This document shows, in pieces, positions 1 through 60,459 of a stretch of DNA of 60,459 nt. The translations under genes were made by a program, and so were the position numbers. Numbering within the stretch: position 1 is the first letter of the stretch; each line of letters starts with the position of its first letter. This DNA comes from Halobellus captivus (GTDB lineage: Archaea; Halobacteriota; Halobacteria; Halobacteriales; Haloferacaceae): positions 580,481 to 640,939 of the forward strand of contig NZ_VJXQ01000001.1 in assembly GCF_007655485.1 (NCBI RefSeq), in the 5' to 3' direction. The notes beneath the pieces were generated by a model. It did no database searches. It saw only the letters and a program-made list of their open reading frames with translations, and was not told the origin of the DNA.

Positions 1-328
1 TGTCGACGTCTACGCGTCGCTGTTCCGCGAGGGTGAGACGAAGAAGTTCATGAATATGCCCGCGCCGCGCTCCTCGGCGTGCCACTACGACGAGGTGAAA
101 GTCGACGGCGAACTCGTCGGCGTCTCGAAGTGGATGAGCTACATTTACAACCACCGCGAGATGCTGTCGCTCGCGCTCGTCGACACCGAGTACGCCGAAC
201 CCGGCACCGAAGTCACGCTCACGTGGGGCGAAGCCGACGGCAGCGAGAACAAGAGCGTCGAACGCCACGAGAAGACGGAAATCCGCGCGACCGTCGCGCC
301 CGCGCCGTACAAGCAGGACCGCCGGTAG
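1..328 (+). CDS. LigM/GcvT-like aminomethyltransferase family protein, 3' end only
   Basis: The reading frame is open from base 2 and stops at 328, so only about the last 108 residues are present. They resemble the C-terminal domain of folate-dependent demethylases related to GcvT, especially LigM (vanillate/3-O-methylgallate O-demethylase): a GVSKW...YNHREMLSLALVD stretch, an EPGTEVTLTWGE segment and the ending VERHEKTEIRATVAPAPY. Proteins of this family move a methyl group from a substrate to tetrahydrofolate in the cytoplasm. The substrate cannot be told from this fragment. It converges on the next gene with a 73-bp gap. Confidence 0.7.
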   Translation, partial: VDVYASLFREGETKKFMNMPAPRSSACHYDEVKVDGELVGVSKWMSYIYNHREMLSLALVDTEYAEPGTEVTLTWGEADGSENKSVERHEKTEIRATVAPAPYKQDRR

Positions 329-401
329 AACGCCGTAGAAACTCCTTTCGAGAGCGGATTTTCAATAGTTCGACCGAAGAGCGTCGTCGATCCGAGTACC
401 G

Positions 402-968
402 TCAGTCAGAGATGAATTTATTATCGCGCCAGTTCACGCCGTTCGAGCCGTTATCGTTTTTCGAGGGGTTTTCGACGACCTCGATGCTCGCGGGGCGCTC
501 CTCGCCCTCGACGATGCGGTGTGCGGTCAGTTCGCCGTCGAGTTCGGTGATCGCCGTGAGCGTGCCCTTCTCGGCGAGAAGAGCGATCTCGCGGAGAACG
601 AGAAACATCGGATACTGCAGGGCGGTGTTTTGTAACACCGTCTCGCGGTCGCCCTTGAAGCAGGCGAACTCGACGAGTTCGGAGGGGATTTCCTCCTCTT
701 CTTCCTCCCAGCGCGGTGCGCCCGCGCGGGGTGGCTCCTCTTCGTAGACGCGGTTCTCCGTGATACTGGCTTTCAACTGCGCCGTCGGGGTGTACTTGCT
801 CAGATTGTCCTCGGCCGCGACGGCCTTCAGAATGAGCGTGTTGTTCCGACGGGTCACCTCGACGTCCGTGACCTCGGGCGGCAGGTCCGGGTCACCGTTC
901 AGGTACTCTTCGACCTCTTCGAGGGGCAGTTCCAGTGTCGAGTGAAGTCGGTATACGCGGCCTGACAT
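402..968 (-). CDS. Conserved haloarchaeal protein of unknown function (188 aa)
   Basis: I recognise this only as a conserved haloarchaeal hypothetical family. The start MSGRVYRLHSTLELPLEEV is chosen because the longer frame upstream has the arginine/proline-rich look of non-coding sequence and spans a TATA box. The N-terminal half is a mixed alpha/beta stretch (EVTDVEVTRRNNTLILKAVA). A run of six glutamates follows near residue 98, then a helical segment (SELVEFACFKGDRETVLQNTALQYPMF split by charged turns). No catalytic motif or membrane segment is seen, so a cytosolic role is likely. The gene stands alone, downstream of glutaredoxin on the same strand but separated by 234 bp. Confidence 0.75.
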   Translation of the reverse strand: MSGRVYRLHSTLELPLEEVEEYLNGDPDLPPEVTDVEVTRRNNTLILKAVAAEDNLSKYTPTAQLKASITENRVYEEEPPRAGAPRWEEEEEEIPSELVEFACFKGDRETVLQNTALQYPMFLVLREIALLAEKGTLTAITELDGELTAHRIVEGEERPASIEVVENPSKNDNGSNGVNWRDNKFISD

Positions 969-1043
969 AGTTACTTTGAGTGGTACCCGTACGAGCCGGA
1001 CGCAACGGGACGTCGGTACCTGTGTGTTGGTAGGCACCGGGGG

Positions 1044-1050
1044 CTTATAG
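1044..1050 (-). promoter_or_regulatory. TATA box for the 188-aa hypothetical gene
   Basis: On the minus strand this reads CTATAAG in a GC-rich surrounding. It lies about 75-80 nt before the start codon at 968, so the transcript would have a leader of roughly 50 nt, unlike the leaderless pattern of most genes here. Confidence 0.45.
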
Positions 1051-1202
1051 GGTCTACTCTTTGATTCGCGAGATCGGAGGCGAGATGAAGCGTTCGCGCC
1101 GCTCCCGAAACGCATCGAGATGCTCTCGAAACGGAGCGTACGGCCGGATCGCCGCCGTCAGATCGATCGGACGGGGTCAAAGACGGGGCGATCCCTCGCC
1201 GG

Positions 1203-1544
1203 TCACCCCTGCAGCGTCTCCTCGAGTTCGCCGCGCTCGTCGAGTTCCGCGAGGATGTCGCTGCCGCCGACGAACTCGCCGTCGACGTACGTCTGCGGGA
1301 TCGTCTCCCAGCCGCTGTGTGGTTCGAGCGCCCCGCGGTACTGATCGAGCGCGGGCAGCACGTCTACCGTCTCGAACTCCTCGACGTACTGAGCGATGAG
1401 GTTCACCGCGCGCTGTGAGTACCCGCACTGCGGCATAAGTCGGTTCCCTTTCATAAACAGGACGACGTCGTTCGACTCGATCGCCTCGTCGACCCGCGCC
1501 TGTACCTCGTCCGCGCTCAGATCCGCACCGGGCTGAAACGTCAT
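1203..1544 (-). CDS. Glutaredoxin family protein (monothiol type)
   Basis: A 113-residue thioredoxin-fold protein. The active site is CGYS with the cysteine at residue 40, preceded by the strand VVLFMKGN. This is the monothiol glutaredoxin (Grx4/5-like) signature, a class that carries or transfers Fe-S clusters. The cis-proline loop ETIPQTYVDGEFVGGSD follows, as expected for glutathione- or thiol-binding folds. About 20 extra residues precede the domain. Haloarchaea use gamma-glutamylcysteine rather than glutathione, so the thiol partner is probably that one (inference). It is transcribed alone, with gfcR upstream on the same strand after 91 bp. Confidence 0.88.
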   Translation of the reverse strand: MTFQPGADLSADEVQARVDEAIESNDVVLFMKGNRLMPQCGYSQRAVNLIAQYVEEFETVDVLPALDQYRGALEPHSGWETIPQTYVDGEFVGGSDILAELDERGELEETLQG

Positions 1545-1635
1545 AGGCTCCCTATGCGATCACCGGTGAAATGGGTTGCGTCGGCGCGCGAGACGGCGCA
1601 CCCGCTCGCGAGGCCGGGCGAAGCGCGGACAGCGA

Positions 1636-2289
1636 CTACTCGCTGCCGACGCGGACGACGTCGATCAGCGAGTACACCGGAACGCCTTCGAGTTCGTCGA
1701 TTCCCTGCTTGTCGACGATGACGACGCAGGCGACCGGGTCACCGCCCTCCTCGCGGATCGACTCGATCGTCTCCCGCATCGTCGTTCCCGAGGTGATCGT
1801 GTCGTCGACGACGTAGCACTCCCGATCGCGAATCTGTGCGAAGTTCCGCGAAAACGATCCGCCGAGCTCCTCGATATCGCCCTCCTCCCACTGGTGCTTC
1901 GCGGGCGCGTACGAGCCGAGATCCGTGTCGAGCTCCGTCGAGACCACCGTCGCGAGCGGCGCGCCCGCCTTTTCGATGCCGATCGTGAGATCGACCTCTT
2001 CGCCCTGTTTCATCAAGAGATCGGCCATCGCGCGGGCGACGTGCCTGAGCCGTTTCGAGTCCCGACCGACGGCGCTCCAGTCGACGTGGATGTCGTGCGG
2101 GCCGCTGCGTCCGTCACTGTCCCGTTCGACGGGCTCCGGTGCGGGTTCGTGGTTGTCAGTGCCGCTTCGTTCGACGAGCCAACTCGCCGTCTCCCGCGAG
2201 ACGTTCAACTCGTCGGCGATCTCGCCCTTCGACAGGCCGCGCTCGGCGAGTTCGGCCGCGCTCGCGATGAGGTCATCGACGTTCTTCAT
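1636..2289 (-). CDS. gfcR: GfcR, PRTase-like regulator of sugar catabolism
   Basis: A 217-residue protein with an N-terminal helix-turn-helix (about residues 15-45, LSKGEIADELNVSRETASWL) and a C-terminal phosphoribosyltransferase-like domain carrying the PRPP-loop motif VVDDTITSGTT. This layout is that of GfcR, formerly annotated as orotate phosphoribosyltransferase-like and shown in Haloferax volcanii to activate genes for glucose and fructose breakdown. The 17-bp overlap with the upstream glucose dehydrogenase gene, a likely target, suggests translational coupling and feedback. The domain may sense a phosphorylated intermediate, but the ligand is not visible from sequence. Confidence 0.88.
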   Translation of the reverse strand: MKNVDDLIASAAELAERGLSKGEIADELNVSRETASWLVERSGTDNHEPAPEPVERDSDGRSGPHDIHVDWSAVGRDSKRLRHVARAMADLLMKQGEEVDLTIGIEKAGAPLATVVSTELDTDLGSYAPAKHQWEEGDIEELGGSFSRNFAQIRDRECYVVDDTITSGTTMRETIESIREEGGDPVACVVIVDKQGIDELEGVPVYSLIDVVRVGSE

Positions 2290-3352
2290 ACGCGCTGAAT
2301 TGGACGGCGGTTTTTATAGTGGTATCGTCGTCGTCGAACGCCGCCTCGAACTCGTCGAGGCCGTACACGCCGGTGACTATCGCGTCGCAGAACCACTCCG
2401 GAAACGCTTCGAGCGCCGTTGCGGCAGCCTCGAAGTGCCGGACGTTCGAGTTCACGCTGCCGACGAGCGCCTTGTTCTGCAGCACGAACTCGCGGTGGAG
2501 CGCCCCGCCGTCTATCTCGAACGACTGGGCGCCCGGGACGCCGAGCAGCGCGCCGACGCCGTTGGGCGCGAGCGCCTCGATCGTCTCGAAGGCGTGCTTC
2601 GGGTAGCCAGTCGCCTCGAAGATCAAGTCCATCGGTTCGTACGCGTCGGCGACGTCTCCGAGCGGCGTCTCCCGCGAGTCGACGTAGGTCGCACCTAAAC
2701 GCTCGATGACGTCGATCGTGGGATCGGGGCGGTCCCGGCGGCCCAGACAGTAGAGGCGGTCGTACTCTGCCCTCTGTCGAAGCAGCGCGAGCGCGAGTAA
2801 CCCGAGGCTACCGTTTCCGAGCACGAGCGCGGACGAGGGTTCCCACGTGAACGACGAGCGCGACGCGGCAGCGAGTTCGAGCGCCTTTTCGACCACAGAG
2901 AGCGGTTCGACGAGGAATCCGATCTCCGCAATCGAGCGCGAAACCGTCACCAGCGATTCCTCGGGGCTGGTGAAGTAGTCCGCCATAAACCCGTGCGCGC
3001 CCTCGATTCCGCGCTCGTGGTACGCGCCCGACGGGGCCATATCGGGTTCGCCGCGGGCGAAGTACTCGTTCGACTCGCCGGGCGCGCGACGGACCGTCGG
3101 GACGACGACATCTCCACGCGAAAACCGCGTATCCCCGGGATCCTCGACGACACCCACCGCCTCGTGGCCGAGAACGAGCGCGTCCGACCCGGCGGGGAAT
3201 CCGCCGTGGCCGCCGGAGATCACTTCGTGGTCGGTCCCGTCGACGCCGACGCGGAGCGTCCGAACGAGCACCTCGCCGGACGCGGGAATCGGTCGCTCGG
3301 TGTCCACGACGACCGGTCGGTTCCGCCCGCGCTCGACGGCGATGGCCTGCAT
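2273..3352 (-). CDS. gdh: Glucose 1-dehydrogenase
   Basis: A 359-residue zinc-dependent medium-chain dehydrogenase that oxidises glucose to gluconolactone with NAD(P)+, the first step of the semi-phosphorylative Entner-Doudoroff pathway of haloarchaea. It begins MQAIAVERGRNRPVVVD, typical of this subfamily. It has the zinc-site segment VLGHEAVGVVE, the FMADYF stretch and a Rossmann nucleotide-binding segment (ALVLGNGSLGLLALALL). Length matches the family. It is followed by gfcR with a 17-bp overlap, the same pairing as in Haloferax. A TATA box sits 22-29 nt upstream, so the message is probably leaderless. Confidence 0.92.
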   Translation of the reverse strand: MQAIAVERGRNRPVVVDTERPIPASGEVLVRTLRVGVDGTDHEVISGGHGGFPAGSDALVLGHEAVGVVEDPGDTRFSRGDVVVPTVRRAPGESNEYFARGEPDMAPSGAYHERGIEGAHGFMADYFTSPEESLVTVSRSIAEIGFLVEPLSVVEKALELAAASRSSFTWEPSSALVLGNGSLGLLALALLRQRAEYDRLYCLGRRDRPDPTIDVIERLGATYVDSRETPLGDVADAYEPMDLIFEATGYPKHAFETIEALAPNGVGALLGVPGAQSFEIDGGALHREFVLQNKALVGSVNSNVRHFEAAATALEAFPEWFCDAIVTGVYGLDEFEAAFDDDDTTIKTAVQFSAYEERR

Positions 3353-3373
3353 ACCCAGACGTACGCGTCGACC

Positions 3374-3381
3374 TGATAAAA
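3374..3381 (-). promoter_or_regulatory. TATA box of gdh-gfcR
   Basis: It reads TTTTATCA on the minus strand, 22-29 nt before the gdh start, within an AT-rich stretch running to the purB stop codon. The whole gdh promoter has only about 50 bp before it enters the purB coding end, so GfcR sites, if present, must be close to or inside purB. Confidence 0.6.
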
Positions 3382-3403
3382 GATTTATTCTACATTGAGT
3401 TAA

Positions 3404-4810
3404 TTATTGCATTCCAGTTTGCGACTCCAGCTCACCGACGAGTTCGTCGCCGAGACCGACGTACGTCACCGGAGAGAGCTCAGCGAGCTCCGCTTTCACC
3501 GCGTCATCGACGTCGAGATCGGCGAAGAGGTCGCGGAAGTCTTCGAGCGTGACGTTTCGCCCGCGCGTGAGCGCCTTGACTCGCTCGTACGCCTCGGTGT
3601 CGCCCTCGCGTCGGAGGATCGTCTGCACGGCCTCGCCGATCAGTTCGGGGTGGGATTCGAGTTCCTCGCGCATCACGGTCTCGTTCGGGACGACCTTTCC
3701 GAGCCCCGCTTCGGCCTTCCCGTAGCCGATCAGGCAGTGCGCGAACGCCGCGCCGATGTTCCGCTTGACCGTCGAGTCCGAGAGGTCGCGCTGGAGCCGC
3801 GAGGTCGTGACGTAGTCTGCGAGGAACGTCAGGTCCGAGTTGGCCTTCGAGAGGTTCCCTTCAGAGTTCTCGAAGTCGATCGGGTTCACCTTGTGCGGCA
3901 TCGTCGAGGAGCCCGTCTCGCCCGCGTCGGCTTCCTGCCCGAGGTAGCGGTTCGAGACGTAGAGCCAGACGTCGCGATCGAGATCGACGAGGACGTTGTT
4001 GACGCCGCGGAGCGCGTCGAACAGCGCCGCGAGGTCGTCGCAGGGGTTCACCTGCGTCGTCAGCGCGGTGTGTTCCAGTTCCAGGTCGGTGACGAACGAG
4101 CGGGAGAACGCGCGCCAGTCGACGTCGGGGTAGGCGGCCGCGTGCGCGGCGTACGTCCCCGACGCACCGGCGAGTTTGCCGGAAAGCCCGCTCGCGGCGT
4201 CGACGACGCGTCCCATCGTCGTCCCGAGGCGGGCGGCGTAGACGGCCATCTCCTTGCCGAACGTCGTCGGCGTTGCTGGCTGGCCGTGCGTTCGCGCCAT
4301 CATCGGCGTGTCGCGGTGCTCGTGGGCCAGGTCGACGAGTTCGTCGCGGACGGCCGCGAGCGCGGGCATCAACACCTCCTCGACGGCTGGCTTCACGAGG
4401 AGTCGATGCGCGAGGTTGTTGACGTCCTCGGACGTGAGCCCGAAGTGGATCCACGGGTGAATTCGCTCGTCGGTCTCCGTGCGCAGGAAGTACTCGACGG
4501 CCTTCACGTCGTGGTTGGTCGCGCTGTATCCCGCAGCGCCCTCGGTTTCGAGGCGCTTGATAAGCCGCGCGTCGTCGCCGTCGAACGATTCGATGACAGT
4601 TCGGAGATCGTCGCGCTCGGGGTCGGAGAGCGACAGCGGAGTGGCCGCGAGGGCGTCCAACGCGAGCAAGTATTCGACCTCGACGCGGAGCCGCGCCCGC
4701 ATCAGCGCCGCCTCGCTCGCGTAGGGAACGAGCGGCTCGGTTCGGCCCGCGTACCGTCCGTCCAGTGGGGAGACCGCCGCGAGCGGATCGGAACGTGAGA
4801 GATCGTCCAT
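3404..4810 (-). CDS. purB: Adenylosuccinate lyase
   Basis: A 468-residue fumarase/aspartase-superfamily enzyme. It cleaves SAICAR to AICAR and adenylosuccinate to AMP, releasing fumarate both times. Visible signatures are the N-terminal LSPLDGRYA-like segment (AVSPLDGRYAGRTEPL), the TSEDVNN loop, the MARTHGQPATPTTFGKE region and the superfamily signature GSSTMPHKVNPIDFENSEGN. Length is normal. It is divergent from purNH, so two enzymes that make and use AICAR flank one intergenic region. A TATA box 22-30 nt upstream suggests a leaderless message. Confidence 0.96.
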   Translation of the reverse strand: MDDLSRSDPLAAVSPLDGRYAGRTEPLVPYASEAALMRARLRVEVEYLLALDALAATPLSLSDPERDDLRTVIESFDGDDARLIKRLETEGAAGYSATNHDVKAVEYFLRTETDERIHPWIHFGLTSEDVNNLAHRLLVKPAVEEVLMPALAAVRDELVDLAHEHRDTPMMARTHGQPATPTTFGKEMAVYAARLGTTMGRVVDAASGLSGKLAGASGTYAAHAAAYPDVDWRAFSRSFVTDLELEHTALTTQVNPCDDLAALFDALRGVNNVLVDLDRDVWLYVSNRYLGQEADAGETGSSTMPHKVNPIDFENSEGNLSKANSDLTFLADYVTTSRLQRDLSDSTVKRNIGAAFAHCLIGYGKAEAGLGKVVPNETVMREELESHPELIGEAVQTILRREGDTEAYERVKALTRGRNVTLEDFRDLFADLDVDDAVKAELAELSPVTYVGLGDELVGELESQTGMQ

Positions 4811-4831
4811 ACGCGGAATCTCCGCGGTGCG

Positions 4832-4840
4832 CTAAAAAAG
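4832..4840 (-). promoter_or_regulatory. TATA box of purB
   Basis: On the minus strand it reads CTTTTTTAG, 22-30 nt before the purB start. It lies in the 168-bp divergent purB/purNH promoter region. A weaker candidate for purNH (CTTACTG) lies at 4951-4957, 22-28 nt before that start. Confidence 0.6.
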
Positions 4841-4978
4841 CGTGTCGATGGCGAGCCTCACTCCCGTGTATAGATAATGGCGTTGAGGCGCTCTTTTCGC
4901 ACACACCTATCCGCAATTGTGCATAATTCGATCGAGAGGACCGCAACTGACTTACTGTCTGCGCGAGGGCTCACAGGT

Positions 4979-6580
4979 ATGACCAAGATCGCCGGATTGG
5001 CGAGCAATCGCGGACGGAACCTCCGACACATCGACGACAGCGGACCGGGCGGGGCTGAACTGGCGGTGGTCCTCTCGAACCACGAGGGCGCACCGATCCT
5101 CGACGCCGCGGCTGAGCGCGGAATTCCGACGGAAGTCGTCGAGCGCGAGGCCGATGAACCTCGCGAATCGCACGAAGCGCGGATCCTCGACGCCCTGTCG
5201 AGTTACGACTTCGACCTCGTCTGTCTGGACGGCTATATGCGGATCCTCACGGGGACGTTTCTGGAGGCCACGCCGACGACGCTGAACGTTCACCCGTCGC
5301 TGCTCCCGTCGTTCCCCGGCGACGACGCGCACGAGCAGGTTCTCGACGCGGGGGTCAGCGTCACCGGCTGCACCGTCCACGTCGTCACTGAAGAGGTCGA
5401 CGCGGGACCGATCGTCACCCAGGAGTCGGTCCCGGTGTACGCCGATGACGACCTCGACGCGTTGAAGTCGCGCGTGCTCTACGACGCGGAGTTCACCGCG
5501 TACCCGCGCGCGGTTCGGTGGGTCGCGCAGGATCGACTCACCATTGAAGAGCGCGAGGCCGACGGGGGCACAGCGCTGACCGTCGCCGTCGAGGGCGACG
5601 ATGGCGGGGATTTCCCCGAGCGTCGCGTCGTCTCCGACGACCGCCGAGCGGAGCTCCGCTACGGCGAGAACCCCCACCAGGCGGCCGCGGTGTACGCTGA
5701 CGCCGCGGTCGACGAGGCGAGCGTCGTCGACGCGCCGCAGCTGAACGAGGGGGCGAAAGGGCTCTCCTACAACAACTACAACGACGCCGACGCCGCGTTG
5801 AACCTGATCAAGGAGTTCGACGAACCGGCAGCGGCGGTCATCAAACACACCAATCCGGCGGGCTGTGCGACGGCGGGCACGCTCGCGGACGCCTACGCCG
5901 ACGCGCTCGCGACCGACCCGATGAGCGCCTTTGGAGGCATCGTCGCGCTGAACCGCGAGTGCGACGCCGCGACGGCCGAGGAGATCGTCGACTCCTTCAA
6001 GGAAGTCGTCGTCGCGCCGCGCTACACCGAGGCCGCGCTCGACGTGCTCTGCGAGAAAGACGACCTGCGCGTCCTCGCGGTCGGCGACCTCGACGACCGG
6101 AGCGACCGACTCACGGAGAAGCCGCTCGTCGGCGGGAGACTCGTCCAAGAGCGCGATCTGTGGGCGCCCACCCGCGACGACGTCGAAATCGCCACCGAGA
6201 CGGAGCCGACCGACGAACAGCTGGAGACGATGCTGTTCGCCTGGAAGGTCCTCAAACACGTCAAGTCGAACGGCATCGTCTTCGCCGACGGCACCGAGAC
6301 CGTCGGCGTCGGAATGGGCCAGGTGTCGAGAGTCGACGCCGTCAAACTGGCCGCGATGAAGGCCGAATCCGACGCCGAGGGCAAGAGCCCCGAGGGGGCC
6401 GTGATGGCGTCTGACGCCTTTTTCCCGTTCCCTGACGGCGTCGAGGAGGCAGCGGAGGCCGGGATCGGAGCGGTTATCCAGCCCGGCGGCTCCGTCAACG
6501 ACGAGGACGTAATCGCCGCCTGCGACGAGCGCGGGATTCCGATGGTGTTCACCGGGCGGCGGTGCTTTCGGCACGACTGA
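4979..6580 (+). CDS. purH: PurN-AICARFT fusion (GAR transformylase / AICAR transformylase)
   Basis: A 533-residue bifunctional enzyme of purine synthesis. Residues 1 to about 200 are a PurN-type GAR formyltransferase with NVHPSLLPSFPG and the TEEVDAGPIV segment carrying the catalytic aspartate. Residues from about 220 to the end are the AICAR transformylase domain, starting at RYGENPHQ and containing VIKHTNPAGCA and SAFGGIVALN, ending FTGRRCFRHD. The MGS-type IMP cyclohydrolase domain that precedes AICARFT in bacterial PurH is absent. Haloarchaea close the ring with the separate PurO (known from the group). The start MTKIAGLASNRG is preferred over an upstream in-frame ATG because it opens the PurN fold. 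Confidence 0.94.
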   Translation: MTKIAGLASNRGRNLRHIDDSGPGGAELAVVLSNHEGAPILDAAAERGIPTEVVEREADEPRESHEARILDALSSYDFDLVCLDGYMRILTGTFLEATPTTLNVHPSLLPSFPGDDAHEQVLDAGVSVTGCTVHVVTEEVDAGPIVTQESVPVYADDDLDALKSRVLYDAEFTAYPRAVRWVAQDRLTIEEREADGGTALTVAVEGDDGGDFPERRVVSDDRRAELRYGENPHQAAAVYADAAVDEASVVDAPQLNEGAKGLSYNNYNDADAALNLIKEFDEPAAAVIKHTNPAGCATAGTLADAYADALATDPMSAFGGIVALNRECDAATAEEIVDSFKEVVVAPRYTEAALDVLCEKDDLRVLAVGDLDDRSDRLTEKPLVGGRLVQERDLWAPTRDDVEIATETEPTDEQLETMLFAWKVLKHVKSNGIVFADGTETVGVGMGQVSRVDAVKLAAMKAESDAEGKSPEGAVMASDAFFPFPDGVEEAAEAGIGAVIQPGGSVNDEDVIAACDERGIPMVFTGRRCFRHD

Positions 6581-6840
6581 GCGAAGCGAAGCGGGTGTTT
6601 CCTCACGACAGAAGTGAGTGACAGAGCCGCGGCTGTGGGTTGCCGGTTCCGAGCCAAAGGGCGAACAGTCGGCACCCGCGTCGGCGACATCGTCAGGAGG
6701 CGTAACACCCCGGATCGCCGTACCCCCACGTCGACGTGCCGAACAACCGCAGCCCGACGCGAGGCGTTTCTCAGCGCACGCGGGGTGTGGCCCCGTCATC
6801 GAATATAAATCCTCGTCGGTTACTGTCGGCCGCGCGACGC
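6581..6840. other. Convergent gene gap without a recognised gene
   Basis: This 260-bp gap lies between the purNH stop and the uspA stop. No frame here has a haloarchaeal-looking composition. A TATA-like ATATAAAT at 6802-6809 is near-symmetric and could drive a short transcript on either strand, but nothing confirms one. Confidence 0.4.
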
Positions 6841-7278
6841 CTAGCTGTCGGTCATCCGAACGACCAGAATCGGCTTCTGGGTATTCTCGACGACGCGTTC
6901 CGTCACGCTGCCGAGGTTCGCGAGTTTGTCCCGCCCGGAGCGCCCGTGCGTTCCCATCACGATCAGGTCGACGTCGTTCTCGTCGGCGTATTCGAGGATC
7001 GCGCGGTACGGAACCCCGTCGCGGACGGCTGTCGTGTAGTCGACGCCACCCTCCGCAGCCTGGTCGGCGACGCGTTCGACTGCCGACTGCGCGTCCCCTT
7101 TCATCGTCTCCTTCAACGTCTCCTTCTGCTCTTCGCCCGCGGCGAGATAGAGCCGCCTGTCCACCACGGAGAGCGCGTGGATCGTCGCGTCCCGCGTCGA
7201 TGCGATGTCCAGCGCGTGTTCGAGCGCCTGCACCGTCCCGTCGCTGCCGTCAGTGGGAACGAGTACGTCGTCGTACAT
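6841..7278 (-). CDS. Universal stress protein (UspA family)
   Basis: A 145-residue single-domain Usp. It opens MYDDVLVPTDGSDGT and ends with the ATP-binding signature GTHGRSGRDKLANLGSVTERV (glycines and serine in the G-2x-G-9x-G-S/T pattern), then PILVVRM. This pattern is that of ATP-binding Usp proteins. The longer frame upstream is rejected because the canonical Usp start is here. It is divergent from the NRDE gene with a 115-bp gap. Its specific stress signal cannot be inferred. Confidence 0.9.
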   Translation of the reverse strand: MYDDVLVPTDGSDGTVQALEHALDIASTRDATIHALSVVDRRLYLAAGEEQKETLKETMKGDAQSAVERVADQAAEGGVDYTTAVRDGVPYRAILEYADENDVDLIVMGTHGRSGRDKLANLGSVTERVVENTQKPILVVRMTDS

Positions 7279-7362
7279 CTCGGCGTACCGTTCGTCCGGC
7301 ACCCTCTTGAACGATGTCCTGATCGTGAGACGTCGATGGACCGCTCTCGCCGCCAGCCGAGG

Positions 7363-7370
7363 GTATATTT
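7363..7370 (+). promoter_or_regulatory. TATA box of the NRDE gene
   Basis: GTATATTT lies 24-31 nt before the GTG start at 7394 and supports that start. Confidence 0.6.
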
Positions 7371-7393
7371 CGCCGCCGCGCGAACGGTACGGC

Positions 7394-8173
7394 GTGTGTA
7401 CACTGACACTGGCGTGGCGCGTGTTCGAAGACGCTCCCCTCGTGGTGGCGGCCAACCGCGACGAGTCGCTGGATCGCGAATCGGAGGGACCGGCCGTCAG
7501 CGACGGGAACCCGTCCTTCGTCGCTCCGCGCGACGTCGAAGCGGGCGGCACGTGGATCGGGTACAACGAATCCGGCGTGTTCTGTGGCGTCACGAACCGC
7601 TGGGTCGACGTGCCCAACGGTGGGGAACGCTCGCGCGGACTGCTCGTCCGCGACGTCCTCGGGACCGAGAGCGCGGACGACGCGAGAACCGTCGTCGAAG
7701 CGGCCGTCGACGCGGACACCTACGACGGGTTCAATCTCGTCGTCGCCGAGCGCGGGCGGATCGACGACGCCACTTCGAGACCCCCAAAGGCGTTTCTCTT
7801 CGAGTGGGACGGCGAGCTGCGCGTCCGAGAGCTGGATCCGGGTGTCCACGTCGTCGTCAACGTCGGCATCGACGGGGAGTCCTTCGAGCCCGAGTGGGAC
7901 GCGGAGGCTGGGACCGAACAGGCGGCGAACGCGGTTCGCGTTCGCGAGGCGTTGGAACCGATTGCGGCCGAGGACTCTGCCGCCTGGCGTGACCGCGCGG
8001 CCGACGTGCTCGGCGATCACGACTACGGCGTCTGCGTGCACGACCGAGAGCGACGCTTCGGGACGCGGTCGTCGTCGCTGGTGACGCTGTCTGCGGACGG
8101 AACGTCCGAATTCCGGTTCGCAGACGGCCCGCCGTGTGAGACGTCGTTCCGCCCGGTCGAAAGTCACATTTAA
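7394..8173 (+). CDS. NRDE (TANGO2-like) family protein
   Basis: A 259-residue protein. GTG is chosen as start because the family begins Met-Cys-Thr-Leu, and here the second residue is cysteine (CTLTLAW), a possible N-terminal nucleophile. The name-giving motif appears as AANRDESLDR near residue 22. Further family features are GTWIGYNESGVFCGVTNR and the GFNLVVAE segment. TANGO2-like proteins are linked to haem or lipid handling in eukaryotes, but archaeal function is unknown. The protein has no membrane segment. Its stop codon overlaps the TATA box of the next gene. Confidence 0.85.
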   Translation: MCTLTLAWRVFEDAPLVVAANRDESLDRESEGPAVSDGNPSFVAPRDVEAGGTWIGYNESGVFCGVTNRWVDVPNGGERSRGLLVRDVLGTESADDARTVVEAAVDADTYDGFNLVVAERGRIDDATSRPPKAFLFEWDGELRVRELDPGVHVVVNVGIDGESFEPEWDAEAGTEQAANAVRVREALEPIAAEDSAAWRDRAADVLGDHDYGVCVHDRERRFGTRSSSLVTLSADGTSEFRFADGPPCETSFRPVESHI

Positions 8174-8174
8174 A
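8169..8174 (+). promoter_or_regulatory. TATA box of the winged-helix gene, overlapping the NRDE stop
   Basis: TTTAAA lies 25-30 nt before the start at 8199. It includes the TAA stop of the preceding gene, so the two genes can be transcribed separately despite their closeness. Confidence 0.6.
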
Positions 8175-8198
8175 CGACTCGCGGGCCACGTGAGGAGT

Positions 8199-8552
8199 AT
8201 GAGCGCAGGAGCCGCCGAAGCGGACCTCTCGGAAGACGAACGCGAAGCACTGGAATTCATCCGAGAGACCGGAGGGATCCACCAGAGCGACTTCTGGAAG
8301 GAACTCGACATCTCCTCGCGGAAGGGGAGCCGAATCGCCGAAAAACTCGCCGGGCTCGGCCTCATCGAGCGCGAGGAGACGGTGTACGACGGCCACAACA
8401 CCTACCACCTCGAACCGGCGGCCCGAGACCTCGACTTTTCGCTTTTGATGGCCGGGGATATGCTCTCGCCCTTCATCGGCGAGGAAGAAGTCAACCACAA
8501 CAGCGACGCCTTCTCCCAGTGGCTGATGAATCTCGCCTACGAGGAGTACTGA
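8199..8552 (+). CDS. Winged helix-turn-helix DNA-binding protein (117 aa)
   Basis: A small regulator-type protein. An acidic N-terminus leads into a winged-helix domain (LSEDEREALEFIRETGGIHQ, then a second helix pair around SSRKGSRIAEKLAGLGLIER), with the wing at REETVYDGHNTYHLEP. The C-terminus (DFSLLMAGDMLSPFIGEEEV) is helical and conserved-looking and could serve in dimerisation. The layout recalls MarR/Lrp-like haloarchaeal regulators, but the target is unknown. The start fits a GGAG at -7 and the TATA box at 8169. It faces psmA convergently across 247 bp. Confidence 0.82.
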   Translation: MSAGAAEADLSEDEREALEFIRETGGIHQSDFWKELDISSRKGSRIAEKLAGLGLIEREETVYDGHNTYHLEPAARDLDFSLLMAGDMLSPFIGEEEVNHNSDAFSQWLMNLAYEEY

Positions 8553-8646
8553 GCGGAGCCGACTCGTCGTCGCCGACGAGAACGGGGTCCTCGTATCACA
8601 GTCGACGCCGATTCAGCTGTTGGCTCGGGAACACGGGAAGTCAAAT

Positions 8647-8724
8647 TGAGTGCGTGGACGTCGAAGTGGACGCGTAGCTATGTAGTGGGCACGTGGCTGT
8701 TGTAGTGAGTGCGTGGACGTCGAA
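8647..8724. repeat. 19-nt perfect direct repeat in the HTH/psmA gap
   Basis: TGAGTGCGTGGACGTCGAA occurs at 8647-8665 and again at 8706-8724, 59 bp apart start to start, in the 247-bp gap between convergent genes. No coding frame covers the repeats. It may be a duplication relic. Confidence 0.7.
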
Positions 8725-8799
8725 CCACGGCGGTTCTGGGTGGATTAAAGAAACAGACGGAGCGGAGCGTCGTGAACGGGGATGCCGCCTCGTAGCGGT

Positions 8800-9576
8800 T
8801 TACTCCTCGTCGCCGTCAGCGTCTTCGCCGTCCTCGTCGTCCTCGGTGGGTTCGAGGTCGTTGTCGGCGATGTAGGTGGCGATCTCGTCGTTCGTGAGTT
8901 CGACGAACGCCTCCGTTTCGGTCGACACCGTCGCGACGTCGACGCCATCGGACGCGAGCTCGTCGTCGTTCGTCGACGCGATGGCGCGAAGCGCGAGTCC
9001 GACGCCCTCATCGAGCGTCAGGTCGTCGGCGAAGTTCTCCTCGAGGTGGTCTTGGAGGTCGCCGCGGTCCGCGCCGATCGAGACCGCCTTCCACTCGTAG
9101 GGCGTGCCCGAGGGATCGGTCTCGTAGAGCCGCGGTTCGCCGTTCTCGATGCCGCCGATGAGCAACGCGACGCCGAACGGGCGCGCGCCGCCGACTTGGG
9201 TGTACTGCTGGATGTGGTCGGTGACGTTCTTCGTCAGCGTCTCGATGCCGATCGCCTCACCGTAGCGGAGGTGGTTAACCTGCGCCTGACGCCGCGCGAA
9301 GTCGATCAGCTGTCTCGCGTCGGCGACGTGACCCGCCGAGGCGATGCCAGCGTGGTCGTCCGCCTTGTGGATCTTCTCGACGCTCGTCGGTTCCATAAGC
9401 GGCGAGCGCGAGCGCTTGTCGGCCGCGAGGACGACTCCCTCGGGTGTTCGGACGCCGATGCTCGCGGTCCCTCGCTTGACTGCCTCTCTGGCATACTCCA
9501 CCTGGTAGAGGCGACCGTCGGGCGAGAAGATCGTGATTCCACGGTCGTATGCCTGCTGTTGGGCTTGTCCCTGCAT
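8800..9576 (-). CDS. psmA: Proteasome subunit alpha
   Basis: A 258-residue alpha-type subunit of the 20S proteasome. The start MQGQAQQQAYDRG is followed by the alpha signature ITIFSPDGRLYQVEYA, whose N-terminal helix gates the pore and docks PAN/Cdc48 ATPases. Later motifs include VLAADKRS and the RPFGVALLIGG segment. The C-terminal tail is strongly acidic (EDDEDGEDADGDEE), as in haloarchaea. It lies four bases beyond the rnp2 stop in an operon with RNase P genes. A longer upstream frame is dismissed because it overlaps rnp2 in another frame. Confidence 0.96.
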   Translation of the reverse strand: MQGQAQQQAYDRGITIFSPDGRLYQVEYAREAVKRGTASIGVRTPEGVVLAADKRSRSPLMEPTSVEKIHKADDHAGIASAGHVADARQLIDFARRQAQVNHLRYGEAIGIETLTKNVTDHIQQYTQVGGARPFGVALLIGGIENGEPRLYETDPSGTPYEWKAVSIGADRGDLQDHLEENFADDLTLDEGVGLALRAIASTNDDELASDGVDVATVSTETEAFVELTNDEIATYIADNDLEPTEDDEDGEDADGDEE

Positions 9577-9580
9577 AGTA

Positions 9581-10060
9581 TCACTCGAAATCGAGCCGCG
9601 TCGCGCCCGCGAATCCCTCTTCGACCTCGACGTCGACGCGGGTGTCGCGGACGACGGCGGGGGTGGATTCGTTCTCGAACACGACGTCTCTCTGTTGTCC
9701 ATGTCCGGTCCGGCCGTTCAAATACCTTTCCTCACAGGCACGAACGGTGCCCGAAATCCCGCGGACGCGGACACCGACAGGGTGGCCGTCGATGCTGTCG
9801 AGCGCGGCGATGGCGGCGCGGGCCCGTTCCTCGGTGCCGCGGTGCGCGCGAACGATCGTCTCGCCGTCTCCCTCGGTGAAGTGAAACGAGAGCACGGTGA
9901 GGTCGGCCTCGGCGCTCCCTGCGTCGCCGTAGAGATTTTGCGCCGCGTACCACAGGTCGCGCTGAAACGACCCGCGATCGAGGTCGGCGTCGGGCCACGT
10001 CTCGATCCCCACCGCGAGATAGCGCCAGCGCGGCTGGAGGTGCTTCGGAAGGTGCTTCAT
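9581..10060 (-). CDS. rnp2: RNase P protein component 2 (Pop5 family)
   Basis: A 159-residue Pop5/Rpp14-family protein of archaeal RNase P, which removes 5' leaders from pre-tRNAs. It starts MKHLPKHLQPRWRYLAVGIE, typical of the family (short basic lead, then an RRM-like fold). It includes DLWYAAQNLYGDAGSAEADL and a GISGTVRACEERYL segment. Pop5 pairs with Rpp30 to activate the catalytic domain of the RNA, and the Rpp30 gene is two genes upstream in the same operon. Spacing is 3 bp from the methyltransferase and 4 bp to psmA, implying co-transcription. Confidence 0.9.
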   Translation of the reverse strand: MKHLPKHLQPRWRYLAVGIETWPDADLDRGSFQRDLWYAAQNLYGDAGSAEADLTVLSFHFTEGDGETIVRAHRGTEERARAAIAALDSIDGHPVGVRVRGISGTVRACEERYLNGRTGHGQQRDVVFENESTPAVVRDTRVDVEVEEGFAGATRLDFE

Positions 10061-10063
10061 CTC

Positions 10064-10834
10064 TCACTCCTCGCTCGCGTCCGTGTCACTGCCGTTCGAA
10101 TCCGTATCAGTGCTGTTCGCATCCGTGTCACCGCCGTTCGAATCCGTATCAGTGCCGTTTCCGTTCGTGTCAGCGTCGGTCGCATCCGACCCGGTTTCGG
10201 TCGCGACGTCGACCCGCTCGCTGGCGTCGCCGAAGCGCTCGGCGACGAGGACGCCGACCTGATCGTGAACGCGTTCGACGGCCGTGAGGGCGAACCCCTC
10301 GTCGGTCAGCGCGTCGACGAGTGTCCCCACGGTCGCAGGGTCGTCGACCTCGGGACTGTAGAACGGCTCGTCGGGGTCGGGCGCGCCGAAGAACATCACA
10401 TCTCCGAGGACGAACCGACGCGGGTTCAGGTCCGCGATCACGGCGATCGCCTCGCGCTTTTCGTCGTCGGAGAGGTGGTGCATCGCGAAGTTGGAGGTGA
10501 CAATGTTCACCGGGCCGTCGTAGTTGGGCTCGCGGAAGCTTCCCTCCCCGAACTCGACGTTCTCGATTCCCCCAGCTTCCGCTTTCGAGCGGGCCTCGTC
10601 GAGCATCCCGCCGCTGATGTCTCGGCCGATCACGCGCTCGGCGGTCGACGCGAGCGCGAGGGCGATCGCGCCGGTTCCGGTGCCGAGGTCGAGGACGACG
10701 TCCTCGGGGCCGGGGGCGGCGTGCTCGACGACGAGGTCGGCGCACGCGAGGTACTCCCTGGAATCTTGCTCGTCGTCGTACGACGACGCCAGCTCCGAGA
10801 AGCGCTCGGCGTGCTCGTCAATCGTCTTCTTCAT
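10064..10834 (-). CDS. SAM-dependent methyltransferase with repetitive Asn/Asp/Thr tail
   Basis: A 256-residue class I methyltransferase. Motif I is VVLDLGTGTGAIALALA near residue 47, with acidic motif II in ERVIGRDISGGMLD and a motif IV-like region TSNFAMHHLSD. The last 45 or so residues are low-complexity repeats of D, T, N, S and G encoded by an imperfect DNA repeat at 10073-10190. The start at 10834 overlaps the rnp3 end by 17 bp. An ATG at 10861 is also in frame. Its position between two RNase P genes hints at RNA or translation-related methylation, but the substrate is unknown. Nothing in the tail looks catalytic. Confidence 0.82.
   Translation of the reverse strand: MKKTIDEHAERFSELASSYDDEQDSREYLACADLVVEHAAPGPEDVVLDLGTGTGAIALALASTAERVIGRDISGGMLDEARSKAEAGGIENVEFGEGSFREPNYDGPVNIVTSNFAMHHLSDDEKREAIAVIADLNPRRFVLGDVMFFGAPDPDEPFYSPEVDDPATVGTLVDALTDEGFALTAVERVHDQVGVLVAERFGDASERVDVATETGSDATDADTNGNGTDTDSNGGDTDANSTDTDSNGSDTDASEE
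10073..10190. repeat. Imperfect repeat coding a Thr/Asp/Asn/Ser tail
   Basis: Units of about 30 bp alternate around CGTTCGAATCCGTATCAGTG and related variants. They encode repeats such as DTDSNGGDTDANST in the methyltransferase C-terminus. The TTCGAATCC units look like tRNA T-loops by chance only. Confidence 0.7.
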
Positions 10835-11570
10835 ACCGTCCCCGTTCGACGCCCGGGGCAATGAACGACTCGGACAGCCGCTCTCGGTTGCGAGCGACGA
10901 GTCGGTCCCACGCTTCGAGTCCCGCGCGGGTCCACTCCGCGCCGAGGCCGATCTCCTCGCCGACCGCCCCGAGCTCCCTGGGCGCTCGGAGCTTCAGGTG
11001 CGACGTCGGATTCGCGCTGACGACGTACGGCGCGTCGTAGTGATCGAGGAGCTGCTTCAGTTTCCGGAGTTTGCGCAGGTGGCGGACGCGGCGGCCGCCG
11101 CGGTCGCGGAGCACCGGCCCGAGGTTCACCTCGATCCGGACGTCGTTGTCGCGGGCGGCCTTCGCGAGCACGTGGTTGACGTCGCCGTCACCGTTTCCGT
11201 TGCCGTTTCGCCCGTTGGGACCGTTCCGGTCGTCGCCGTTCACCGTGCCCTCGAACGGCCGCGCGAGGACGTCGACGCGCGCCTGCTCGACGGCGAAGCG
11301 GTTCAGCGCGTTCGTCCCGCCCGCCACGATGACGACCGTGTGTTTCGTCCGAGCGTTGCCGACCGCGCCGCTGGCGTGCTGTGGGTCGGATGCGACGATT
11401 TCCGCGGCGTCGACGACATCGACAGAAAGCGACTCGCGGAGGCGTCCGTACTCGGGTGACGCGTCGTCCGCGCGGACGACCACGCCGTCGTACCCGTAGC
11501 GCTCGGCCGTCGCCGCGAAGCGGGCGGCCGTGCTGGCTCCGTCGGGGTAGGCGTGGACCGCCTCGTACAT
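10818..11570 (-). CDS. rnp3: RNase P protein component 3 (Rpp30 family)
   Basis: A 250-residue Rpp30/PHP-like TIM-barrel protein of RNase P. It starts MYEAVHAYPDGASTAARFAA and keeps the family segments YGYDGVVVRADD, RIEVNLGPVLR, LKQLLDHYDAPYVVSANPTSHL and the closing ELGAVGEEIGL. Around residues 108-130 there is a Gly/Asn-rich insertion (NGDDRNGPNGRNGNGNGDGD) lengthening a loop. It is the first gene of the operon rnp3 - methyltransferase - rnp2 - psmA and overlaps the second by 17 bp. This clustering of RNase P with proteasome genes is known in archaea. Confidence 0.9.
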   Translation of the reverse strand: MYEAVHAYPDGASTAARFAATAERYGYDGVVVRADDASPEYGRLRESLSVDVVDAAEIVASDPQHASGAVGNARTKHTVVIVAGGTNALNRFAVEQARVDVLARPFEGTVNGDDRNGPNGRNGNGNGDGDVNHVLAKAARDNDVRIEVNLGPVLRDRGGRRVRHLRKLRKLKQLLDHYDAPYVVSANPTSHLKLRAPRELGAVGEEIGLGAEWTRAGLEAWDRLVARNRERLSESFIAPGVERGRYEEDD

Positions 11571-11662
11571 ACTGGGGAGAACTCTCCGGGCGCGTATGGC
11601 AGTTACGGTCGTGGGACCGACGGTCGGCTACGCCCCGGAACGCCACGCTTCGTCAGGCGTTG

Positions 11663-12787
11663 TCACGCTCCGCCGACCAGTCGGTCCGTCGCGTCCGTCA
11701 GCGCCGCGGCCGCGCGTCGGACGTCGGCGACGTCGACGTACTCGCGGTCGGCGTGCGCGACGGCCCCCTCGTCGTCGGCGAGGACGCCCGGCCCGAACAC
11801 GACGACCGGCGCGGGAGAGAAGTACGACGCCTCGGTCGCGGCCGAGAAGGGCCGCACGACGCCCGAGCCGCCCGCCCGCTCCGATGCCGTGGCGAGCGTG
11901 CGCACGAGTTCGTGAGATCCGTCGGTCGCGAACGCTTCGAGGAACGGCGTCGGCCGCTCAGTGAGATCGAAGGCGACGCCGACGTCCTCGGAAACGGTCT
12001 TGCGGACCGCCGTTTCGAGTTCCGTTCTGAACCCCTCGGCCGTCTCGGGCGGGACGCTCCGTCGATCGAGAACGAGCTCGCAGCGCGCTGGGACCTGATT
12101 GGTCGACTCGCCGCCGGAGACGACAGTCGGCGTCAGCGACGCCGAGCCGAGCTGCGGGTGTGATTCGCGGCCCGCGTCGAACGTCCGAATCGAGGCGAGT
12201 GCGCCCTCCAGCCCGGCGATCGCGTTGACGCCCGAATCTGCCTCCGCCGCGTGTGCGGCCGAACCGGTGAGCGTCAGCGTCCCCTGGAAGCGGCCCTTCG
12301 CCGCGGGACAGACGTCGAGTCCGGTCGGCTCGCCGACGACGTACAGGTCCGCGTCGAGGTCGAGGGCGGCCGCCCCCGTCGAGAGCAGTTCCTCGTCGGG
12401 CGTCACCGCGAGCGTCACGCGGGCGTCCTCGCGCGGTTCGACGGCGAAAAAGGCGGCGAGAATCGACGCGAGCGGCCCCTTCGCGTCGCAAGATCCCCGG
12501 CCGTGGATGCGGACGAGGTGGCCGTCGACCTGTTCGCGCTCGAACGGAACGTGCGGCGAGACCGTGTCGATGTGCGTGTTGAAGACGAGGTGCGTTTCGG
12601 GGTCGGCCGCGCCCTTGGACGCCAGCGTGTTTCCGGCGTCGTCGACGCGGGCGTGGATCCCCTGGGATTCGATCGTCTCGACGAGGAACTCGCGCATCTC
12701 GTCGACGTCGTCGTTCGAGGCGATCGGAACGGCCGCTTCGAGGAAGGAAACCGCGTCGAACGCCGACGCTTCGACGGTTCCGGACAT
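11663..12787 (-). CDS. dapE: Succinyl-diaminopimelate desuccinylase (M20 family)
   Basis: A 374-residue M20 metallopeptidase-type enzyme. Metal-site segments are VFNTHIDTVSPH (His and Asp), GRGSCDAKGPLASILAA (bridging Asp) and TPDEELLSTGA (catalytic Glu). The segment GSAAHAAEADSGVNAIAG belongs to the dimerisation domain. It releases succinate from N-succinyl-LL-DAP, and its place as the last gene of a complete dap operon makes this function more likely than other M20 activities. It follows dapF with no gap. Confidence 0.9.
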   Translation of the reverse strand: MSGTVEASAFDAVSFLEAAVPIASNDDVDEMREFLVETIESQGIHARVDDAGNTLASKGAADPETHLVFNTHIDTVSPHVPFEREQVDGHLVRIHGRGSCDAKGPLASILAAFFAVEPREDARVTLAVTPDEELLSTGAAALDLDADLYVVGEPTGLDVCPAAKGRFQGTLTLTGSAAHAAEADSGVNAIAGLEGALASIRTFDAGRESHPQLGSASLTPTVVSGGESTNQVPARCELVLDRRSVPPETAEGFRTELETAVRKTVSEDVGVAFDLTERPTPFLEAFATDGSHELVRTLATASERAGGSGVVRPFSAATEASYFSPAPVVVFGPGVLADDEGAVAHADREYVDVADVRRAAAALTDATDRLVGGA

Positions 12788-13678
12788 CTAGATCGACCGC
12801 ATTACCGTGTCGAGCTCGCCGACGAACTCCCGTTCGGCGGGTCCGGCGAGCGTCGCGGACTCGCCGTCGGGGACGGTGATCCGAAGGTCGCCGCCCGGCG
12901 GGCTGACGGTCACCGTCTCGTCGCCGTCGACGAGGCCGAGCCGCTTTGCGACCGCTGCGACGGCGACCGCGCCGGTGCCGCAGGAGCGCGTCTCGCCCTC
13001 GACGCCGCGTTCGTACGTTCGCTGGCGGAAGCGGGGGGCACCTTCTGCGTTGGTGTCGGTGTCGACCCGTGAGGCGATCGTGACGTTCGCTCCCTCCGGG
13101 AAGACGTCCGCGTGCCGAATCGCGGGCGCGACGGCTTCGAGATCCACGTCGTCGACGTCGTCGACGATGGCGACCGCGTGCGGGACGCCCGTGTTCACCG
13201 CCGTGACGACGAGGTCCCCGACGTTTTCCTCGGTCAACTCAGTCTCACGCGCAAGCGGTACATCCCGCGGTGCAAACCTCGGGACGCCCATCTCGATAGT
13301 GACGTCGTCGCCGTCGACGACCGCGCGTCTGGTCCCCGCGGGCGTATCGATCATCAGTTCCGTCGATCCCGTGCGTTCCGCCGCCCACGCGGCGGCGACG
13401 CGCGCGCCGTTGCCGCACATCGCGGCGACGGAGCCGTCCGGTTGGACGAGCGTCATCACGACTCGCGGCGGCGAGTAACGGGCCTCCAGCGCCAGAAAGA
13501 GCACGCCGTCCGCGCCCGTTCGCGACGAGGCCTCGTGGTCGACGCCGGTCTCGCGGTCGCAGTGCGTCGTCGCGAACGCGGGTCGGTCGGGGATCGATTC
13601 GACGGCATCGACGACGATGAAGTCGTTGCCGGTGCCGTGGTACTTCTCTACTGCTACTCTGTCGTGCTGTACGCTCAT
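12788..13678 (-). CDS. dapF: Diaminopimelate epimerase
   Basis: A 296-residue PLP-independent epimerase that converts LL-DAP to meso-DAP. The two catalytic cysteines are visible in MCGNGARVAA and RSCGTGAVAVAA. The start region KYHGTGNDFIVVDA is diagnostic. Length is slightly over the usual 275-285. It overlaps lysA by 4 bp and abuts dapE. The two symmetric halves of the fold are both complete, so it should be active. Confidence 0.95.
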   Translation of the reverse strand: MSVQHDRVAVEKYHGTGNDFIVVDAVESIPDRPAFATTHCDRETGVDHEASSRTGADGVLFLALEARYSPPRVVMTLVQPDGSVAAMCGNGARVAAAWAAERTGSTELMIDTPAGTRRAVVDGDDVTIEMGVPRFAPRDVPLARETELTEENVGDLVVTAVNTGVPHAVAIVDDVDDVDLEAVAPAIRHADVFPEGANVTIASRVDTDTNAEGAPRFRQRTYERGVEGETRSCGTGAVAVAAVAKRLGLVDGDETVTVSPPGGDLRITVPDGESATLAGPAEREFVGELDTVMRSI

Positions 13679-14922
13679 TGTTCCAGTGCGGTCAGGTCAG
13701 TCAGGGTCTCTCGCCGTCGGGCGAGAACGACGGTCGTGCCGGACAACGCGACTTCCGCGGGCCGCGGCCGGGAGTTGTAGGTGCTCGACATCTCGTATCC
13801 GTACGCGCCCGCGTTCCCGATGGCCAGGATATCCCCCCGGTCGGGACGCGAGAGCGATCTGTGTTCACACAGTACGTCCGCGGACTCACATATAGGTCCC
13901 GCTACCGTCGCGTCGATCTGTTCGGCGTCCTCGGGGGCCGAGAGGTTCCGTATCGCGTGATACGCGTCGTACATCGCCGGGCGGAGCAACGTCGTCATTC
14001 CGGCGTCGACGCCGACGACCGTGGCGTCGCGCGCGCGCTTGACCGTGTTGACCGTCGTCAGGAGGACGCCCGCGTCGGCGACGACGTATCGGCCGGGTTC
14101 GATCGACAGCGTCGCGTCGAGGTTTCCGAGCGCCTCGCGGGTCGCCTCCGCCACGGCTTCCAGGTCCAGCGGCGGTTCCTCCTCGCGATACGGGACGCCG
14201 AACCCGCCGCCGACGTCGACGAATTCGAGCGACCCGACGCGGGATTCGATTTCCCGACAAAGGTCGCCCATTCGGCTCACCAGTTCGCGGTGCGCCGAGA
14301 GGTCGTCGCCGGAGATGCCGCTCCCGGCGTGGGCGTGGACGCCGACGAGGTCGAACTCCTCGGCCCACCGGGCGGCGAGATCGGCGACGCGCTCGATCGG
14401 AATCCCGAATTTCGCGTTCGCGCCGGTGCTGACCTTCTCGTGGTGGCCCGCGCCGACGCCCGGGTTCGCGCGGATACAGAGCCGCCCGTCGAAGCCGCGC
14501 TCGCGGAGTCTGTCGACCGTGTCCTCGGCGCCGACGGTGATCGTCAGTTCGGGGTGCTCGCGCCACCGCGCGGTCACGAGATCGAGGTCGCGGTCGGGCG
14601 GGTTGACCGCCGTGTACTGGATTCGGTCGCCGGTGAATCCGGCGTCGAACGCGCGTTCGACCTCACCGGCGGAGGCGCACTCGATTCCGAGCCCAGCCTC
14701 GCGGACCGATCGCAGCACGGGCTGGCCGGTGTGCGCCTTCGCGGCGTAGCGAACGTCCGCGTCGGGGAACGCCGCCCGCAGTCGCGCGCAGTTCTCCGTT
14801 ATCCTCCGACGGTCGACGACGTAGAGCGGAGTCTCGTACTCCTCGGCGAGCGCGACGAGTCGGTCATCGTTCCACTCGTCGAGGCGGCGGATCTCCGACC
14901 CGCCGTCGCCGCCCCCGCTCAT
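13675..14922 (-). CDS. lysA: Diaminopimelate decarboxylase
   Basis: A 415-residue fold-III PLP enzyme making lysine from meso-DAP. The PLP lysine lies in VRYAAKAHTGQPVL, the HAHAGSGISG loop follows near residue 196, and the glycine-rich phosphate loop is FVDVGGGFGVPY. C-terminal substrate residues lie in GPICESADVL, including the cysteine contributed across the dimer. It overlaps dapD by 4 bp and dapF by 4 bp, so translation is probably coupled. Confidence 0.95.
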   Translation of the reverse strand: MSGGGDGGSEIRRLDEWNDDRLVALAEEYETPLYVVDRRRITENCARLRAAFPDADVRYAAKAHTGQPVLRSVREAGLGIECASAGEVERAFDAGFTGDRIQYTAVNPPDRDLDLVTARWREHPELTITVGAEDTVDRLRERGFDGRLCIRANPGVGAGHHEKVSTGANAKFGIPIERVADLAARWAEEFDLVGVHAHAGSGISGDDLSAHRELVSRMGDLCREIESRVGSLEFVDVGGGFGVPYREEEPPLDLEAVAEATREALGNLDATLSIEPGRYVVADAGVLLTTVNTVKRARDATVVGVDAGMTTLLRPAMYDAYHAIRNLSAPEDAEQIDATVAGPICESADVLCEHRSLSRPDRGDILAIGNAGAYGYEMSSTYNSRPRPAEVALSGTTVVLARRRETLTDLTALEQ

Positions 14923-15764
14923 TCCCGCAGCGCCTCCTCGCGGCGGGTCTTATCGAGCGTGTCGTCCTCGATATCGAGCGCGACGACCGCGGGCTTGTAC
15001 GCGCCCGACTCGAAGAGGTCGTGATCGCCCAGCGAGGACTCGACGTAGCGGGTGAACGCGCGGCGGTCGGATGGGAGATGACCGTAGATGACCTCCTCCT
15101 CGACGAGGTCGTAGACGGGGATCCGCGGGCTCAAGAGCGTGTTCTCGCCGACGATCGTGTTCTCGCCGACGTGGAACCCGGAGGTGACGCGGCAGCCCGC
15201 GCCCAGCGAGACGCCGTCCTCGACGATCACAGGCGCGTCCTCGACGGGTTCGAGCACGCCGCCGATCAGCGTGTTCGCGCCGAGCTTCACGCCCTCGCCG
15301 AGCTGCGCGCAGGATCCGACCGTGTCACAGGAGTCGACGAGCGTGCCGTCGCCGACGTGCGCGCCGACGTTGACGAACGAGGGTGACATCATAATGCAAT
15401 CGGAGCCGAGGTACGCGCCGCGGCGGATCACGGTCCCGTCCGGCGTGTTCCGCGTTCCGCGGCCACCGAGGTCGGTCGTCGAGCGGAGCGGCAGCACGTC
15501 GTAGTAGGTGACGTCGCCGTACTCGCGGGGGAGCGTCTCGCGCAGGCTGAAGTTGAGGAGGATGCCGCGCTTGACCCACTCGTTGACGACCCAGCCGTCC
15601 GGGCCGCTGTCTCCCACCTGCTCGGCCGCCCGCACGTCGCCCGTTTCGAGGGCTTCGAGGAAGGCGTCGAGCGTCGAGCGCGCGGCGGACCCCGCACTCG
15701 CGGCGTCGACGTCGTCGTCCTGATAGCGCTGCCACAGATCGTCAACCTCGGATTCTAAACTCAT
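14919..15764 (-). CDS. dapD: Tetrahydrodipicolinate N-succinyltransferase
   Basis: A 281-residue left-handed beta-helix acyltransferase. Hexapeptide-type repeats run from about residue 115 (GTVIRRGAYLGSDCIMMSPS, then FVNVGAHVGDGTLVDSCDTV) to IVEDGVSLGAGCRVTSG. It transfers succinyl from succinyl-CoA to tetrahydrodipicolinate, showing that this organism uses the succinylase branch of the DAP pathway. It overlaps dapB and lysA by 4 bp each. The partner aminotransferase (DapC activity) is not in the window. Confidence 0.94.
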   Translation of the reverse strand: MSLESEVDDLWQRYQDDDVDAASAGSAARSTLDAFLEALETGDVRAAEQVGDSGPDGWVVNEWVKRGILLNFSLRETLPREYGDVTYYDVLPLRSTTDLGGRGTRNTPDGTVIRRGAYLGSDCIMMSPSFVNVGAHVGDGTLVDSCDTVGSCAQLGEGVKLGANTLIGGVLEPVEDAPVIVEDGVSLGAGCRVTSGFHVGENTIVGENTLLSPRIPVYDLVEEEVIYGHLPSDRRAFTRYVESSLGDHDLFESGAYKPAVVALDIEDDTLDKTRREEALRE

Positions 15765-16609
15765 CGTGAATCAGTATCCCCGTCGTCGCCGTCATCGTCT
15801 GCGTCTAAGACTTCGTCGAAATCGTACCGACCCGCGTCGCGGCCGGACAGCCACGCCGCGGCGTCGAGCGCACCCGCGGCGAAGATCCCGCGCGATCCGG
15901 CGCGGTGCGTCAATTCGACCACTTCCTCGTTTCCGGCCAAGAGGACCTCGTGCTCGCCGGTCACGTCGCCCGCCCGTCGCGCGTGGACGCCGATCTCGTC
16001 GCCCTCCCGGGGCTGGTCGCCGACGCGACCGTGGACGCGCTCGGCGTCGCTCGCGGCGCCGCCACCGCCCGCTCCGCGCGCGGCATCGATGTCGTCGAGG
16101 ATCGAAAGCGCGGTGCCCGAGGGCGCGTCGCGCTTGCCGTTGTGGTGCGTCTCCGTCACCTCGATGTCGTAGCCGGGGAGCGCCGAGACCGCCTCGCTGA
16201 CCGCGCGGCGGAGCGCCGCGACGCCGCGGGAGAAGTTCGACGCGCGCAGGAACGGGACGTCGCTCGCGACCGCATCGAGCGCGTCTTCGCCCGCGTCCTC
16301 GTAGCCCGTGGTTCCGACGACGACCGCGACGCCGTTGTCCGCAGCCGCGCGGAGGTACTCGACGCTGGCCTCGGGGACGGTGAAGTCGACGAGGACGTCG
16401 ACAGCGTGCTCGTCGATCGCCGCGCCGAGTTCGTCGTCCGCGACGATCGCGTCCGGCGCGTTCGGTGCGTCGCCGCTCGGAACGTCCTCGGGCGTTCGGC
16501 TCGCCGCGAGCACGAATCCGACGTCGTCGCGGTCGGCCGCGGCGGCGAGCAGTTCACCGCCCATTCGGCCGCTCGCGCCGGTGATCGCGACGGTGAGGCC
16601 GCCGCCCAT
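15761..16609 (-). CDS. dapB: 4-hydroxy-tetrahydrodipicolinate reductase
   Basis: A 282-residue NAD(P)H-dependent reductase. The Rossmann start is VAITGASGRMGGELLAAA. The catalytic segment EVTETHHNGKRDAPSGTA carries the conserved histidines and lysine of the family. FLRASNFSRGVAALRRAV and the closing GRYDFDEVLD are also typical. An acidic tail with DDDGDDGDTD reflects haloadaptation. The ATG shares one base with the dapA stop. Confidence 0.95.
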   Translation of the reverse strand: MGGGLTVAITGASGRMGGELLAAAADRDDVGFVLAASRTPEDVPSGDAPNAPDAIVADDELGAAIDEHAVDVLVDFTVPEASVEYLRAAADNGVAVVVGTTGYEDAGEDALDAVASDVPFLRASNFSRGVAALRRAVSEAVSALPGYDIEVTETHHNGKRDAPSGTALSILDDIDAARGAGGGGAASDAERVHGRVGDQPREGDEIGVHARRAGDVTGEHEVLLAGNEEVVELTHRAGSRGIFAAGALDAAAWLSGRDAGRYDFDEVLDADDDGDDGDTDSR

Positions 16610-17523
16610 CAGACGGCCTCCGTCGCCTCGGGGAGGTCGCTCGCCTCGAGGTCGGCGAGGATGCGTTCGAGTTCTTCGCGATTCGCCGCCTCGATTTCGG
16701 TCAACGGTGGTCGGAGGGCACCGGAGTTGTGACCCCGGATCTCCATCGCCGCCTTCACCGGGATCGGGTTGGTCTCGACGAAGAGCTGTCGGAACAGCGG
16801 CGAGAGCTCGAAATGAAGCTCGCGGGCGCGTTCGAGGTCGCCGTCGAGCGCGGCGTCGACGAGCGCGACGTTGCGCTCGGGTTCGACGTTGCCCGCGACG
16901 GAAATGACGCCGCGACCGCCGAGCGAGCAGATCGGCAGCGTCAGCGCGTCGTCGCCGGAGAGCACCGCGAGATCCTCCTCGCGGGTGTACTCGATAACCT
17001 CGGAGATCTGTGCGACGTCGCCGCTAGCGGCCTTGTACGCCCGAACGTTCTCGTGCGATGCGAGGTCGGCGACCGTCTCCGGTTCGACGTTCTGGCCCGT
17101 CCGGCTCGGGACGTTGTAGACGATCTGCGGGAGGTCGACCTCGTCGGCGATCGTCCGGAAGTGCTCGTAGAGGCCCGCCTGCTCGGGCTTGTTGTAATAC
17201 GGAGAGATGAGAAGCAGCGCGTCCGCGCCCGCGTCGGCCGCGCGCTGTGAGAGGTTCAGCGCCTCGCGTGTCGAGTTCGACCCCGACCCCGCGACGACGG
17301 GGACGTCGTCGACAGCCTCGACGACTGTCTCGACGACCTCGATGTGTTCGTCGTGCGTGAGCGTCGCGCTTTCGCCGGTCGATCCGGCGGGAACGAGTCC
17401 GGCGACGCCAGCGGATTCGAGCCGCTGCGCGTCTGCTGCGAGCGTTTCGTGGTCGATTTCGCCATCCTGGTCGAACGGCGTGGTCATCGCGGGGAACACG
17501 CCGGTGAAGTCGATCTGTGTCAT
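16609..17523 (-). CDS. dapA: 4-hydroxy-tetrahydrodipicolinate synthase
   Basis: A 304-residue TIM-barrel aldolase condensing pyruvate and aspartate semialdehyde, the entry step of the pathway. The Schiff-base lysine is in VRAYKAASGDVAQI, the catalytic tyrosine in IVYNVPSRTGQN, and the substrate loop is VPAGSTGESATLTHDE. It is the first gene of dapA-dapB-dapD-lysA-dapF-dapE. Just upstream are two copies of a 10-nt direct repeat (17527-17560) that could be an operator for end-product control (inference). Confidence 0.95.
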   Translation of the reverse strand: MTQIDFTGVFPAMTTPFDQDGEIDHETLAADAQRLESAGVAGLVPAGSTGESATLTHDEHIEVVETVVEAVDDVPVVAGSGSNSTREALNLSQRAADAGADALLLISPYYNKPEQAGLYEHFRTIADEVDLPQIVYNVPSRTGQNVEPETVADLASHENVRAYKAASGDVAQISEVIEYTREEDLAVLSGDDALTLPICSLGGRGVISVAGNVEPERNVALVDAALDGDLERARELHFELSPLFRQLFVETNPIPVKAAMEIRGHNSGALRPPLTEIEAANREELERILADLEASDLPEATEAV

Positions 17524-17872
17524 CGTTGTAGGGTGTACTGTTGTCTACCGTGTAGGGTGTGTCGGTTGTTCGTCGCCGCGTGCCTTCGACGCCGGTCGGC
17601 GATCGAACGTCGGTGCGCGCCCGCCCGGAGGTCGCCAAAGACGGGGGTGCCACTCCCGCCGGTGGCGTCAGGGTGCGCGTTTTTTACCGATGAAAAATGG
17701 GCCACGCGTCGCTGCCTGACGGGGCGTATCCGTCGAAGTCGACGTGGCGCGAGTCACACCCGGAGTTGGACGCTCGTGAATAATATAGGTTTCGTCGTCG
17801 GTTGCGGGCCCTCGATGCGAGAACCGAACGCATGACCGGACATTCATGTACTATGCCGCCCCCAGGGACAGT
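17524..17872. other. Divergent intergenic region between dapA and the NYN gene
   Basis: These 349 bp hold the dap promoter repeats at one end and the NYN promoter at the other (TGTACTATG at about 17847 is a weak TATA candidate). A T-run followed by an A-run at 17680-17697 and AATAATATA near 17779 are the other AT-rich islands. I see no coding frame or structured RNA. Confidence 0.5.
17527..17560 (-). promoter_or_regulatory. Paired direct repeats in the dapA promoter (possible operator)
   Basis: TGTAGGGTGT (ACACCCTACA on the coding strand) occurs at 17527-17536 and 17551-17560, 24 bp apart start to start, between 4 and 37 bp upstream of the dapA start. Two sites on roughly the same DNA face across the expected TATA/start region suit a repressor such as an Lrp/LysM-type protein. 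The regulator is not identified. Confidence 0.4.
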
Positions 17873-18370
17873 ATGACCGAGATTCACCCGAGTCAGCGGG
17901 TGGCGATGCTCGCGGACGCACAGAACCTCTATCACACGGCGCAAAGCCTCTACTCGCGGAATATCGACTACGCGTCGCTTCTCGAGAAGGGCGTCTCCGG
18001 ACGCGAACTCACGCGAGCTATCGCGTACGTCGTACGCGCGGACTCGCCCGACGAGGAGAGTTTCTTCGAGGCGCTCGTCGACATCGGTTTCGAGCCGAAG
18101 ATCAAGGAGATCAAGACGTTCGGCGACGGGTCGAAGAAGGCCGACTGGGACGTCGGGATGAGCCTCGACGCCGTCACGCTGGCGAACCACGTCGACACCG
18201 TCGTCCTCTGCACGGGCGACGGCGACTTTTCCAGACTGTGCTCGCACCTCCGCCACGAGGGCGTCCGCGTCGAGGTGATGGCGTTTAAGGAGTCGACCGC
18301 CGAGGAGTTGATCGACGCCGCCGACACGTTCCTGGATCTCTCGGAGCGACAGGACACGTTCCTGCTGTAG
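17873..18370 (+). CDS. NYN domain (LabA/DUF88-like) putative ribonuclease
   Basis: A 165-residue PIN-like NYN protein. The first acidic residue lies in VAMLADAQNLYHTAQSL, the second cluster in KKADWDVGMSLDA and the third in VVLCTGDGDFSRLCSHLR, the DGDF motif typical of LabA-like NYN proteins. These aspartates would bind Mg2+ for RNA cleavage. The start MTEIHPSQR is chosen over an upstream in-frame ATG because the fold begins just after it. Its RNA target is unknown. It precedes a PUA-domain gene by 49 bp. Confidence 0.85.
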   Translation: MTEIHPSQRVAMLADAQNLYHTAQSLYSRNIDYASLLEKGVSGRELTRAIAYVVRADSPDEESFFEALVDIGFEPKIKEIKTFGDGSKKADWDVGMSLDAVTLANHVDTVVLCTGDGDFSRLCSHLRHEGVRVEVMAFKESTAEELIDAADTFLDLSERQDTFLL

Positions 18371-18419
18371 TCTGTCGCGGACCGCGAACGTCTTGACGCT
18401 CCGCCGGAAACGACGCGGT

Positions 18420-18911
18420 ATGAGCGACGCAGACGGCGAGACGCTGGCGGAGTTGCGCACCATCGCCGACTACCAGTTCGGCGCGGGCGCGGGCGAAGCG
18501 CTGTTCCCGAGCGAGAGCGACGAGTCGCTGACGGTGCACCGCTCGACGAGCGGCCGCCCGCGACAGATCGTCGCACCCGGCGGTCGGATCGTCTCCTACG
18601 GCACCGACGGGCGGTTCACGCTCGGCGTCGCGGGCGGGCGGCGACTCGTCGGCGCGCTCGGGTACCCGGCCGCCCGCGTCGTCGTCGGCGACGAGAGCGA
18701 GCCGTTCGTCCGCGAGGGCAAGAACGCCTTCGCGAAGTTCGTCCGCGACGTCGACCCCGACGTCAGGCCGGGCGACGAAGTCGCGGTCGTCCGCGACGAC
18801 GACACCGTGCTTGCGGTGGGGCGCGCCGAGCTCTCCGCCGACGCGATGGCGGACTTCGAGACGGGGATGGCCGTCCACGTGCGCGACGGTGCGGAACCGG
18901 ACGACGAGTAA
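18420..18911 (+). CDS. PUA domain-containing RNA-binding protein
   Basis: A 163-residue protein with an N-terminal pre-PUA-like helical part (ELRTIADYQFGAGAGEALFP) and a C-terminal PUA domain (ARVVVGDESEPFVREGKNAF, then VRPGDEVAVVRDDDTVLAVG). This arrangement is like the C-terminal half of archaeosine tRNA-guanine transglycosylase but lacks the catalytic barrel. It probably binds tRNA or another structured RNA. It is on the same strand as the NYN gene and converges on psh with 19 bp between stops. Confidence 0.83.
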   Translation: MSDADGETLAELRTIADYQFGAGAGEALFPSESDESLTVHRSTSGRPRQIVAPGGRIVSYGTDGRFTLGVAGGRRLVGALGYPAARVVVGDESEPFVREGKNAFAKFVRDVDPDVRPGDEVAVVRDDDTVLAVGRAELSADAMADFETGMAVHVRDGAEPDDE

Positions 18912-18930
18912 TAGACCCGGTCCGGCCGCC

Positions 18931-19980
18931 TCAGAGGCCCAGCGCTGTCAGGAGTGGGACGTCGCTCACGAGCGCGCCGACGAGGTAGCCACCGATCGCG
19001 CCGCCGTTCAGGAGCGGCAGTCCGGCGTGGGCGCGCCCTTTCAACACCATCCAGAGGAGAACGAACAGCCCGGCGAACGTCCCGACCATCGACGTCAATG
19101 CCGGAAACGTCAGCGCCGGAAGCCAGGCGAGACCGAGTGACGGCGTTAGGTCTGCAGGGAGGAAAAACGCCGCGCTCGCGATCATCACCGTCGGCATCAC
19201 GGCGTCGCCGAGACCGATGAAGAAGGCGTCGCGAACGTCGTCGTCAGTGTCGTTGCCGTCTGCGTCGCCGACGTCGTCTTCGCCGTCAGCGGTGATCACG
19301 TCGCCGTCGTCGCCCTCGATATCGACAGCCACGTCGGCATCGGAATCGGCAGCAACGTCGGCATCGCCGTCCCGACCCGCATCGGAAACCGTCTTCGCGG
19401 CGTCAGTGTCCCGCAGCGAGTACGACAGCGTCGTCGGAACGACGAGTACGACCGGGAGCTTCAGATCCATCACTCCGGAGGCCAGATCGAGCATATGTTC
19501 GGTGCCGTAGACGCTGATCGCGTCGTAGACGGCGAGAACGGAGAGCAGCAGGATGGCGGGAAGCAGCCCAAAACTGATCCCGAACAACCCGGCCGCGCCA
19601 GCGCCCATCAGGACGCCCGCGGCGTCGATGACGTACCACTCGGGATGGATCACGAGCAGCGCGGCCAGGGCGATCGACGCGCCGATCGCCGCCAGCGGCG
19701 GGAGGAACACCGAAAAGACGTACCACGCGATCGACGCGGCCGCGACGACGACGAACGCTCTGACGACCCAGTCGAGGTCGTATTTGAACGCGGCGAGCAT
19801 CCCGGCCGTGGCGACGAGGATCGCGACGATGTAGACGAGGCTGTTCGTCGGATCTGAGGGGTCCTCGACGGTCTGATAGCCCGATTCGTAGAAGGTCGGC
19901 ACGAGCGCCAGCGCACCGAGTTGTACCAGGAGAAACAGCAGGGCGGCGAACCCGACGCCCGCGGCGACGCGTTTTCGCAT
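18931..19980 (-). CDS. psh: Presenilin-type intramembrane aspartyl protease
   Basis: A 349-residue, roughly nine-pass membrane protein of the archaeal presenilin homologue family. The first catalytic aspartate is in LAVYDAISVYG (D153), the second in FFIGLGDAVMP (D259, GxGD motif), and a PAL-like segment LPLLNGG lies at about residue 321. Between the two catalytic helices an unusually Asp-rich loop of about 50 residues (200-250) would face the cytoplasm. Such enzymes cut single-pass peptides within the membrane. Start MRKRVAAGVGF fits a first membrane helix. It lies 77 bp downstream of gar1. Confidence 0.92.
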   Translation of the reverse strand: MRKRVAAGVGFAALLFLLVQLGALALVPTFYESGYQTVEDPSDPTNSLVYIVAILVATAGMLAAFKYDLDWVVRAFVVVAAASIAWYVFSVFLPPLAAIGASIALAALLVIHPEWYVIDAAGVLMGAGAAGLFGISFGLLPAILLLSVLAVYDAISVYGTEHMLDLASGVMDLKLPVVLVVPTTLSYSLRDTDAAKTVSDAGRDGDADVAADSDADVAVDIEGDDGDVITADGEDDVGDADGNDTDDDVRDAFFIGLGDAVMPTVMIASAAFFLPADLTPSLGLAWLPALTFPALTSMVGTFAGLFVLLWMVLKGRAHAGLPLLNGGAIGGYLVGALVSDVPLLTALGL

Positions 19981-20057
19981 AGGAGAGCAATTCGACCGCC
20001 CCACTATGGGGGTTGTGTTTTCCAAGGGAGAGAAACGGGGAACGGTTTCACCGCGTC

Positions 20058-20285
20058 TCACCGCGCGTACAGCCGTTTCCCGACGACCGACGCCGCGCTG
20101 ACGCCTCCCGCGGGCGTGACGGCCACGTACGGGCGCGACACCGGCCCGAACACGTCGACGACGCGGCCGACCGTCGAGAGCGATTCGTCGACGGCTTCCG
20201 CGCCGATTCCGGGATGTTCTGCGTCGTCGCAGCGGACGATAAGGAGGTTCTGCGCCGTCCGCGAGACGGTTCCGAGTCGCTGCAT
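20058..20285 (-). CDS. gar1: H/ACA RNP protein Gar1
   Basis: A 75-residue beta-barrel protein. It starts MQRLGTVSRTAQNLLIVRC and contains VGRVVDVFGPVSRPYVAV, the Gar1/Naf1 core. Gar1 binds Cbf5 in H/ACA ribonucleoproteins that make pseudouridine in rRNA. The Gly-Arg-rich tails of eukaryotic Gar1 are absent, as in archaea. The short start is chosen because the longer frame runs antisense-like through srp19. It sits 2 bp after srp19. Confidence 0.9.
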   Translation of the reverse strand: MQRLGTVSRTAQNLLIVRCDDAEHPGIGAEAVDESLSTVGRVVDVFGPVSRPYVAVTPAGGVSAASVVGKRLYAR

Positions 20286-20287
20286 CG

Positions 20288-20569
20288 TCAGTCCCGAAGG
20301 ATGCCCACGTAGGCGGCGACCGCCTGTACGAGGTCGTTCTTCGTCGAGTCCTCCGCGCCCTTGACGAGCACGCGTCCCCGGGCGTCCCACTCGCGGGGAT
20401 GCGTCACGTCGCGCTCGATGACGGCGTCGTAGCCGATCTGCTGGACGGCCTGCGCGATCTCGTCGACCGTCGGCTCCTCGACGGCCTCCGCAAGCGGGAC
20501 ACGACGACCGTCGTTTCGAGAGACGGACGCGTCGAGGTAGCGCGGCCAGATGACGTTCTCGACAGCCAT
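20288..20569 (-). CDS. srp19: Signal recognition particle protein SRP19
   Basis: A 93-residue SRP19. The opening [20 protein letters not shown] and the helix [16 protein letters not shown] are typical. It binds the tips of helices 6 and 8 of 7S RNA and prepares the SRP54 site. The RNA partner gene is in this same window at about 40.1-40.4 kb. It is the first gene of srp19-gar1-psh, and a TATA box lies 23-31 nt upstream. Confidence 0.93.
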
Positions 20570-20591
20570 ACTCCGACAACCGCATCGCGTC

Positions 20592-20600
20592 CGTAATACG
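20592..20600 (-). promoter_or_regulatory. TATA box of srp19-gar1
   Basis: CGTATTACG on the minus strand lies 23-31 nt before the srp19 start. It is palindromic with its flanks (CCGTAATACGG). Confidence 0.5.
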
Positions 20601-20647
20601 GTTGTGGTCCGATCGTGCCGTCCGCCGGTGCGACGTATGCGACATCC

Positions 20648-20653
20648 TTTATC
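20648..20653 (+). promoter_or_regulatory. TATA box of the M24 peptidase gene
   Basis: TTTATC lies 23-28 nt before the ATG at 20676 and supports this start over the upstream in-frame ones. Confidence 0.55.
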
Positions 20654-20675
20654 CGCCCGCGTCCGATCACCACCT

Positions 20676-21869
20676 ATGGATCCGGACCTCTCCTCGCTCG
20701 ACTCGTTTCTGGCCGACGAAGGGCTGGACGGCTACCTCGTCGACGCCGACAGTGCAGACTCGACGCAGCGGTACCTCTCGGGATTCGACGCACCCGACCC
20801 GTTCGTGACCGTCTACACGCCGGAGACGACGGCGCTTCTCGTCTCGGCGCTGGAGTTCGGCCGCGCGAAGCGGGAGAGCCGCGCCGACGACGTGTCGCGG
20901 CTGGCGGAGTACGACTTCCGTGAACTCGCCGCCGAACACGGGGCGAAGGAAGCGAACGTGCGGGTCGTGGCCGCGTGGCTCGACGATCTCGGCGTCGAGC
21001 GCGTCGCGACCCCCGATCGGTTCCCGCTCGGTCCCGCGGATCGGCTCCGCGAACGCGGCGTCGGCGTCGATCCCGAAACCGAGGACGTCGTGACCCAGAT
21101 CCGCGCGCGAAAGACGCCCGAGGAGATCGAGCACATCCGGACGGCCCAACGCGCCAACGAGGCGGCGATGGACGCCGCGGAGGCGCTCCTTCGCGAGGCG
21201 GAGATCGACGCGGGCGGCGGTCCCGACGGCGGCGACGTGCTCCGCACCGATGCGGGGGTTCTCACGAGCGAGCGCGTCCGCGAGGAGATCGAGGTAACGC
21301 TGCTCCGACACGGCTGTGCGCTCGACGAGACCATCGTCGCCTGCGGGGCCGACGCCGCCGACCCGCACGATCGGGGAAGCGGACCGCTTCGGCCCCGCGA
21401 GTCGATCATCGTCGACATATTCCCGCGCTCGAAGGCGTCGAAGTACCACGCGGATATGACGCGGACGTTCGTGAAGGGAGAACCGAACGACACGCTCGAA
21501 TCGTGGTTCGCCCTGACACACGAGGCGCTCGACGCCGCCGTGGCGGCGATCGAACCCGGCGTGACCGGAGGAGACGTTCACGACGTCGTCTGCGACGTTT
21601 ACGAAGACGCGGGATTGCCGACGCTACGATCGGATCCGCGGGCGGAAACCGGGTTTATCCACTCGACGGGCCACGGCGTCGGTCTCGACGTCCACGAACT
21701 GCCCCGGCTCTCGCCGGACGGCGGCAAGCTGAAACCGGGACACGTCGTGACGGTCGAGCCGGGCCTGTACGACCCCGACGTCGGCGGCGTCCGCATCGAG
21801 GACCTCGTGGTCGTCACCGAAGACGGACACGAGAATCTGACCGAACAGGTCATCGAACTACGGATCTGA
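20676..21869 (+). CDS. M24 family metallopeptidase (Xaa-Pro dipeptidase type)
   Basis: A 397-residue two-domain protein. The N-terminal creatinase-like domain (1-130) is followed by a pita-bread M24 domain starting at [17 protein letters not shown]. Candidate metal ligands are the aspartates in IIVDIFPRS and [10 protein letters not shown], the histidine in [13 protein letters not shown], and glutamates in TVEPGLYDP and RIEDLVVV, so all five positions are filled. This points to a working Xaa-Pro peptidase. It is divergent from srp19. Confidence 0.9.
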
Positions 21870-21906
21870 ATTGGAGAAGTCGACAACAGCGCGGGCGAAC
21901 TGGCGA

Positions 21907-22410
21907 TCAGACTGACGATTCGCCGGGACTTTCAGAGCTGTTCGACTGGCGGTTCTTCTCGTCGCGGTAGGCTTCCAACAGCGATTCGAGCGCCTCAGCG
22001 GTCTTCGGTGTGATAACGCCCGCAGCCTGTCGGACGACGTGCCCGTCCTCGACGAGGAACGCGTAGATCGTCTGTTCGCCGACGATTCCGAGTCGGCGTT
22101 GGAACGCCTGTTTGTCCACCGAGAGTAGGATCGTGTTATCGTGAACGCGCTGTCTGGCGTTCGTCGGCGACATCCCACCGGCGACGCTCGGCGGGAGCAT
22201 CCCGCCGGAGCTACCGACGATGAGTTCGTAGTAGGCGAAGTGGGCGAATTTGCCGCACAACTCCGCGGCGAACTGCCGCCACGAGTTCACGAGTGAGCGT
22301 TGTCGCTGGTGAAAACTCACGACCAATAGCGTCTGCTCTCCGTCGAGGTCGTCGGGCAACGTCAATCGACGCCCGTGCGTGTCTCTCCCAGGGACCGTGG
22401 GAAATTTCAT
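21907..22410 (-). CDS. Thioredoxin-fold, redoxin/ATP10-like protein
   Basis: A 167-residue protein. The pattern [20 protein letters not shown], the [10 protein letters not shown] segment, [20 protein letters not shown] and the closing strand [18 protein letters not shown] match a thioredoxin-like family related to yeast Atp10 and redoxins. There is no CxxC. The only cysteine (AELCGKF) is not at a peroxidatic position, so redox catalysis is doubtful. A TTATAGGG box lies 30-37 nt upstream. No signal peptide is seen. Confidence 0.65.
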
Positions 22411-22733
22411 CAGTGTCTGCTGTCCTTACGTGCGTATTGTTATAGGGCAATTAAGCGCGCTTTCGTCCCCATACCGCCCGGGTCCGTCTACCCGGGCGTC
22501 AGCGGAGGGTTCCCCCAGTTCGATCGGCCTATCGGTGTCGTAACGATGCAGATTTCGTTCCCCCAGCAATCATTACTGCGCAATCCGGTTAAACATACGC
22601 TTCTGGGTATCATACTTGATATCTACTGCGGAATCAATATCGTCAATCCACGTGAATTTGAGATGCGAGAGATCGGAACCGACCACCATCGCACCGAACC
22701 CCTTTTGAGTGCGGCGGCGCGTAGTCGGCGGCG
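22411..22733. other. Divergent intergenic region before tyrA
   Basis: It contains the promoter of the redoxin-like gene (near 22440), a strong hairpin at 22475-22498, an AT-richer middle part (22560-22660) and the tyrA box TTTTGAG at 22703-22709. No credible coding frame was found. Base use in the middle is lower in GC than the surroundings. Confidence 0.5.
22475..22498. other. Perfect 9-bp hairpin in the intergenic region
   Basis: CGCCCGGGT and ACCCGGGCG flank a 6-nt loop. No U-run follows on either strand, so it is not a classical terminator. It may be an RNA structure or a protein site. Confidence 0.5.
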
Positions 22734-23486
22734 ATGGAGGTACTCGTCGTCGGGTCCGGCGCGATGGGCCGCTGGACCGGCGAAACGCTCGCGAGGGAGT
22801 TCAGCGTCGCGTTCGCGGACAGGGAACCGTCCGCCGCAGCGAGCGCTGCGGAGGCCGTTGGCGGCCGCTCCGTCGCACTCGACACGACGGAGACGTTCGA
22901 TGCGGTCTGTCTCGCGGTCCCGATCAGCGCCGCAGAGGCGGCGGTCGAAGCTCACGCGGAGCGAGCCTCGCGGGCGATGGTCGACGTGACGGGCGTGATG
23001 GCCGGACCCGTCGAAGCGATGCGGGCGCACCTTCCGGAGCGCGAGCGGGTGAGTCTCCACCCGCTTTTCGCCCCGGAGAACGCCCCCGGCAACGTCGCCG
23101 CGGTCGTCGACGCCGAGGGTCCGGTAACGGGAGCCATACTCGACGCGATCGGCGACGCCGGAAACCACGTTTTCGAGACCGATCCCGAAGAGCACGATTC
23201 GGCGATGGAGACGGTTCAGGCGGGTGCACACACCGCGGTTCTCGCCTACGCGCTCGCGGCCGACAACGTACGAGAGGAGTTCGCGACACCCATCTCGCGG
23301 GTGCTCTCTGACCTCGTCGGAACCGTGACCGAGGGCACCCCGCGCGTCTACCGGGAGATCCAGGAGTCGTTCGAGGGAGCCGACGACGTCGCCGACGCCG
23401 CCCGCCGCATCGCCGACGCCGACGGCGACGCGTTCGAACAGCTGTACGAGGAGGCTGGCGATCGCTATCGCGAGGACCGGTCGTGA
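22734..23486 (+). CDS. tyrA: Prephenate dehydrogenase
   Basis: A 250-residue TyrA. The Rossmann start is MEVLVVGSGAMGRWTGETLA, and the catalytic-site segment is RVSLHPLFAPENAPG with the key histidine. VMAGPVEAM and the helical C-terminal domain follow. It oxidatively decarboxylates prephenate to 4-hydroxyphenylpyruvate for tyrosine synthesis. Length is at the short end because only the core is present, with no chorismate mutase or ACT domain. The stop overlaps the next gene's GTG by 4 bp. Confidence 0.9.
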   Translation: MEVLVVGSGAMGRWTGETLAREFSVAFADREPSAAASAAEAVGGRSVALDTTETFDAVCLAVPISAAEAAVEAHAERASRAMVDVTGVMAGPVEAMRAHLPERERVSLHPLFAPENAPGNVAAVVDAEGPVTGAILDAIGDAGNHVFETDPEEHDSAMETVQAGAHTAVLAYALAADNVREEFATPISRVLSDLVGTVTEGTPRVYREIQESFEGADDVADAARRIADADGDAFEQLYEEAGDRYREDRS

Positions 23487-24937
23487 TCGATCGCGACGCC
23501 GTCCGCGCGAACGCGAAGTACCTGCGCAACGTCCGCCCGGTCGACCCCGAGGAGATCCACGAGTACATCGACGGAACCCCGCACCCCGCGGTCGTCCGCC
23601 AGACGCTCAGGGAAGAGGCGTTCGACCTCCGGCTCCGCGAGCGCGCGGACGGGGCGTTCGTTCCCGCGAGCGAGGAGCCAGCCCCGCGGCCCGGATGGAA
23701 TCCGGAAGCGTTCCCCGAACCATACACGTTCGCCGTTGAGGACCTCCTCGTCGAGCGCTACGGAGCGAACTGGCACCGCGGCGAGAGCGGTGATCGCCTC
23801 CGGGAGACAATCAGACGGTTGAAAGAGGATTACTACCGACAGAACCCCGTCGAGTACGACGAAGTGGCCGCGTCGGGCTACGCGGTCTATCACCTGCCGG
23901 ACTACTACGCCGCGATCGGCTACGTCCTCGACGACCTCGCAGAGCGGGAGTTGCTCCCGCGGACGCTGCGCGTTCTCGACGTCGGCGCGGGCGTGGGAGG
24001 GCCTGCGCTCGGCCTGCACGACTACCTCCCGGACGACGCCCTCGTCGACTACCACGCCGTCGAACCCTCGGCCGCCGCCGACGTTCTCGAACGGGTGCTG
24101 GAGGAGACGGGACGGAATTTCCGGACGACGGTCCACCGCGAGACCGCCGAGGAGTTCGATCCCGACTCGATCGGCGCGGACGCCGACCTCGTCGTCTTCG
24201 CGAACGTGTTGAACGAACTCGACGATCCCGAAGCGGTCGCCGCGCGGTACCTCGATGCGGTCGACGGCGACGGCTCCTTCGTCGCGCTCGCGCCCGCCGA
24301 TCAGAACACGAGTATCGGGCTGCGGACCGTCGAGCGCGCGCTCGTCCCCGCCGACTCGCCCCGTTCGGTCTACTCGCCGACGCTCCGGTTGTGGCCCGGC
24401 GAGGCCCCCAGCGACCGCGGCTGGTCGTTCGACCGGCGGGACGATATCGCGGCCCCGGCGTTCCAGCGACGGCTCGACGAGGCGGGCGAGGCTGTTGCCG
24501 TCGATCGTGATGAGCCGGTAAGCGGCCGCACGCCCGGCGACGGCACGTTCACGAACGAGACGGTGCAGTTCTCCTACGCCATTGTCCGACCGGACGGGAC
24601 GCGTCGCGTCGACGTCCGCGCCGATCCGGATCGCCACGCGAAGATGGCCGAGATGGAGCGACACGTCACCAATCGGATCGACCTTCTGGCGACCAAACTG
24701 AGCCGGAACCTGACCGACGCCGACGACCGCAATCCGCTGTTCAAGGTCAGCGACGGGAGCGAAGCGGTGGAGCACTACGCCGTCTCGACCGTCCGCGACG
24801 GGCTGAACGAGGACCTGCTTCTCGCTGCCTACGGCGACGTCCTCGCCTTCGAGAACGTGCTCTGTCTGTGGAACGACGACGAGCGCGCGTACAACCTCGT
24901 CGTCGACGACGAGACGTTCGTCGACCGCGTGGCTTGA
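23483..24937 (+). CDS. Rsm22-like SAM-dependent methyltransferase
   Basis: A 484-residue protein starting at GTG, overlapping tyrA as GTGA. The N-terminus (about 1-150) is helical and contains LKEDYYRQNPVEYDEVAASG. The SAM site follows, LRVLDVGAGVGGPALGL, with VFANVLNELDDPEAV as a motif IV-like region. This resembles the Rsm22 family linked to the small ribosomal subunit and mitoribosome assembly. The C-terminal third has a conserved-looking segment VLCLWNDDERAYNLVVDD. Ribosome assembly is the likely role, inferred from family only. Confidence 0.82.
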   Translation: MIDRDAVRANAKYLRNVRPVDPEEIHEYIDGTPHPAVVRQTLREEAFDLRLRERADGAFVPASEEPAPRPGWNPEAFPEPYTFAVEDLLVERYGANWHRGESGDRLRETIRRLKEDYYRQNPVEYDEVAASGYAVYHLPDYYAAIGYVLDDLAERELLPRTLRVLDVGAGVGGPALGLHDYLPDDALVDYHAVEPSAAADVLERVLEETGRNFRTTVHRETAEEFDPDSIGADADLVVFANVLNELDDPEAVAARYLDAVDGDGSFVALAPADQNTSIGLRTVERALVPADSPRSVYSPTLRLWPGEAPSDRGWSFDRRDDIAAPAFQRRLDEAGEAVAVDRDEPVSGRTPGDGTFTNETVQFSYAIVRPDGTRRVDVRADPDRHAKMAEMERHVTNRIDLLATKLSRNLTDADDRNPLFKVSDGSEAVEHYAVSTVRDGLNEDLLLAAYGDVLAFENVLCLWNDDERAYNLVVDDETFVDRVA

Positions 24938-24990
24938 CGTTCGACCGCGTTCTTCCACAATCGACCGCGTCCTTCCACAATCGACCGCGT
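24921..24990. repeat. 20-bp-period tandem repeat at the end of the Rsm22-like gene
   Basis: TCGACCGCGT recurs exactly every 20 bp at 24921, 24941, 24961 and 24981. Units three and two also share CTTCCACAA in the spacer. The first copy is coding, the rest lie after the stop at 24937. Confidence 0.85.
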
Positions 24991-25068
24991 CGGTCGAGAC
25001 AGCCCTTCCGAATTGTCGCGCACCCGTCCGAGCGGTACACATTTCTTTCGTCCCACAAAGCACCGCGT

Positions 25069-25875
25069 ATGAGCGACTCCCTCTCGGTTCTCCTGACCAA
25101 CGACGACGGGATCGACGCCGTCGGCCTCCGCGCGCTGTACGAGGAGCTCTCGGCGTTCGCCGACGTGATCGCCATCGCCCCGGACGACGACCAGAGCGCG
25201 GTCGGTCGAAGGCTCTCGAACGAGTTCAGCGTGCGCGAACACGAACTGGGATACGCCGTTGACGGGACCCCCGCAGACTGCGTCGTCGCCGGTCTCGAAT
25301 CGCTCTGCCCCGACGTCGACGCCGTCGTCGCGGGCTGTAACAAGGGCGCGAACCTCGGCGCGTACGTCCTCGGCCGCTCCGGGACCGTGAGCGCGGCCGT
25401 CGAAGCGGCGTTCTTCGACGTCCCGGCCATCGCCGCGTCGCTGTACGTTCCGGGCGGCGGCGACACGCCCTGGCACGAACAGGCGACCGATCCCGCCGAC
25501 TTCCGAAACGCGACGCGAGCGACCTCGTACCTGCTCCGGCACGCGCTCGACGCCGGGGTGTTCGAACGGGCGGAGTATCTGAACGTCAACGCGCCGCTGG
25601 CCGACGAGAGCGGGGACCCCGCACCGATCGAGATCACGACTCCCTCCACGCTCTACGAGATGACCGCCGAACACGACGGTAACGGGACCGTCACGCTGCA
25701 CGATCGCATCTGGGAGCGGATGCGCGCCGATGACCTCCCCGATCCGGCGGGAACGGACCGGCGCGCCGTCGTCGAGGGCCGGGTGTCGGTGTCGCCGCTG
25801 ACCGCGCCGCACACGACGGAACACCACGAGGCGCTCGACGCGCTGGCGGAGACGTATCTCGAAACGTACGCGTAA
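25069..25875 (+). CDS. surE: 5'/3'-nucleotidase SurE
   Basis: A 268-residue SurE-family metal-dependent phosphatase of nucleoside monophosphates. The metal-binding start LLTNDDGIDAVGLRAL is diagnostic. The serine site is in APDDDQSAVGRRLS, and a further asparagine-containing loop is VAGCNKGANLGAYVLGRSGT. The start follows the period-20 repeats by 79 bp. A weak TATA candidate ATTTCTT lies at 25041. No sign of truncation. Confidence 0.93.
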   Translation: MSDSLSVLLTNDDGIDAVGLRALYEELSAFADVIAIAPDDDQSAVGRRLSNEFSVREHELGYAVDGTPADCVVAGLESLCPDVDAVVAGCNKGANLGAYVLGRSGTVSAAVEAAFFDVPAIAASLYVPGGGDTPWHEQATDPADFRNATRATSYLLRHALDAGVFERAEYLNVNAPLADESGDPAPIEITTPSTLYEMTAEHDGNGTVTLHDRIWERMRADDLPDPAGTDRRAVVEGRVSVSPLTAPHTTEHHEALDALAETYLETYA

Positions 25876-25893
25876 GCCCGCAATCCCGAACGC

Positions 25894-26664
25894 CTACGCA
25901 TCGAGCACCGCGACGAACCGGAGCCGACGGTAATCGGCGGTCCAGACGCCGTCGTGGTACAACTCGTCGCGCAAGCGGTCCTCGACGCCGTCGATCACGT
26001 CCGCGCGCTGGTCCGCCGGAACGTCCGCGAGCAGCCGATCGCCGAACATCCCGATCCACGCCGCCATTCCGTCGTCGAGTTCGGTCGGCCGGTCGAACAG
26101 TCGCGCGTAGCGGACCTCGAACCCGTGCGCTTCGAGCGTGGTCGCGTGCTCGCCGACGGTCGGGAAGTACCACGGCTCCGGCGCGGGCTTGTATCCCCGT
26201 TCGACGAGTTCGGCCGCGACCGCCGTGACGATCGCCTCGACGTTTCGGCTCCCACCCAGTTCGGCGACGAAGCGCCCGCCGGGGACGAGCGCGTCGGCGA
26301 CCGCCTCGCAGACGGCGTCCTGCTCGTCGATCCAGTGCAGCGCCGCGTTCGAGAAGACCGCGTCGAACGGCTCCTCGACGTCGAAGTCGCGAGCGTCGGC
26401 CCGGCGGAATTCCAGGTGAGGGTACGATTCGCGAGCGGTCTCGACCATCTCCGCTGAGCGGTCGATCCCGACGACGTCCGCCCCCGCGTCGGCGAGTTGG
26501 TGGGTCAGGTGGCCGGTGCCGCACCCGAGGTCGAGGACCCGCTCACCCGGCTGCGGGTCGAGCAAACCCACGACGTCCGCGCCGTACTCGTAGACGAAGG
26601 AGTGCGATCCGTCGTAGGCGTTCGAGTCCCAGTCGTCCGTCGGCTCCTCGGTCGGCGTCGTCAT
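25894..26664 (-). CDS. Class I SAM-dependent methyltransferase (Tam-like)
   Basis: A 256-residue methyltransferase. Motif I is ERVLDLGCGTGHLTHQLA, motif II is DVVGIDRSAEMVETA, and the downstream FDAVFSNAALHWIDEQ is typical of trans-aconitate methyltransferase-like proteins. RFVAELGGSRNVEAI also fits that group. The true substrate is uncertain because the family is broad. It converges on surE and is divergent from the HEAT gene. Confidence 0.85.
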   Translation of the reverse strand: MTTPTEEPTDDWDSNAYDGSHSFVYEYGADVVGLLDPQPGERVLDLGCGTGHLTHQLADAGADVVGIDRSAEMVETARESYPHLEFRRADARDFDVEEPFDAVFSNAALHWIDEQDAVCEAVADALVPGGRFVAELGGSRNVEAIVTAVAAELVERGYKPAPEPWYFPTVGEHATTLEAHGFEVRYARLFDRPTELDDGMAAWIGMFGDRLLADVPADQRADVIDGVEDRLRDELYHDGVWTADYRRLRFVAVLDA

Positions 26665-26780
26665 CGCCCCGAATTGGGATCGGACGGGCTTAGAACGTGC
26701 CGATCGGCGCTTTCAGCGACGGGGCGGTCCGGAAACCAGAAGGGAAACGCTCTTTTCGGGTACGGACGGATATCAGGCAT

Positions 26781-28148
26781 ATGAGCGACGGGGACGACGA
26801 GACGGCCGCTGATTCCGACGCGGCGGCGTCCGACGACACCACAGACGTGACGCCCGAAACCCTGAACGAGCGCCTCGACGGCGTCGAATCCGCCCTCGAA
26901 GCCGCCGAGACCGAGGCCGACCTCGACGACGTCGAAGCCGATCTCGACGGGATCGAGTCGGATCTCGAAGCGGCGGACCTGCCCGAGGTCGATGAGGACG
27001 ACGACGACGCGGAGGACCCACGCGAGGAACTCGAATCGCGCGTTTCCGACGTCCGAGACGATCTCGAATCGCAGCGCGGTCCGTACGGCAGCGACGTCGT
27101 CGACGACATCGAGACCGCGCGCTCGAAGGTGACGGAGACGCGCTGGACCGAACGGGGCGCATCCGAGATCGTCGATGTCGTCGCTGCCTTCGCCGACGAC
27201 GTCAGCGATACGCTCGACGCCCATATCGAGGTCGACGGGAGTGATGTCGACGAGGGTGACGAGGGCAAGAGCGACGCCGACGAGGACGAGAGCGGCGAGA
27301 AGCGAGAGGAGGCGCTCGTCGCCGCACTCGACGAGTCGGTCGCGGCGGTCGAGGGCGCGGACCTCGACGCCGACGAGGACGCCGACACCATCGCGGCGCT
27401 GCTAGAGGCGACCGAAGCGCTCGAAACCGGCCTCGAAGAGGCCCAGGAGTGGGACGATCTGGAGGTCAACGAGCAGCTGATGGCCGAGGGCTTCTACGAC
27501 GTGCTCGGTCACTACAAGGACTACCCGCCGGAGCTGTCGGCGCTCAAGGAGTGGGAGAAGCGCGATCACGTCGATATGATCCTGCTCGCGAAGGACAGCC
27601 TCCAGTCGGAGTTTATGCAGGAGCACTGTATGGACGCGCTGATTCGGATGGCGAACCCCGACGCCTTCGAGGAGATGCACGGGCTCGCCCAGCGCCGCGA
27701 CAAGCCCGCAATCAAGGCGCTCGGTCGGATGGGCGAGGGGGCGGAGGAGGCCGTCGAGACGCTCGTCGAATACGTCGACGCCGACTCCGATCCCGCCCTC
27801 CAGAAGGTGACGCTCCGCGCGCTCGGCGAGATCGGCTCGACGGAGGCGACCCAGGCGATCGCCGACAAGTTGGAGATGGACAACGACAACGTCCGGCCGT
27901 ACGTCGCCCGCGCGCTGGGACTCATCGGCGACACGCGCGCCGTCGACCCGCTCGCCGACGCGCTCGCGGAAGACGACAGCGACACCGTCCGCGCGGCTGC
28001 CGCGTGGGCGCTTCGACAGATCGGAACCGAGGAGGCGCTCGAAGCGGCCGCGGAGTACACCGACGAGCGCTCTTACCTCGTCCAGCACGAGTCCGAACTG
28101 GCCGCCGACGCGCTCGGTGACGCCGACGCAGAGACGCCGACGGCCTGA
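26781..28148 (+). CDS. HEAT-repeat protein with long acidic coiled-coil N-terminus
   Basis: A 455-residue cytosolic protein. Residues 1 to about 220 are very acidic and helical (repeats such as LDDVEADLDGIESDLEAAD), probably coiled coil. From about 300 there are HEAT/PBS-lyase-type repeats: AIKALGRMGEGAEEAVETLV, KVTLRALGEIGSTEATQAIA, PYVARALGLIGDTRAVDPLA and AAAAWALRQIGTEEALEAAA. These make a scaffold, so a protein-protein assembly role is likely and no enzyme site is seen. The start fits TTTTCGG 24-30 nt upstream. Confidence 0.83.
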   Translation: MSDGDDETAADSDAAASDDTTDVTPETLNERLDGVESALEAAETEADLDDVEADLDGIESDLEAADLPEVDEDDDDAEDPREELESRVSDVRDDLESQRGPYGSDVVDDIETARSKVTETRWTERGASEIVDVVAAFADDVSDTLDAHIEVDGSDVDEGDEGKSDADEDESGEKREEALVAALDESVAAVEGADLDADEDADTIAALLEATEALETGLEEAQEWDDLEVNEQLMAEGFYDVLGHYKDYPPELSALKEWEKRDHVDMILLAKDSLQSEFMQEHCMDALIRMANPDAFEEMHGLAQRRDKPAIKALGRMGEGAEEAVETLVEYVDADSDPALQKVTLRALGEIGSTEATQAIADKLEMDNDNVRPYVARALGLIGDTRAVDPLADALAEDDSDTVRAAAAWALRQIGTEEALEAAAEYTDERSYLVQHESELAADALGDADAETPTA

Positions 28149-28185
28149 CCCGGCCGCTTTCTCCGTTCCGTTCTCCCGCCGAGGG

Positions 28186-28192
28186 TTTATAT
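28186..28192 (+). promoter_or_regulatory. TATA box of the phospholipase-D-like gene
   Basis: TTTATAT lies 24-30 nt before the GTG at 28216 and supports that start. Confidence 0.65.
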
Positions 28193-28215
28193 CCGAATAG
28201 GCGGCCAGACGCGCC

Positions 28216-29889
28216 GTGTCACCCCGAGCGCGACAGCGGCCCCGCGAGCCACTCCCCAGTCCGTCGCCATCGCTGAGCCGCTGGGCCGTCTGCGCGCTCG
28301 TACTCGTCGCGCTCGCCGTCATCCCACCGGCGAGTGCCGCCTCGGCCCCACCGGCGAGTGCCGCCCCGGCCGACACCGACCCGCGGATCGTCGCCGCGTT
28401 TCCGGATCCCGTCGCCGACGGCGACAGCGGCGAGTACGTCGTCGTCGACGCTGCGGGCGCGTCGAACCTGACACTCTCCGACGGGGAGTCGACGGTGCGA
28501 GTCCCGCCGGACGGCGTCGTCGCCCTCTCGACGGATCCGAACGCGACACGAGAACTCGTCGACGTTCCGGTGGTCGAACCCGGACTCTCACTCTCGAACG
28601 GGGGCGAGGAACTCGTCCTCCGGCGCGGCGACGCCGCGGTCGACCGACTCGAATACGAGCGAGCGCGGGAGGGCGAGCGGCTGAACGCCTCGACGACCGA
28701 GTGGACGCCGCGGGGGTTGACGCCGCGGTCGGTCGTCGCCACCGGACCGGCGAGCGCCACGGCGTTCGTCCTCCCAGATGCGCCCGACGTTCCGATGGAG
28801 ACGCTCGAACGCGCCGACGAGCGGATCCTGCTCGCGGGGTACACGTTCGCCTCACCGCGCGCAGCGGAGGCGCTTCTCGCGGCCGCCGAGCGCGGTGTCC
28901 GGGTTCGCGTACTGCTGGAGGGCGGGCCCGTCGGCGGGATGACGACCGCCCAGCGCGAGCAACTCGACCGACTGGTCGCGGGCGGCGTCGACGTCCGCGT
29001 GATCGACGGGCCGCACGCGAGATTCGCGTTCCACCACCCGAAGTACGCCGTCGCCGACGAGACAGCGTTGGTGATGACTGAGAACTGGAAGCCCTCGGGG
29101 ACGGGCGGACGAGACAGCCGCGGGTGGGGCGTTCGCGTCGACTCCGAGCGAACGGCCGCCGAACTCGCGGCGGTGTTTGCCCACGACGCCGACGGCATCG
29201 ACGCCGTGCCGTGGCGCGAGCACCGAGCGGCGACGGCGTTCGTCGAGAAATCGCCCGCGACGGGAACCTACGAACCCGAATTCGACCCAGCGTCCGTCGC
29301 CGTCGACGAGGTTCGGGTGCTGACAGCGCCCGGGAACGCGGGCGGTGCGGTCAGCGCGTCAATCGCGAGCGCGGCGGTGCGCGTCGACGTGCTCTCCCCG
29401 CGGCTCGACCCCGACGGGGCGTACTTCGGGGCGCTCGTCGACGCCGCCGAGCGGGGCGTCCGCGTCCGGGTGCTGCTCTCGAACGCGTGGTACGACCGGG
29501 AGTCGAACCGGAGGGTCGTCGAGCGGGCGGCGGAGTTGCGAGCGCGCGGCCTCCCGATCGAGGTGCGGATCGCGGAGCCGAGGGGTCGCTTCGGGAAGGT
29601 GCACGCGAAGGGGGCGGTGATCGACGGCGAAACCGTTCTCGTTGGGAGTCTCAACTGGAACGCGCACGCGACGGGGGAGAACAGAGAAGTCGTGCTCGCG
29701 CTCGACGGGTCGGAACCGGCGGACTACTACGGGCGAACGTTCGAAGCCGACTGGGAGGCGTCCGCGACGAACGGGGGTGCGGGCGCATCCGAATCAGATT
29801 GGAAAACGCGGACGACGTTGGCGCTCGGGGCGCTCTCGGGTGTCGCGATCGCGGTATCAGTCCTCCGTCGGACGGTGCGTTTCGAATAA
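28216..29889 (+). CDS. Secreted or membrane-anchored phospholipase-D-like protein
   Basis: A 557-residue protein. A signal peptide (about residues 20-45, ending SAASA) is followed by a lamin-tail-like beta domain. Two HKD motifs follow: HHPKYAVAD and VHAKGAVID, each with downstream TENW or GSLNWN. A C-terminal hydrophobic helix (TLALGALSGVAIAVSVL) before RR suggests anchoring with the catalytic part outside the cell. Such proteins cut phosphodiester bonds in lipids or DNA, and the lamin-tail fusion is common in haloarchaeal extracellular nucleases. GTG start. Confidence 0.85.
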   Translation: MSPRARQRPREPLPSPSPSLSRWAVCALVLVALAVIPPASAASAPPASAAPADTDPRIVAAFPDPVADGDSGEYVVVDAAGASNLTLSDGESTVRVPPDGVVALSTDPNATRELVDVPVVEPGLSLSNGGEELVLRRGDAAVDRLEYERAREGERLNASTTEWTPRGLTPRSVVATGPASATAFVLPDAPDVPMETLERADERILLAGYTFASPRAAEALLAAAERGVRVRVLLEGGPVGGMTTAQREQLDRLVAGGVDVRVIDGPHARFAFHHPKYAVADETALVMTENWKPSGTGGRDSRGWGVRVDSERTAAELAAVFAHDADGIDAVPWREHRAATAFVEKSPATGTYEPEFDPASVAVDEVRVLTAPGNAGGAVSASIASAAVRVDVLSPRLDPDGAYFGALVDAAERGVRVRVLLSNAWYDRESNRRVVERAAELRARGLPIEVRIAEPRGRFGKVHAKGAVIDGETVLVGSLNWNAHATGENREVVLALDGSEPADYYGRTFEADWEASATNGGAGASESDWKTRTTLALGALSGVAIAVSVLRRTVRFE

Positions 29890-29928
29890 AAAGCGAATCG
29901 CACGGACCGCGAGTCGCGGACGGCGATC

Positions 29929-31854
29929 TCAGATCTCGGTGTCGACGATCGCCTGCGAGGAGAGCTCCTCGTCGAGTTCGGCCTCGGCCATCTTCTCGAC
30001 GAGGCTGTCGATGACGGACTCGCGCATCCCCTTGACGAACTTGATCGAGCCGACGACGAGGTGGCCGCCGCCGGAGACGCCGCCGCCGACGACTTCCTCG
30101 TTGAGTTCGGCGACCATCCGCGGGATGTCGAGGCGGACGCCGTCCGAGCGGAGGACGGCGAAGTCGGGACCGTAGCCGATCGTGATGACCGGCTCGCCGT
30201 GTTCGCGGACCTTGCGGTCGTGGAGCTTGCCGGTTGTCTTGCCCGGCGCGGGGTAGGTGAAGCGGTGCGCCCACTCGTCGAGGTCGACGGTGTACAGGTG
30301 CGCGTCGGAGTCGAGCCGCTCGTGTTCGAGGTGCGGGGCGGCGGCGTCCATCTGCCGCTCGACGTCGCGCTCGGCGCGAGTCGCCAGGAACTCGACTAAC
30401 TCGCGGTGTCGGGCGTCGTCGTCGCAGCCGACGTTCAGAACGTCGTTGACGAGCGACTGTCCGTCGCTGTAGCGCAGCCAGTGGGCGGCGTAATCGAGCG
30501 CCTCACCGACGTCGAGGAGCCGTTCGCGGTCGTATCCCTCCGCTTCTGCGAGCGCGATGTACTGCTCCATCGCCTCCGCCTTCGAGCGATCGGCGAGTCC
30601 CGCAACGGCCGGGACGTGCCGCAGGTTATCGGTCAAGTCGGGATCGATCATCCGCGCGAGCTCGACGCACATCATCCCGGTCGTGATCCGGTAATCCTCG
30701 TCGTAGAGGTACGGGTTGACGTGCGCGTCGAGGAGGTCATCGACGGCGTCGGGGTCGGGGTGGTGGTGATCGACGACCGCGATCGGCATATCGTAGTGTG
30801 CGAGGTTCTCGTAGGCGGGGACGTCCTCCTCGGTGGATCCGTTGTCCAGCATCAGCAGAAGCGGGAGGCGCTGGCCGTGTCGCGCGCGACCCTCGAGCGC
30901 GAAGTTCAGATCGCGCGTGACGTCCTCCATCTCGTAGAACGGGGCCTTCGAGGGGAGTCGCTTGATGAGGTGCCGCGGGGCGTCCTCGTCGTCGTGGACG
31001 GACTCGATGAAGTTCTCCAAGGCCAGCTGAACCGGCACCGACGCGCACATCCCGTCGCCGTCGGCGTGGTGACGCACGCGGATCGGCCGCCCCTCCAAGA
31101 CGGTCCGTCGGAGCAGCCGCGCGAGCGCTTCGAGGTCGGATCGGAGCTTCTCGAAGGCGGGCCACTCGACGAGCGGTTCGACGCTCGGGGGCGCGGCACG
31201 CTCGTCCAGCGCCGCGTCGAGGCGCTGCCGCGCTTCCGCCGACGTCTCGTCGTCGAGTCGGGTGAGCGAGTCGACTTCGATCTGGAGCGAGCCGTCGTGG
31301 GACTCGACGGTCCCTCCGACCCGAACGACGTCTTCGACGGAAACGGCCGGGAACGCGCGAACGCCCGCTTCCTGAAAGGCCGCCGCCGAGACGATGCCGG
31401 TTTCGTCGACGAGGCGGAACAGCGTCGGGCCGCCCGTCTGTTTGATCTGGGCGACCTGCCCCTGCACGTGCACGGTATCGCCCGCGCTCAGTTCCTCGAC
31501 CGGGGTGATATCCGGTTCGTGGTCGACGGCGACCGTTTGGTACGTCGACTCCTCGAAGGCGTCGAAGGCGAGGTCGCCGTTCTCCTTGATCTCTTCGAGC
31601 GTGACGGTCAGGCGATCGCCGACCTCGTAGGAGCGGTTCAGGTTCGACTCGTGGACGAGTCCCGACACTTCGTCCGAAACGTCGACGAAGATGCCGTACT
31701 CGACGACGCCGTTGACGACGGCGTGGTAGCGCTCCCCCGCTTCGACGTCTTCGAGCGTGCAGTTCGGCGCGAGGTCGTAGACGACAGGTCGCGAGTCGCC
31801 CTCCGAATTCGGAGCGGACTCGCCGCCGGAATCCCCGGCGTTTTCGGCAGTCAT
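29929..31854 (-). CDS. RecJ/DHH-family phosphoesterase with S1 and OB domains
   Basis: A 641-residue protein. An S1-like domain at about 38-100 (RYHAVVNGVVEYGIFVDVSD) and an OB-fold at 125-200 precede the DHH catalytic core. The core shows motif I HADGDG (263-268), the acidic LMLDNGS near 337 and VDHHH (361-365). A DHHA1-type substrate domain ends with a glycine-rich loop (590-602). It is a likely single-strand exonuclease for DNA or RNA, related to archaeal RecJ/GAN proteins. It converges on the PLD gene. A TATA-like CTTAACC lies about 30 nt upstream. Confidence 0.88.
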   Translation of the reverse strand: MTAENAGDSGGESAPNSEGDSRPVVYDLAPNCTLEDVEAGERYHAVVNGVVEYGIFVDVSDEVSGLVHESNLNRSYEVGDRLTVTLEEIKENGDLAFDAFEESTYQTVAVDHEPDITPVEELSAGDTVHVQGQVAQIKQTGGPTLFRLVDETGIVSAAAFQEAGVRAFPAVSVEDVVRVGGTVESHDGSLQIEVDSLTRLDDETSAEARQRLDAALDERAAPPSVEPLVEWPAFEKLRSDLEALARLLRRTVLEGRPIRVRHHADGDGMCASVPVQLALENFIESVHDDEDAPRHLIKRLPSKAPFYEMEDVTRDLNFALEGRARHGQRLPLLLMLDNGSTEEDVPAYENLAHYDMPIAVVDHHHPDPDAVDDLLDAHVNPYLYDEDYRITTGMMCVELARMIDPDLTDNLRHVPAVAGLADRSKAEAMEQYIALAEAEGYDRERLLDVGEALDYAAHWLRYSDGQSLVNDVLNVGCDDDARHRELVEFLATRAERDVERQMDAAAPHLEHERLDSDAHLYTVDLDEWAHRFTYPAPGKTTGKLHDRKVREHGEPVITIGYGPDFAVLRSDGVRLDIPRMVAELNEEVVGGGVSGGGHLVVGSIKFVKGMRESVIDSLVEKMAEAELDEELSSQAIVDTEI

Positions 31855-32090
31855 ACTGGCGAAAAGTGGTGCGTCGCGGTTAAGACTTTACAATCGATCT
31901 CGAACGGCGCTCGTCATCGAACCGCTCGGAACGGTCGGACCGCCAGTGATCGAGGTGAGGGGTGCCCGGCGGTCGAAATCGGATTTTCCCGGCGGTCGAG
32001 GTCGGAGGCGTCCAGAGACAGGGACCGTTACCGTGCGGAATGGGCGCGGTCCTCGAAAGGTTTAGAAGGAGACGACCCCGAGATCCGGCT

Positions 32091-32627
32091 ATGCGACTCT
32101 TCCGGTCGAGCGGCGTGCTCGGCATCGCTGCCGACGCACTCGACTTCGCACGGGAGGCCTCACAGGAGACCCACCCGAACGAGTATATGGGGTTTCTGCG
32201 CGGGGAAGACGCCTCGAACTTCGATCTGGATCGCTCCGGGACGGTCATCACCGAGGTGTTGATCGTCCCCGGAACGCGCTCGAACCCGGTGAGCGCCACC
32301 GTCGACAACAACATGATCCCGAACGATCTCCGAGCGGTCGGTTCGATTCACTCGCACCCGAACGGCGTGCTTCGCCCCAGCGACGCCGACCTCGACACGT
32401 TCGGTCAGGGCGAGGTTCACATCATTCTCGGTCATCCGTACGGCCCGCGGGACTGGAAGGCGTTCGATCAGAACGGCGACGTCCGCGAGCTGGAGGTGCT
32501 CGACGTCGACCTCCCGGACCCAGAGGAGTTCTTTGACTTCACCGAGGCGGACCTCGACATCGACTACACCGCATCCGATTACGCGGAATCTGACCGGGAT
32601 CGCGATTTCGGAGGAAACCGCCGGTGA
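32091..32627 (+). CDS. JAMM/MPN+ metalloprotease (desampylase-like)
   Basis: A 178-residue MPN-fold protein with a complete JAMM zinc site: Glu31 in [10 protein letters not shown]87-S-H89 in SIHSHPNGV, Ser97 and Asp100 in PSDADLD. JAMM proteins remove ubiquitin-like SAMPs in haloarchaea. Haloferax has two, and this one sits next to ribL, possibly the JAMM2 type (from memory, uncertain). The start is set by TTTAGAA 24-30 nt upstream. The stop overlaps the ribL GTG by 4 bp, so the two are co-translated. Confidence 0.88.
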
Positions 32628-33073
32628 CCCGCCGAATCGTCGCCCAAGGAACCTTCGATCTCATTCACCCAGGGCACGTGCACTACCTCGCGGACGCGGC
32701 GTCGATGGGCGACGAACTGCACGTCATCGTCGCCCGGCGGGAGAACGTCACGCACAAGGAACCGCCTGTGCTCCCGGATCGGCAGCGACGAGACGTCATC
32801 GACGCGCTCGAAGTCGTGACCGAGGCCCACCTCGGGCACACCGAGGACATCTTCGTTCCGATCGAACGCATCGACCCGGACGTGATCGTCCTCGGCCACG
32901 ACCAACACCACGACGACGACGCTATCCGTGACGCGCTCGCGTCACGCGGCATCGACTGTGAGGTCGCTCGCGCGTCCGCGAGAGAACCACGCTACGACGA
33001 TGAGTTGTTGTCTACCGGTCAGATCATCGACCGAATCCTCGAGTCTCGGGGCTGCGGCGGAAGCGGAACGTAA
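32624..33073 (+). CDS. ribL: FAD synthase RibL
   Basis: A 149-residue cytidylyltransferase-fold enzyme adding AMP to FMN. The nucleotide site is [14 protein letters not shown], with H15 and H18 forming the HxGH-type motif. [16 protein letters not shown] follows. Archaeal RibL proteins have two C-terminal cysteines; here one lies at SRGCGGSG and one in GIDCEVA. GTG start overlapping the JAMM gene. No riboflavin kinase is nearby. Confidence 0.9.
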
Positions 33074-33191
33074 GTCCCGCTGTTCGGCGCTTGGCTCACC
33101 GTTTCCGACGTTCACTCCCGAACGCTGGAGTCGGGACTCGGCCGTTCGAGAGAGAAGAGAACAAAACCGATCGGTGACGAATCGGAACTCG

Positions 33192-33902
33192 CTATTCGCT
33201 ACTCTGCTGCTCGTCGAGCCAGTCTTGGTACTCGTCCTCCGAGACGACTTCCATAGTGAAGTACATCTGCGAGTGGGCGACCCCACAGTACTCCGTGCAG
33301 TAGCCCTGATAGACGTCCTCCTCGTAGGCGACAGTCCTGATGGTGTTCGTTTGATCGGGCATCGCGTCGACCTTCAACGCAAGGTCCGGCACGTGGAAGC
33401 CGTGTATCACGTCGCGTGATGTCACTTCAATCACCACCGGGCGGTCCTTCGGAACGACGATTTCGGTGCCGGTGGTGACGTTACCCTCTTCGGGGTAAGA
33501 CATCTCCCAGCCCCACTGGAACGCCTCGGCGTGGACGACGACCGGCTCGCCCGAGGCGTCTTCGACCTCCGGCGGGCCAGCGACGTTCTCGTCGGCGAGA
33601 ACGCCGTAGGAGGCGACGCCGACGAACAGCAGGATGATCGCCGTCGCGATCGTCCACGTGATCTCCAGTCGGCGGTTCTCTTTCGTCGGCGTCGGTTCGT
33701 CGTTGTTCCGGAACTTTACGATCGTGTAGATCAGGATGCCCTCGACGAGGAGCGTAACGGGAACGGCGATATACAGCAGCTTATTGTTCAGCCCGTTGAT
33801 GAGCTCCGCGCTGGCGGATGTCTGCGCGGCGACCGGGTCCGCAGCGAGGCCCGCCACGAGGACCGTGAGCAGTGAAACGAGTGCCAAACGGGTCTTTCGC
33901 AT
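33192..33902 (-). CDS. coxB: Cytochrome c oxidase subunit II
   Basis: A 236-residue subunit with a signal-like first helix, two further membrane helices (about 42-65 and 82-103) and an external cupredoxin domain. The CuA site is complete: His167, Cys202, Cys206, His210 and Met213 in GYCTEYCGVAHSQM. It passes electrons from a halocyanin- or cytochrome-type donor to the haem-copper centre. Subunit I is not in the window. It is divergent from the ctaB fusion gene, so oxidase and haem maturation genes share a regulatory region. Confidence 0.94.
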   Translation of the reverse strand: MRKTRLALVSLLTVLVAGLAADPVAAQTSASAELINGLNNKLLYIAVPVTLLVEGILIYTIVKFRNNDEPTPTKENRRLEITWTIATAIILLFVGVASYGVLADENVAGPPEVEDASGEPVVVHAEAFQWGWEMSYPEEGNVTTGTEIVVPKDRPVVIEVTSRDVIHGFHVPDLALKVDAMPDQTNTIRTVAYEEDVYQGYCTEYCGVAHSQMYFTMEVVSEDEYQDWLDEQQSSE

Positions 33903-33925
33903 CGATCCGAAGTTAGGAGGAGTGA

Positions 33926-33934
33926 CGTAAATAG
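33926..33934 (-). promoter_or_regulatory. TATA box of coxB
   Basis: On the minus strand CTATTTACG lies 24-32 nt before the coxB start. A candidate for the divergent ctaB gene is CCTAAGTAC at 33998-34006. Confidence 0.55.
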
Positions 33935-34028
33935 TTGCTGACTTTCGCCACCGCCGCCCCCGTCAAACGCCCGATCGGGGTCGTCGAAAGCGAGGCTCCT
34001 AAGTACGGGGGTTCCCAACTGGTTGTAG

Positions 34029-35444
34029 GTGTATTTCGTGGGGTCGATCGCAACTCACAACCGGTTTCACGGCCTGCTCGCCGCGACGGCTATCGGCGTC
34101 TATCTCCTCCTCTTGGTGGGCGCGACTTCGGCGCTGACGGACGCCGCGGCATCGTGCGCTGCGTGGCCCGCCTGTGGGAACGGCTGGACGACGCCGACGT
34201 CGACTGTCGGGTGGCTCGCCGTCGCGCACAGACTCGCCGCCGTCGCGGTCGGACTGCTCGGCGTCACGACGCTCGTCGTCGGGATTCGGGCGGCCGTCGA
34301 TCGGCGCGTGCTCGCCGCAGTGCTACTCGCGGGACTGCTCTATCCGGTGCAGGCCGCGCTCGGCGCGCTCGTCGCACTCGGCGGTGCCGGGAGCACGCTC
34401 TCGACGGTCCATCTGACCGTCGGAATGGGGATTTTCGTCTCGCTCGTGGCCGCGCTCGCGTGGACGTTGGAGCGAGAAACCGGCGACCCCTCCGAGGAAC
34501 CGGTCGACGGCGTCGACCTCGCGCCGCCGTTGGAGCGCTCCTACAAACCGGAGATTCCGAGCAATCGGCGCGAACGGCTGATCGCGACGGCGAAAGCTTA
34601 CGTCAGACTGACCAAGCCCCGGCTGATGTGGCTGCTCTGTCTCGTCGCGGCGGCCGGGATGGCGCTGGCGGCGTCCACGACGGGCGGCCTGACGGTTCCC
34701 GTCGTGCTCGCGACGCTCGGCGGCGGCGTCCTCTCGATCGGCGCGTCGGGGACGTTTAATCACGTGTTCGAGCGCGACATCGATAGACGAATGCAGCGGA
34801 CCAGCGACCGACCGCTCGCGACCGATCTCGTCCCCGTCCGAAACGCGCTGGCGTTCGGACTGCTTCTCGCCGCCGGGTCGGTCGCGCTGTTCGCGTGGGT
34901 CAACCCCCTCGCGGCCGTCCTCGGCGTCGCCGCGATCCTCTTTTACAGCGTCGTCTACACGTTGCTTCTGAAACCGAACACCGTCCAGAACACCGTCATC
35001 GGCGGGGCCGCCGGGGCGCTCCCCGCGCTCATCGGCTGGGCGGCAGTCACGGGCGAGATCGGACTCGGCGGGCTCGCGCTCGCGACGATCATCTTCCTGT
35101 GGACGCCCGCACACTTCTACAACCTCGCGCTCGCGTACAAAGACGACTACGAGCGCGGCGGCTTCCCGATGATTTCGGTCGTCCGCGGCGAGACCGAAAC
35201 CCGGAAACACGTCCTCTGGTACCTCGCAGCGACGCTCGTCGCCGCCGGTGCGCTGGCGTCGATGAACGCGCTCGGACTGCTGTACGCGCTCACGAGCGTC
35301 GTCTTCGGCGGGCTGTTCCTCTACTTCGCCGTCCGCCTGCATTACGAACAGACCGAAAAAGCGGCGTTCCGCACGTTCCACGCGTCGAACGCCTACCTCG
35401 GGGCGCTGCTGCTCGCGGTCATTATCGACGCGTTAGTGCTATGA
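34029..35444 (+). CDS. ctaB: CtaA-like domain fused to haem O synthase (CtaB)
   Basis: A 471-residue membrane protein. Residues 1 to about 150 have four membrane helices resembling one half of haem A synthase (CtaA/COX15), with HNRFHGLL, AVAHRLAAV and STVHLTVGMG histidines. Residues 190-471 are a UbiA-type protohaem IX farnesyltransferase with NHVFERDIDRRM and YKDDYERGGFPM, the two Asp-rich motifs. CtaB adds a farnesyl group to haem B. The fused half may bind haem and hand it over. GTG start (a second GTG follows at 34038). It overlaps the next gene by ATGA. Confidence 0.9.
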   Translation: MYFVGSIATHNRFHGLLAATAIGVYLLLLVGATSALTDAAASCAAWPACGNGWTTPTSTVGWLAVAHRLAAVAVGLLGVTTLVVGIRAAVDRRVLAAVLLAGLLYPVQAALGALVALGGAGSTLSTVHLTVGMGIFVSLVAALAWTLERETGDPSEEPVDGVDLAPPLERSYKPEIPSNRRERLIATAKAYVRLTKPRLMWLLCLVAAAGMALAASTTGGLTVPVVLATLGGGVLSIGASGTFNHVFERDIDRRMQRTSDRPLATDLVPVRNALAFGLLLAAGSVALFAWVNPLAAVLGVAAILFYSVVYTLLLKPNTVQNTVIGGAAGALPALIGWAAVTGEIGLGGLALATIIFLWTPAHFYNLALAYKDDYERGGFPMISVVRGETETRKHVLWYLAATLVAAGALASMNALGLLYALTSVVFGGLFLYFAVRLHYEQTEKAAFRTFHASNAYLGALLLAVIIDALVL

Positions 35445-36118
35445 ACGTCTCCGCCGCGTTCTCGCCGCCGCTCCGCGACGACCTGCTCCGCGTCGGACTT
35501 CTACTCAACACGCTCGTCATCGGCTCGCTCGTGTACGTCGTGTCGACAAACGTCGTCCTCACGGAACCGCGATACGCGCTCTACGGCCTCGCGTGGATCC
35601 TCGTCGGAGTCGTCGCCGTCTGGAAGACGGACGTCGCGCCGACGGACCCGACGACTCAACGGCGGGCCGCCGCCGTCGCCGTGTTTTACTTCGCCCTCCT
35701 CGCGGCGGCTGGTGGCCTCGTCACCCTCCCGGCCGCACAAAGCGTGTGGGGTGCCCGCTTGGCTCCGCTGCCGCCCGGGTGGGGCCCTGCGCCGGTCTTG
35801 ACGACCCCGTACGTGGTCGTCGGACTCGTTCCCGCCCGCGTCGTCGGGTACCTAGCCCTCTCGTACCTCGTCTACGCGACGGTGATCGACGCCGCCGAGT
35901 CCGCCATCTCGGGGCTCCTCGGCCTCTTCTCGTGCGTGTCCTGTACGTGGCCGTTCATCGCCTCTCTCGCGACGGGCGCGCTCGGCGGCGGATCGGCCGT
36001 CGCCACCCTCGCGTTGGGCTTCTCGTACGACATCTCGACGGCGGTCTTTCTCGTGACCGTCGCGCTCCTGTACTGGCGGCCGCGCGTCGGCGGTCGCCTC
36101 GGTTCAGCCAAAAAATGA
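35441..36118 (+). CDS. Haloarchaeal multipass membrane protein linked to ctaB
   Basis: A 225-residue protein with about seven membrane helices and few charged residues. I do not recognise a characterised family. The segment LFSCVSCTWPFIASLATG has two cysteines separated by two residues just before a membrane helix, a possible metal or redox site. It overlaps ctaB by 4 bp (ATGA), so it is probably co-translated. A role in terminal oxidase assembly or copper/haem delivery is plausible from position only. Confidence 0.75.
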   Translation: MNVSAAFSPPLRDDLLRVGLLLNTLVIGSLVYVVSTNVVLTEPRYALYGLAWILVGVVAVWKTDVAPTDPTTQRRAAAVAVFYFALLAAAGGLVTLPAAQSVWGARLAPLPPGWGPAPVLTTPYVVVGLVPARVVGYLALSYLVYATVIDAAESAISGLLGLFSCVSCTWPFIASLATGALGGGSAVATLALGFSYDISTAVFLVTVALLYWRPRVGGRLGSAKK

Positions 36119-36508
36119 GTCCGGGCGGTCCGGGCGATCGAGACGTCGACAATCTCACCTGGTGGGGCGGCTACCGCCCCTCTCAGGCGAAGCCGACCGG
36201 TTCGGGACGTCGCGTCGTCTCCGGATCAGGTCTCTCGGGGTGGTGCTCCTCGCTCCGTTCGCGCTCGCCGTCGGAGTCGCGCGACTCCGCGGCGTCGAAT
36301 CGGTCATCGCTCGCTTCTTGCGGGCCAGTCTCGTGTCCCAACCTCGCCAGCGCCTCCCGCCGCTGGGAATGGTAACACATACCAAACTAGTAGTTAGCGT
36401 TAGACAAACAAAAAGCTACCTCTGAAAACCCCGACGCCGAGAGCACAGACCGGCCCTGCGCTTGCCCCGCACAACGCGCTTAATTCGATCCACCGCCAAG
36501 GGACGGGT
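36119..36508. other. Intergenic region with one probable small gene
   Basis: These 390 bp separate the respiratory genes from the SelW-like gene. They contain a probable small minus-strand gene (next entry), its AT-rich promoter near 36404-36415 and the box CTTAATT at 36479-36485 for the SelW-like gene. Confidence 0.5.
36183..36380 (-). CDS. Possible small acidic protein (65 aa) with MCYH start
   Basis: It begins MCYHSQRREALARLGHETG and then becomes rich in D, E, R and P with no predicted fold. A cysteine, tyrosine and histidine directly after the start recall small haloarchaeal proteins of unknown function that open Met-Cys-x-His. Support comes from the strongly AT-rich CTTTTTGTTTGT 24-35 nt upstream on the same strand and an acidic tail unlike the arginine-rich shadow frames. 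It could still be chance. Confidence 0.45.
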   Translation of the reverse strand: MCYHSQRREALARLGHETGPQEASDDRFDAAESRDSDGERERSEEHHPERPDPETTRRPEPVGFA

Positions 36509-36739
36509 ATGACGAACATCGAGATCGAATACTGCGTGCCCTGTGGGTTCCTGGGGCGCGCCGAGGAGATCCAACACGCGCTGCTCGAACAGTTCGGAGA
36601 CCGGCTGGAGCGCGTCGCGCTGGTGACCGGCGACCACGGCGTGCTGACCGTCGCGGTCGACGGCGACGTCGTCTGGGATAAATCCGAAGACGACTACGAC
36701 GTCGACGAGATCACCCGCCGCGTCCGAGAGGGACGCTGA
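36509..36739 (+). CDS. SelW/Rdx family protein
   Basis: A 76-residue thioredoxin-like protein of the SelW/SelT/SelH group. The redox motif is CVPC in EYCVPCGFLGRAEEI (an extra preceding residue is Tyr), in the family's usual place after the first strand. The core continues LTVAVDGDVVWDKSED. Selenocysteine is replaced by cysteine. Function is thought to be redox regulation, but partners are unknown in archaea. The promoter box is 24-30 nt upstream. Confidence 0.85.
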   Translation: MTNIEIEYCVPCGFLGRAEEIQHALLEQFGDRLERVALVTGDHGVLTVAVDGDVVWDKSEDDYDVDEITRRVREGR

Positions 36740-36772
36740 TCGGAGCGCGTCGACGAGCGCCGAATCGAGGGC

Positions 36773-37801
36773 TCAGTCTCGATGTCCCCACCGACGTCCG
36801 TCGTCGGCGTACCGGGCCTCGAAGATCCGGTCCCACTGGGAACCGGAGAGGTCGACGTCGGCCGCGCCGACGTTCTCGTCGAGTTGTTCGACCGTACGCG
36901 CGCCGACGATCGGGACGACCGTCGCGTCCGGGTAGTCCATTAGCCAGCGGAGCGCCACCTGCGCGGGCGAGGCGTCGACCTCCTCGGCGACTTCCCTGAC
37001 GGTGTCGAGGACGCGCCAGCCGCGCTCGGAGAGATAGTAGTCGTCGAACTTGTCGTCCATCGATCCGCGGGAGCCATCCGGGGCGATCACTCGCGTCGGA
37101 TCGTCGGGATCGGCGCGCTCGTACTTACCGGTGAGAAAGCCGCCAGCCAGCGGCGAGTACGGGCAGACCGCCAGGCCCTGATCGCCGCAGACGTCGAGGT
37201 ACTCGCTCACGTCCTCGTAGTAACCCGCGTGGAACAGGGGCTGAGTGACCTCGAAGCGCTCCCACCCGTTGACGTCGGATTTCCACAGCGCCTTCGCGAG
37301 TTGCCACGCCGCCATCGTCGACGCCCCGAGGTAGGTGATTTTCCCCTGTTCGACCAGCCGATTCAAGGTCGACAGCGTCTCCTCGATCGGCGTCTCCTCG
37401 TCCCAGCGGTGAATGTAGTACAGGTCCAGGTAGTCGGTCCCGAGGCGGTCGAGCGTCCCTTCGATCTGGTTTCGGATGTGCGTGCGGGAGAGGCCGGAGC
37501 CGTTGGGATTGTCGGGGTCGAATCCGAAGTACACCTTCGAGGCGAGAACGACCGACGACCGATCCCTGTCGGCGAGCCAGTCGCCGATCCACGACTCGCT
37601 GCGGCCGCTGGGCGTCCCGTAGACGTTCGCGGTGTCGATGAAGTTGCCGCCCCGGTCGGCAAACGCGTCCAGCAGTTCGTGGGCTTCGTCCCTCGTCGTC
37701 TCGACGACGCCGTCGGTCTCGCGGCCGAAGCGCCACGTCCCGAAGCAGAGTTCCGATACCTTCGTGCCGGTCGAGCCGAGTCGTCGGTAATTGAGGCTCA
37801 T
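36773..37801 (-). CDS. Aldo/keto reductase
   Basis: A 342-residue TIM-barrel oxidoreductase close to the Kv-beta/YghZ-like subgroup. The catalytic tetrad residues are Asp and Tyr in FIDTANVYG, Lys in VVLASKVYFG and His in LYYIHRWDEE. The NADPH site includes PIVGARTVEQLDEN near the C-terminus. A further family segment is CPYSPLAGGFLTGKY. The start MSLNYRRLGSTGTKVS replaces an upstream in-frame ATG. Substrate is unknown. A GCTTTTGC box lies about 25-32 nt upstream. Confidence 0.9.
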   Translation of the reverse strand: MSLNYRRLGSTGTKVSELCFGTWRFGRETDGVVETTRDEAHELLDAFADRGGNFIDTANVYGTPSGRSESWIGDWLADRDRSSVVLASKVYFGFDPDNPNGSGLSRTHIRNQIEGTLDRLGTDYLDLYYIHRWDEETPIEETLSTLNRLVEQGKITYLGASTMAAWQLAKALWKSDVNGWERFEVTQPLFHAGYYEDVSEYLDVCGDQGLAVCPYSPLAGGFLTGKYERADPDDPTRVIAPDGSRGSMDDKFDDYYLSERGWRVLDTVREVAEEVDASPAQVALRWLMDYPDATVVPIVGARTVEQLDENVGAADVDLSGSQWDRIFEARYADDGRRWGHRD

Positions 37802-37873
37802 ACCCGGATTGACGCCCGGCAGCGGCAAAAGCGTGGGTGTCTGCCGCCTGTGCGCCGCGAAAACTGATCGCCG

Positions 37874-38278
37874 TTATTCGACCGGTTCGAATCGGAAGCC
37901 GTCCCACTCCTGGCTCGCGGGCTCTCTGATTCCCGCGCCGGGTTCGCGGAGTTCCTGGCAGTAGACCGGCCGGACCTCGTCGCCGATTTCGATCTCCTCG
38001 GTGGTCACCTGCCCGATCGCGCGGACGGGTTCGCCCTCAACGTCGAACTCGACGATCGCGAGCGTATTCGGCTGTCGGACGCCCGGCGGCGTCGCCGTCG
38101 ACGTCGTCCACGTGATCACTTCGGCGACGTACTCGCTCAGGTCGACGGTGCCGGTCGGCTCCTCGCCGCCGGGGCCGAGCGGGTGGCCGGGGTAGGTGAG
38201 ACTCCCGTCGGGGTAGCGATACGCCTCCATCACGTGGTCGGATCCGCCGTCGGATTCGAGTTCGCGATCCTCGTTCAT
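37874..38278 (-). CDS. OB-fold acyl-CoA-associated protein, partner of the thiolase
   Basis: A 134-residue protein with an OB-fold core (LAIVEFDVEGEPVRAIGQVT, then EIEIGDEVRPVY). It belongs to the group of small OB-fold proteins, often with a rubredoxin-like zinc ribbon, that pair with thiolases (DUF35/ChsH2-type). Here the zinc ribbon cysteines are missing from the N-terminal part. It overlaps the thiolase gene by 4 bp, so the two very likely form a complex, as in the archaeal thiolase/HMG-CoA synthase assembly. Confidence 0.85.
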   Translation of the reverse strand: MNEDRELESDGGSDHVMEAYRYPDGSLTYPGHPLGPGGEEPTGTVDLSEYVAEVITWTTSTATPPGVRQPNTLAIVEFDVEGEPVRAIGQVTTEEIEIGDEVRPVYCQELREPGAGIREPASQEWDGFRFEPVE

Positions 38279-39429
38279 TGTTGACCCTCCAGAATCGTCG
38301 TCGTCACGCAGTTGCCGAACCCGCCGACGTTGCAGGCGAGCGCCGCCTCGGCCTTGACCTGTCGGGGGCCCGCCTCGCCGACGACTTGTTTGTAGATCTC
38401 GTACACCTGTGCCACGCCCGAGGCCCCGAGCGGGTGGCCCTTCGACTTGAGGCCGCCGGACGTGTTGATCGGCAGTTCGCCGTCGCGATCGGTGACACCC
38501 TCCTCGACCGCCTTCCATCCCTCGCCCTTCTCGAAGAAGCCGAGGTCTTCTGATTGGAGGAACTCGAGGATGGTGAACATATCGTGCAGTTCCGCGACGT
38601 CGACGTCCTCGGGCCGCATATCGGCCATCTCGTAAGCCTGTTCGGAGGAGTTGACGACGCCGCCCATCGTCGTCGGGTCCGCGCGCTCGTGGACGACGTG
38701 GGTGTCGGTCGCGCCGCCGATCCCCGAGACGACCGCGTACTCGTCGGCGTACTCGCGGGCGACGGACTCCGGGCAGAACAGCAGCGCCGCCGACCCGTCC
38801 GTGATCGGACAGAAATCGTAGAGTCGAAGGGGGTCGGCGACGACCGGTGATTCCAATACTGTGTCGAGGTCGACCTCCTTTTGAAACTGCGCGTGTGGGT
38901 TGTCGACGCCGTTCCTGTGATTCTTCACCGCGACTTTGCCGAGCGACTCGCGCGGGGCGTCGTACGTTTCGAGGTAGGCGCGGGCGGTCAGCCCGGCGAA
39001 GGACGGCAGCGTCACGCCGTGTTTGTACTCCACGGGGTGCGTCAGCGACGCGATGACGTCCGTCGCCTCGGCAGTCGATCGGTGAGTCATCTTCTCGCCG
39101 CCGACGAGCATCGTCATCTCGGACGCACCGGAGGCGACCGACTGCCACGCGGCGTAGACGCCCGCACCGCCGGACGAGGAGGTCTGATCGATTCGAGCCG
39201 TGTAGGCCGGAATCGCCGAGAGGTCGTGCGCGAGGGCGTTCGGAATACCGGTTTGGCCCTCGAACTCGCCGCTCGCCATGTTCGAGACGTACAGGTGTTC
39301 GATGGCGTCGGGTGCGACACCAGCATCTTCGAGGCACGCCTGACCGGCCTCCGAGAGCAACTCGCGGATCCACTCCTCGCGTTGCCCGAACTGGGTCATC
39401 GACGCGCCGATGATCGCTACGCGCTCCAT
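38275..39429 (-). CDS. Thiolase-family protein lacking the nucleophilic cysteine
   Basis: A 384-residue SCP2/archaeal-type thiolase fold. The nucleophile region reads IDQTSSSGGAGVYAA, with Ser84 where cysteine is expected (pattern ACASGG). The late motifs are kept: the histidine in KSKGHPLGASG and the cysteine in CNVGGFGNC. Without the nucleophile, normal two-step thiolysis should fail, so it may use another chemistry (for example decarboxylation or hydrolysis) or act as a scaffold. It overlaps the OB-fold partner by 4 bp. Confidence 0.88.
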   Translation of the reverse strand: MERVAIIGASMTQFGQREEWIRELLSEAGQACLEDAGVAPDAIEHLYVSNMASGEFEGQTGIPNALAHDLSAIPAYTARIDQTSSSGGAGVYAAWQSVASGASEMTMLVGGEKMTHRSTAEATDVIASLTHPVEYKHGVTLPSFAGLTARAYLETYDAPRESLGKVAVKNHRNGVDNPHAQFQKEVDLDTVLESPVVADPLRLYDFCPITDGSAALLFCPESVAREYADEYAVVSGIGGATDTHVVHERADPTTMGGVVNSSEQAYEMADMRPEDVDVAELHDMFTILEFLQSEDLGFFEKGEGWKAVEEGVTDRDGELPINTSGGLKSKGHPLGASGVAQVYEIYKQVVGEAGPRQVKAEAALACNVGGFGNCVTTTILEGQQ

Positions 39430-39553
39430 AGTCCAGAACGTGGGGGCGGTGGCTTACCGGTTTCCCTTTCGGAGAATTGGAACCGCGAACGCGCTTCCCA
39501 CGCGAGAATCGTCTCTCGAAGCGCTTACACCCACCCCGTGTCGACACTGGAAT

Positions 39554-39976
39554 ATGAACGTGGACCTCGACTCGATCGCTCCGAAGCTCGGTGCCGTGGC
39601 GTGTCTCCTCCTCGCGGGCGTCGTGTTCGTCCCCGCGCTCGTGATCTCTGCGCCGGGGACCGGGGTCGCGGCGTACTACGCGTCGGGACCGTTCGGCGTC
39701 TCGGTCGTCGGCGTGCTCGCACTGCTCACCGTCGTCGTCTTCCTCGCGGGCGCGCAGGAGCGTTCCGATCCGATCACCCTCTCGGGCGTCGCGCTCGTCG
39801 CGGCGGTCGCGATGCTCCTGTTCTCGCTGCTGTGGGCTGTCTCGATCGATTCGACGCTGCTCTTCAGCTTCCCCGCCGAGTACGCGTGGATCGAGAACCA
39901 CCGGTGGCTCGTCGTCACCGGCTCGGCGGTCGTCGCCGTCGCCGCTGGCGCGTACGCTCGGGCGATTCTACCCTAA
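39554..39976 (+). CDS. Small haloarchaeal four-helix membrane protein
   Basis: A 140-residue protein with four membrane helices (around 13-35, 47-66, 77-98 and 115-137). I recognise no characterised family. A charged loop AGAQERSDP lies between helices 2 and 3. A GCTTACA box lies about 25-31 nt before the ATG. It directly precedes the SRP RNA gene on the same strand but is not obviously related to it. Confidence 0.75.
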   Translation: MNVDLDSIAPKLGAVACLLLAGVVFVPALVISAPGTGVAAYYASGPFGVSVVGVLALLTVVVFLAGAQERSDPITLSGVALVAAVAMLLFSLLWAVSIDSTLLFSFPAEYAWIENHRWLVVTGSAVVAVAAGAYARAILP

Positions 39977-40068
39977 CGCGAGTGTCGAACGCCCGCTGAT
40001 CGCCGGTCGCTTCGCCCGCGACCCGCACGGCGTCCTTCGATCACGGCGGTCGATGAGTCGAAAGCCCC

Positions 40069-40075
40069 TTATGTG
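40069..40075 (+). promoter_or_regulatory. TATA-like box of the SRP RNA gene
   Basis: TTATGTG lies about 20 nt before the predicted RNA 5' end at 40089. Confidence 0.45.
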
Positions 40076-40088
40076 ATCCCGGTCTACC

Positions 40089-40406
40089 TGAATCCGGACT
40101 AGGTCGGGCAGCTAGGCCCTGCTCTCTACCCGCATTTTCGGCCTTCAGCGGGGACCGAACTCGGGGGCGTCCGGTCAGACCGGTGCGGGCCCCGGAAGCC
40201 AACGTCGAAACCTCGTCCTTCGGGGACAGCGGTTCACCGACACCGGCCGCAGGGTCGGCTCGAGGTGATTCGTCGCCGGTACCCCGCCAGGCGCGGAAGC
40301 GAGCAGCGGACCTGCGAACGTTCGTCGCTCGGAGGATCGCGGGGTGGAGGAGGCGACTGGGATTCCCCGCGTCGGAACGCCGGGCAATCCCGCCGTCCGC
40401 CATTCA
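40089..40406 (+). ncRNA. ffs: Signal recognition particle (7S) RNA
   Basis: About 318 nt, the usual length of archaeal SRP RNA. The ends pair as helix 1: TGAATCCGGAC at 40089-40099 with GTCCGCCATTCA at 40395-40406. The Alu-domain-like 5' part contains CTAGGTCGGGCAGCTAGG, and the S domain contains the SRP54-binding helix 8 signature around 40290-40312 (CCAGGCGCGGAAGCGAGCAG, followed by CGGACC). The exact ends are estimated to within a few bases. Its protein partner SRP19 is encoded at 20.3-20.6 kb. Frames read through this region are not genes. Confidence 0.85.
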
Positions 40407-40533
40407 TACCGTATTCACGTCGCGAGCAACGCCGCTTACAAAAAAGGACGAACGCCGCGCAGTGTCAGCAAACGCGACGATCCGCAATTTCAGGCGCTTT
40501 CGGCCGAGGCATCGGTAGAGGTTCGGGCCGGTC

Positions 40534-41721
40534 CTACTCGTCTGCGTCGTCCGCGTCGTCCACCTCATCCCCACTCTCATCGAACTCGAACTCCAATTCG
40601 GTCTCCGCACCGCCGTGACTGACCTCGATTTCGAGTTCGTCGGCGTCATCGGGAATCGAAACGACGAATTCGCCGTTCGCATCGGTGGTTCCGGACGGAC
40701 CGTCGTCGACGTCGACGGTCGCGTTTTCTATCGCGGACCCGTTGTTCGTTACGCGTAGCGTCGCGTTCTCTCCGGGTGCGACGTCGTCGAGGAACGTCGC
40801 GTTCAGCGCGGATTCCGCCCGATCCTCGCGGTCGCGGTCATCTTCGTCATCTTCGTCGTCATCGTCGTCGACGCGTTCGATCTCGACGTCGGTCCCCGAT
40901 TCGGAGATGACCGGTTTGAGGATGTACTTCCCGCTCTGTCCGGCCTTCACGACGGTGATGTCGAAGACGAAGTCGACGGACTCGCCGTTACCGACCGTGA
41001 AGTCCGAGTTCAATTGGAGTTTTCCGCTGGGGAGTTTCACGCGCTGATCGCTGCCGTCCTTCAGCGTGCCGTTCACGTCGGAAACGTAGACGAACACCTT
41101 CTCGTAGGAGCCGTTCGGAACGTCGAGTTCCGAGAGTTTCGTGGCGTTCGCGCCCTGTAGACGCGTCAGATCGACGGTCCGGTTGTCGACCTCGTATTCG
41201 ACCCACTCGCGGTCGTCGTCATCGTCCGCGTCTTCTCCTTCGTCTTCTTCCTCGTCCGCGTCTTCTCCTTCGTCGGCATCATCGTCGTCGACGCTGTCAT
41301 CAGCGTCATCTTCCGCGTCAGTCGTCGTCTGGTTGGCGTCTGCGTCGTCGCCGTCGACGGTATCACCTCCGTCGTCAGTCGATTCGTCACCGTCCTCTGT
41401 CTCGTCGCTATCGTCGGCGTCATCGTCTTCCGCGTTTTCTTCGTCGGCGTCATCGTCCTCATCAGCGTCGTCCTCGGCTGGCTTCAGCCCCACCTTGGTG
41501 ATCGTGACGTTGAGGTGCTCGAAGTCGCCGATCGCGTTCTGTTCGTCGCTGATGTACAGATTCACCGTTCCGGTCGTTCCCTCCGCACTTCCGGCGGTCG
41601 ATGCACCGTCGGACGTCCCGTCCATCGCGGTCCCGTCTTCTGCCCCGGTCATCCCTCCTGTGCACCCGGCGAGAAGCACGAGCGCCGCGACGAGCAGGCT
41701 CGCGATTGCGTTTCGGTTCAT
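40534..41721 (-). CDS. DUF4382-type lipoprotein with acidic tracts
   Basis: A 395-residue exported lipoprotein. The signal ends in the lipobox LLAGC, so it is lipid-anchored after cleavage. A domain like DUF4382 (VNLYISDEQNAIGDFEHLNVTI) is split by a run of about 90 almost purely Asp/Glu/Ala residues (82-170), then resumes at WVEYEVDNRTVDLTRLQG. A second acidic run precedes a C-terminal Ig-like domain (ENATLRVTNNGSAI, then SGTTDANGEF). Several NxT/S sequons suit surface N-glycosylation. Function unknown. Confidence 0.8.
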   Translation of the reverse strand: MNRNAIASLLVAALVLLAGCTGGMTGAEDGTAMDGTSDGASTAGSAEGTTGTVNLYISDEQNAIGDFEHLNVTITKVGLKPAEDDADEDDDADEENAEDDDADDSDETEDGDESTDDGGDTVDGDDADANQTTTDAEDDADDSVDDDDADEGEDADEEEDEGEDADDDDDREWVEYEVDNRTVDLTRLQGANATKLSELDVPNGSYEKVFVYVSDVNGTLKDGSDQRVKLPSGKLQLNSDFTVGNGESVDFVFDITVVKAGQSGKYILKPVISESGTDVEIERVDDDDDEDDEDDRDREDRAESALNATFLDDVAPGENATLRVTNNGSAIENATVDVDDGPSGTTDANGEFVVSIPDDADELEIEVSHGGAETELEFEFDESGDEVDDADDADE

Positions 41722-41827
41722 TTCACTCCGATCCCACGGGACGCAGCGTCATTTAGTAGACCGTTGTTGATACCGAATTCATCCGAATTTGTTCGAATTA
41801 CTTGGCGTCGCGGCCCAGGTTCCCAAA

Positions 41828-42607
41828 TCAACCCCACGCGCCGAGGCTCGCTTGCAGGTCGCGCGTCGTCGCCTCCGGCGTCGCCTCGTAGCCGACGAGG
41901 TCCCGGAGGTCGACGGCGTAGGTGCTCCGCGCGTGATCGAGCACGAGCAGCCGACCCTGGACGCCTCGGACCGTTCCCGTCGCGATCGTCTCGGCGACGG
42001 GTCGGTCTCGGAGGTCGAGCCCGTACGAGAAATCGAAGCGATCCGCCCCGTCGACGTCGAACCGGCCGAGGAGGTCGTCCCACGCGTCGTCGTCGACCGT
42101 GCGGTGGAGTCCGTCCCGCTTCGTCGGCACGCGGATGCGATCCGGAATCTCCCGGGCGATTTCGGCCTCGCGCTCCCGGGCGATCCGACCGTCAGAGACC
42201 GTCTGCAGGAGCGCACCGCGATCCGCTCCCTGCTCCCGCAGGCGCGTCTCCAACCGCCACTCCTTCGTGACGCCCACTTTGAACACGTCGGGCGCGAACG
42301 CCGCGAGGTAGATGGCGTGCGGTTCGACGCAGTCCATCTCGTCTTTGAGACACGTGCCCGTACACTTCGCACAGACCCACGTCGAGCGGTGCTGCGGGCA
42401 GTACGGCGCGCTCGGGTTCGAGCAGGAGACGTGGCCCTCATCGGTGATCGTCCCGGCGCAGCGGCGCTCCCCGAGCGTGTAGGCGAGTTCGGTTCCGGGG
42501 TCAAGCGTGACGAAGTCAAGATCGCCGATCGCTGATGCGTCGCTCACGTAGAGCCCCGGGGCGTCGGTGTCGTCTGGACCGCCCGTGTCGTAGCCGACGA
42601 ACTGCAC
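41828..42607 (-). CDS. DUF2797 family protein
   Basis: A 259-residue protein. The first third has a cysteine/histidine cluster (RRCAGTI, VSCSNPSAPYCPQHR and WVCAKCTGTCL) that probably binds zinc. The following IYLAAFAPDVFKVGVTKEWR resembles the core of DUF2797, which shows distant similarity to GIY-YIG-type folds. No partner is apparent. It lies 52 bp downstream of the epimerase gene on the same strand and may be co-transcribed. Confidence 0.8.
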   Translation of the reverse strand: MQFVGYDTGGPDDTDAPGLYVSDASAIGDLDFVTLDPGTELAYTLGERRCAGTITDEGHVSCSNPSAPYCPQHRSTWVCAKCTGTCLKDEMDCVEPHAIYLAAFAPDVFKVGVTKEWRLETRLREQGADRGALLQTVSDGRIAREREAEIAREIPDRIRVPTKRDGLHRTVDDDAWDDLLGRFDVDGADRFDFSYGLDLRDRPVAETIATGTVRGVQGRLLVLDHARSTYAVDLRDLVGYEATPEATTRDLQASLGAWG

Positions 42608-42659
42608 GCGAGGAGGTAGTCGATCCGGCGTGAAAGCGATGCCGTTCTGCGGTCCCTCG

Positions 42660-43628
42660 CTAGGAATCTGCGGGATCGGACGCGGCCTCGTCGTGTTCGG
42701 CCCGCAGTTCCTCGTACAGTTCCTCGGCCGCGCGACGAACCGCGTCGTCGCTGGAGGACTCCGCCTCCCAGCCGAGTCCCGAGAGCTTCTCGACGGAGAG
42801 CCGCATCCTCGGGACGTCGCCCTCCCAGCCGCGGTCGCCGCCGGTGTACGCGTAGTCGGGGTTCAGGCCCATCACGTCGGCGACGACGTCGGCGATCCGG
42901 GTGACCGACGTTGTCGTTCGCGTGCCGAGGTTGTAGGTGTTCATCGCGCGGTCGGCGTGCTCGACGACGTGGCAGATGGCGTCGACGCACTCGGTGACGT
43001 GGAGGTAGGACTTCTCCTGGCGACCGTCGCCGAGGATTTCCAAGGTTTCGGGGTCATCGAGAAGCTTCTCGATGAAATCCGGGATGACGTTGCCGCGCTG
43101 GTTCGGGCCGACGATGTTCGCGAAGCGGAAGCACCAGACGGTGAAGTCCTTCGCGTGGGCGTACGTCGAGAGCAACCCCTCGTCGGCGAGTTTCGACGCG
43201 CCGTAGACGCTGATCGGTTCCAACGGGGCGAAGTCCTCGGGGGTCGGCCGGGGAGCTTCGCCGTACACCGTCGACGAGGAGGTGAAGGCGACGTCGGAGA
43301 CGCCGACCTCGTCCATCCGCTCGAGGACGTTGTACGTCATCTCGGTGTTCTCCTCGAACAGTTTGCGGGGCTCGGCGTAGTTGGTATCAGTGTACGCCGC
43401 CAAGTGGAACACCACGTCGACGTCGGCGGTGATGACGTCAGCGACGTCTCGCTGTTCGGTCATATCGGCCTCGACGAACGCGACGCCCTCGGGGACCCGT
43501 TCGCGCGTTCCCTTCGAGAGGTCGTCGGCGACGACGACGTCGTTGTCCTCGCGGAGGCGACGCGCGAGGTGCGAGCCGACGAGACCCGCGCCGCCGGTGA
43601 CGACGATCCGCTTGTCGGAGAGGTGCAT
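42660..43628 (-). CDS. NAD-dependent epimerase/dehydratase (GalE-like)
   Basis: A 322-residue extended short-chain dehydrogenase. The nucleotide motif is VVTGGAGLVGSHLA, the active site has SSSTVYGEA with Ser/Thr and YGASK with Tyr and Lys. DDLSKGTRERV and FRFANIVGP fit sugar-nucleotide epimerases. UDP-glucose or UDP-N-acetylhexosamine epimerisation is likely, supplying surface glycans. The exact sugar cannot be told. The gene is divergent from trm56. Confidence 0.88.
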   Translation of the reverse strand: MHLSDKRIVVTGGAGLVGSHLARRLREDNDVVVADDLSKGTRERVPEGVAFVEADMTEQRDVADVITADVDVVFHLAAYTDTNYAEPRKLFEENTEMTYNVLERMDEVGVSDVAFTSSSTVYGEAPRPTPEDFAPLEPISVYGASKLADEGLLSTYAHAKDFTVWCFRFANIVGPNQRGNVIPDFIEKLLDDPETLEILGDGRQEKSYLHVTECVDAICHVVEHADRAMNTYNLGTRTTTSVTRIADVVADVMGLNPDYAYTGGDRGWEGDVPRMRLSVEKLSGLGWEAESSSDDAVRRAAEELYEELRAEHDEAASDPADS

Positions 43629-43765
43629 ATTCGAGGTGCACTCGGCGGGGGTAAGTGCGTTCTCCTTTCCGTAAGCAAGCGCTTCGCTCCGGCGGTCGGT
43701 CCGCCGCGGACGACATCGACTACCGAAGCGAAGCGCCTTAGCGCCCGCCGCGTCTGGAGGGGAGT

Positions 43766-44320
43766 ATGCACGGAGAACCAGCGGTGGCCGTCCTGCGCTA
43801 CGGCCATCGACCCGGTCGGGACGACCGGATGACGACCCACGTCGGCCTCACGGCGCGGGCGCTCGGCGCGGATCGGGTGATCTTCCCCGACAACGCCGGA
43901 CAGTCGCTCGAAACCGTCGAGGACATCACGGGCCGGTTCGGCGGCCCCTTCCGGGTCGAACTCACCGACGAGTTGGACGCGACGATTCGAGACTGGGACG
44001 GCTCGGTCGTCCACCTGACGATGTACGGCGAGCGGATCCAGGACGTCGAAGGCGACGTCCGCGACGCGCACCGCGAGGAGCCGCTGCTCGTCGTCGTCGG
44101 GGGCGAGAAGGTCCCGTTCGAGGTGTACGAGGCGGCCGACTGGAACGTCGGCGTCACGAATCAGCCCCACTCGGAGGTGGCGGGGCTGGCCGTCTTTCTG
44201 GATCACCTGTTCGAGGGCCGCGAACTCGAACGGGAGTGGGTCGACGCCGAGCGCAGCGTGATTCCGCAAGCGCGCGGAAAGCGGGTCGTCAACGGCGATG
44301 AATCGGTGGACGAACCGTGA
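43766..44320 (+). CDS. trm56: tRNA (cytidine(56)-2'-O)-methyltransferase
   Basis: A 184-residue SPOUT-class enzyme (aTrm56). The opening AVLRYGHRPGRDDRMTTHVG is diagnostic. The knot region contains PLLVVVGGEKVPFEVYEAAD and VGVTNQPHSEVAGLAVFLD. It methylates the ribose of C56 in the tRNA T-loop. A box CCTTAGC lies about 25-30 nt upstream, with a GGAGGGGA stretch before the ATG. It precedes tfe by 60 bp. Confidence 0.93.
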   Translation: MHGEPAVAVLRYGHRPGRDDRMTTHVGLTARALGADRVIFPDNAGQSLETVEDITGRFGGPFRVELTDELDATIRDWDGSVVHLTMYGERIQDVEGDVRDAHREEPLLVVVGGEKVPFEVYEAADWNVGVTNQPHSEVAGLAVFLDHLFEGRELEREWVDAERSVIPQARGKRVVNGDESVDEP

Positions 44321-44348
44321 ACGCAGTCGTCGGGGCCGCATCCGCAAC

Positions 44349-44355
44349 TTTAAAA
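44349..44355 (+). promoter_or_regulatory. TATA box of tfe
   Basis: TTTAAAA lies 26-32 nt before the tfe start. Confidence 0.6.
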
Positions 44356-44380
44356 CGACTGAGCGGCGCAACTGTTTATA

Positions 44381-44911
44381 ATGGCTTTTGAGGAGCTGCT
44401 GAACGACCCTGTCATCCAGAAGTACCTCCACGAGCTCGTCGGACCGACGGGGATGCCGGTGGCGGCTGCCCCCCCGGACGGCGAGGTGACCGACGAGGAA
44501 CTCGCCGAGGAGCTGGGTCTCGAACTCAACGACGTCAGGCGGGCGCTCTTTATCCTCTACGAGAACGATCTGGCCGAGTATCGCCGCGTCCGAGACGAGG
44601 ATTCCGGCTGGCTCACCTACCTCTGGACGTTCCACTACGAGAACATCCCCGAGAACCTCCAAGAGGAGATGCTCCGCCTGCTGGACGCGCTCGAAGAGCG
44701 CCTCGAATACGAGCGGACCCACGAGTTCTACCTCTCGGAACCGGCTGGCATTCGCTTCGAGTTCTCCGAGGCGATGGAACAGGGCTTCCAGTGCCCCGAG
44801 ACGGGCGCGCCGCTGGAACCGATGGAGAACGACGATATGGTCGTCGCGATGGAACACCGCATCGAGGAGCTTCGCGACGAACTCAACGTCGACGTGGGTC
44901 GAGACGACTGA
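44381..44911 (+). CDS. tfe: Transcription factor E, alpha subunit
   Basis: A 176-residue TFE. The winged-helix domain spans 1-85 (DPVIQKYLHELVGPTGM, EELAEELGLELNDVRRALFIL). The zinc-ribbon region (115-145) is degenerate: ligand positions are Ser119, Ala122, Cys138 and Thr141, so three of four cysteines are lost. TFE helps open the promoter during initiation by RNA polymerase. The stop shares one base with the DUF2110 gene's ATG. The fold of the ribbon may persist without zinc. Confidence 0.93.
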   Translation: MAFEELLNDPVIQKYLHELVGPTGMPVAAAPPDGEVTDEELAEELGLELNDVRRALFILYENDLAEYRRVRDEDSGWLTYLWTFHYENIPENLQEEMLRLLDALEERLEYERTHEFYLSEPAGIRFEFSEAMEQGFQCPETGAPLEPMENDDMVVAMEHRIEELRDELNVDVGRDD

Positions 44912-45591
44912 TGGTCGTTCTCGCCACCAAATGCTACGTCGAGGGCGACGCCCGCGAGCGCGCCCTCGATAGCTTCGGTTCGCTCGTGGGAAACGAAGTC
45001 GGCGAACTCGACGTGGAGTGGGCCATCGACGTCCGCGAGGACGACTTCGTCGACGTCGAACTCACGGGCGATGACGCGACGGTCGCGGGGAACCTCCTCG
45101 CGGAGTCGTGGGGGGAGATCACGGCCGATCACGAGGACGGAGAGACGTACGTCGGCACGCTCGACTCGTGGGACGACGACGGATGGGTGCTCGACGTCGG
45201 CAACGGCAACACCGTTCGGATCGAGCGCGACGAGCTCGGTCTCGGGACCGGGTCGCCGTCGCAGATCCGCGACCGGTTCGGCGTCGTCCAGCACACGCCG
45301 CTGCGGTTCGTCGCTGGCGAGACGCCGCGACTGGCGGACGAGACCCGCGACCGGCTGTACGATTGGACGCGGGAGGAGGGAGGCGGCCGGGTGAACGTCA
45401 ACAGCGCGACCCGGGGCGAGGTGCGCGCGACGGTGAACCGCGCCGGACACGCCAACGACATCATCACCGTCGAACGGCTCGGACTCCTCGAACAGAGCAT
45501 CGTCTGCCCCGAAAGCACCGATCCGCCGGGGCTGCTCGCCAGCATCGGATCGTATCTCCGATCGGAACTGAAGTGCGTGCTGACCGGCTGA
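44911..45591 (+). CDS. DUF2110 family protein coupled to tfe
   Basis: A 226-residue archaeal DUF2110 protein. It starts MVVLATKCYVEGDARERALD. An OB-like middle part (DDGWVLDVGNGNTVRIERDE) and the C-terminal segment NRAGHANDIITVERLG, then EQSIVCPESTDPPGLL, are typical. The one-base overlap with tfe recurs in many archaea and suggests a role beside TFE in transcription, not shown directly. No zinc site is seen. Confidence 0.85.
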   Translation: MVVLATKCYVEGDARERALDSFGSLVGNEVGELDVEWAIDVREDDFVDVELTGDDATVAGNLLAESWGEITADHEDGETYVGTLDSWDDDGWVLDVGNGNTVRIERDELGLGTGSPSQIRDRFGVVQHTPLRFVAGETPRLADETRDRLYDWTREEGGGRVNVNSATRGEVRATVNRAGHANDIITVERLGLLEQSIVCPESTDPPGLLASIGSYLRSELKCVLTG

Positions 45592-45651
45592 GCAAGCGCC
45601 ACAGATCACAACGCGCTACAGACCACAACCCACCACCGCCCGAAATCACGA

Positions 45652-46449
45652 ATGAACCGACGACTCCTCCTCGCGGCCGGTTGTCTCGCCCTCCTCGCGA
45701 TCACGAGCGGCTGTCTCGGCATCGGAACCGGCCCCGTCGACGCCGAGCGGCTGGACAGCGAGCCCGCCGACGGGTACGAGTGGGACACCGAGCGGAACGC
45801 CCATATCACGATCCAGGAGAACACGCAGTTCCGGGCCGTCCTCGAAACGAACAGCTCGACGATCGAGCTGTACCGAGAGGACGGGTTCGGCGGGACGAAC
45901 CCGCTGCCGGTCGAGGCAGTCCGATACCGCTACCCCGACGGAACCGTCATCACCGGCACCGAGATCAGGAACCGCAGCGGCGAAGTCCGGCAGACGCGCG
46001 ATGAGACGATCGTGGAACTCCCCGACGACGCGCCGGAAAGCGGCGGTTCGCTGGCGTTCACCAGCGGCGGGACGCCTAAGCGGTTCACGCTGCCGACGTA
46101 CGTCGACGGGAGTTACGAGGTCGTGTTGCCGCCGAACCGTCGGATCGATTTCCCGGTGTTCGGACAGGTCTCCCCGCGAAACTACGACACCGAAATCGAC
46201 GAGCGAGACCGCGTCCACATCGCCTGGGCGGACCCGGTGACGACAGACCACATCTCGGTTCGGTTCTACCTCCAGCGCGATCTCTACATCTTCGGCGGCA
46301 TCGTTTTGCTCGTCGGAGCGATCGGCGGCGGCGGACTGCTGTACTACCGGCGGCAGATCGATCGGCTGCGCGAGCAGCGACACGAGATGGGGATCGACGT
46401 CGAGATCGACGACGATGACGACGACGGACCGCCGCCTGGGATGCGCTGA
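45652..46449 (+). CDS. Membrane-anchored lipoprotein (DUF5803-like)
   Basis: A 265-residue exported protein. The signal ends in the lipobox ITSGC. The outer beta-rich domain (about 35-205) has ELYREDGFGGTNPLPVEAV and TYVDGSYEVVLPPNRRID. One membrane helix (IFGGIVLLVGAIGGGGLLYY) near 220 is followed by a short acidic cytoplasmic tail, so it is anchored at both ends. It matches a haloarchaeal family of unknown function, often near tfe. Confidence 0.8.
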   Translation: MNRRLLLAAGCLALLAITSGCLGIGTGPVDAERLDSEPADGYEWDTERNAHITIQENTQFRAVLETNSSTIELYREDGFGGTNPLPVEAVRYRYPDGTVITGTEIRNRSGEVRQTRDETIVELPDDAPESGGSLAFTSGGTPKRFTLPTYVDGSYEVVLPPNRRIDFPVFGQVSPRNYDTEIDERDRVHIAWADPVTTDHISVRFYLQRDLYIFGGIVLLVGAIGGGGLLYYRRQIDRLREQRHEMGIDVEIDDDDDDGPPPGMR

Positions 46450-46526
46450 CAGGACGCTGCGGGGACGCGCTGACGGGCCGCCCCCGAGAATGCGCTGACA
46501 GGACGCTGCAGGGGATGTGTTGACAG
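46441..46526. repeat. Direct repeat duplicating the 3' end of the lipoprotein gene
   Basis: ATGCGCTGACAGGACGCTGC occurs at 46441-46460 and 46490-46509 (49 bp apart), followed by degenerate copies of GGGGAYGYGYTGACRG. The first copy contains the last two codons and stop of the lipoprotein gene. Confidence 0.85.
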
Positions 46527-46593
46527 ACTGTTTCGGTTTCGATCCGTCTTCGGAAGGCGCTGTGCTTTTGTCCGGTTCGGGGCTACGAGAGGT

Positions 46594-47289
46594 ATGAACG
46601 TCGCAGTCGTCACCGTCGGAGACGAGCTTCTCACCGGCGACACCGTCAACACGAACGCCGCCTGGCTGTGCGGGCAGTTGACCGCCCGCGGCGTCGCCGT
46701 CGAGCGCGTCACGACGATACCCGATGACGTCGCCGACATCGCCCGCGTCGTCAACGAGTATCGCGCGGAACACGACGCTGTCATCGTGACCGGCGGTCTC
46801 GGTCCGACTCACGACGACGTGACGATGGCGGGCGTCGCCGCCGCGGTCGGCCGCAACCTGGAGCCGCACGAAGAGGCGCGCGAGTGGCTGACCGGCGAGG
46901 GCGGCTACTCCGCGGAGGGGCTCGTCGACGGGACCACGGAGCTCCCCGCTCGGGCCCGAATGCTCCCGAACACCGAGGGCGTCGCCCCCGGAGCCGTCGT
47001 CGAGGGAATCTACGTCCTCCCGGGCGTCCCGAGCGAGATGAAAGCGATGTTCGAGGGTATCGCCGACGAGTTCCACGGGACGGCGACGTTCACGACCGTC
47101 GTCGACGTCGACGAACCCGAGAGCGAGTTGGTCGACCGGCTCGCCGAGGTGCAGACGCGCTACGACGTGACGGTCGGAAGCTACCCGGGCGAGTCCGTCC
47201 GGGTGAAGTTCACCGCGACCGACGAATCGGTGCTGGAGGAGGCGGCCGCGTGGCTCGCCTCGCGCGTCGATCTCATCGAGGAAGAATAA
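46594..47289 (+). CDS. CinA-like molybdopterin-binding domain protein
   Basis: A 231-residue protein with the N-terminal MoCF domain of CinA. It has VVTVGDELLTGDTVNTNA at the start, VIVTGGLGPTHDDVT in the middle, and IYVLPGVPSEMKAMFEG, all diagnostic. The C-terminal amidohydrolase (PncC) half of bacterial CinA is absent. Some CinA proteins hydrolyse ADP-ribose or NMN, linking it loosely to the NAD-kinase-like gene nearby (inference). A box CTTTTGT lies 24-31 nt upstream. Confidence 0.88.
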   Translation: MNVAVVTVGDELLTGDTVNTNAAWLCGQLTARGVAVERVTTIPDDVADIARVVNEYRAEHDAVIVTGGLGPTHDDVTMAGVAAAVGRNLEPHEEAREWLTGEGGYSAEGLVDGTTELPARARMLPNTEGVAPGAVVEGIYVLPGVPSEMKAMFEGIADEFHGTATFTTVVDVDEPESELVDRLAEVQTRYDVTVGSYPGESVRVKFTATDESVLEEAAAWLASRVDLIEEE

Positions 47290-47675
47290 CCGCGGTCGTC
47301 CGCCGCCGGACGATCGGTCGCCGTCCCGTCCCCCTCTCGCCGTTCCCGGCGAGGAGGGCGCTATCGATACAGGTAGTACAGCCAACCGGCGGTCATCGCG
47401 AGGCTCACGAGGAGGATAACCGCGCCGGTCTCCGCGATCGGGAGGGACGCTCCCTCGGTTGCGAGTGGAATCATATCACCCAGTTCCCGGACGGAGTTCT
47501 TAAGCGTTCATACTGTCGGCGGCGGTCGAGCGGTCTCGAATCGACGCATCCTCGCACACTGTCGGAGAGGAGTCGGATGCGGCGCGGCCGGAGACGGCGC
47601 GGCTGACCGAGGGGCCGACGGGCGGGCGTCCGCTCGACCGGCGGGCTTTTGCACGCACCGACGCTGGGTTCGGGT
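47290..47675. other. Intergenic region holding the miniprotein gene
   Basis: Apart from the miniprotein gene and its TATA box, these 386 bp show only GC-rich sequence. The remaining frames are shadow-like. A promoter for the downstream kinase-like gene is not clear, though GCTTTTGC at 47645-47652 is a weak candidate. Confidence 0.5.
47361..47474 (-). CDS. 37-residue single-helix membrane miniprotein
   Basis: Reading the minus strand from the ATG at 47474 gives MIPLATEGASLPIAETGAVI and then LLVSLAMTAGWLYYLYR before TAG. It has one hydrophobic helix (about 17-31) and an aromatic, basic C-terminus. A TATA box CTTAAG at 47499-47504 lies 25-30 nt upstream and GGTGAT precedes the start. The helix and promoter together support a real gene; function is unknown. 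Being this short, it will be missed by most ORF cut-offs. Confidence 0.75.
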   Translation of the reverse strand: MIPLATEGASLPIAETGAVILLVSLAMTAGWLYYLYR

Positions 47676-48746
47676 ATGCGAATCGGGCTCGTCGTCAACC
47701 CCATCGCGGGGATGGGCGGTCGCGTCGGTCTCAAGGGGACCGACGGCAAGGTCGAGGAGGCGCGCCGCCGCGGCGCGGAACCGCGCGCACCGGACCGAGC
47801 GAAGCGGGCGCTCGAACACCTCCGCGAGCTGAACGACGGGTTCGACCTGGTGACGTGGGGCGGGCCGATGGGCGCGGACGTGGCCCGGGAAGCCGGATTC
47901 GACTCCGAAGTGCTCGGTTCCCCGGACGACTCACGCGACTCGACCGCAGCGGACACAGAGCGGGCGGTGAGAGCGTTCCTCGACGCCGACGTCGATCTCG
48001 TGCTCTTCGTCGGAGGCGACGGAACCGCCGCGGACGTCGCGGCGGCCGTGGAGGGGACCGAAACGCCAATTCTGGGCGTTCCGGCGGGCGTGAAAGTGTA
48101 CTCGTCGGTCTTCGCCGTCTCGCCCGAGGACGCAGCTCACGTCGTCGCGACCTTCGAGCGGACCGAACGCCGGGAAGTGCTCGACATCGACGAGGACGAG
48201 TACCGCGCGGGCGAGGTCCATCCCGAGTTGCGGGCGATCGCCCACGTCCCTGTCGCCGAGGAGCTCCAGTCGTCGAAGCAACTCGGCGGCGGCAACGTGG
48301 AAGCGCTCGCGGCGGGCGTCGCAGACGACATCCGCGAGAGTGACAAGACGTTCGTACTCGGCCCCGGGAGCACCGTCGGCGCGATCAAAGCCGAACTCGG
48401 ATTCGAGGGGTCGCCGCTCGGCGTCGACGTCTGGCGTGAGGGCGAAGTGCTCGCTCTCGACGCGAGCGAATCGGAGATTCTGGACGCGCTCGGTCCCGAC
48501 GGCGAGAACGTCGTCGTCGTCTCGCCGATCGGCGGACAGGGGTTCGTGTTCGGTCGCGGGAATCCGCAGCTCTCGCCCGACGTGATCCGCCGCTGCGACG
48601 TCGTGATCGTCGCCTCGCGCTCGAAACTCGACACCATCGGCGAACTCCGCGTTGATACGGACGATCCCGACCTCGACGCCGAACTCGGAGGGTGGACGAA
48701 GGTCCGAATCGGTCGCTTCGAACGACGGATGATGCGGATCGTGTGA
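47676..48746 (+). CDS. ATP-NAD kinase-like protein (AcoX type)
   Basis: A 356-residue protein. The diacylglycerol/NAD-kinase fold shows VVNPIAGMGGRVGLKG at the start, the phosphate-binding LFVGGDGTAADVAAAV near 112-127 and LGPGSTVGAIKAEL further on. NAD kinase phosphorylates NAD to NADP, but this long AcoX-like subgroup is not biochemically certain. QLGGGNVEALAAG and GGQGFVFGRGNPQLSPDVI are also typical. The start follows TTCGGGT with no clear SD. Length is longer than canonical NadK (about 280). Confidence 0.85.
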   Translation: MRIGLVVNPIAGMGGRVGLKGTDGKVEEARRRGAEPRAPDRAKRALEHLRELNDGFDLVTWGGPMGADVAREAGFDSEVLGSPDDSRDSTAADTERAVRAFLDADVDLVLFVGGDGTAADVAAAVEGTETPILGVPAGVKVYSSVFAVSPEDAAHVVATFERTERREVLDIDEDEYRAGEVHPELRAIAHVPVAEELQSSKQLGGGNVEALAAGVADDIRESDKTFVLGPGSTVGAIKAELGFEGSPLGVDVWREGEVLALDASESEILDALGPDGENVVVVSPIGGQGFVFGRGNPQLSPDVIRRCDVVIVASRSKLDTIGELRVDTDDPDLDAELGGWTKVRIGRFERRMMRIV

Positions 48747-48805
48747 GAGAATCCGGAACTGGCGTGAACAACCGAGATAACTTGAGTGGTAGACACGGCT
48801 GCGCA

Positions 48806-48910
48806 GTATTATTTTAACATACCCACGATATACCGAACAATACGTATAAAATACAGAATATATAATTCACATATAGTGAGGATTAAGGTCACTCAAGGAT
48901 ATGATGTAAT
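48806..48910 (+). promoter_or_regulatory. AT-rich promoter region of the PhoU-like gene
   Basis: This is the longest AT-rich stretch in the window. It holds several TATA-like sequences, including TATAAAATAC near 48845 and GATTAAG at 48881-48887, which lies 24-30 nt before the start. An upstream regulatory role is likely. Confidence 0.55.
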
Positions 48911-49942
48911 ATGGAAACGCGTAAGGTACAGCGGTTGGGCCCTTCGACGCTGGCGATGACGCTTCCGGCGGAGTGGGCTAAGGAACACGACGTCAACAAA
49001 GGCGACGAGGTCTCGATACGGATGGGCGGGAAAGGGACGTTGACGGTGCTTCCTGAGTCGGCGAGCCAAGAGGACGCCTCGGCGACGATTCGCGCCGACA
49101 ACTTGGACGCAGATTCTCTCGAACGGGCGATCGTCGCGCAGTACGTCCTCGGACGGCGGGTCATCCACATCGAGAAGAGCGAGGGGGCGCTGGATTCAGA
49201 GCACATCAACGCGGTCTACAAGGCCGAGACCCAACTGATGGGGTTGGGCGTCATCGAGGAGACGCCGGATCGGATCGCCATCCGCTGTTCGGTCGATCCC
49301 GAGGACTTCACCCTCGATAACCTGCTGGAGCGACTCGAAAATACCGGGAGTACTATGCGCGGCGAGGCGGTCAAGGCGCTCGCACACGGGAACACGGATC
49401 TCGCACAGCGCGCGCTGAACCGCGAGCGACAGGCGAACAAGATCTTCGTGCTCCTCCTCCGGTTGATCTTCACGGCGTATCAGAACCCGAACCTCGCCCG
49501 CGCGGTCGGATTGGATTCCGGCTTCCCGCTGATCGGCTACCGCTCGGTCGCGAAGAACCTCGAACTGACAGCCGACAACGCCGAGGACATCGCCAACATC
49601 GCGATGAACGCGGAGGGACACACCCTCGACGTCGACGCCGGAACGATGCGTCGGATCCGAGAGTTCACCGATCAGGTCGATGAACTCACGCGAACGGCGG
49701 TCCAGTCGGTCGTCGAGCGCGACTACGACAAGACGGTCGAGTGTCGCACGCGGTTCAGACAGCTTCGCGACCGCGAGCAGGAGATCCTCGACGATCTGCC
49801 GGAAATGCCGAACGAAGAGCTCTTGGAAGTTCGCGAGGTCCTCGTCAGCCTCCAGCAGACCGCGCAGTACGCGATGCGGAACGCGGAAATCGCGGCGAAT
49901 CTGGCGCTCAACGAGGAATCCGAGCACGTCACGATCGGGTAG
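48911..49942 (+). CDS. PhoU-domain protein with N-terminal AbrB-like DNA-binding domain
   Basis: A 343-residue regulator. Residues 1-50 form a SpoVT/AbrB-like swapped-hairpin (RKVQRLGPSTLAMTLPAEWA, then GDEVSIRMGGKGTLTVLP). The rest is a helical PhoU part (about 130-335) with ERQANKIFVLLLRLIF and a second helix set SVVERDYDKTVECRTRFRQL. This haloarchaeal family is believed to control phosphate uptake. No pst transporter gene is in the window. The AT-rich 100-bp promoter upstream suggests tight control. Confidence 0.87.
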   Translation: METRKVQRLGPSTLAMTLPAEWAKEHDVNKGDEVSIRMGGKGTLTVLPESASQEDASATIRADNLDADSLERAIVAQYVLGRRVIHIEKSEGALDSEHINAVYKAETQLMGLGVIEETPDRIAIRCSVDPEDFTLDNLLERLENTGSTMRGEAVKALAHGNTDLAQRALNRERQANKIFVLLLRLIFTAYQNPNLARAVGLDSGFPLIGYRSVAKNLELTADNAEDIANIAMNAEGHTLDVDAGTMRRIREFTDQVDELTRTAVQSVVERDYDKTVECRTRFRQLRDREQEILDDLPEMPNEELLEVREVLVSLQQTAQYAMRNAEIAANLALNEESEHVTIG

Positions 49943-50004
49943 GACAGCACTGGAACGACTCTTCGGATCTCACCCGAGTAGCGAACCTTAGCGAGCGCCG
50001 AACC

Positions 50005-51186
50005 TCAGCCGAGATCGAGCAAACCGCCGTCATCGGTCGTCGTTTCCCCGTCTGTCGTCGTTTCGTCGCCTGAGGTCGCCGTCTCCGAACCGTCTCCGGT
50101 CTCGGTTGGGGTCGCCGTCGGTGAACTCGTCTCCGTCTCCGTCTCGGTTTCAGAATCGCCCGGCGAGCCCGTCGTGGTCGACTCCGCGTCATCGTCGTCC
50201 TCCCCTTGTGTCGCGTCTTCACCCGTCTCGCCGTCGGTCGGCTTCGTGCCGAAGATGTCGGTCTCGATCTCCGTCGTGTACGTGAGCGAGTTGAGCGGGA
50301 CGTCTACGGTCGTATCCGCGAGATTCAGCCGCGCGTCGAAGTCGATTTTCAGGTCCGTCACCTGGTTCCGCTCGAGGTGCGTCACCCACCAGTCATCGAT
50401 GTTCTCGTTGTTGATGTACACGGTCGCCTCGATGGTCTCCGTCGACTTCGGCGGCACCACGTACTCCGATTCGGTCGAGCCCTCGCCGACCGCGACCTCG
50501 TTCATCGTGATGTTGTAGCCGAGTTCGCTGACGGCGATCGGATACGACTTCGGATTGTACACGACGAACGTGAGATCCATCCCCGTCCGCGAGTTCGTGA
50601 CGTCACCCCACTGTGCGCTCGTCTCGTTGATGTACAGCACCGGATCGGAGACGAGCGCTCGATTGGCGTCGACCTCCCGCGTCTCCGTCGAGTTGAACTG
50701 CGAGAGCAGGTCCGTCTCGACCTGTCGGGTGACGTTCGGCGGATCGATCGTGCGGCCCAGCGTCCCAGAGGTCACAGCCGTGTCGACGGTCACGGTCGTC
50801 TGCTCGTCGTTACGGACGTGTGACACCCACCACGGGGGGATCTGTCCGTTGTCGGCCGCCGTGGTGAAGTTCAGCGTCGAGTTGCCGCTGCCGACGGAGA
50901 CGCCCGCTTTGCTGCCGCTGGCGAGCGACACGTCGTTCATCAGGACGTCGTAGTCGACGGTGAGTCCGCCGAGCGACGCACCGATCGGGTTCGGGTTCGA
51001 CACGGTGAGATTCGTCTCGATGACCGTCGTCGTCTCGTTGACCGGACCGAACGAGTTCTCGACGCCAGCGACGGAGGGGACCCCGACGACGCCAGCCGCG
51101 AACGCGCCGCCGCCGAGGAGACCGACGACGACGACCGCGGCGACTACGGTGCGAGCGCGACCGCCGAGCGACAGTAACGACCACAT
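50005..51186 (-). CDS. LEA-14/WHy domain protein, membrane-anchored
   Basis: A 393-residue protein with an N-terminal membrane helix (13-33). Two LEA-type-2 domains follow: TNLTVSNPNPIGASLGGLTV at about residue 58, and TFVVYNPKSYPIAVSELGYN in the second copy. Both share the YDVLMNDV or NITMNEVAV strand and a WWV(S/T)H segment. A Thr/Ser/Asp/Glu-rich tail (about 315-393), probably a glycosylated stalk, ends the protein. Such proteins are linked to desiccation tolerance in plants; the role in halophiles is unknown. Confidence 0.85.
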   Translation of the reverse strand: MWSLLSLGGRARTVVAAVVVVGLLGGGAFAAGVVGVPSVAGVENSFGPVNETTTVIETNLTVSNPNPIGASLGGLTVDYDVLMNDVSLASGSKAGVSVGSGNSTLNFTTAADNGQIPPWWVSHVRNDEQTTVTVDTAVTSGTLGRTIDPPNVTRQVETDLLSQFNSTETREVDANRALVSDPVLYINETSAQWGDVTNSRTGMDLTFVVYNPKSYPIAVSELGYNITMNEVAVGEGSTESEYVVPPKSTETIEATVYINNENIDDWWVTHLERNQVTDLKIDFDARLNLADTTVDVPLNSLTYTTEIETDIFGTKPTDGETGEDATQGEDDDDAESTTTGSPGDSETETETETSSPTATPTETGDGSETATSGDETTTDGETTTDDGGLLDLG

Positions 51187-51372
51187 CCTGTGCGCTCAAG
51201 ATCACGGCAGGTACATAGCTCTCACGACTGAGAACGACTCCGGTTAGTACGATAACAGGACCGTGGCGAGGCCGACCAGAAACGTATCGGGGGCCCAAAT
51301 AAACCGAACCAAGAGTCGTAGTGAGCAAGCCAGAGTCGTATGAACTAAGTCAGAACCGAGACATCACTCGGT

Positions 51373-51564
51373 ATGGACACCGCAGCCGCCAGTTCGGATA
51401 CGGGACTCGGTCTGACCGTGCTCTTTTCGATCGTCGCGCTCTTCGGCGTCGTCGGAATGTTCGTCGCGGGGCTGACCGGCGATCAGTTCGTCGCCGCGGT
51501 GGGCTTCGCCGCAGCCCTCATCGCCGCCTCGCTGGCCGTTTCGGCGACACACCTGTTCGGCTGA
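51373..51564 (+). CDS. Small two-helix membrane protein (63 aa)
   Basis: It has two membrane helices (about 11-33 and 40-62) joined by GLTGDQF. The composition is clearly coding-like and it matches a small conserved haloarchaeal membrane family. No function is known. It lies 54 bp before the HTH gene on the same strand, which has its own TATA box. Confidence 0.7.
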   Translation: MDTAAASSDTGLGLTVLFSIVALFGVVGMFVAGLTGDQFVAAVGFAAALIAASLAVSATHLFG

Positions 51565-51617
51565 TCCCGTCGGATCGGACGAGAAACTTAAGACCGAACC
51601 ACCCGTAGTTTGCGATA

Positions 51618-51842
51618 ATGAGCGAGTTCACCGAGGAGGAACAGCGGATCGTCGCGTACCTCCGTGAGAGCGTCTCCGCTGGCGAGCGGTACTTTCGGGC
51701 GAAAAATATCGCCGACGCGATCGGGCTGACGGCCAAGCAGGTCGGCGTTCGGCTTCCGCGACTCGCCGAGAAGTCCGAAGACGTCGAGATCGAGAAGTGG
51801 GGACGCGCCCGATCGACGACCTGGCGCGTCACGCGGAGCTAA
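51618..51842 (+). CDS. Small winged-helix protein (74 aa)
   Basis: A minimal DNA-binding protein. Helices at EEEQRIVAYLRESV and AKNIADAIGLTAKQVGVRL form the HTH, followed by the wing EIEKWGRARSTTWRVTRS. A CTTAAGA box lies 25-32 nt upstream. Proteins of this family occur widely in haloarchaea without known targets. No ligand domain is present. Confidence 0.78.
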   Translation: MSEFTEEEQRIVAYLRESVSAGERYFRAKNIADAIGLTAKQVGVRLPRLAEKSEDVEIEKWGRARSTTWRVTRS

Positions 51843-51957
51843 CGGCGAGACGCGCTCGACGGTGCGATTCATCCGGTCGGTTGTATCGATGTACCGGCGG
51901 TCGCTTCCTCGGTGCCGCGATCGGTTGGAAGAGACGGTAACCGACCGTATCAGGGCC

Positions 51958-51964
51958 TTTTTTA
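51958..51964 (+). promoter_or_regulatory. TATA box of the SRPBCC gene
   Basis: TTTTTTA lies 23-29 nt before the start at 51987 and supports it over the longer frame. Confidence 0.6.
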
Positions 51965-51986
51965 CGCCGCCCACCGACCAGCGGGT

Positions 51987-52418
51987 ATGACGGTACGCAT
52001 CCGGCGGGTCTTCGAGTTCGACGCCCCGCCCGAGGCCGTGTGGGAATTCATCGCCGATCCGTCGAAGCGAGCGGATGCGATCAGCGTCGTCGATCGATAC
52101 GAAGTCGACGAGGAGACCGGTGCGGCGACCTGGCACGTCCGACTGCCGATTCCGTTCGTGAAATCGACCGCGCGGGTGGAGACCGAAGACGTCGCCCGCG
52201 ATCCCCCCGAATACGTCAAATTCGTCGGAAAGTCTTCCGTCCTGCGCGTTACCGGCGAGCACACGATCGAACCGACCGCCGACGGGACGCGACTGATCAA
52301 CGAGTTCGTCGTCGACGGGCGGGTCCCGGGCGTCGAACGGTTCTTCGAGAAAAATTTGGACGCGGAGTTGGAGAACCTGGAACGCGAGCTACGGCGGTCC
52401 GTCGAGACGGATCGCTAG
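51987..52418 (+). CDS. SRPBCC (CoxG-like) ligand-binding fold protein
   Basis: A 143-residue START-like protein. It opens VRIRRVFEFDAPPEAVWEFI, the usual first strand and helix of the fold, and continues with the beta-sheet ATWHVRLPIPFVKSTARVET and VTGEHTIEPTADGTRLINEF before the closing helix NLDAELENLERELRRS. It probably binds a hydrophobic ligand. The ligand is unknown. CoxG-type proteins also aid enzyme maturation. Confidence 0.85.
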   Translation: MTVRIRRVFEFDAPPEAVWEFIADPSKRADAISVVDRYEVDEETGAATWHVRLPIPFVKSTARVETEDVARDPPEYVKFVGKSSVLRVTGEHTIEPTADGTRLINEFVVDGRVPGVERFFEKNLDAELENLERELRRSVETDR

Positions 52419-52431
52419 CGACTGCGAGACG

Positions 52432-52483
52432 CATCGGAAGCGGAAGAGGCACTGGGACACATCGGAAGCGGAAGAGGCACTGG
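52432..52483. repeat. 24-nt perfect direct repeat (period 28)
   Basis: CATCGGAAGCGGAAGAGGCA, extended by CTGG, occurs at 52432-52455 and 52460-52483, just after the SRPBCC stop. Confidence 0.85.
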
Positions 52484-52654
52484 AAACAGGAGCCACGCTG
52501 CCAATGAGATCACCCGACCCGTCCCGGAGGGTTTATTGAGTCCCCGATGTTAGCATCGGATGCCGACGACCGACGCTTTTCTCGTCGAAGTCGGCACAGG
52601 CCCGCCGCACACCGCCGCAGTGCATCGGGGTCCGCTGCGGCCCACCGCGTCCAG

Positions 52655-52680
52655 CGCTCTCACTTCCCGGAGTGAGAGCG
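52655..52680. terminator. Hairpin between convergent genes
   Basis: CGCTCTCACT and AGTGAGAGCG form a perfect 10-bp stem with a 6-nt loop. It could stop transcription from either side, although no U-run follows. Confidence 0.4.
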
Positions 52681-52763
52681 GCTGTTCGCATCACTCCCGC
52701 CTCCGCCTTCCCACGCTTCCGAACGGAACACGCTTTCGAGTATGACAGCGGAGACGGGCGTCG

Positions 52764-53567
52764 CTACGGCGACGATGCCCGCTTTTCGATTTCACCTTTG
52801 AGCAACGCGCCGTCGAAGTCGTGATCGGGGCGGATGTTGACGAAATCGAGAAACCGCGTCGCCGCGAGCAACTCGTCGGGCTCGTACGCCGCCAGCGCGG
52901 CCTCGACCGTTCGCTTGGCCCCAATCAGCGGTTCGAGCGCGCCGAGTGCACAGGCGACGTCGTACGATTTCGCGTCCGTCGCGCCACCTTCCCGGACGTT
53001 CGTCGCGTCGATAAAGTAGATCTCATCGTCGAGGATAAGCACGTTCTCCGCTCGGAGGTCACCGTGCAGGAGTTCGTGTTCGTGCATCGTCCGCAGCGCC
53101 TCGAACAATCTCGGCGCGAGGTCGGCCTCAGCGGCCTCCTCAAGCTCGTCGAGCGTCCGGAAGTCCGGCAGGTACTCTAAGACGACCACCCCGAGACCGT
53201 CGACCTCGAACGTTTCCACGGGCTCGGGCGCGTTGAGGCCGATTTCACGCATCCGACGCGTCGCTTCGAGTTCGTGTCTGGCCATCTCGATCGGCGTCTC
53301 GAAGTGCTCGAAAAACCCCTCCGTGCCCGACGAGAACGCACCCAGGTTTCGCCCCGTCGTGAACAGGCCGTGAACGATCGAGTTCTGCCGGGAGATGACC
53401 TTCACGAACCACTGGTCGTCGACGACCATCGGCGTGGAGAGCCAGTTGTCGGCGTCGAGAAACCGCACGCGGACCTCCTCGCGATCGTACCGCTCGCATA
53501 CCTCGCGGGCGACGGCCTCCAGTCGCGACCACTCGACGCGCCCGCGGAGGAGACGGCGGAGTTCCAT
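52764..53567 (-). CDS. RIO-type protein kinase-like protein
   Basis: A 267-residue atypical kinase related to RIO1/Bud32. The ATP-binding lysine is in DQWFVKVISRQN. The catalytic loop is LHGDLRAENVLILDD with the aspartate, and the metal-binding aspartate is in YFIDATNV. FTTGRNLGAFSSGTEG precedes the helical part. The start MELRRLLRGRVEW is set by the family and the TATA box 24-31 nt upstream. The longer frame upstream is arginine/threonine-rich and rejected. The substrate is unknown. Confidence 0.85.
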   Translation of the reverse strand: MELRRLLRGRVEWSRLEAVAREVCERYDREEVRVRFLDADNWLSTPMVVDDQWFVKVISRQNSIVHGLFTTGRNLGAFSSGTEGFFEHFETPIEMARHELEATRRMREIGLNAPEPVETFEVDGLGVVVLEYLPDFRTLDELEEAAEADLAPRLFEALRTMHEHELLHGDLRAENVLILDDEIYFIDATNVREGGATDAKSYDVACALGALEPLIGAKRTVEAALAAYEPDELLAATRFLDFVNIRPDHDFDGALLKGEIEKRASSP

Positions 53568-53590
53568 ATTCCCGGAAACGGTCTCCGGGC

Positions 53591-53598
53591 GTATATAC
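53591..53598 (-). promoter_or_regulatory. TATA box of the RIO-type kinase gene
   Basis: GTATATAC (palindromic) lies 24-31 nt before the start at 53567. Confidence 0.65.
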
Positions 53599-53779
53599 CG
53601 TGGCCTTCGATCCATCGGCAGCGCCTCATCGCCAATGACGGTCGTTGTCGAGGCCTGGAGACCGTCTCCGGTTGTCGCCGTTCGAGTTACTCTCCGGTTA
53701 TTGCTGTTCGAGGCAGTCTCCGAGGCGTCGATATCCACGAAATCGATCAGTAACAAAACCGATCTTACGCGCCCAACTC

Positions 53780-54211
53780 CTACTCGCCGCGGACGGTCAA
53801 CACCGGGACCGAAGAGCGCCGCACCGTTCGTTCGGTCACGCTGCCGAGTAAGTACCGTTCGAGGCCGGTCCGTCCGTGCGTTCCCATCACGATCAGATCG
53901 CACTCGTTGTCGCTCGCGTAGTCGACGACGACGTCGTCCGGAATTCCGGGCTCGACGGCGGTAACCGCGGAAACGCCCGCCTCCGCCGCGCGATCGGCGA
54001 CCGCTTCGACGACTGACTCCGCGCGTTCCCGGAGGGTCTTCTGGACCTGATCGGGACTGATCGCCGGAGCGCTGTGGCTCACGTCACGGGAGTCGACGAC
54101 CGAGAGCACGTGGAGTTCGGCGTCGTACTGTGTCGCGATGTCGAGCGCGTGTTCGACCGCGCGATCCGCACAGTCGCTGCCGTCCGTCGGGACGAGTATT
54201 CTGTCGTACAT
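53780..54211 (-). CDS. Universal stress protein (UspA family)
   Basis: A 143-residue Usp. It opens MYDRILVPTDGSDCADRAVE and closes with GTHGRTGLERYLLGSVTERT and VPVLTVRG, the ATP-binding type. It differs from the Usp at 6.8 kb by a different middle part (RDVSHSAPAISPDQVQKTL). A 19-bp tandem repeat lies 61-136 bp upstream of its start. The signal it answers is unknown. Confidence 0.9.
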   Translation of the reverse strand: MYDRILVPTDGSDCADRAVEHALDIATQYDAELHVLSVVDSRDVSHSAPAISPDQVQKTLRERAESVVEAVADRAAEAGVSAVTAVEPGIPDDVVVDYASDNECDLIVMGTHGRTGLERYLLGSVTERTVRRSSVPVLTVRGE

Positions 54212-54271
54212 ACTCGATGTTTCGACGCCCGATAGGTAGGGGTTTTGGGTGAGACCCAGCGGGTGAGAATC

Positions 54272-54347
54272 GAGAGAAACGGCGGAGTGAGAGAGAAACG
54301 GTGGAGTGAGAGAGAAACGGCGGAGTGAGAGGGAAACAGCGGAAGCG
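54272..54347. repeat. Four tandem 19-bp repeats upstream of uspA
   Basis: GAGAGAAACGGCGGAGTGA occurs at 54272-54290, with one- or few-base variants at 54291-54309, 54310-54328 and a weaker copy at 54329-54347. The block lies in the 221-bp gap between the uspA start and the ArlD-like stop. Confidence 0.85.
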
Positions 54348-54432
54348 GAACCCAGATTAGACGGAAGTCGGCGCAAAAAAAACGGGCGGTGGGTCAGGCT
54401 CAGCCAGGCGTCGCGTCAACCGAGAGCGGGGA

Positions 54433-55515
54433 TCAGGTCATCGACGCCAACCGCGCGATGTAGACCAGGCTCAGGTGGTGATCGTCGACGTCGTACTCGC
54501 GCGTCGACGACACCTCACCGGAGAACCCGACGAGGTAATCCTGTAACTCGGCTTCGACCTCCTCGGTGAGCCATTCGACGGTGTGATAGTACCGAAGGGC
54601 GTCCATCGTGCGCTTGTATCCGCCGTTCAGCACCAGGAATTCGAGCCAGTCGAAGACGAGCCGCTCGGCGACGTAGACGTCCGGGACCGACGATAGATAC
54701 GGCTTCGTGAGTCCCCCGTCAGTCGCCGCGGTCTCGTGGATCAGGAGCTGTTCGAGTTGCTCCTCTCGGAGCATCTCGTCGGCGCGTCCCCGGGGACGCT
54801 CGCGGAGCTCCGTGTTGAACTGGAACCGACCGACATCGTCGGTGGCGTCGAACCCGACGACCGAATCGCGAGCGTGCCGCTCCGAGGCCCTGATATCCGA
54901 ACGAGCCGTCCGATCTCGAACGGGTTCCGAACGGCTCTGGGAGCCTCTCGCTGCTTCAGTCACGCCGTTCCGCCGTCGCGGTCGGGGGCGCTCACCGAAT
55001 CCGAGGTCGCGAGCGAGCTGATCGGCGAGTACTACTTCGTCGTGGGCGCGCGCGTGCCGAGAATCACCGCGCCGTGGGGGGTTCACCGCTTCGCGGGGTC
55101 GAACGGACACGTCGTCGTCGCGGCCATCGCGACGCCGCTGGACCCGTTCACGACGGTCGTTCCGGTCGTCTGACCCGCCTCGTTGAGCCCGCGCGTCGTC
55201 ACGCTTCCGGTGGGGAGAGCCACCGTTTCGGCGCCCGTCGTTGCCGTTCGGACGCGAGATCTCACGGTCGGTTCGACGCCGGTGTCCGTTTCGCCTGGCG
55301 GTCTCGCGGCTCGAACCCGATTCGACGCCGGAGTCCGGTCCGTCTCTCGAATCCGTCGCCGTGGCGTTGGCGACGGGGTCCTCGTCGCGGCGGCTCCGTC
55401 GGCTGCCGCGGTCCTCCTCCCGACTGTCCTGTGGATCGTCGGTGCGCCCGGTCTGCCGTTCGTCTGCGATACGTCTGCGTTCTCGGAGGTCGTAGTCGTC
55501 GGGGTCGAGTGTCAT
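54433..55515 (-). CDS. Archaellum accessory protein with FlaD/E domain (ArlD/E-type)
   Basis: A 360-residue protein. The start MTLDPDDYDLRERRRIADE resembles haloarchaeal archaellum Arl proteins. Residues about 20-225 are a low-complexity linker rich in Arg, Asp and Gly, probably disordered. The C-terminal domain (about 245-360) shows PYLSSVPDVYVAERLVFDWL and GYKRTMDALRYYHTVEWL, the FlaD/E signature. Such proteins form the cytosolic platform linking chemotaxis to the archaellum motor. The short start is preferred because a TATA-like CGTTTATG lies upstream at about 55585. ArlC/F/G/H/I/J are not in the window. Confidence 0.82.
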   Translation of the reverse strand: MTLDPDDYDLRERRRIADERQTGRTDDPQDSREEDRGSRRSRRDEDPVANATATDSRDGPDSGVESGSSRETARRNGHRRRTDREISRPNGNDGRRNGGSPHRKRDDARAQRGGSDDRNDRRERVQRRRDGRDDDVSVRPREAVNPPRRGDSRHARAHDEVVLADQLARDLGFGERPRPRRRNGVTEAARGSQSRSEPVRDRTARSDIRASERHARDSVVGFDATDDVGRFQFNTELRERPRGRADEMLREEQLEQLLIHETAATDGGLTKPYLSSVPDVYVAERLVFDWLEFLVLNGGYKRTMDALRYYHTVEWLTEEVEAELQDYLVGFSGEVSSTREYDVDDHHLSLVYIARLASMT

Positions 55516-55643
55516 AGCCTGGCTCCCGTTTCGCGGCGACCGAATCGCCACCGCGTCGTCGTACGTCGACGGTCTGATGGAGCGCGCATAAACGTGCCCC
55601 CGCGGTTATCAGATGAGATATCTCGACAGAGCGGTGGCTCGGC

Positions 55644-56243
55644 TCAAATCGTGTGGATCTCGCCGTGGGCTCGTCGAATCGAAAGCTCCGCGCCCCCGAC
55701 GTCGAACGTCAACGATCGACCGTAGTCGCCACCGACGTCGCTGGCAACGAGCGGGATAGCGTGTGCTTCGAGCGTCTCCCGCGCGGCGGCGGCGTTGCGC
55801 TCACCGATCGCGCCCGCACGGGAGGTGAATTCGAACATCGCGCTGCCGCCCGCGAGTCGCGCCTCGATCCGACCGGGGTCGGCCCCCGCAGCGACCATCT
55901 CTTCGACGAGCGCCGGAACGGCGGAGTCGACGTATTTCGCTGCACTCGGGCGGCCGTCTGCATCGATCCCTTCGTCGTTCGTGTCCGCGACCGTCTCGTC
56001 GCTCGTATCTGCGACCGCCTCATCGCTTGTATCTGCGACCGCCTCATCGCTCGTATCCTCGGGAAGCATCGCGTGGGCGAGCCCGCCGACGCCAGCGTCG
56101 ACGTCTACGAGGGCGATACCGACGCAGGAGCCGAGACCGCTCGTCACGAGCGTCGCTCCCGCTTCGGCGACCGCGTAGTCGGCGACGCCGACCTTCACAC
56201 GACCGGTTGATCGGTCGGTCGGATCGCTAGTGTAAACTTTCAT
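55644..56243 (-). CDS. cheD: Chemoreceptor glutamine deamidase CheD, with repeat insertion
   Basis: A 199-residue CheD. The catalytic cysteine is Cys40 in TSGLGSCVGIALVD, and His57 lies in LAHAMLPED at the family spacing of 17. Residues 63-94 are an acidic 8-residue tandem repeat (DTSDEAVA twice, DTSDETVA, DTNDEGID) inserted in a loop. The core then continues KYVDSAVPALVEEM. CheD deamidates chemoreceptor glutamines and is regulated by CheC, whose gene lies upstream 84 bp away on the same strand. Confidence 0.92.
   Translation of the reverse strand: MKVYTSDPTDRSTGRVKVGVADYAVAEAGATLVTSGLGSCVGIALVDVDAGVGGLAHAMLPEDTSDEAVADTSDEAVADTSDETVADTNDEGIDADGRPSAAKYVDSAVPALVEEMVAAGADPGRIEARLAGGSAMFEFTSRAGAIGERNAAAARETLEAHAIPLVASDVGGDYGRSLTFDVGGAELSIRRAHGEIHTI
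55962..56057. repeat. 24-bp tandem repeat inside cheD
   Basis: Four units encode residues 63-94. Two are near-identical in DNA (GACCGCCTCATCGCTTGTAT and its close copy), pointing to recent expansion by slippage. Confidence 0.85.
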
Positions 56244-56327
56244 TCCGAGTGAAGAGGTCCGAAAACGGGGAGTCTGGTTGTTTGCAAGCGTCTACTGACC
56301 TCGGGTCCGTCGTGGGATCGGCATCGA

Positions 56328-57602
56328 TCAATCGGCCTCCGTCGCGAGCTGCGTGAAGGCCTCGCGAAGCTCGCGCTCGTCGGGGAGCGCGTAGATATCG
56401 CACGTGAATGTCTCGTCGGGCGTCACGATCGCCGAATCGATGAGGAACGCGTAATCCTGCGTTCGCGCCAGCTCCGTCACGAGCGGGTCGACGATCGCGG
56501 AGGCGATGTCGTCGACGTAGGTCGGCGGCGAGATCTCGATCGTCGTCTCCAACGTGTCGGCCCAGCCGTCGAGGAACCCGGACGTGACGATGTTGCCGAT
56601 CTCCTGCAGCGCGCTCTGGCGCATGGCGGCGTCGGCGTCCATCCCCGGCATCAACGCATCGGCGACGCTCTCGGCGGATTCGCTATCGAACAGGATCGCG
56701 ATGTACCCCGACGGCCCGCCGCTGAACTCCAAGACGACCCCGCGCCTCTGTTCGTCGGTCAGTTCCATCGGGACGCCCTCGATCGGAACGAAACTCAGCC
56801 GACTCACGTCGACCTCGGTCTCGATACCGGTCATCGCCGTCAGATCCTCGGAGGCCTGTCCCGCCCCTTCCGAGATCATCTGCGAGAACGACGTGTACGT
56901 CTCGACGGGGAGCGCGTCCTCGACGTTCCCAGCGGCGTCGACGATCGTCACGACAGAGTCGTGAGTCGGCAGCATATAGATGTAGAACCCGGCCTCTTCG
57001 TCGACCGCTTCGAGGTGGTTCCGGAACGCGAGCACGTGCTCGCCGTCGATCTCTGCGTCGGACGCGTCGGGGATCGTCGGAGTTTCGTTCGCTGCGGAAC
57101 CGTTCCCTTCGAAACCGTTCTCGGTGAACCCGTTCGTCGCGCGGGAGGACTCGTCGATGACGTCGCGGAGGGAACGACCGGCGTCCAGTTCGACGTAGGT
57201 CGGCGTCGTGATATCGATCCCGTCGCCGAGAAAGTCGGCCCAGCCGTCAATGAAGCCGCCGAGCATAATGTTCCCGAGCTCTTTCAGCCCGCTCGTCGCG
57301 AGGTTGCTGTCGGGATCCTCAGCCGCACCGGGAACGAGCGCGTCGACGAGGGTGACTGCGCGTTCGCGATCGAACGCGAGGACGGTTCGGCCCGCGATCG
57401 CCCCCGAAAATCCGATGTGAACGGTCACGAGGTCGCGCTCGCGGAACTCCCGTTCGACGTCCGCACGCGTCGCCATCTCGACTTTCGTGACAGCGACGTG
57501 CGCGTCGAAACCGGTGAGCGTGGTGAGCGAGCCAGCGGCCTGTTCGGCCCCGGAGTGCGCCAACCGACTGAAGGTCCGAAGCGACTGGACGTCGAGATTC
57601 AT
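56328..57602 (-). CDS. cheC: Double-domain CheC phosphatase
   Basis: A 424-residue protein with two CheC-like domains joined by an acidic, Asn/Gly/Ser-containing linker (about 140-185). Each domain keeps one phosphatase motif with Glu, Asn and Pro: GLKELGNIMLGGFIDGWAD (Glu108, Asn111, Pro134) and ALQEIGNIVTSGFLDGWAD (Glu334, Asn337, Pro360). CheC dephosphorylates CheY-P and binds CheD. Two active motifs are kept, which may give stronger or two-sited binding. It overlaps cheY by 4 bp at its start. Confidence 0.9.
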   Translation of the reverse strand: MNLDVQSLRTFSRLAHSGAEQAAGSLTTLTGFDAHVAVTKVEMATRADVEREFRERDLVTVHIGFSGAIAGRTVLAFDRERAVTLVDALVPGAAEDPDSNLATSGLKELGNIMLGGFIDGWADFLGDGIDITTPTYVELDAGRSLRDVIDESSRATNGFTENGFEGNGSAANETPTIPDASDAEIDGEHVLAFRNHLEAVDEEAGFYIYMLPTHDSVVTIVDAAGNVEDALPVETYTSFSQMISEGAGQASEDLTAMTGIETEVDVSRLSFVPIEGVPMELTDEQRRGVVLEFSGGPSGYIAILFDSESAESVADALMPGMDADAAMRQSALQEIGNIVTSGFLDGWADTLETTIEISPPTYVDDIASAIVDPLVTELARTQDYAFLIDSAIVTPDETFTCDIYALPDERELREAFTQLATEAD

Positions 57603-57967
57603 ACCTCGACGCCGACGACGTCGTCGATCGCCTGGAGCACGTTCGGTTTCTGAAACGGTTTCGTGATGTACCCGTCGGCTCCGGCCTCGACTGCCTCGCG
57701 CATCTTCTCCTCCTGTCCGACCGAAGTGCACATAATCACCGAGGAGGCCGGGTCGAGCGATTTGATCTCGGCAGTCGCCTCGATGCCGTTACGAATCGGC
57801 ATCACGACGTCCATCGTGACCACGTCGGGACTGAGTTCGCGGTACAGTTCGACCGCCTCGACGCCGTTTTCCGCCTCGCCGACGATTTCGTGGTCCTCCT
57901 CGAGCAACTGCTTGAGGAGGTTCCGCATAAACGCCGAATCGTCCACCACCAGTACGGTGCGTGCCAT
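57599..57967 (-). CDS. cheY: Chemotaxis response regulator CheY
   Basis: A 122-residue receiver domain. The acid pocket is Asp9 and Asp10 in LVVDDSAFMR, the phosphoacceptor Asp53 in VTMDVVMPIRNG, Thr81 and the invariant Lys103 in GYITKPFQKP. It carries the CheA signal to the archaellum motor adaptor proteins. The ATG at 57967 is chosen over an upstream GTG since the TATA box sits 24-29 nt before it. The cheC start overlaps its stop by 4 bp. Confidence 0.95.
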   Translation of the reverse strand: MARTVLVVDDSAFMRNLLKQLLEEDHEIVGEAENGVEAVELYRELSPDVVTMDVVMPIRNGIEATAEIKSLDPASSVIMCTSVGQEEKMREAVEAGADGYITKPFQKPNVLQAIDDVVGVEV

Positions 57968-57990
57968 ACTCACCGTTCCGGGAATCGTTG

Positions 57991-57996
57991 TATAAA
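57991..57996 (-). promoter_or_regulatory. TATA box of cheY-cheC
   Basis: TTTATA on the minus strand lies 24-29 nt before the cheY start. The spacing implies a leaderless message. Confidence 0.75.
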
Positions 57997-58092
57997 CGCA
58001 TCGCCCCCATTATCACGGGTGATACGGCTATCCGTCGACAAACGGTTCCGACGAGTCGACGGGGAATCGAGCCCTCAAAACCGACTCAGCGG

Positions 58093-58650
58093 TTACTCTT
58101 CGGGCGGAATCTGGATTTTCTCATCGGACAGCGCCTCGACGAGATCAGCGATCGAGTCGTTGAGCGTAAGGTTTTGCTGTCGAAGGATGGACGCCAGCGT
58201 GTTTGTTGGGTACGAGACCGTCGTCTCCGACGCGAGCAGCAGTATTCCGATCGCCTCGCTCGGCGAGGCTTCCGTGTCGATCTGCTCGACATACCACTGT
58301 ACTAGTTCGCCGAAGGCCGTCGCGACGTCGTCGGTGAAACGCTCGTGTTGTGCGACTTCGCCGTTGAATGCCGCCGTGAGCGCGAAGCCGTACGCACCCT
58401 CACGGTCTGAGACGTATCGATTCATCTGTTGTCGCGCGAGCGTTCCCCTTTCGTCTTCGGAAACCGACCCTTCCTCCTGGGAAGTATCCACGGACGGGGA
58501 GTCGTCGTTGTCGGTCGCGATGACGTACCGACCCTCTTCGAGTTCGGCAACTCGCTCGGAGACCGTGTAATCGAGATCGTCGGGTCTGACGACTCCGTCC
58601 TCGGAACTGGCGGAGGCGGGAACGTCGTCCGGCGGGTCCGAGGGAGGCAT
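58093..58650 (-). CDS. Haloarchaeal protein of unknown function in the motility cluster (185 aa)
   Basis: The N-terminal third is acidic and probably disordered (residues 1-65). The rest is helical, with ARQQMNRYVSDREGAYGFAL, TAAFNGEVAQHERF and ATAFGELVQWYVEQID. It resembles a family found near haloarchaeal archaellum genes. No catalytic motif is seen. A CTTATTAC box lies 23-30 nt upstream. It is divergent from the winged-helix gene. Confidence 0.75.
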   Translation of the reverse strand: MPPSDPPDDVPASASSEDGVVRPDDLDYTVSERVAELEEGRYVIATDNDDSPSVDTSQEEGSVSEDERGTLARQQMNRYVSDREGAYGFALTAAFNGEVAQHERFTDDVATAFGELVQWYVEQIDTEASPSEAIGILLLASETTVSYPTNTLASILRQQNLTLNDSIADLVEALSDEKIQIPPEE

Positions 58651-58672
58651 ATATTTCGGTGTCCTCGGCGCG

Positions 58673-58680
58673 GTAATAAG
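58673..58680 (-). promoter_or_regulatory. TATA box of the motility-cluster unknown
   Basis: CTTATTAC on the minus strand, 23-30 nt before the start at 58650. Confidence 0.55.
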
Positions 58681-58740
58681 CCCATCGCAGATTGTTACGT
58701 TTCTCCGGCACCAGCGAGTCGAAATCCGTCACTCGGTGAG

Positions 58741-58772
58741 TTGATATCAGTATCAATATCGAAATTGATGGA
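58741..58772 (+). promoter_or_regulatory. Inverted repeats upstream of the winged-helix gene (possible operator)
   Basis: TTGATA and TATCAA form a perfect inverted repeat with a 4-nt spacer (58741-58756). A second one, TCAAT and ATTGA, overlaps it. They lie 45-75 bp before the winged-helix start and in the shared promoter with the divergent gene. Confidence 0.45.
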
Positions 58773-58814
58773 CCGTCACATTCACATTATTCCGGTTAGA
58801 ACGTAGGTCCGTCT

Positions 58815-59153
58815 ATGGAGTCTGACAGGACGCTCGCAGCGCTGGGGAACGAATATAACCCAGATATCTTACGCGCGGCGGACGAAGCCCGTTCGGCACA
58901 GGAGTTCAGCGAAATGCTCGACATCCCGATTGCGACGTGTTACCGTCGCATCGAGGAACTGACGGGAGCGGGACTCCTCGAACTACACGACCGCGTCCTC
59001 TCCGACGAACACCGTCGGACGAACGTCTACCGACGCGATATCGACGAGATCATCATTAATTTCGAGGACCGAGACCTCAACGTACAGGTGACCGACCGCC
59101 CCGAGGTGAAGAACAAACTCGACGACGTCTGGCGGAGGATCTCCCAAGAGTGA
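58815..59153 (+). CDS. Winged-helix regulator near the archaellin genes
   Basis: A 112-residue DNA-binding protein. It begins MESDRTLAALGNEYNPDILR. The helix pair AQEFSEMLDIPIATCYRRIE with ELTGAGLLELHDR forms an ArsR-type winged helix, and DEHRRTNVYRRDIDEIII is the wing. Its place just upstream of the archaellin genes and its own palindromic promoter suggest it controls them, like EarA in methanogens, but this is inference. No effector domain is present. Confidence 0.83.
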   Translation: MESDRTLAALGNEYNPDILRAADEARSAQEFSEMLDIPIATCYRRIEELTGAGLLELHDRVLSDEHRRTNVYRRDIDEIIINFEDRDLNVQVTDRPEVKNKLDDVWRRISQE

Positions 59154-59485
59154 ACGTCACTGCCGAATCGAACGGCACGCGTCACAGCCGTAGTTGACCA
59201 CTCACCCACCCCCCGCCCTGCGTGCGGTCTACCGCTCGTTCGGACTGTTTTCGAGTCGTTCGGTGTCAAACAGCGTGCGCCCCGTTCAACACGGAAGTCA
59301 ACAAGAGAGATACATATTTTCGAGAGATATCGACCGAGACGACCCTTAACGGAGAAATATCTCGTATAGATCTAGATATCATACGTGATATTCGCGTCCA
59401 TAGCGTTATGTGCAATCCGCTGATTGGTTGGCCCGACGGTCCAACCTTCGCCGGGGAGGAACAGGGCCAGACTGGAGACAACACA
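59154..59485. promoter_or_regulatory. Archaellin promoter region with inverted repeats
   Basis: These 332 bp include GAGATAT (59324-59330) and ATATCTC (59357-59363), and CGTAT (59363-59367) with ATACG (59381-59385) around AGATCTAGAT. TTATGTG at 59406-59412 is a possible TATA box, leaving a leader of about 50 nt. GGAG at 59474 precedes the ATG by 8 nt. No gene is seen. Confidence 0.5.
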
Positions 59486-60166
59486 ATGTTTGAAGAAAAC
59501 GACGCCGACCGTGGTCAGGTCGGTATCGGTACGCTCATCGTGTTCATCGCGATGGTCCTCGTTGCCGCGATCGCAGCGGGCGTCCTCGTGAACACGGCCG
59601 GATTCCTCCAAGCGACCGCCGAGGACGCCGGACAAGAGAGCGTCGACAAGGTGACGAACAGACTCGACGTCGTGAGCGCTCACGGCATGATTAACGAAAC
59701 CGCTAGCGGCGATCTCGCCGTCGACAGCCTCAACCTCACGGTTCGGCTTGCCGCTGGCTCCGGTGCCGTCTCACTCGAAGACACCACCATCAAGTACGTG
59801 AGCAGCACCAAAGCTGAGAACCTCATTTACAAAGAGACGGCGACGGGTGACGGGGAAACGCTTGGTGACGTTACTCAGTGGGACGGCACCAGCGGTCTCA
59901 ACAATTCCAGCAGCGGAACTGCGGAGTTCACCGCATACTCACTCAACGACGGCTCTGATACTTCGTTTCCGGTGCTGAACGGACAGGCTGATCGCTACGA
60001 GATCGTGATCAACGCCTCACTCGTCGAGCAGAACGGAGGCGGCCTCTCGACCGGTGACTCGATCGAACTCGACATCACCAGCCGCTCCGGCGGATCCACG
60101 CAAGTCATCATGACGATGCCCCAGCAACTCGCGGGTCAAGAGAACAACGATCCGGTGCCACTCTAA
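59486..60166 (+). CDS. Archaellin (first of two tandem genes)
   Basis: A 226-residue archaellin, the subunit of the archaellum filament. The class III signal peptide is [20 protein letters not shown], with cleavage expected after the Arg-Gly by the ArlK/PibD peptidase. The hydrophobic N-terminal helix [20 protein letters not shown] forms the filament core. The outer beta domain has several NxS/T sequons (NET, NLT, NNS, NAS), so N-glycosylation is likely. The next archaellin starts 9 bp after its stop. Confidence 0.93.
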
Positions 60167-60175
60167 GTGATATCT

Positions 60176-60459
60176 ATGTTTGAAATATTCAACGAAGACG
60201 AACGCGGTCAGGTCGGTATCGGGACGCTCATCGTGTTCATCGCGATGGTTCTCGTCGCGGCAATCGCGGCGGGCGTTCTCGTGAATACGGCCGGATTCCT
60301 GCAGGCGACCGCCGAAGACGCCGGACAAGAGAGCGTCGACAAGGTCACGAACCGCGTCGAGGTTATCAATCAGCACGGCACCGTAGGTAGCAACGAGGAC
60401 ATCGCTAACATCACGATGACGATCCGCCTCGCTGCGGGATCGGGGGCGGTGGATATGAA
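60176..60459 (+). CDS. Archaellin (second tandem gene, 5' part only)
   Basis: The frame starts [20 protein letters not shown] and is open to the window edge (about 94 residues). Residues from GQVGIGT through ESVDKVTNR are identical in sequence to the first archaellin, and the DNA is near-identical too. Divergence begins at [14 protein letters not shown]. The gene is not complete here. It is probably co-transcribed with the first. Confidence 0.92.

Follow-up and report, generated by a model that had tools for sequence, protein, structure and literature searches.

The question raised by this locus is why a gene encoding a class I SAM-dependent methyltransferase should stand between the genes of two RNase P proteins, and what its product methylates. 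The locus lies in a window of 60,459 nucleotides from Halobellus captivus (the whole stretch of DNA that was analysed), and an earlier note on this DNA had taken the tight position of the gene as a hint that the enzyme acts on tRNA or RNase P components. Were pre-tRNA or RNase P RNA the target, the enzyme would add a new layer to tRNA 5' maturation; were it a thiol, the gene would move out of RNA biology altogether. The gene arrangement is already published: according to its title, as cited in PMC4919917 and PMC2910475, the work of Gil et al. (2007) described proteasomal genes co-transcribed with RNase P and SAM-methyltransferase homologues in Haloferax volcanii, and in the available sections of a later paper HVO_1093 is named as the putative SAM methyltransferase co-transcribed with psmA in this organism (Humbard et al., 2010; PMC2910475). 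The hypothesis in these sections, methylation of the proteasome alpha1 subunit, was left open in 2010.

Organization of the locus

Four genes follow each other head to tail on the minus strand in the order rnp3, methyltransferase, rnp2 and psmA. The first (rnp3, 10818-11570, minus strand) encodes RNase P protein component 3 (Rpp30, 250 residues; PF01876, 111.8 bits), its top NCBIfam match being NF046111 with 126.9 bits, below the cut-off of 200. The methyltransferase gene (10064-10834, minus strand; PF13649, 61.4 bits) encodes 256 residues counted from an ATG, which was used as the start; the mechanical list of open reading frames opens earlier, with a TTG at 10861. RNase P protein component 2 (Pop5, 159 residues; PF01900, 72.6 bits) is encoded by rnp2 (9581-10060, minus strand), and the proteasome alpha subunit (258 residues) by psmA (8800-9576, minus strand), which matches the NCBIfam equivalog TIGR03633 above its cut-off with 347.3 bits. 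Judging from the gene coordinates, the end of rnp3 and the start of the methyltransferase gene overlap by 17 bp (10818-10834, minus strand), in agreement with the earlier description. That description also had the gene almost touching rnp2 and psmA, which is correct for rnp2, at 3 bp, and not for psmA, which is the next gene after rnp2 and separated from it by 4 bp.

The methyltransferase gene is located between rnp3 and rnp2, upstream of psmA and on the same strand, and from this position and the type of enzyme we infer that it is the local copy of the gene known as HVO_1093: the psmA and RNase P genes with which the H. volcanii gene is co-transcribed, the latter by the 2007 title, stand in one row in the window. 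ARAGORN (on the window) and Rfam (on 6000-16000) detected no tRNA or other structured RNA, and a scan built for bacteria, not for archaea, gave no bacterial-type promoters or terminators at 8500-12000. Upstream of rnp3 and on the same strand, positions 11663-15764 of the window contain an M20 peptidase gene (Pfam) and, from reading the translations, DapF-, LysA- and DapD-like genes, so that the RNase P/psmA operon follows a lysine-pathway cluster here. The nearest named relatives are Halobellus species.

Family and fold of the methyltransferase

The assignment to the class I methyltransferases was borne out. The PF13649 score lies well above the curated cut-off of 27, the conserved core (residues 1-202; 10229-10834, minus strand) was delimited with PF13649, a 54-row alignment and an AlphaFold2 model, and the fold is Rossmann-like, with a glycine-rich SAM motif (G53, T54, G55) and an acidic D72 after strand 2 that are invariant in the 54 sequences. 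In total, 22 columns are invariant over these sequences, whose identity goes down to 40%. The family profiles name no substrate: the best 25 of 35 NCBIfam models (CpaM, ArsM, PrmC, UbiE, ChlM, RlmD, BioC, CmoM and others) all scored under their cut-offs, the top one, CpaM, with 53.3 bits against 180. No RNA-binding domain was found, Pfam giving only methyltransferase models and AlphaFold2 a single-domain core, although such an accessory domain is not present in every RNA methylase. The HH motif of the methyltransferase may resemble Trm9 enzymes.

Among the 50 structural matches listed by VIA-align, Z scores ranged from 19.1 to 22.4, and the top rows (Z 20.6-22.4) comprised ChlM, CysG(N-16), MM_2633, YcgJ, NodS, ToxA and Trm112-bound HVO_0019. 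By title the best matches are mostly small-molecule enzymes (ChlM, CysG(N-16), ToxA, NodS, UbiG); CmoA and the Trm112-bound HVO_0019 of H. volcanii (Z 20.6) are also close folds, and for a fold as common as this one the structural ranking names no substrate. YcgJ of Bacillus subtilis (1xxl) was the best match both by sequence in the PDB (2.3e-11) and by Foldseek, yet YcgJ and UbiE-like methyltransferases are only 22-26% identical to the window enzyme. The second-best PDB sequence match, 9ri2, is titled bacillithiol methyltransferase NmbA. A single PADLOC match (mad2, 63.2 bits, residues 32-136) was taken as fold similarity, and an antiphage role was dismissed.

The repetitive tail and the Rpp30 insert

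The core is followed by a variable C-terminal tail rich in D, T, N, S and G (residues 203-256 plus the stop codon; 10064-10228, minus strand), short or absent in the 101 other copies compared. The repeats recognized earlier in this tail correspond to a 21/42-bp tandem array in the DNA (10075-10188, minus strand; TRF score 158, period 42), with five copies at a spacing of 21. Past the last core motif the window copy has 57 residues, against a longest of 35 and a median of 12 in the other 101, in a set of 102 methyltransferase frames that are not all independent, since several loci duplicate others. Elsewhere in its own genome the array has one short match, of 23 bases, which lies on a different contig. 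The tail is a local expansion of one genome and is probably disordered, as the AlphaFold2 model gives block means of pLDDT of 51-63 at residues 201-256 vs 86-98 at residues 11-200; it would represent a recent tandem expansion without a conserved role. Since the 101 other copies (which may not include HVO_1093) lack such a tail, the idea of a functional element was dropped, and the tail carries no weight as the hint to function that had been seen in it. The repeat contains GTTCGAATCC, which resembles a tRNA T-arm motif; ARAGORN predicted no tRNA gene in the window, the GTTCGAATCC-bearing repeat included.

The Gly/Asn-rich insertion reported in Rpp30 was likewise located, at residues 107-131 (11178-11252, minus strand). 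Among the 54 of 102 Rpp30 sequences that the search pattern could read, an insert of 17-25 residues occurs in 11 Halobellus-type loci only and measures at most 6 residues in the remainder.

Conservation of the gene order

Conservation of the gene order in haloarchaea had been set beforehand as a test. In a first set of 30 genomes (the genome of the window and 29 relatives) every genome gave some methyltransferase match at E <= 0.001, and in 20 loci from this set, that of the window included, the methyltransferase gene was found beside rnp2 in 20, rnp3 in 19 and psmA in 19. Across the taxonomic order a match at E <= 1e-20 was obtained in 118 of 146 genomes, and in 106 of the 122 good ones (104 if G039 and G131, which have distant paralogues, are set aside), with rnp2 found in 141 and rnp3 in 140 of the 146. 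The gene order is conserved: 82 of the 118 matches lie beside both RNase P genes, 19 beside rnp3 only, 9 beside rnp2 only and 8 beside neither, these last including G039 and G131 with the distant paralogue only; the split match of G073, which overlaps rnp3, was counted under both rnp3 and rnp2. Absence from the operon in most relatives, which would have spoken against a link, was not observed.

An overlap with rnp3 is present in 92 of 100 rnp3-adjacent copies and measures 11 bases in 57, 14 in 24, 8 in nine, 5 in one and 4 in one, the stop codon being uncounted. Because the overlap is so regular, translational coupling between rnp3 and the methyltransferase gene is likely. Of the 19 genomes with the gene beside rnp3 only, 14 have it at a distance of 0.4-8 kb from rnp2-psmA, and in the other five a relocation or a different contig sets the two apart. 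Attachment to rnp3 or to rnp2-psmA was considered as a guide to the substrate and discarded, as both occur (in 19 and nine genomes) and the independent events are few.

Several neighbourhoods (L121, L122, L075, L083, L084, L093 and L140) were read from genes called by a home-made caller. In L075 (genome G113, 2897-8000) several kb separate the methyltransferase gene and rnp2, with opposite-strand ABC-type transport genes, as judged from translations. The L105 and L122 lineages have an SBDS gene after psmA and a gene for a PF01877 RNA-binding protein before rnp3, identified by Pfam in L105 and by similarity of translation in L122. In L019 and L124 (Halobellus, the same frames) the methyltransferase matches two overlapping frames, so that the frame looks broken or a sequencing error is present.

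Dispensability of the gene

Of 23 rnp2-bearing genomes without a methyltransferase match, 18 have rnp3 and rnp2 on one strand with 5-180 bp between them; in the remaining five the two genes are separated or rnp3 was not seen. Among 20 loci taken from genomes without a match, rnp3 falls outside the stretch in four (L047, L048, L055 and L064). Absence here means that none of the candidates scored, up to 18 for each genome, reached E <= 1e-20, some of the genomes being incomplete. On a tree of 101 rows, 22 of them without the gene, built by a quick method from joined rnp3/rnp2/psmA rows after 12 of 113 had been dropped as identical, presence of the methyltransferase switches 14 times, at least nine of them on supported (starred) branches, nine not being a hard floor given the long branches of the gene-less rows L047, L048, L062, L063 and L066, and the count being blind to gain vs loss. 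Four gene-less rows fall together to one side of the root, which was placed at the midpoint rather than inferred, and our own reading is that the gene arrived after these branches and was lost later; the absences would then be mostly losses. Altogether, the methyltransferase gene is widespread yet dispensable in the RNase P/proteasome operon. A literature search, supplements aside, returned no deletion or essentiality data for the gene; a deletion should be viable, because natural relatives without it exist in many families.

A gene that is missing from many lineages, and of which one relative (L019/L124) has a broken frame, might be a passenger that does little and is no longer connected with the operon, retained since disrupting overlapping genes would be costly. 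This is very improbable in view of the SAM motif and invariant columns retained down to 40% identity and of the matches in 106 good genomes, or 104 without G039 and G131.

RNA as a target

That the gene sits between those of two RNase P proteins and overlaps rnp3 would find a direct explanation if the enzyme were an RNA methyltransferase acting on pre-tRNA, tRNA or RNase P RNA, with Trm112 or the RNase P proteins perhaps acting as the RNA-binding part and the overlap keeping the products in step. The occurrence of the Trm112-bound HVO_0019 among the close folds is consistent with such a role. In six genomes, all of one family, the methyltransferase gene has neither RNase P gene next to it, and the four of these copies that were placed on a tree group as a single clade (support 95). 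Two sites of displaced copies point to RNA: five genomes of one genus have the copy divergent from a gene for an RNase Z-like hydrolase (125.4 bits vs the RNase Z cut-off of 292.95), and on a metagenome-assembled (MAG) contig (L121:2063-6115) it stands between tgtA and arcS, both above their NCBIfam cut-offs. Both tgtA and arcS look split or shortened in the reading frames of L121.

The displaced copies, however, do not gather at tRNA-modification genes. In the family of genome G068 (106 genomes), a methyltransferase match was obtained in 89, tgtA in 102 and both in 86, and by eye tgtA lay within 100 kb on the same contig in none of the 86, many of the pairs being on separate draft contigs; linkage to tgtA as a rule was abandoned after this survey, the L121 contig being the exception. 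On nine or more supported branches the gene appears or disappears with rnp3 and rnp2 retained, neither Pfam nor the AlphaFold2 model reveals an RNA-binding domain, and the Haloferax inventory of RNA modifications (PMC2584109) makes no mention of HVO_1093 in its main text. The inference from position to a tRNA or RNase P function is not supported by these observations; moreover, psmA belongs to the operon as well, and most plasmid paralogues adjoin an oxidoreductase gene. Position is the support for a possible role on RNase P or tRNA, and an RNA methyltransferase seems to us a rather unlikely account.

Proteasome and RNase P proteins as targets

The enzyme might instead methylate a protein product of its own operon, either as a carboxyl methylase of alpha1, the published form of the idea, or by acting on Rpp30 or Pop5. 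As reported in the available text of PMC2910475, psmA is co-transcribed with HVO_1093 and H. volcanii alpha1 is methyl-esterified at Asp20, Glu27, Glu62, Glu112 and Glu161; in addition, nine genomes keep the gene beside rnp2 and not rnp3. According to the same text, activity of HVO_1093 on alpha1 was attempted in vitro and could not be shown, and in 19 genomes the gene sits beside rnp3, cut off from rnp2-psmA. Moreover, the target positions fail to track gene presence in the PsmA alignment: at the five positions (window PsmA numbering) all 21 rows lacking the gene have D or E, as do 87-88 of the 88 rows that carry it, the exceptions being one V and one gap. Taken by themselves these positions give no signal for or against methylation by an HVO_1093-type enzyme. 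Methylation of the operon's own products is improbable on this evidence.

The plasmid paralogue and its redox partner

Another indication came from a paralogue on haloarchaeal plasmids and at other sites, as seen for example in Halostagnicola larsenii and Halopiger xanaduensis, which belongs to the same family as the window gene and differs from it in clade, operon and lid segment. Six copies form a clade separate from the operon branch (support 100), and the alignment shows a lid segment PLFGHGV-DAATV in the paralogue vs PFYSPEVDDPATV in the operon branch. In four of them (L084, L092, L093 and L094) the paralogue is directly downstream of a gene for an NAD(P)/FAD oxidoreductase, and an HTH gene, TrmB-like in L094, is found close by on the other strand; in the other two (L083 and L140) no oxidoreductase is present in the fetched stretch. 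A plasmid collection gave 10 matching records, all haloarchaeal, the eight closer ones being 63-67% identical to the window copy, and the oxidoreductase is directly upstream in six of the ten (H1-H5 and H7). H7 and H10 were judged from the match table, H7 also from locus L092, and the genome and plasmid sets overlap, L094, L092 and the second match in G399 looking like H3, H7 and H6, respectively. In H6 a short hypothetical gene precedes the paralogue instead of the oxidoreductase.

The six best solved relatives of this oxidoreductase include thioredoxin reductase (4ntd), DepH and GliT. GliT and the S-methyltransferase GtmA are a known redox/methylation pair in gliotoxin protection, as described in the accessible part of PMC5356443, and the likeness lies in the pairing of a dithiol oxidoreductase with a methyltransferase seen for the paralogue; that pair is fungal and the window gene has rnp3 and rnp2, not a DepH/GliT-like oxidoreductase gene, as its neighbours, which makes this an analogy, not membership. 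Through the paralogue the chemistry could be approached from a second side. Proteins in which an oxidoreductase is fused to a methyltransferase exist in bacteria; no such fusion was found among the best 50 of 253 plasmid rows.

Based on the available evidence, the reading that we prefer, with a probability of roughly 0.4, is that of a methyltransferase of small molecules, possibly thiols, riding in the RNase P/proteasome operon. The family would methylate a small molecule, perhaps a thiol or another soft nucleophile handled by DepH/GliT-like redox chemistry, and the chromosomal copy would be expressed as a housekeeping gene by riding the operon and would not act on RNase P. This reading is preferred because of the redox partner of the paralogue, the single-domain fold and the patchy presence of the gene, and is also supported by the general class I models being the only profile matches, by the small-molecule structural matches and 9ri2 (NmbA), by the non-operon copies in six genomes and by rnp3 and rnp2 being kept together where the gene is missing. 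Several points go against it: two of the paralogues (L083 and L140) and the window copy have no oxidoreductase gene with them, the paralogue may have changed substrate, as its lid segment differs, and the overlap in 92 of 100 copies exceeds what a mere passenger would need. In addition, the structural argument is a ranking within a very common fold to which CmoA and HVO_0019 are also near, and the literature search found no small-molecule assay of an HVO_1093-type enzyme.

An intermediate reading splits the family in two. The chromosomal branch would be translationally coupled to Rpp30 as a dispensable modifier linked to the output of RNase P, acting on pre-tRNA or on a thiol metabolite that affects tRNA maturation, and the plasmid branch would be coupled to a dithiol-type oxidoreductase. 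No such link of tRNA processing to the methyl or redox state turned up in the literature search, and we regard the split as quite improbable.

Distant and decayed copies

A search of 246 genomes of the phylum, in which no more than 10 candidates were scored for each, gave two genomes outside the order with matches that passed 1e-16; these, G168 and G177, belong to one family, and their copies are 50 and 52% identical. G177 contains mcrA and is a methanogen by gene content, and G168 gave no mcrA match; neither fetched stretch, one of which ends at a contig end, has RNase P or psmA neighbours. A viral origin was discarded, as viral contigs hold only methyltransferases of 23-37% identity. A distant paralogue subfamily of about 42-47% identity occurs at other loci (L079, L081, L091, L095 and L176), the plasmid copy in L176 lying near ParA, and plasmid records H9 and H10 are of this distant type. 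On plasmid pHTUR03 of Haloterrigena turkmenica (H8/L175, 4001-4595) the closer paralogue is in three unannotated pieces near ParA and AbiE-type genes and looks decayed.
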